Of a DNA stretch of 7,404 nucleotides, positions 1 through 7,404 are shown one piece after another. The stretch is from NCBI GenBank assembly GCA_003696125.1, contig RFHZ01000401.1, forward strand, positions 1 through 7,404, given 5' to 3'. This stretch comes from Nitrospinota bacterium. Its GTDB lineage: Bacteria; Tectomicrobia; Entotheonellia; J063. Position 1 is the first letter of the stretch, and the number at the start of each line of letters is the position of its first letter. The translations under genes and the position numbers were made by a program. The notes below the pieces were generated by a model. It was not told where the DNA came from. It worked only from the letters and a program-made list of their open reading frames with translations, and ran no database searches.

Positions 1-975
1 GGAGAGGGCAAGCGGGTTGGGAGGCAGGGCCGCAGCCAGTTGCAGGCTGGCGTACAGTCCCACTGCCGATCCCCAGACATGTGGGTAATAAGTCACCCCC
101 CAGGTAGAAGCCAGGGTGGCGATCTTCATCGCTTCGCTGAACCCGCCACAGGCACAGATATCGGGTTGCACGATATCCACGGCCCGTTGGCTGAGCAATT
201 CCCGGAATCCGTACCGCGTGTACTCTGCCTCCCCTCCGGCAACCGGGATGCTGAGTGCCTGCTTGACCTGCAGGTAGCCGGCAATGTCTTCGGGAACCAC
301 CGGTTCTTCAAACCAGTAAATGTGATAGGGCTCCATCAGGCGACCGAGTCGAATGGCCTGGGTGGCATCATAGGCATGGTTGGCATCTACCATCAGGGAG
401 CGCTCTTCTCCGATCGCTTTCCGCACCGCCTGCACGTTACGAAGATCCTCCTGCAGGCCGAAGCCGATCTTGAGCTTCATGGCACGAAACCCTTCTGCCA
501 CGTATCCCTGGGCTTCTTCCACCAGGGCTGCCTGGTGGTCAGGCACATCACGACGATAGAGACCGGTGGCATAGGCCTGCACTCTGGTGCGAAACGGTCC
601 CCCGAGCAGCTTGTAGATCGGCAGACCCAGGGCTTTGCCTTTGAGATCCCACAGGGCGATGTCCACCGCGGAGAGGGCGGTAATCGACATCCCCTTCCTC
701 CCATAGTCGCGCAAGGCGTTGTAGAGCTCTTCCCAGAGCACCTGCGTATCCAGGGGGTCTCGCCCCAGCAGGCGGGGCCTGTACAGCTCTTCCACAATGG
801 GACGGCTCCCGGCCGGTGGCCCGTACGCCTCACCGATGCCGCTGATGCCTTCATCCGAGACGATTTCGACCAGCATGGCGGTCCGGGTATGAAACCAGGC
901 CTGTGAATAAGAGAAGGCTTCCTGATCGGAAAGGGTGGCCTGCAGGACATAGGTCTTTACCTCGGCGATTTTCAT
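1..975 (-). CDS. Mandelate racemase / muconate lactonizing enzyme family protein (enolase superfamily), C-terminus cut by window edge
   Basis: My translation gives 325 codons from the ATG at 975 to the left edge with no stop. About 40-60 C-terminal residues of a usual 360-380 aa protein should lie outside. Residues 1 to ~115 form the N-terminal capping domain and the rest is the (beta/alpha)8 barrel. The catalytic set is complete: KxK at Lys167/Lys169, metal ligands Asp197 (in DAN), Glu223 (WFEEP) and Glu249 (GGE), and the Asp272 (QPD)/His299 (PHVWG) dyad. Each lies exactly two positions after its equivalent in mandelate racemase (K164/K166, D195, E221, E247, D270, H297). This argues for the MR subgroup, which abstracts a proton alpha to a carboxylate to racemise, epimerise or dehydrate hydroxy or sugar acids. 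The substrate cannot be read. GAGGAG eight bases upstream favours the ATG at 975 over an in-frame ATG at 981. It is probably co-transcribed with the glycosyltransferase 36 bp upstream. Confidence 0.93.
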   Translation of the reverse strand, partial: MKIAEVKTYVLQATLSDQEAFSYSQAWFHTRTAMLVEIVSDEGISGIGEAYGPPAGSRPIVEELYRPRLLGRDPLDTQVLWEELYNALRDYGRKGMSITALSAVDIALWDLKGKALGLPIYKLLGGPFRTRVQAYATGLYRRDVPDHQAALVEEAQGYVAEGFRAMKLKIGFGLQEDLRNVQAVRKAIGEERSLMVDANHAYDATQAIRLGRLMEPYHIYWFEEPVVPEDIAGYLQVKQALSIPVAGGEAEYTRYGFRELLSQRAVDIVQPDICACGGFSEAMKIATLASTWGVTYYPHVWGSAVGLYASLQLAAALPPNPLALS

Positions 976-1011
976 GAGCATTTCTCCTCTTTTTTGACCC
1001 ACCTGGCTGCT

Positions 1012-2019
1012 TCAGGCGGTGCAGACAAAGTCAACGACTTCCCGAAAACCCATGTGAACCAGGCATTCCCGGATCTCACTACGCGCTTTCTCTCCTGCCA
1101 CCGCAACCACGATCGGATGGCGCGGCACATGGACGAGTTCTGCCGGCCAGATGACCGGGGCATCGTGGATCCGTTTTCCCACCCGGCCTGGATGGAGTTC
1201 CACAATATAGGAAGGGATTTTTCCATGGGACAGGAGGGCACGGCGTAGCGCTTTGCCGGTGGCCCCGTATCCCCAGAGGATGTACCTGTCGGTGGTGGCA
1301 AGAAAGGAGGAGGCGAGAAAAGCCGCTTTGCAGGCGGTAAACCGCTCCAGGGCATAGCTGGCCCCGGTGCGCGACAGCCTATGTGGATGATCGCGCCAGC
1401 TCAGCAGTCGATAAGGAACCACACCGATCTGGTAGCCGTGGATCAGGAGGCGCAACACCAGATCGTAGTCCTCTGGCCAGCCGCAATCCCGGTACCCCAT
1501 CTGGAGGAGTATGGGGCGGCGGATCATCAGGGTAGGATGGGCGATCGGGCACTCCACAAAGGCCTCGGCCCTGACCTGCCAGGAGGTGTGGATGCTGTTG
1601 AGCCAGCGTTCATACCGGCGTAATCCCTCCAGTAAACGATGGCGGGGAAAGAGGCGGACATGACATCCGGCCGCAGCCAGGGCCGGGTGAGACTCCAGGT
1701 AGCGGATCTGGAGTGCCAGTCGATGACGGTGCATCAGGTCATCGGCATCCATGCGGGCGATAAACGTGCCGCGACAGTGAGGGAGTCCCAACTGCAGGGC
1801 GGCAACCAGGCCTCGATGCGGCATGGAAAGCACCAGGAAGCGGGAGTCCTGTCCGGCAAAACGGCGGGCGCAGGCCAGCGATCCGTCTGAGGAACCGTCA
1901 TCCACGATGATACACTCCCAGCGAGACTCGCTTTGCCTCTGCACGCTTTGCAGGCAGGCAGAGAGTGTCTTTTCTGCATTGAAGACCGGCAGCAAGATCG
2001 AAACCAGAGGGAAAGTCAT
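1012..2019 (-). CDS. Family 2 glycosyltransferase with a C-terminal Rossmann-like domain
   Basis: A 335-aa protein, predicted cytosolic with no clear membrane segment. Residues ~4-230 form a GT-A fold of family GT2. It opens with VSILLPVFNAE, has the nucleotide-binding VDDGSSDGS at 39-47, the metal-binding DADD (DXD motif) at 91-94, and PEDYDLVLR at 182-190, which supplies the presumed catalytic acid/base. Such enzymes move a sugar from a nucleotide-sugar donor to a polysaccharide, lipid or protein acceptor. Donor and acceptor are unknown here. Residues ~245-335 are extra: YILWGYGATGKALRRALL followed by IVELHPGRVGKRI looks like a glycine-rich beta-alpha-beta nucleotide-binding unit. The start has only a weak Shine-Dalgarno (AGGGG, 12 bases upstream). 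The gene lies 83 bp downstream of the transposase gene and 36 bp upstream of the enolase-superfamily gene, same strand. Confidence 0.9.
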   Translation of the reverse strand: MTFPLVSILLPVFNAEKTLSACLQSVQRQSESRWECIIVDDGSSDGSLACARRFAGQDSRFLVLSMPHRGLVAALQLGLPHCRGTFIARMDADDLMHRHRLALQIRYLESHPALAAAGCHVRLFPRHRLLEGLRRYERWLNSIHTSWQVRAEAFVECPIAHPTLMIRRPILLQMGYRDCGWPEDYDLVLRLLIHGYQIGVVPYRLLSWRDHPHRLSRTGASYALERFTACKAAFLASSFLATTDRYILWGYGATGKALRRALLSHGKIPSYIVELHPGRVGKRIHDAPVIWPAELVHVPRHPIVVAVAGEKARSEIRECLVHMGFREVVDFVCTA

Positions 2020-2102
2020 ACGCTATCAGCACCCCTGTCTACCCGTTTTGGCGTCGTGGTGATGAAACCGGGTGCCGGGAGTAGAGGGGGAGTTTGCTTC
2101 CG
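2020..2102. other. Short spacer between transposase and glycosyltransferase genes, with an imperfect inverted repeat
   Basis: No gene fits here. ACCCGTTTT at 2041-2049 can pair with AAACCGGGT at 2065-2073, eight of nine positions, around a 15-base loop. No T-run follows on either strand, so it is a poor terminator candidate. It lies just beyond the 3' end of the transposase gene, where RAYT-type elements often leave palindromic DNA, but nothing in the sequence proves that origin. I see no convincing promoter for the glycosyltransferase gene. Confidence 0.3.
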
Positions 2103-2684
2103 TTATTCGCGGGTGCGTACCCGGTCGATTCCCTTTTCATGCGTTTCCCTGATCCGTTCCGGGTGATTCTCGTCCTCTTCCCAACGTGCGGGATTGCCGG
2201 CAATGTATTCACGGATTCGGTCCAGCCAGACCTCGTCCCGAATGACGTGTTCGTAGTAGTTCCGTTGCCAGACATGCGCACCAGGCGTGCCACGCGTTTC
2301 GTTGATCCGTTTGGTAACGGCGGATTTGAACGAACCAACAATCGCCCCGATTGAATGGGGTTTGGGACCACGGGGTTTACTGGGTAGGGGCGACGCATGC
2401 GTCGCCCCTACGTTGTCCACAATCACAATGATGCCATGTACATGGTTGGGCATAATGATGAATTCGTCCAATGTCGTACGTGGAAAATGGTCGGGAATGG
2501 CCAACCAACACGCCCGTACGATATCCCCGTATTCGTTCAACCGCATTCTCCCGTCCATAACCTGACCAAATAGACATACCCGATCCTGGGTACAGATGGT
2601 GACGAAATACGCCCCGGGCCGGGAATAGTCGTATTCTGGCAAACGAACCGAGCGTCGGTAAGGCTTTTCGGGGTTATAGGTCAC
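2103..2684 (-). CDS. REP-associated tyrosine transposase (RAYT, Y1/HUH superfamily, IS200-like)
   Basis: A 193-aa single-strand DNA transposase or endonuclease of the Y1_Tnp family. Hallmarks are YDYSRPGAYFVTICTQ near the N-terminus, the HUH metal site IIMPNHVHGI (His81, His83), GSFKSAVTKRIN at 117-128, and WQRNYYEHVIRDE, with the catalytic tyrosine Tyr143 or Tyr144. The family ending REYIAGNPARW is also present. RAYTs are usually single-copy domesticated transposases that act on dispersed palindromic REP sequences. I chose GTG at 2684 because GGAGG (2692-2696) lies seven bases upstream and family members typically begin MTYNPEK. An in-frame ATG at 2768 would add 28 unrelated residues and lacks a site of this quality. 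Residues 93-100 (GATHASPL) are encoded by a perfect DNA palindrome. The frame is intact with no sign of decay. No inverted terminal repeats are visible. Confidence 0.92.
   Translation of the reverse strand: MTYNPEKPYRRSVRLPEYDYSRPGAYFVTICTQDRVCLFGQVMDGRMRLNEYGDIVRACWLAIPDHFPRTTLDEFIIMPNHVHGIIVIVDNVGATHASPLPSKPRGPKPHSIGAIVGSFKSAVTKRINETRGTPGAHVWQRNYYEHVIRDEVWLDRIREYIAGNPARWEEDENHPERIRETHEKGIDRVRTRE
2384..2411. repeat. Perfect 28-bp palindrome inside the RAYT coding sequence (REP-like)
   Basis: The half-site GTAGGGGCGACGCA (2384-2397) is followed with no spacer by its exact reverse complement (2398-2411). The next pair outward, 2383/2412, does not match. On the minus strand it is read in frame as V-G-A-T-H-A-S-P-L between the HUH motif and the catalytic tyrosine. 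The pattern (GTAGGGGCG arms around a short core) resembles dispersed REP-type palindromes of many genomes. I saw no second copy in this window. Confidence 0.85.
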
Positions 2685-2886
2685 GTGATTCCCTCCCCTA
2701 AGGATCTTATCCAGCAACCCCGCTGCCTCCTTCTCCACCGCCAGCAGGTCGGCAACGAAGATGTCCATGACGTGCCCTTGCTTGACGGGATTGCCGGCCT
2801 ATATCAGCGGCGCAGAGCCGGGGTGAGCATCTGCTGGATACACGGGTTAAGGCTACGGCAGTCCCATATGAGCTCTTTTCGGGGAT

Positions 2887-2916
2887 AGCATACCATGAAA
2901 CGCGCTACGGAATCAA
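2887..2916 (-). promoter_or_regulatory. Candidate sigma70-type promoter reading toward the transposase
   Basis: On the minus strand TTGATT (2916-2911) and TATGCT (2892-2887) are 18 bases apart. Both resemble housekeeping -35 and -10 boxes. Transcription would begin near 2880 and could serve the transposase and possibly the genes after it. Such matches occur by chance, so this is tentative. Confidence 0.25.
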
Positions 2917-2942
2917 CCAGATAGGCGACGGGCCGAATTTCA

Positions 2943-2971
2943 TTGCCTTTCTCCGCTAAAAGCTTTATCAT
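2943..2971 (+). promoter_or_regulatory. Candidate sigma70-type promoter of the nfeD-floA operon
   Basis: TTGCCT (2943-2948) and TATCAT (2966-2971) are separated by 17 bases, with an expected start near 2978, about 34 bases before the nfeD ATG. Position and spacing suit the operon. The -35 and -10 boxes each deviate from consensus. Confidence 0.35.
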
Positions 2972-3011
2972 GAAGACACGAATATATGGTCTCGACAGGG
3001 AGGAAAGCGCT

Positions 3012-4469
3012 ATGCTCCACCCCTCTACTCCCGCAACATGGCTTAGAAGTGTCTTACGACCCCTGGCTACCCCGGCCAGGAGAGGACATCTTCTCCTCTG
3101 CCTCTGCACCGCGATCATCACCATCGCCCTCCTCTTCTCCTGGCAGGCAAGTCAGGCCCAGCGACCACAAGTCTTTCTCCTTTCCGTATCCGGAACGATC
3201 GATCTCGGCCTGGCCCCCTATACCAGCCGGGTACTCCACGAAGCAGAGCGCCAGGGTGCTGCTGCCGTGATCCTGCACATCAACACACCGGGAGGACGGG
3301 TCGATGCAGCCATCCAGATGCGGGATGCGCTCCTCGATGCCGGGGTAGAAACGATAGCCTTTATTGACAAAGAAGCCTATTCGGCCGGGGCACTCATCGC
3401 CCTGGCGGCCAAACAGATCTATATGACCGGTGGGGCGGTCATCGGGGCTGCCACCCCGGTAGACCAGAGCGGGCAAAAGGCAGGAGAGAAGTACGTATCG
3501 GCCATCCGCAAGCTCTTCCGGGCCACGGCGGAACGGAACGGGAGACCCCCAGAGGTGGCCGAGGCCATGGTTGATGAAGACGTGGCTATACCCGGGCTGG
3601 TAGAAAAGGGAAAACTCCTGACCCTGACCACACAGGAAGCGCTGAAGTGGAAGGTGGCAGACGGCCAGATCGACACGCTGGAGGCGTTGTTAGAGCACCT
3701 CAACCTCTCTTCCGCTGCCCTCATCCGCACCCAGCCCAACTGGGCAGAGTCGCTGGTACGGGCCCTGACCAACCCGCTGATCTCCTCCCTCCTCCTCTCC
3801 CTCGGCATGCTGGCCCTCCTGGCCGAGCTCCTCTCTCCCGGCTTTGGAGTAGCCGGGGGAATCGGGATCGCCAGCCTGGCCCTCTTCTTCGGCAGCCACT
3901 ACCTGGTGGGACTGGCCGGTTGGGAAGAGCTCCTCCTGATCGGGGCAGGACTGATCCTTTTATCCATAGAAATCCTGGTTATTCCCGGCTTTGGCGTGGC
4001 CGGAATCCTGGGGATTTTTGCCCTGGGGGCCGGGGCCTTCCTCAGCTTTCTCGGGAAGTACCCGGTGCCTGAAGACCTCTGGCAGGCGGGCCTGTCTCTC
4101 CTGACCTCTCTGATCCTGGTGGTGATCGGGGCCGTGGTCATGGTTTCCCTGCTCCCGGTCACCCCGATCTGGTCGCGACTGAGCCTGAGGGCCAGGCTGG
4201 AGAGCCGGCGACCACGAGAGAGGCTGGTAAAGGAAGAAGAGACCCTTCCCTCACCACACGAAGGGCAGAAACCTCCCCTGGACTCCTGGCTGGGGGCCAA
4301 AGGGATAACCACTACGCCGCTACGTCCTTCCGGTATCGGTCTCTTCCAGGAAGAACGTCTCGATATCATCTCAGAAGGAGAGTACATCCCGCCGCATACA
4401 CCGGTAACGGTGATCCGTGTAGAAGGGAACCGGCTGGTGGTGCGACCAGAGGAGCAGCAACCAACCTAG
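3012..4469 (+). CDS. nfeD: NfeD1b-type membrane-bound serine protease (ClpP class)
   Basis: A 485-aa protein, full length for long-form NfeD. The start is the ATG at 3012, with GGAGG eight bases upstream. In-frame TTG at 2943 and ATG at 2970 lack such a site. ARRGH followed by a hydrophobic run (~27-44) and SQA-Q make a signal sequence. Residues ~52-240 are a ClpP-like protease domain with HINTPGGRV, the nucleophile Ser124 in AYSAGALIAL, and Lys167 in AIRKLF as the likely partner. The 43-residue spacing is close to Ser97/Lys138 of archaeal PH1510. About five membrane segments follow (~254-381), and the C-terminal ~427-485 is the small beta-barrel (OB-fold) NfeD domain. Family members partner with SPFH proteins and cleave hydrophobic membrane-protein segments. 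floA starts 15 bp downstream, supporting one operon and a joint role in membrane protein quality control. The exact substrate is unknown. Confidence 0.95.
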   Translation: MLHPSTPATWLRSVLRPLATPARRGHLLLCLCTAIITIALLFSWQASQAQRPQVFLLSVSGTIDLGLAPYTSRVLHEAERQGAAAVILHINTPGGRVDAAIQMRDALLDAGVETIAFIDKEAYSAGALIALAAKQIYMTGGAVIGAATPVDQSGQKAGEKYVSAIRKLFRATAERNGRPPEVAEAMVDEDVAIPGLVEKGKLLTLTTQEALKWKVADGQIDTLEALLEHLNLSSAALIRTQPNWAESLVRALTNPLISSLLLSLGMLALLAELLSPGFGVAGGIGIASLALFFGSHYLVGLAGWEELLLIGAGLILLSIEILVIPGFGVAGILGIFALGAGAFLSFLGKYPVPEDLWQAGLSLLTSLILVVIGAVVMVSLLPVTPIWSRLSLRARLESRRPRERLVKEEETLPSPHEGQKPPLDSWLGAKGITTTPLRPSGIGLFQEERLDIISEGEYIPPHTPVTVIRVEGNRLVVRPEEQQPT

Positions 4470-4484
4470 GAAAAGGAGGGGAAC

Positions 4485-5474
4485 ATGGAACTGACAGGGG
4501 CAATCATTATACTGATACTGATAGTTTTAGGCGTGGGCATATCCTTCTTCCTCTACTTCATCCCGATCGGCTTGTGGATCAGCGCCTTCTTTTCCGGGGT
4601 ATCGGTCAGCCTCTTCACCCTGATCGGGATGCGGCTGCGCAAGGTGAATCCCCATGCGGTGATTCGTCCTCTGATCAGCGCGACCAAGGCCGGACTCGAT
4701 CTGGAGGTCGACAAGCTGGAGGCGCATTACCTGGCCGGTGGGAATGTCCAGCAGGTGGTCAATGCCCTGATCTCTGCGGATAAGGCGGATATCGATCTCT
4801 CCTTCCAGCGCGCGACGGCCATCGACCTGGCCGGCCGGGACGTGCTGGAGGCGGTCAAGGTGAGTGTCAACCCCAAGGTGATCGAGACCCCCAAGGTGGC
4901 TGCTGTGGCCAAGGACGGGATCCAGATCATTGCCCAGGCCCGGGTAACCGTGCGGGCCAACATCGAACGACTGGTAGGAGGCGCCGGGGAGGAGACGATT
5001 TTGGCCCGGGTCGGGGAAGGGATCGTCTCTACCATCGGCTCGTCCCAAACCCATACCATGGTCCTGGAAAATCCGGATAATATCTCCAAGACCGTTCTCT
5101 CCAAAGGTCTGGATTCTGGTACCGCCTTTGAGATCCTCTCCATCGATATCGCCGATGTCGATGTGGGAAAGAATATCGGGGCGCAACTGCAGATCGACCA
5201 AGCAGAGGCGGATAAGCAGATCGCCCAGGCCAAAGCGGAGGAACGTCGAGCCATGGCGGTGGCCTTAGAGCAAGAGATGAGGGCGCGTGTGCAGGAGATG
5301 CGGGCCAAACTGGTCGAGGCCGAAGCGCAGATCCCTCAGGCCATTGCTGAAGCGTTTCGCCAGGGGAATATCGGGGTGCGAGACTACTATGACCTCCGCA
5401 ACGTGCAGGCCGATACCCGGATGCGGGAATCGCTGGCTCGCGGAGGTGAAGAGAGCGGAGAGGAGGAAACCTAA
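4485..5474 (+). CDS. floA: Flotillin-like protein FloA (SPFH family)
   Basis: A 329-aa protein, the usual FloA size. The N-terminal hydrophobic stretches ~5-26 and ~28-49 form the membrane anchor, probably a re-entrant hairpin. The SPFH-like region (~50-230) includes [19 protein letters not shown]. An alanine/glutamate-rich coiled coil (~238-285) precedes the family-typical tail [15 protein letters not shown] with DYYDL and ADT near 300-311. FloA oligomerises and scaffolds functional membrane microdomains that affect membrane fluidity and the assembly of membrane complexes. GGAGG lies five bases upstream of the ATG. Fifteen bp separate it from nfeD, and its stop codon abuts the next gene's start, so the three are almost certainly co-transcribed. 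The acidic tail (GEESGEEET) encodes the purine-rich stretch that doubles as the next gene's Shine-Dalgarno. Confidence 0.97.
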
Positions 5475-5633
5475 ATGATGGATCCTTTTGAAAGGCGGAG
5501 ACGCGTCGAAAAGAGAGGAAAACGTTCCCATCTACGCAGGTTTTTGCGGTCTCGCGCCATCCTGCGACAGGGGATCCTGCTGGCAGAAGTGCTGGCGCCA
5601 CCGGTAGCGAAACGGCGTCGCTCACCCAGGTGA
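5475..5633 (+). CDS. Small basic protein of the nfeD-floA operon (52 aa, unknown function)
   Basis: A 52-aa reading frame starting on the base after the floA stop. GGAGG (5462-5466, inside floA) lies eight bases upstream of the ATG at 5475, an ideal arrangement implying translational coupling. A second ATG follows directly at 5478. The protein has 18 Arg/Lys and only 4 acidic residues. Residues 7-31 are an arginine-rich, probably helical stretch. ILRQGILLAEVLAPPVA (29-45) is moderately hydrophobic, followed by the basic tail KRRRSPR. It has no signal peptide and no full membrane span. I do not recognise a family. Its place matches yqfB in the B. subtilis yqeZ-yqfA-yqfB operon, though YqfB is longer and I claim no homology. 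It could bind the membrane face, FloA's acidic tail, or nucleic acid. The spacing and composition make chance unlikely, but conservation is untested. Confidence 0.7.
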   Translation: MMDPFERRRRVEKRGKRSHLRRFLRSRAILRQGILLAEVLAPPVAKRRRSPR

Positions 5634-5755
5634 CTTTTCGTCCACGTCATGGCGATTCCGTATCACCCAGGAGTCTTTGTTGGCGTGGAAGAGTTTGTGG
5701 ATGCAGAGAAGATGTGTTGAGCAGAAAGATATGCTGCGCAGAAGGAGGAACATGC
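5634..5755 (+). other. Spacer between the small gene and the ABC exporter gene
   Basis: 122 bp without a supported gene. A 23-codon frame at 5649-5720 has no Shine-Dalgarno. I see no strong terminator hairpin and no clear promoter. Read-through from the nfeD-floA operon into the exporter gene is therefore possible but unproven. The exporter's GGAGG lies at 5744-5748. Confidence 0.4.
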
Positions 5756-7404
5756 GTGCATTTCTATCGTCAGATATGGACCTATCTCAAAGGGTTTCGA
5801 CTGGTCATGACCGTTGCCATTCTCTGCGCCCTGGGACACCACCTGGTGACCCTGATTCCGGCCCTGCTGGTGCGGGAGACGATCGCACGCATCGGGGTTG
5901 CGCTGGGTAATGGCGGGGCCAAAATCACTGGAGGGATGGGACAGGCCTGGTTTGCGAGCTGGTCGTTCCGTTCCCTCCTCTTCGTTCTCGGCCTCACCTA
6001 TGTCGTGCGCTCGCTCCTCTTCTATGGGGATCGCTACCTGGCCCATGTGGCGGCCTGGGGACTTTTGGCTCGACTACGGGTGCAGGCGTACGCCCACCTG
6101 CAACGGCTGTCCAGCGGGTACTTCACGCGACAGCAATCCGGTGATCTCGCCTCCCGGGTGATTCATGACGTCAAGACGGTCGAATTCTTCCTGGCCCATG
6201 GCCTGCCGCAAGGGATCATGAGCCTGGTGGTACCGGTGGGCATGACGGCGGTGCTGATGAGCATCAACTGGAAGCTGGCCCTCCTCATGCTCCTCCCCAT
6301 TCCCCTCCTCCTGGCCACCAACCTCAAGCTCCTCCCCCGCATGCGACAGAACTACAAAAAGCTCCACGATGCGATGGGAACGACCAATGCCCTGATCGCA
6401 GAGAGTGCCCAGGGAATGAATGTGATCAAGGCCTTTACCTACGAAGCCCATCGTCTCGCCCAGGTAGCGAAAGCCTGTGCCACCTTGCACCGCTATGTGG
6501 TACGCATCAACCGGATATCGGCCATTCCCCAGAGTGCCGCCCATCTCTTCTCCGGGGTAGGCATGCTCATCGTGCTCGGCTTTGGCGGGTCGATGACCTT
6601 ACGCGGGGAGATGCCGCTGGCCGACCTGGTCGTCTTTATCTTCTATCTGAGCCAGTTCTATCAGCCGATCATCCAGTTTAACCAGACCAGTGAGAACACG
6701 CAGGACGCGATTGCTGCCAGCCACCGGGTCTTTGAACTCCTCTCCCTGGAACCGGAACTGGTGGACCCTCCTGCCCCCCGTCGTCCTACCCGGCCGAGCG
6801 ATCAGTGGACGATCCGCTTCCGTGAGGTCTCCTTCGCCTATGAGCCGGACTGCCCGGTGCTGCACCAGATCAACCTGGAGATCCAGCCAGGGGAGACCAT
6901 CGCGGTGGTGGGACATACCGGTGCGGGAAAGACGACCTTAACCCGCCTGATCCCCCGTTTCTGGGATGTGACCGCCGGGGCGGTGGAGGTGGGAGAGGTG
7001 GATGTGCGCGAATGGGCCCTGCATGATCTGCGGCGTCAGGTGAGCCTGGTGTTGCAGGACGTGTTTCTCTTCAACACCACGGTGCTGGAAAACCTGCGGG
7101 TGGGACGCCCGGAAGCAAGCCTGGAGGAGGTCATAGAGGCGGCACGCGCGGCCAATGCGGATGCCTTTATCCGGGAACTTCCCCAGGGATACGATACCCT
7201 CATCGGTGAGCGAGGGGTACGGCTTTCCGGCGGACAGAAACAACGCCTGGCCATCGCGCGGGCTTTGCTCAAAGATGCACCGATCCTGATTCTCGATGAG
7301 GCCACGTCGAGTGTCGATACCTATACAGAGGCCTTGATTCAAGAGGCCTTAGCCCGGTTGATGGCCGGACGGACCACCATCATCGTGGCTCATCGCCTGT
7401 CCAC
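5756..7404 (+). CDS. ABC exporter half-transporter (fused permease and ATPase, MsbA/LmrA type), C-terminus cut by window edge
   Basis: My translation from the GTG at 5756 gives 549 codons plus two bases without a stop. About 30-60 residues should follow outside. The start is set by GGAGG seven bases upstream. The frame stays open further upstream, but no better site is visible. Residues ~10-320 are a six-helix exporter membrane domain with the family stretch SSGYFTRQQSGDLASRVIHDV (119-139). Residues ~352 onward are the ATPase: Walker A GHTGAGKTT (386-394), Q-loop Gln434, signature LSGGQ (490-494), Walker B ILILDE (510-515, Glu515 catalytic), D-loop SSVD (518-521) and His546 of the H-loop. All are intact, so an active ATP-driven pump is expected, working as a homodimer or with another half-transporter. 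The substrate (lipid, peptide or drug) is not readable. A glycine-rich loop (~46-62) extends the region between helices 1 and 2. Confidence 0.95.
   Translation, partial: MHFYRQIWTYLKGFRLVMTVAILCALGHHLVTLIPALLVRETIARIGVALGNGGAKITGGMGQAWFASWSFRSLLFVLGLTYVVRSLLFYGDRYLAHVAAWGLLARLRVQAYAHLQRLSSGYFTRQQSGDLASRVIHDVKTVEFFLAHGLPQGIMSLVVPVGMTAVLMSINWKLALLMLLPIPLLLATNLKLLPRMRQNYKKLHDAMGTTNALIAESAQGMNVIKAFTYEAHRLAQVAKACATLHRYVVRINRISAIPQSAAHLFSGVGMLIVLGFGGSMTLRGEMPLADLVVFIFYLSQFYQPIIQFNQTSENTQDAIAASHRVFELLSLEPELVDPPAPRRPTRPSDQWTIRFREVSFAYEPDCPVLHQINLEIQPGETIAVVGHTGAGKTTLTRLIPRFWDVTAGAVEVGEVDVREWALHDLRRQVSLVLQDVFLFNTTVLENLRVGRPEASLEEVIEAARAANADAFIRELPQGYDTLIGERGVRLSGGQKQRLAIARALLKDAPILILDEATSSVDTYTEALIQEALARLMAGRTTIIVAHRLS

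Follow-up and report, generated by a model that had tools for sequence, protein, structure and literature searches.

Gene content of the nfeD-floA locus

The window, as we call the whole 7,404-nucleotide stretch of DNA analyzed here, carries an NfeD1b-type nfeD gene and a flotillin-like floA gene, followed directly on the same strand by a third, short open reading frame (ORF) (Table 1). The predicted NfeD protein comprised a ClpP-like N-terminal domain, a membrane domain, and an OB-fold partner-binding domain, all three over the Pfam cutoffs, while FloA matched PF12127 with 547 bits (cutoff, 34) and kept its C-terminal tail. All three ORFs lie in one reading frame, to which we attach no meaning. 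As stated in the first-pass annotation, which was made from the sequence alone, the start of the third ORF abuts the floA stop (TAA at 5472 to 5474, ATG at 5475; a second ATG follows at 5478), and a GGAGG, here part of AGGAGG, lies inside floA eight nucleotides ahead of the start codon. A terminator-like stem-loop overlaps the end of the third gene and would be a candidate for the close of the transcription unit.

Table 1. Features of the nfeD-floA operon in the window, and motif genes found away from floA in other genomes
Feature	Position	Strand	Basis
nfeD, NfeD1b type, first gene of operon	3012..4469	+	PF25145 E 4.4e-55, PF24961 E 1.6e-24, PF01957 E 2.1e-12
floA, flotillin-like SPFH protein, second gene	4485..5474	+	PF12127 E 1.5e-164; NF010186 E 2.3e-167
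AGGAGG ribosome-binding site	5461..5466	+	sequence
Third gene, 52-aa minimal member of FloA-linked C-terminal-motif family	5475..5633	+	conservation, motif profile
C-terminal motif LRQGILLAEVLAPPVAKR of the third gene (residues 30-47, with Glu at residue 38 conserved)	5562..5615	+	motif profile, leave-one-out test; motif dN/dS in relatives
Terminator-like stem-loop, then TTTT	5617..5634	+	consensus match only; count within shuffle expectation
Motif gene away from floA, G147:C76 (L164)	1798-2520	+	motif match
Motif gene away from floA, G284:C59 (L166)	1856-2620	-	motif match
Motif gene away from floA, G465:C49 (L221)			motif match

The product of the third ORF is a peptide of 52 amino acids, MMDPFERRRRVEKRGKRSHLRRFLRSRAILRQGILLAEVLAPPVAKRRRSPR, with a calculated pI of about 12. 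It contains the 18 Arg and Lys residues counted previously (15 Arg and 3 Lys) and the hydrophobic patch ILLAEVLAPPVA. Among random sequences matched in base composition, about 9% contained an open frame this long. ORF length alone is weak evidence for a gene, and it is conservation that provides the evidence.

Elsewhere in the window, an ORF on the reverse strand (2103 to 2768) resembles what we take to be a REP-associated tyrosine transposase; a GC-rich palindrome of the gtaggggcgacgcatgcgtcgcccctac type (approximately 2380 to 2412) lies inside its coding sequence and is read as VGATHASPLPS. Another contig of the same genome (G000:C935, the L002 end) overlaps the end of the window (7404) and continues an ABC transporter gene, which is followed by an MBL-fold/rhodanese gene. 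In related loci, the gene after the third gene was often one for a PhoH-like ATPase, followed by one for a YbeY-like protein (L219, L220, L222 to L224, and L004), which places floA in a larger recurrent neighborhood.

A conserved C-terminal motif encoded behind floA

FloA homologues were gathered from 60 genomes and from 80 loci of named genomes belonging to the Chloroflexota, Gemmatimonadota, Acidobacteriota (Thermoanaerobaculia), Deinococcota, Bacillota, Ignavibacteriae, Actinomycetota, Acetothermia, and Bacteroidota. At floA loci outside the Bacteroidota, the next gene usually encoded an unannotatable protein of about 150 amino acids whose end resembled the hydrophobic patch of the window peptide. 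The conserved stretch, as opposed to the basic N terminus, comprises 18 residues at the C-terminal end with the family consensus L-x-x-[AG]-I-[IV]-x-x-E-[IV]-L-x-[PK]-P-x-[AS]-x-R. By the definition used here, it lies within about 3 to 14 residues of the stop codon, and in the window protein it ends 5 residues before it.

A motif profile of 24 positions was run over 17,229 six-frame segments from 84 floA loci. The best 52 matches were all located on the floA strand, 90 to 830 nucleotides downstream of floA, each in a different locus; none lay elsewhere, and only noise was found below them. Of these 52 matches, 34 were seeds of the profile, and the nonseeds included L007, L008, L030, L042, L044, L062, L065, L070, and L074. 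When its own row was left out of the profile, the window ORF still scored 25.5 bits (E 5.3e-6) and ranked 37th among all matches. The profile scan recovered the motif downstream of floA in 52 of 84 loci, and the earlier suggestion of an overlooked coding gene, third in the nfeD-floA operon, held up. Judged by its conservation, the third ORF is almost certainly a real gene and part of a real family.

The motif was predicted by AlphaFold2 as a confident helix, both in a fusion with FloA and in the third protein alone. The best explanation is that a C-terminal amphipathic helix with a Pro-containing turn forms the working part of the third protein.

Relatives were mostly about 150 amino acids long (median, 151) and consisted of an N-terminal membrane helix, a variable low-complexity linker, and then the motif, with a membrane helix-like N terminus in 77 of 104 distinct members. 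The mean net charge of the 15 residues after the membrane helix was +3.5, versus −0.6 before it, which suggests that linker and motif should be cytoplasmic, on the side of the FloA main body. In two loci (L115 in G287 and L117 in G150), the motif is followed by a second membrane helix and SMP-30/NHL-like propeller repeats, an architecture that could possibly link FloA inside the cell to a domain outside the membrane. The earlier suggestion of a recurrent but diverse FloA-associated protein stands as to recurrence; the protein is not merely diverse, as one C-terminal motif is common to its members.

Co-occurrence of the motif with FloA

A set of 290 bacterial genomes, most of which are unrelated to the window, contained 53 with FloA (PF12127) and 33 with a strong motif match (E ≤ 9e-4). 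All 33 motif genomes also encoded FloA (Fisher's exact test, p 6.4e-30, or 1.3e-24 after removal of seven genomes that had supplied profile rows), and no strong match (E ≤ 9e-4) was found in any of the 237 FloA-less genomes. Eleven FloA genomes gave no match at E ≤ 0.05. By eye, nine of these carried a weaker or, in G003, frameshifted version in the next gene (L012, L154, L155, L156, L158, and L160 to L163), while in G066 and G177 no motif was recognizable in the gene next to floA. Of the 96 motif genomes in a second sample, centered on another clade, 93 also had FloA. In two of the remaining three, the contig ended immediately upstream of the motif gene; the other was a 62% complete assembly in which the motif gene was not beside floA. 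Within one class of Bacilli, the motif, strong or degenerate, was located behind floA in 29/29 sampled loci, with the Glu missing in a few. Bacteroidota-type genomes encoded a FloA with a tail but no motif gene.

Several weaker matches were rejected. Those in the FloA-less class-mates G001, G002, and G004 (E of about 1e-3) were taken as chance; the match in G001 lay inside a secretion-ATPase-like protein (VLHEVLSPPKALQ), and those in G002 and G004 had the same score and open-frame size. Other matches in FloA-less genomes at E ≤ 0.05 (nine in all, with about twelve expected from 237 genomes) were regarded as noise, and an apparent second copy in the window's own genome (L002; E 0.04) was antisense to an MBL-fold/rhodanese gene and was likewise attributed to chance.

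In family f256 of the second sample (G457, G463, and G452; L222 to L224), FloA was present and the third gene kept its membrane helix and linker, while the motif ending was clearly decayed (SAVIGPCAA or AAIIGPCAA, with no Glu).

In two genomes (G147 and G284), nfeD, floA, and the motif gene were all kept on three separate contigs. Their motif genes precede an rdgB/HAM1-like gene and encode an intact membrane helix, linker, and motif. Retention of the motif gene after break-up of the operon argues for function rather than hitchhiking.

Putative binding partner of the motif

Our preferred reading, to which we give a probability of roughly 0.55, is that the third protein is the third component of the NfeD-FloA operon, a dedicated partner of FloA whose C-terminal motif would dock on the FloA oligomer. 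The docking site would most likely lie at or near the conserved C-terminal tail of FloA. In favor of this reading are the position of the motif gene behind floA, its co-occurrence with FloA, its retention after separation from floA, purifying selection on the motif, and the predicted cytoplasmic location of the motif. In the typical architecture, one membrane helix and a flexible linker would serve as a tether that connects FloA, by way of the cytoplasmic motif, with the membrane or with a domain on its far side. The window protein, having lost helix and linker, may act on FloA as a bare docking peptide, by capping, assembling, or regulating it, and its Arg-rich N terminus might, speculatively, bind the acidic membrane surface.

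Support for the FloA tail as a candidate docking site came from three genomes (G276, G139, and G122), in which the motif gene accompanied the tail-bearing FloA paralogue, ending in ...DYYELKNIQADTKMRDSI, but not the tail-less one; Bacteroidota FloA, however, has the tail without the gene. Second FloA paralogues lacking the C-terminal tail were observed in G043:C57, G188:C14, G276, G139, G122, G478, and G487, either in tandem with a full-length FloA or alone elsewhere. Comparison of FloA in the two groups of lineages without a motif gene yielded only one conservative column differing in both and was uninformative. For AlphaFold2, FloA was fused to the third protein by reading through the TAA, using an alignment with 12 paired rows. 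This fusion with a FloA monomer gave no sign of docking: the motif pLDDT (blocks of ten) was 83 and 77, versus 89 and 68 for the third protein alone, with no gain over the latter. With FloA as a monomer, this outcome weighs neither for nor against docking.

The motif might instead dock on NfeD, at its cytosolic OB-fold, a partner-binding domain, with the linkage to FloA reflecting the shared operon. NfeD indeed precedes floA in most loci where the upstream sequence is long enough to tell and was found somewhere in 10/10 FloA genomes checked; in several Bacteroidota-type loci, the motif gene and an immediately upstream NfeD1b-type gene are both missing. However, the motif gene persists behind floA where the adjoining NfeD is a short form without the protease domain (L021 and L034) and in a locus with no NfeD found upstream (L071), which favors FloA over NfeD. 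Moreover, the NfeD domain PF01957 was present in 12/14 control genomes, most of which lacked FloA. We consider docking on NfeD unlikely.

It is also rather improbable that the motif binds another widely conserved protein, e.g., a protease or a division or envelope factor, and brings it to FloA microdomains. The tether-like anatomy (membrane helix, linker, and C-terminal motif) would suit such a role, as would the extra membrane helix and beta-propeller-like domain of L115 and L117, but a general partner would predict the motif in FloA-less genomes as well, where it was absent at E ≤ 9e-4.

A fuller version of docking on FloA is more tentative, at slightly less than even odds. The FloA-NfeD machine would have a third subunit, nearly universal outside Bacteroidota-type genomes and recognized by a C-terminal helix motif that docks on the FloA tail, and the window would encode a 52-residue free docking peptide that alone modulates FloA assembly.

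Minimal forms and purifying selection

The window protein has no membrane helix-like segment at its N terminus. As helix and linker are typical but not universal in the family and the window encodes a minimal form, we did not treat this feature as defining. Other minimal forms without a helix had 41 and 44 (L142 and L144), 57 (L132 and L135), 60 (L198), 65 (L005), about 73 (L179), and 88 (L061) amino acids. They recur in several separate lineages and differ in charge, being acidic in some cases and basic in others; the Arg-rich N terminus of the window protein is therefore a local feature. The idea that basic composition is a conserved property failed, with acidic minimal forms encoded at L005, L142, and L144.

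Such a short protein could be a decayed remnant, in the process of disappearing from the window lineage after loss of its helix and linker, as most relatives are longer and have the helix. This is very unlikely given that minimal forms of 41 to about 73 amino acids are recurrent in separate lineages, that the motif is constrained in the minimal pair L142/L144 (pN 0.06; pS 0.37), that the window motif is intact, and that the class-mate G003 encodes a short form too.

Purifying selection between relatives, another check proposed earlier, was assessed by dN/dS from pooled pairs within the family; the window's only same-class partner, G003, was frameshifted and gave no blastn alignment past floA. 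Across 17 family pairs, dN/dS was about 0.10 in the motif versus about 0.30 in the rest, and the motif is thus under strong purifying selection.

G003, the sole same-class relative with floA, encodes ...LRSRAALRQG / LLAEIILAPPRAMRP at the same place, with single-base indels. Its floA is also broken by indels, and floA mismatches to the window numbered 21, 14, and 153 on codon positions 1, 2, and 3, so the contig is probably error-rich. The first-pass annotation had named frameshifts, stops, a missing peptide, and a lack of codon-position bias as outcomes that would speak against the gene; none was seen, the indels of G003 occurring in a contig with an equally broken floA. That the third ORF is an untranslated chance frame behind floA, short as it is and not rare at this base composition, is scarcely credible and, within the limits of sequence evidence, is already refuted by the conservation of the motif, its position, its leave-one-out score, and the same peptide in G003.

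Comparison with known systems

Neither Pfam-A nor NCBIfam contained a family matching the window protein above the curated cutoff, and scanned relatives gave no full-length or motif match to either, with only the propeller domain of L117 being matched. With a conserved part of about 18 residues and the rest of low complexity or missing, there is no model in family libraries, and the gene stays hidden. A PDB search with the motif returned only Hook3 (E 0.5), which was dismissed as chance, and a PDB search found no solved relative of FloA. No description of the motif string or of the third gene was found in the openly licensed literature, and an earlier description elsewhere is possible. The FloA-linked C-terminal-motif family has apparently not been described before, and with the third gene a known system gains a new component.

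Bacterial flotillins have been studied as a two-gene system (FloA and NfeD) whose function is disputed, and a third protein points to a missing component. This protein occurs in many phyla, combines a single short conserved motif with an anchor that varies, and offers a concrete handle (the Glu and the Pro pair) on FloA function.

In design, the third protein resembles SSB or ZipA-type tethers, in which an anchor or other N-terminal part is joined by a variable linker to a short conserved C-terminal peptide. This is an analogy without sequence relation, and the partner of the third protein is inferred.

The yuaF-yuaG(floT)-yuaI operon of Bacillus subtilis likewise consists of an NfeD-type gene, a flotillin gene, and a small third gene. 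However, its SPFH subfamily differs from that of FloA, and yuaI is reported to belong to the operon in B. subtilis alone (PMC2636767).

The host system itself is the SPFH5 or FloA-NfeD1b pair, of which the FloA and NfeD of the window are ordinary members. The FloA group (SPFH5) owes its definition to the operon it forms with YqeZ (Hinderhofer et al. 2009, PMC2636767), and FloA-NfeD is treated as two genes (Nat Commun 2024, PMC11222466); both papers describe a two-gene system, and the searched passages revealed no third conserved gene.

The closest parallel in gene order is the B. subtilis yqeZ-floA(yqfA)-yqfB operon of the sigmaW regulon (PMC3498285, PMC8144471), which, like the window, has NfeD1b, FloA, and a third gene in that order. 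In these two papers, yqfB is named only as a sigmaW operon member tied to sublancin resistance, with no motif or mechanism. The sampled Bacilli loci carry the motif behind floA as the window does, including a 73-aa form without a membrane helix (L179), and from its occurrence in 29/29 sampled loci of one class, YqfB of B. subtilis is predicted to be a member of the family.
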